Assembly: GCA_030668045.1 (NCBI GenBank) | Contig: DAOUUR010000163.1 | Location: 1 to 6,064 of the forward strand | Source of the DNA: a bacterium | GTDB taxonomy: Bacteria > Zixibacteria > MSB-5A5 > GN15 > FEB-12 | Reading direction: 5' to 3' | Length of the DNA: 6,064 nt | Shown: positions 1-6,064 of the stretch, piece after piece | Layout of the letters: every line of letters starts with the position of its first letter | Numbering within the stretch: position 1 is the first letter of the stretch | Made by a program: the position numbers and the translations under genes | Notes under the pieces: model-generated | The model's database searches: none | Told to the model about the DNA's origin: nothing | Seen by the model: only the letters and a program-made list of their open reading frames with translations

Positions 1-2
1 AC

Positions 3-968
3 TTGGTATGCTCTGTTGGTTGGAGTCTCTACTCTATCACCTTTTCGCACTCGCGAATTGGCTGCGCGGTTGGATCATCAGGAACAATCCTGACATCATA
101 TGATGGTGGCGCCAATTGGGAAGAAATCATAAGTGGCAATCGAGACCCGGTGTTCGATATTCAGTTTGTTGATGCCAACCGAGGTTGGGCGACCGGTTTT
201 GGAGGAGTCTTCCATACCGGCAATGGCGGCGTAAACTGGGTGCAATCCGAAGGAGTCGGAGGCTGGTCTCTCTATTTCCTCGACGACCAGAATGGCTGGG
301 CAAGTGGCGCCGGGGGAAATCTGGACAAGACAACCGACGGAGGTATGACCTGGACGCGCGTTCACGAAACGATCCAATCGCGAGTTTATGATATCATATT
401 CGTTGATGACCTGGTCGGGTGGGCTGTTGGCATACCTTACATAATGAAGACTGTTGACGGTGGGCAGAGTTGGGCTGAGAACGGATCAGGGATTCATGCA
501 CGACTACACAGTATCTGCTTCGTCGGCTCGGATTATGGTTGGGCGGTAGGAGACGACGGAATTATTGTTCACACTAACAACGGCGGCGACTCATGGGAAA
601 TTCAGGAAACACCAACGGACGCCTATCTGGAGGGGGTTTTCTTCATTGATACACTTCAAGGCTGGGCGGTCGGCTTCCGTACGATCCTTGTTACTCATGA
701 CGGCGGGATTAACTGGGAATTTCAATCAGACCTTGAATCGCCTCCTGCTTCGGTGTTTTTTTCTGTCGCGTTTACAGATAACCTTACCGGTTGGATTGTC
801 GGAGATAAAGGTCTGGTGTTGGGCACTACTAATGGTGGTGAGACTTGGACGCGACAACAGACTCACACTTCGGCCACCATGCACTGCCTATCTGCGGTTG
901 ACTCAAGAACCGTATGGACCGGCGGTTGGACCGGTACGATTCTTCACACCACCAATGGTGGCTGGTAG
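3..968 (+). CDS. YCF48/BNR-like beta-propeller protein, 5'-partial
   Basis: The reading frame is open to the left window edge, so the true start and any signal peptide lie outside; the TTG at 3 is only the first usable codon and is probably internal. The 321 visible residues are built almost entirely of a repeat of about 40 residues, pattern GWavG..G.i..T.dGG..W. GG..W units end near W39, W79, W117, W157, W198, W238 and W282, and a last one is cut short at the C-terminus (TTNGGW, residues 316-321). This is the signature of the YCF48/photosynthesis-system-II-assembly-factor-like and BNR/sialidase-like propeller families. In non-photosynthetic bacteria these are usually exported or surface proteins of unknown role, so no PSII function is implied. 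No C-terminal sorting domain follows the propeller. The gene converges on the symporter gene with 10 bases between stop codons. Fold assignment is confident; biological role is unknown. Confidence 0.85.
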   Translation: MVCSVGWSLYSITFSHSRIGCAVGSSGTILTSYDGGANWEEIISGNRDPVFDIQFVDANRGWATGFGGVFHTGNGGVNWVQSEGVGGWSLYFLDDQNGWASGAGGNLDKTTDGGMTWTRVHETIQSRVYDIIFVDDLVGWAVGIPYIMKTVDGGQSWAENGSGIHARLHSICFVGSDYGWAVGDDGIIVHTNNGGDSWEIQETPTDAYLEGVFFIDTLQGWAVGFRTILVTHDGGINWEFQSDLESPPASVFFSVAFTDNLTGWIVGDKGLVLGTTNGGETWTRQQTHTSATMHCLSAVDSRTVWTGGWTGTILHTTNGGW

Positions 969-978
969 CAGCTTAACC

Positions 979-2313
979 CTACAACCCCATGCGTTGGTAA
1001 TAGTCTTTCAGGGCGCGGACTACTCTCCCGGACAATAGTAGCGAGCCGACCAGGGTCGGGACGGCCATGATCGCGAAGTTGGTGTCGATCACATTCAGTA
1101 CCGTGTCCTGACTCCAGATCGCCGCCAGCGGTAACGAGATCAGATACACCCAGACATATTGCTGCCCGATCCGTTTTCCGAAAAGGTATTTGGCGCATTT
1201 GAGACTGTAGTACGAGTAGGAAATCATTGTTGAAACCGAGAACATAATTATAACCAGCGTTAGAATATACCGGCCGGTCATGGGGATCATTGTATCAAAT
1301 GCATTGGCCGTCATCAGGACGCCGTCCGATTCGGCGGCGACACCGCTTATCAAAATGACCAGGCCCGTCAAGGTACACACAATGTGTGTGTCGAAAAATG
1401 GTCCGAGCATGGCGATCAGACCTTCGCGGATCGGTTCTTTTGTCTTGGCCGCGCCATGAGCCATCGGAGCGGTGCCGATGCCGGCTTCGTTGGAAAATGC
1501 GGCGCGTTTGACGCCGGTAATCATGATCTGACGAACCGCCAGCCCGGTCCCACCACCGACAATCGCCTCGCCGCCGAACGCTGCTGAGAAGATTGATACC
1601 ACGATATCGGGTACGAGCGACAGGTTGGTCAGGACGATATACAATGCCGCGCCGACGTAGAGGAGAAACATCGCGGGAACGACTTTCGATGCGACCTGTC
1701 CGACTCGCACGATGCCACCGACGATGACAACCCCGACCAGAACCATTCCTACCAATCCGGTGCCGATGCGACTGATGCCGTAATCGGCATGCAACAAACC
1801 TGAAAGCTGGTTGATTTGGAACATCGCCAGACATCCTATCATGCCGCAGATCGCAAAGATGATAGCGAGCGGTTTGAACGCTTTGCCGAGGCCGACCTCA
1901 AGGAAATACATCGGGCCGCCTTGATCGATACCGTCCTCGTCCTTCTTGCGATAAAGGACAGCGAGGGTGCAGGTGAAAAACTTAGTGGCCATGCCGACCA
2001 GCCCGGCCAGCCACATCCAGAATATTGCCCCCGGTCCACCTAATGCGATTGCTACCGCGACGCCCGATATGTTGCCCATCCCGATGGTAGCCGACAGGGC
2101 CGATGATAACGCCTGGAAATGGCTGATCTCGCCCGGATCATCGGGGTTGTCGAACTTGCCGCGGAGGATGTCGATGGCATGTCTTAGTCCGCGGAACGGA
2201 AGGAAGCGGCATGCGAATGTGAAGTATAAACCGGCAGCGATCAGAAGAACCGCCAACGGCAGTCCCCAGGCGATCTCTACAGCTTCGGCCCAGAAGTTGT
2301 CAAACCAGTTCAT
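979..2313 (-). CDS. Sodium:alanine/glycine symporter (AGCS family)
   Basis: This is an inner-membrane secondary transporter that would couple sodium (or proton) entry to uptake of a small neutral amino acid such as alanine or glycine. The 444-residue protein has the usual family length and roughly ten or eleven hydrophobic segments. Family landmarks include the SATIGMGNISGVA stretch (residues 74-86), GGPGAIFWMW (92-101), DQGGPMYF (130-137) and FSNEAGIGTAP (273-283), followed by EPIREGLIAMLGPFFDT (293-309). These regions are highly conserved in AGCS proteins. The start chosen is the ATG at 2311-2313 (MNWFDNFW), which matches where family members begin. An in-frame extension to 2517 would add 68 polar residues and overlap the DinB gene, so I reject it. 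The Shine-Dalgarno signal is weak: a GGAG lies 14 bases upstream. The gene is intact; the exact substrate cannot be read from sequence. Confidence 0.95.
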   Translation of the reverse strand: MNWFDNFWAEAVEIAWGLPLAVLLIAAGLYFTFACRFLPFRGLRHAIDILRGKFDNPDDPGEISHFQALSSALSATIGMGNISGVAVAIALGGPGAIFWMWLAGLVGMATKFFTCTLAVLYRKKDEDGIDQGGPMYFLEVGLGKAFKPLAIIFAICGMIGCLAMFQINQLSGLLHADYGISRIGTGLVGMVLVGVVIVGGIVRVGQVASKVVPAMFLLYVGAALYIVLTNLSLVPDIVVSIFSAAFGGEAIVGGGTGLAVRQIMITGVKRAAFSNEAGIGTAPMAHGAAKTKEPIREGLIAMLGPFFDTHIVCTLTGLVILISGVAAESDGVLMTANAFDTMIPMTGRYILTLVIIMFSVSTMISYSYYSLKCAKYLFGKRIGQQYVWVYLISLPLAAIWSQDTVLNVIDTNFAIMAVPTLVGSLLLSGRVVRALKDYYQRMGL

Positions 2314-2349
2314 GAGGCGATGGGTTACTCCATGTGTCTTTGCTGAGTC

Positions 2350-2378
2350 AATAAAAGTGTGGGTTTGGGTCGAGGCAA
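2350..2378 (-). promoter_or_regulatory. Possible sigma-70-like promoter for the symporter gene
   Basis: On the minus strand, TTGCCT (2378-2373) and TTTATT (2355-2350) are separated by 17 bases; each matches the -35 or -10 consensus at four of six positions. Transcription would begin roughly 30 bases before the symporter ATG. It lies in the 112-base divergent gap (2314-2425), which must also hold the DinB promoter; a TA-rich run at 2383-2390 could be its -10 box, but no convincing -35 partner is seen. Such weak matches occur by chance, so confidence is low. Confidence 0.25.
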
Positions 2379-2425
2379 GGTTTATATATAGACGGTAGTA
2401 GCGAGATGTTGGAGAGGTTTGCCAA

Positions 2426-2944
2426 ATGATAACTCTTACACGATGGATTGATCGTAAGTTTGAATTCAATTTTCCGGTTGGGTTGTATCCGTGTATTCTC
2501 GAACGACTGCGAGGCACGCCGGTACGACTGGAGCAGATGGTCGGTGCGATTCCAAAAGAGGTTGCGACGAACTCTGTGAGGGACGGCTGGTCAATTCAGG
2601 AACATGTTGGGCATTTGATACAGGTTGAAGGACTTCACGACGGTCGCATAGACGATTTTGTAGAGGGCGTGGAGACTCTTCGTGCTGCCGATATGTCCAA
2701 TCGTCGCACCTACGATGCGGACTATAACGCGCTGGAGCTTGCCGAAGTGCTGGCGAAGTTTCGAGAGGTGCGGGCTGGTTTTGTGGAGCGGTTGGAATCG
2801 GTAGATGATGAGGTGGTTGCCCGGGTCGTGCAGCATCCGCGGTTGGACGTTCCGATGCGATTGTGCGATATGGCGTATTTTGCCGCCGAGCATGATGACC
2901 AACACGTGGCTACAATACGGGACCTGATGCAGCAGTTGGGGTAG
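2426..2944 (+). CDS. DinB-like (DinB_2/YfiT-type) metal-binding protein
   Basis: This 172-residue protein has the length and sequence style of the DinB/YfiT superfamily, four-helix-bundle proteins that usually hold a divalent metal through three histidines. Known members include bacillithiol and mycothiol S-transferases and many proteins of unknown role. The landmark GWSIQEHVGHL (residues 54-64) supplies the likely first ligand, H63. EHDDQH (155-160) supplies H156 and H160 in the typical HxxxH arrangement. No signal peptide or membrane segment is seen, so it is probably cytoplasmic. The ATG is supported by a good Shine-Dalgarno sequence, GGAGAGG at 2411-2417, 8 bases upstream. It is divergent from the symporter. 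The last 20 codons and the sequence beyond the stop recur near the right window edge, which makes this gene the left boundary of the cytochrome segment. The fold is a confident call; the reaction is unknown. Confidence 0.85.
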   Translation: MITLTRWIDRKFEFNFPVGLYPCILERLRGTPVRLEQMVGAIPKEVATNSVRDGWSIQEHVGHLIQVEGLHDGRIDDFVEGVETLRAADMSNRRTYDADYNALELAEVLAKFREVRAGFVERLESVDDEVVARVVQHPRLDVPMRLCDMAYFAAEHDDQHVATIRDLMQQLG

Positions 2945-2974
2945 ATAGGGCCTCAGAATCCATCATCACCGCAC
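2881..2974 (+). repeat. Direct repeat, left copy (DinB 3' end plus flank)
   Basis: This 94-base stretch aligns without gaps to 5971-6064, with 85 of 94 bases identical. It covers the last 20 codons and stop of the DinB gene plus 30 bases of flank. Differences are at 2884, 2893, 2896, 2911 and 2931 in the coding part, and at 2947, 2951, 2952 and 2963 after the stop. The first four coding changes fall at third codon positions and are silent; the fifth changes Gln to Arg. Similarity to the left of 2881 stops abruptly. The right limit is unknown because the second copy runs into the window edge. Confidence 0.93.
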
Positions 2975-2989
2975 TAGAAGAGTGCTGGT
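2968..2989 (+). terminator. Hairpin after the DinB gene, possible terminator
   Basis: GCACT (2971-2975) and AGTGC (2981-2985) form a perfect 5-bp stem around the loop AGAAG. It can extend by ACC/GGT pairing past one bulged T (2986). It begins 24 bases after the DinB stop codon. There is no T-run after it, so it is not a textbook intrinsic terminator; it could be a weak or factor-assisted one, or just a structured 3' end. The right repeat copy reaches the first half of this stem before the window ends. Confidence 0.35.
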
Positions 2990-3067
2990 AGAGATATTGG
3001 TTGCGCCGATTGTTTCGTCAGGATTTGCGTAAGAAAAATTTATAAACACGCTCCATGTTGTCTGCTT

Positions 3068-3085
3068 TCAATAGAAAACTATTGA
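3068..3085. promoter_or_regulatory. Perfect dyad overlapping the -35 box (operator candidate)
   Basis: TCAATAG (3068-3074) and CTATTGA (3079-3085) are perfect 7-base inverted arms around AAAA. The right arm overlaps the TTGACA -35 box of the cytochrome operon by four bases (3082-3085), so a dimeric regulator bound here could compete with or contact RNA polymerase. The 18-base length and two-fold symmetry resemble sites of helix-turn-helix dimers such as the CRP/FNR group, but the arms are not the FNR consensus. The regulator is not identified. Confidence 0.45.
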
Positions 3086-3110
3086 CATGCAAGTAGTCAC
3101 TCACTAATTT
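3082..3110 (+). promoter_or_regulatory. Sigma-70-like promoter of the cytochrome operon
   Basis: A perfect TTGACA at 3082-3087 is followed after 17 bases by TAATTT at 3105-3110, which matches the -10 consensus at three of six positions. Transcription would begin near 3117, giving a leader of about 30 bases before the ATG at 3148 (about 50 to the alternative GTG at 3166). The good -35 box, ideal spacing and weak -10 box, flanked by two dyads, suggest a regulated promoter. Confidence 0.5.
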
Positions 3111-3127
3111 TTTTGTCGGAGACAAAA
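3111..3127. promoter_or_regulatory. Second perfect dyad near the predicted transcription start
   Basis: TTTTGTC (3111-3117) and GACAAAA (3121-3127) are perfect 7-base inverted arms around GGA. It sits directly after the proposed -10 box and spans the predicted transcription start, a common position for a repressor operator. If transcription began at or before 3111 it could instead form a hairpin at the mRNA 5' end. It differs in sequence from the dyad at 3068-3085, so two regulators or two site types are possible. Confidence 0.4.
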
Positions 3128-3147
3128 CAATAAAATTACTATCTTGA

Positions 3148-4554
3148 ATGAGAAAGGATGCTCACGTGTTATTCCCCAGAATTATTAACGCCTATCTAAA
3201 ATCAAGCACAGTTTGTTTTTCATTGCTTGCGTTTTTTTGTGTCGCTTTAGTAGCCGTATTACCCGTTAGCGCCGGGGAAAACGCGAACGCGGCCAAACAT
3301 AAATATGGTGAATGGGAAAAACCGGATTATTGCGGCAGCTCCTGTCACGTTGATATTTATCAGCAGTGGAAGCAATCCATGATGTCGCAGTCGTACACTC
3401 ATCATTGGGATGAAATCGAGTATTTCAAGTTGGCTATTCCACATGCCGAGAAAGACGAAATTGTTGCCGAGGTCAAAGAGGGATGTAACGGGTGTCATGC
3501 ACCCATGTCTTTGTTAGTCGGTGATGTTCCCCCGCCTCGCCCCGAGGAAAACTCTCGTGCGAACGAAGGGGTTCACTGTGATTTCTGTCACACTATCACA
3601 GGCTATGATGGTGAATTACCTTTTAATTTCAATTATGTTGTGGATCCCGGTGATACCAAGCATGGACCTCGTGAAAACCCGGAATCACCCGCTCACGAAA
3701 CTTTTAAGTCCGACTTCCTGGCCAGCGCAGATTTTTGCGGTATCTGCCATAATGAAAAAGATTCGTATGGGATGTGGGTAAAGTCCACTCATCTCGAATG
3801 GAAAGAAGGACCATACGCCGCCGAGGGTGTTCGCTGTCATGATTGTCACATGACCAACGCCAAGTCCGTTACAGCGTCGATGGGACCAGAGTACGAAGAC
3901 GCGCGCCAGCATCTATTCCATGGCGCACATGATCCGGGTAAAGTAAGAGGCGTGGTAGAACTTCGCATTCATCCCGATGTCAACGAAGCTGAACCGGGGG
4001 AAGCAGTTAAGTTTACAGTCGCACTCTTTAACCAGAAAACAGGGCACAAATTTCCTACCGGTTCGGTTGAAGATCGCATTCTGTGGCTTCATGTTGAGGC
4101 AACTGATGCTGCCGGCAAGGCTTACCATCTACCTGTTGATAAAAAGGGATTCGAAGGGGAAGAATATACTATTGGCTCTGATGTTTTAGCTTATCAGGAT
4201 ATGGGTATAGCTCTGGACGATCCTGATTTCAAGGGCGTTCAACGTGATGGAATCCCGATCGGAAACCGTATTTTCCGGATGCCTTATTTTGATCCTCAAG
4301 GAAGAATGACTATCCAGCAGTGGTACACAAAATCATTCGGTGTCGATTACCGTATAGGGCCTCGCGAAACAAAGCTGGAAACGTTTTCTTTTGAATTACC
4401 TGATGATGTGGAACCGGGACAGATGAAAATCACGGCAACTCTCAATTATCAGCTTCTTGTCAAACCAGTTGCTGATTTTCTTGGTGTTCCCGAGGAAGAA
4501 TCCGCGATTATGGAAGTAAACAATCACTCAACCTATCTTGAAGTCCTGCCATAG
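3148..4554 (+). CDS. Secreted pentahaem cytochrome c (c554-like) with C-terminal beta domain
   Basis: The protein begins with a signal peptide: a basic start, a hydrophobic core at about residues 21-40, and likely cleavage after VSA at 42. It is therefore periplasmic or further exported. Residues 61-234 carry five haem-attachment motifs: CGSSCH (62-67, spacing CX3CH), CNGCH (113-117), CDFCH (144-148), CGICH (197-201) and CHDCH followed by Met (230-235). The order, the IYQQW after the first motif and the GV.C..CH contexts resemble the cytochrome c554/multihaem family. Residues of about 265-468 lack Cys and look like a beta-sandwich domain containing TGHKFPTG (298-305). The expected role is electron transfer; an enzymatic role cannot be excluded. 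The downstream haem-porin gene begins 8 bases after the stop, so the two are co-transcribed. The ATG at 3148 has no clear Shine-Dalgarno, whereas an in-frame GTG at 3166 has a good one, so the real start may be six codons later. Confidence 0.9.
   Translation: MRKDAHVLFPRIINAYLKSSTVCFSLLAFFCVALVAVLPVSAGENANAAKHKYGEWEKPDYCGSSCHVDIYQQWKQSMMSQSYTHHWDEIEYFKLAIPHAEKDEIVAEVKEGCNGCHAPMSLLVGDVPPPRPEENSRANEGVHCDFCHTITGYDGELPFNFNYVVDPGDTKHGPRENPESPAHETFKSDFLASADFCGICHNEKDSYGMWVKSTHLEWKEGPYAAEGVRCHDCHMTNAKSVTASMGPEYEDARQHLFHGAHDPGKVRGVVELRIHPDVNEAEPGEAVKFTVALFNQKTGHKFPTGSVEDRILWLHVEATDAAGKAYHLPVDKKGFEGEEYTIGSDVLAYQDMGIALDDPDFKGVQRDGIPIGNRIFRMPYFDPQGRMTIQQWYTKSFGVDYRIGPRETKLETFSFELPDDVEPGQMKITATLNYQLLVKPVADFLGVPEEESAIMEVNNHSTYLEVLP
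3153..3158 (+). promoter_or_regulatory. Shine-Dalgarno favouring a GTG start at 3166
   Basis: AAAGGA lies 7 bases before an in-frame GTG at 3166-3168. That start would shorten the cytochrome by six residues and leave its signal peptide intact. The ATG at 3148 has only GGAGA at 3118-3122, 25 bases upstream. Sequence alone cannot settle which is used. Confidence 0.45.
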
Positions 4555-4559
4555 GAGGA
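4554..4559 (+). promoter_or_regulatory. Shine-Dalgarno overlapping the upstream stop codon
   Basis: GGAGGA starts on the last base of the pentahaem gene's TAG stop (4552-4554) and ends 3 bases before the next ATG (4563). This is a strong site and suggests that ribosomes finishing the first gene restart on the second, which would keep the two cytochromes in proportion. Confidence 0.75.
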
Positions 4560-4562
4560 ACT

Positions 4563-5792
4563 ATGACCAGTCAAAGACATTCTAAAAGAATAACATTAGT
4601 CACCACATTTCTTTTTGTGGTTATTCTTCTGGCCGCTTATCCAGCGAACGCGATTCCCGCTTTTGCCAGAAAATACAGCATGTCATGCACTACCTGTCAT
4701 GCTCCGATTCCTCGGTTGAAAGCGTTTGGGGATGAATTCGCAGGCAATGGTTTTGAACTTGAAAATCAGGAAGCTCCTCGCTTTACCATGAAAGACGGCG
4801 ATGACAATCTTGAGCTGATGAGATCATTTCCGCTCGGCGCCCGTTTTGACGGTTTTATAAAGTACCATAGTGAAACCGATAAAAATATCGACTTCACTGC
4901 TCCGTACAATTTGAAAATACTGTCCGGGGGTACACTGGGTAAAAACCTCGCCTACTATTTTTACTTCTTCCTAAGTGAGAGAGGTGAAGTTGCTGGGATT
5001 GAGGACGCTTTCATAATGTACAATAATCTGTTCGATCAGGACCTTGATGTTTATGTTGGACAATTTCAGGTATGTGATCCGCTATTTAAAAGAGAACTTC
5101 GTCTTACTTATGAAGACTACATGATCTATAAGCAAAGTTACGGTGATACAAGAATCGATCTCACTTATGATCGAGGTGTTATGGTGACGTACGGCATAGA
5201 GAATGGTCCCGACCTGATCTTTGAAATTCTGAACGGAAACGGTATCGGGGAAGCTGACGAGAATCGTACTTACGATGATGATAAATACAAAACGTTTGCC
5301 GGTCGTATCAGCTATGACCTGACCGCTAATATCAGATTTGGAGCCTTTGGGTATTACGGAAAAGAAGAGGCTGAATCATACAATACGCCCTTATCAGATA
5401 CCACAATGAGAACCAACGATGTTACTTATTATGGTCCCGACATGACGCTCTCATTTGATAAGTTAGAACTTAATCTTCAATATATGATGCGAAACGATGA
5501 AAATCCCAATTTTGCTTATATCGTTCCAGCAAATGACGTGGAAATCAGTGGTGGATTCGCGGAGTTGATCTTTTGGCCGAACGGAGATAAAAGTCGCTGG
5601 TATCTTGTAGGTCTTTATAATCAGATCGAGATGGATATTGGCGATTCTATGGGTAAGCAAACGATGTATCAGACTGTGTCTGGCCATATCGGATATGTAT
5701 TGCGAACGAATCTTCGTTTGATTATGGAAAACACGTATGATATTAAAAATGAGGAAAACCGTGTTATTGTTGGTTTTGTAAGCGGTTTCTAA
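4563..5792 (+). CDS. Monohaem cytochrome-porin fusion, Cyc2-like architecture
   Basis: This 409-residue protein has three visible parts. Residues 1-30 are a signal peptide (basic start, hydrophobic core 11-25, cleavage after ANA). A short haem segment follows, IPAFARKYSMSCTTCH (31-46), with C42, C45 and H46 as the haem c site, then P.L..FG..F..NGF (50-64). The rest, from about residue 90, is rich in alternating aromatic/hydrophobic residues, Gly-Asn-Asp turns and no transmembrane helix, and ends in Phe, as expected of an outer-membrane beta-barrel. The plan of one N-terminal haem c followed by a barrel is that of the Cyc2 iron oxidases, and the AFAR...C..CH...P.L..FG phrase is similar. Sequence closeness to true Cyc2 is untested; similar haem-barrel proteins of unknown role appear to be common in Bacteroidetes and Ignavibacteria. 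A lone Cys (C171) lies in the barrel part. Likely job: moving electrons across the outer membrane, with the upstream pentahaem cytochrome as periplasmic partner. Confidence 0.85.
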   Translation: MTSQRHSKRITLVTTFLFVVILLAAYPANAIPAFARKYSMSCTTCHAPIPRLKAFGDEFAGNGFELENQEAPRFTMKDGDDNLELMRSFPLGARFDGFIKYHSETDKNIDFTAPYNLKILSGGTLGKNLAYYFYFFLSERGEVAGIEDAFIMYNNLFDQDLDVYVGQFQVCDPLFKRELRLTYEDYMIYKQSYGDTRIDLTYDRGVMVTYGIENGPDLIFEILNGNGIGEADENRTYDDDKYKTFAGRISYDLTANIRFGAFGYYGKEEAESYNTPLSDTTMRTNDVTYYGPDMTLSFDKLELNLQYMMRNDENPNFAYIVPANDVEISGGFAELIFWPNGDKSRWYLVGLYNQIEMDIGDSMGKQTMYQTVSGHIGYVLRTNLRLIMENTYDIKNEENRVIVGFVSGF

Positions 5793-5807
5793 ACTCTTGT
5801 ATCTATC

Positions 5808-5840
5808 AAAAACGGCGTCTTCAAAGACGCCGTTTTTTTT
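5808..5840 (+). terminator. Strong intrinsic terminator of the cytochrome operon
   Basis: AACGGCGTCT (5811-5820) pairs with AGACGCCGTT (5825-5834) around the loop TCAA. Flanking A and T bases (5808-5810 with 5835-5837) extend the stem, and eight T residues run from 5833 to 5840. It starts 15 bases after the porin stop codon. The A-run on the left side means it could also stop transcription arriving from the right on the minus strand. Confidence 0.93.
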
Positions 5841-5970
5841 GTGAGGATTCTTTTCATATGAAATTTAGACAGTAACTTTCTTGCTGCTCTGCTCAGTCCG
5901 ATTCTAACTGTCAGGGCAAGGGCTTCTTTAGTTACAGATTTTTGACAAAAGCACCCGCGCCTAATTTTTG
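5841..5970. other. Non-coding stretch with no recognised feature
   Basis: Between the terminator and the right repeat I see no supported gene, RNA or promoter. An open minus-strand frame (5995 back to 5789) crosses the terminator and the repeat, resembles nothing I know and is probably chance. Six-base inverted arms GTAACT/AGTTAC (5872-5877 and 5930-5935) are too far apart to be persuasive. A foreign junction should fall at the right end of this stretch, near 5970. Confidence 0.5.
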
Positions 5971-6064
5971 TGCTGCCGAGCACGACGACCAACACGTGGC
6001 GACAATACGGGACCTGATGCGGCAGTTGGGGTAGATCGGGTTTCAGAATCCAACATCACCGCAC
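5971..6064 (+). repeat. Direct repeat, right copy (DinB 3' end plus flank)
   Basis: This is the partner of 2881-2974, in the same orientation and exactly 3090 bases away, 85 of 94 bases identical with no gaps. It starts abruptly at 5971: the 10 bases before it do not match the corresponding part of the DinB gene beyond T-rich chance identity. It runs to the window edge, so its full length and whether it contains the rest of the hairpin are unknown. Confidence 0.93.
5972..6034 (+). pseudogene. Orphan 3' fragment of a DinB-like gene
   Basis: Codons 5972-6034 encode AAEHDDQHVATIRDLMRQLG and a stop, identical to the last 20 residues of the DinB protein at 2426-2944 except Arg for Gln at the fourth-last position. 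The frame stays open upstream only to 5876 (after a TAA at 5873-5875), with unrelated residues and no ATG start, so the first 152 codons of the gene are missing. The metal-binding HxxxH pair is present but has no protein to belong to. It is either the displaced 3' end of an interrupted gene or what is left of a second DinB paralogue. Confidence 0.85.

What the first reader, a model, noticed from the sequence alone, without database searches (positions are those of the whole stretch)
2881..6064. Cytochrome operon bracketed by duplicated 3' ends of a DinB gene
Seen: 94 bases at 2881-2974 recur ungapped at 5971-6064 with nine differences. Both copies contain the last 20 codons and stop of DinB plus 30 bases of flank, and a whole promoter-to-terminator operon lies between them. 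Known: some integrative elements enter at the 3' end of a gene and carry a replacement 3' end, leaving an intact gene at one side and a displaced tail at the other, with the tails differing mostly at silent sites. Inference: the operon may be a non-autonomous or decayed inserted cassette using this gene end as an attachment or recombination site. The alternative is tandem DinB paralogues with most of the second lost. The lack of any recombinase in 3 kb is the main weakness.
Basis: partly seen in the sequence, partly recalled or inferred. Interest (0 to 1): 0.72.

Follow-up and report, generated by a model that had tools for sequence, protein, structure and literature searches.

The report
Displaced gene tail from patchwork recombination
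In this bacterial draft genome a two-gene cytochrome operon, followed by a broken piece of a sensor-kinase gene, sits between an intact gene and a second, displaced copy of that gene's tail; this likely is the scar of ordinary sloppy recombination, predicted to need no dedicated mobile element, so it is a modest finding.

Summary
The repeat is real: 2881-2974 recurs at 5971-6064 with nine differences. The window is a complete contig (C285) of a 622-contig draft genome, so the right copy is cut by the contig end. Contig C431 of the same genome starts with 47 bases homologous to window 2968-3013; its first seven bases equal the window's last seven. It is probably the continuation, which would extend the repeat to about 127 bp.

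A sister species keeps the symporter-DinB block (about 90% identical) without the operon. In 132 genomes of the phylum, 10 carry both DinB and cytB and only this one has them on one contig.

The right copy is not a clean attachment site. Bases about 5895-5976 are, on the minus strand, the decayed 3' end of a hybrid histidine kinase gene, fused to DinB's last 16-19 codons at short microhomology. At the six differing sites of 2894-2952 the right copy matches the sister species six times of six, so no crossover inside the repeat is seen. No recombinase was found.

Best explanation (0.5): homology-facilitated illegitimate recombination that brought in a DinB 3' end, operon and kinase fragment, displacing the native tail. 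Rivals: duplication plus deletion, a recombinase-driven cassette, an assembly artefact. Known kind; low interest.

The parts
979..2310 (-). AgcS-type sodium:alanine symporter gene, left neighbour shared with the sister species G002
   Evidence: Pfam PF01235 E 1.9e-120; TIGR00835; G002 98% identical at protein level
2426..2944 (+). Intact DinB-superfamily gene (172 aa), possibly carrying an imported 3' end
   Evidence: Pfam PF12867 E 5.7e-15; 88% identical to G002
2887..3013 (+). Left copy of the DinB tail plus downstream flank; homology to the right copy and C431 ends near 3013
3148..4554 (+). Multiheme c-type cytochrome gene (468 aa; four CxxCH and one CxxxCH motif), called cytA here
   Evidence: PF13435 E 2.9e-6; motifs counted; homologues in several phyla by source names
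4563..5792 (+). Second operon gene (409 aa, one CTTCH motif near the N terminus), called cytB here; no Pfam or NCBIfam match; follows cytA in many relatives
5808..5837 (.). Perfect 14-bp inverted repeat followed by a T run, terminator-like
   Evidence: inverted repeat I2; sequence
5895..5976 (-). Decayed 3' end of a hybrid histidine kinase gene (receiver domain, ..AAQKLGAGAFVK.., then a one-base frameshift), broken at the joint; similarity may reach 5983 on the right and, weakly, about 5845 on the left
   Evidence: 0 of 300 shuffles of 5838-5976 reach the score
5977..5984 (.). Joint between the kinase fragment and the DinB tail, with short imperfect microhomology around GC(C)GAG; exact base not resolvable
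   Evidence: alignments
5977..6064 (+). Displaced DinB tail plus flank, cut by the contig end; probably continues as C431:8-47

Best explanation
The window holds a displaced DinB tail fused to a truncated histidine-kinase gene end behind a cytochrome operon, and this is likely the product of homology-facilitated illegitimate recombination, predicted to have needed no dedicated recombinase. In this reading, incoming DNA from a close relative carried a DinB 3' end, its flank, the cytochrome operon and part of a convergent kinase gene. It would have recombined by homology somewhere in or upstream of DinB (inferred), leaving one complete DinB gene. Its non-homologous end would have been joined at a few bases of microhomology to the resident DinB near codon 154-157 (joint seen, process inferred). 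The resident last 16-19 codons and flank were thereby pushed 3 kb downstream, next to what is probably the original right neighbour, a serine/threonine kinase gene on contig C431 (adjacency inferred). Shown: the repeat, the kinase fragment, the joint, the sister locus without the operon, and the state of the differing sites. Inferred: donor, direction, single event, and the route of DNA uptake.
For: The sister species G002 has symporter and DinB at about 90% DNA identity with no operon. The kinase 3' end abuts the DinB tail: DNA matches of 87-89% over 35-38 nt in two genomes at E 4.6e-6 and 7.7e-6, reading AAQKLGAGAFVK, 70% over 90 nt with G036 under looser scoring, 0 of 300 shuffles as good. 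At the six sites of 2894-2952 where the copies differ, the right copy equals G002 in 6 of 6; the left tail differs from G002 at 12 of 59 sites and the right at 6 of 59. At one of these sites (2931) the third DinB allele P0003 also has the right copy's residue, R, where the left has Q. Both copies share residues (V, D) absent from G002 and P0003, so the donor would be a close relative. C431 starts with the same flank (0 of 300 shuffles). No recombinase among the proteins scanned, no phage family for four window proteins, no Rfam match, no tRNA in the stretches scanned. In 132 genomes, DinB (E up to 1e-30) and cytB (E up to 1e-60) occur together in 10 and share a contig only here. Displaced 3' ends by this route are proposed for Vibrio T6SS and, hypothetically, Rhs loci (PMC5361080, passages); a one-sided homologous anchor and 3-10 bp microhomology are described for the process (PMC3240628, passages).
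Against: No genome with the proposed donor order DinB-cytochrome-kinase, and none with DinB-flank-C431, was found; most metagenomes were out of reach. The 6:0 split rests on one DNA outgroup, and a clock would expect both copies to change. The left tail's excess over the DinB body is not significant (10 of 57 against 53 of 468, p = 0.19; right tail 6 of 57, p = 1.0), so no homologous crossover point is visible. The microhomology is short and imperfect. C431's adjacency rests on 47 bases at 81% and a seven-base overlap; no overlap of assembler size was found. The fragment's partners are paralogues from a large kinase family, so the donor kinase is unknown. The literature passages say the process is 100 to 10^6 times rarer than homologous recombination.
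Confidence: 0.5

Rival explanations
1. Two DinB loci, made by an older tandem or segmental duplication, once bracketed the operon and a full kinase gene; a deletion then ran from inside the kinase gene to inside the second DinB gene, leaving its tail.
For: Tandem full-length DinB pairs exist in the family: G021 (matches 23 bases apart) and G074 (209 bases apart). The joint looks like a deletion joint. Flank is duplicated as well as the gene end. In the closest operon relative, G084, a receiver-domain gene lies about 0.7 kb downstream of cytB, though on the same strand and only 27-30% alike.
Against: It needs at least two events. None of the 132 genomes has the operon between two DinB genes. 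Two copies of equal age would not be expected to differ 6:0 from the outgroup, though the numbers are small.
Confidence: 0.25
2. A non-autonomous cassette integrated by a recombinase supplied in trans at the 3' end of DinB, carrying a replacement 3' end, as the prophage e14 does at icd.
For: Intact gene on the left, displaced tail on the right, cargo between, sister without cargo. The longest identical word between the copies is 19 bp, at 2912-2930, enough for a core.
Against: No recombinase among the proteins scanned of the window or C431. A crossover in that 19-bp core predicts that the left copy is native at 2896 and 2911; the right copy is G002-like there instead. The element's right edge is a broken gene, not an element end. 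Two viral-collection scans, with the cytochrome protein and with a DinB-tail pattern, gave nothing.
Confidence: 0.1
3. Assembly or library artefact: the last ~90 bases of the contig were joined falsely, or two strains were merged.
For: The joint lies only about 81-88 bases from the contig end; the genome is in 622 contigs with contamination 4.77.
Against: A random chimera would not be expected to pick the tail of the very gene lying 3 kb upstream. The copies share no exact word longer than 19 bases in the stretches compared, below the usual assembly word sizes (recalled). Right-copy bases are not copied from the left copy, and C431 independently carries the continuing flank.
Confidence: 0.12

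Closest known systems
Homology-facilitated illegitimate recombination in transformable bacteria (Streptococcus, Acinetobacter, Pseudomonas; summarised in PMC3240628, passages seen)
   Same: One side continuous with homologous DNA, other side a joint at short microhomology, foreign DNA inserted and resident DNA lost or shifted
   Different: Here deduced from one natural locus; donor, anchor crossover and DNA uptake not shown
Displaced or orphaned 3' gene ends in Vibrio T6SS and Rhs loci (PMC5361080, passages seen)
   Same: New 3' region plus downstream cargo placed behind a conserved stretch, with the old 3' end shifted downstream
   Different: There effector-immunity modules in repeated arrays; here a DinB-superfamily gene and a cytochrome operon, apparently once
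Prophage e14 at icd in E. coli (PMC6379469, passages seen)
   Same: Integration at a gene 3' end, gene restored by a carried 3' end, duplicated pseudogene tail of 163 bp at the far side
   Different: e14 integrates site-specifically with defined att sites; here no recombinase was seen, no empty site was found, and the right edge is a broken kinase gene

Membership tests
Homology-facilitated illegitimate recombination product | Homologous DNA continuous on one side | tested here: met
   Window 975-2950 aligns to G002 at 90% without the insert
Homology-facilitated illegitimate recombination product | Other side joined at 3-10 bp microhomology | tested here: inconclusive
   Joint near 5977-5984; at least GC shared, imperfect GC(C)GAG; donor kinase sequence unknown
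Homology-facilitated illegitimate recombination product | Visible crossover from resident to donor sequence upstream | tested here: inconclusive
   Left tail 10 of 57 versus body 53 of 468 differences to G002, p = 0.19
Homology-facilitated illegitimate recombination product | A donor genome with the incoming gene order | tested here: inconclusive
   Not found in 132 genomes of the phylum, many of them fragmented; metagenomes could not be searched. The claim is 'works like', not proven membership
Integrative element at a gene 3' end (e14 type) | Encodes or sits beside a site-specific recombinase | tested here: not met
   None among the proteins scanned: window and three proteins of C431, 4544 bases
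Integrative element at a gene 3' end (e14 type) | Target gene kept intact by a carried 3' end | tested here: met
   DinB ORF of 172 aa is complete
Integrative element at a gene 3' end (e14 type) | Reciprocal exchange within the shared core | tested here: not met
   Right copy G002-like at 6 of 6 sites in 2894-2952; the three opposite sites (2880, 2884, 2893) lie in or beside kinase sequence; one outgroup only
Integrative element at a gene 3' end (e14 type) | Empty site passing directly from the gene to the right flank | tested here: inconclusive
   G002 lacks the insert but has another gene after DinB, and no orthologue of C431:1-2000 was found in it; no closer relative available
Tandem DinB paralogues | Second full-length or decaying DinB body | tested here: not met
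   The second match covers only residues 151-172; upstream is kinase sequence

The most novel reading that the evidence does not exclude
DinB 3' ends in this lineage serve as an attachment site for small recombinase-free cargo cassettes that carry their own replacement gene end and are moved in trans, here delivering a multiheme electron-transfer operon.
Probability: 0.06. Interest if true: 0.6.

Novelty: new member of a known kind. Interest (0 to 1): 0.2.

Why it matters
If right, it is a readable natural scar of one-sided homologous capture of a foreign cytochrome operon in a poorly known bacterial group, and a caution: a duplicated gene 3' end around cargo can mimic an integrative-element attachment site. 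It opens no new mechanism.

Tried and rejected
Crossover mosaic inside the repeat: the first polarisation with G002 looked like a perfect switch at 2893/2896 and favoured site-specific integration. It was dropped when the three left-most differing sites proved to lie in or beside kinase-derived sequence. Site 2963 was set aside before the count because G002 is not alignable beyond about 2953; taken at face value it also equals the right copy.

Mobile carrier: viral contigs gave nothing with the cytochrome protein or a DinB-tail pattern; phage records gave no match to 2870-3147; plasmid records gave 17 with only distant cytochromes at 23-28%. No Rfam family in the window, C431 and G002:C81; no tRNA in L003 (window 926-4441), C431, G002:C81, G036:C124 and G002:C303, so not the whole window.

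Kinase gene as a constant companion of the operon: not general, but not absent. Of 19 operon loci held, 14 with cytB, one (G084, L142) has a receiver-domain match about 0.7 kb downstream of cytB, on the same strand and 27-30% alike; in G012 (L082) one lies about 0.3 kb upstream of cytA on the minus strand; the other three matches lie 7 kb or more away.

Operon ancestral beside the symporter: in G086 and G087 the symporter lies near the operon but in another orientation with probable other genes between; left open.

Contig-end overlap to learn the assembler word size: no overlapping contigs found for the five ends tried.

Literature: one three-term search on the phylum and multiheme cytochromes held no paper. 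The search for the recombination process held 49 papers, 10 listed, two looked into by passages.
Full report
WHAT WAS CHECKED. The 94-base repeat with nine differences is as described. It is far beyond chance (0 of 300 shuffles). The window is a whole contig, G000:C285, of a draft genome in 622 contigs, 93.85% complete, so the right copy ends where the contig ends.

NEIGHBOURS. Left to right: a BNR-repeat protein, an AgcS symporter on the minus strand, a DinB-superfamily gene (Pfam DinB_2; as I recall, a metal-binding enzyme family and not DNA polymerase IV), a multiheme cytochrome (cytA), a second gene with one heme motif (cytB), and a terminator-like inverted repeat. The operon is less GC-rich (0.466 and 0.411) than symporter (0.556) and DinB (0.534), though C431 itself is 0.474, so composition is only weak evidence for import.

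RELATIVES. The sister species G002 (78% complete) keeps symporter and DinB at about 90% over 1977 bases and has no cytochrome operon in what is assembled; beyond that block both of its flanks differ. Its contig agrees in length and coordinates with DAOWIM010000061.1. The third genome of the genus, G001 (95% complete), has no cytA match and a DinB only 50% alike. In 132 genomes of the phylum, cytB (E up to 1e-60) is in 23, DinB (E up to 1e-30) in 37, both in 10 including G000; the two share a contig only in G000. Many of these genomes are fragmented, so separate contigs do not always mean distant loci. The cytochrome has homologues whose source names span several phyla (120 of 2252 hits listed); its best are 89% identical, on contigs of 1.8 and 3.2 kb.

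THE RIGHT EDGE. Searching 5780-6064 in 61 genomes gave, besides DinB tails, matches of 87% over 38 nt in G036 and 89% over 35 nt in G002 to 5939-5976, on the minus strand. Both are the 3' ends of hybrid histidine kinases with ..QKLGAGAFVKKPL.. near the end (domains of the G002 one). The window reads AAQKLGAGAFVK and then, in another frame, a sequence like the kinase's last residues. The kinase similarity runs right up to the DinB tail, so the joint is at about 5977-5984, DinB codon 154-157, with short imperfect microhomology. The right copy therefore begins at a broken gene, not at an element end.

WHAT LIES RIGHT OF 6064. Searching 2945-3160 in 61 genomes gave one place besides itself: C431:1-47 of the same genome, 81% identical to 2968-3013, at the first base of its contig and in the right orientation, E 3.0e-4. 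Its first seven bases equal the window's last seven. The left flank beyond the overlap matches C431 better than 300 of 300 shuffles, and a query joining the two ends aligns to 2878-3013 as one stretch at 82%. I infer that C431, whose first gene is a serine/threonine kinase with TPR repeats, follows the window. An overlap of assembler size was not found.

DIRECTION. At the six sites of 2894-2952 where the copies differ, the right copy has G002's base in all six; the left tail differs from G002 at 12 of 59 sites and the right at 6 of 59. A crossover inside the repeat would give a switch; none is seen once the kinase-derived bases are set aside. Both copies share two residues that G002 and a third allele, P0003, lack, and at one differing site P0003 sides with the right copy. 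The excess of changes in the left tail over the DinB body is not significant (p = 0.19), so the foreign origin of the left tail is suggested, not shown.

READING. One-sided homologous recombination with an illegitimate joint explains the structure in one event and needs no recombinase, of which none was seen among the proteins scanned. A like outcome, displaced 3' ends, is proposed for Vibrio T6SS and hypothesised for Rhs loci (PMC5361080, passages); the process and its 3-10 bp microhomology are described in PMC3240628 (passages), which also says it is much rarer than homologous recombination. A duplication followed by deletion remains possible; a receiver-domain gene near the operon in G084 shows that such genes can be its neighbours. 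An artefact is unlikely because a false joint would not be expected to pick the tail of the gene 3 kb upstream.

VERDICT. Observation confirmed; attachment-site reading not supported; a scar of a known kind, interest 0.2.

Noticed in passing
L143 (G086) and L144 (G087): An AgcS symporter 71-73% identical to the window's lies about 1.3-1.4 kb upstream of the same cytochrome operon in both genomes of one genus, in another orientation and with probable other genes between; among 9 genomes with symporter (E up to 1e-130) and cytB, 3 (with G000) have them on one contig.
   Followed up: partly
G021:C2:293866-294908 and G074:C1:2421181-2422418: Tandem full-length DinB gene pairs.
   Followed up: no
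L063 (G002:C81) 1-1665 and 3646-4829: The symporter-DinB block is flanked on both sides by genes unlike those in the window, so gene neighbourhoods change at both gene ends between the two species.
   Followed up: partly
L142 (G084:C312) 8073-14259: In the genome with the most similar cytB (74%), a receiver-domain gene and a long kinase-like open frame follow the operon on the same strand.
   Followed up: partly
L095 (C431) 2943-3428: A small protein with a weak XXXCH-domain match, below the curated cut-off, lies between two serine/threonine kinase genes.
   Followed up: no
L063 3637-3680: Just after the sister species' DinB stop there is an inverted repeat (GTCGGGTTT...AAACCCGAC) where the window's flank differs (seen in the sequence).
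   Followed up: no
G005:C29:7280-7372: Short match (E 2.0e-5) to residues 2-32 of DinB in a 46-aa open frame, possibly an orphan N-terminal piece.
   Followed up: no
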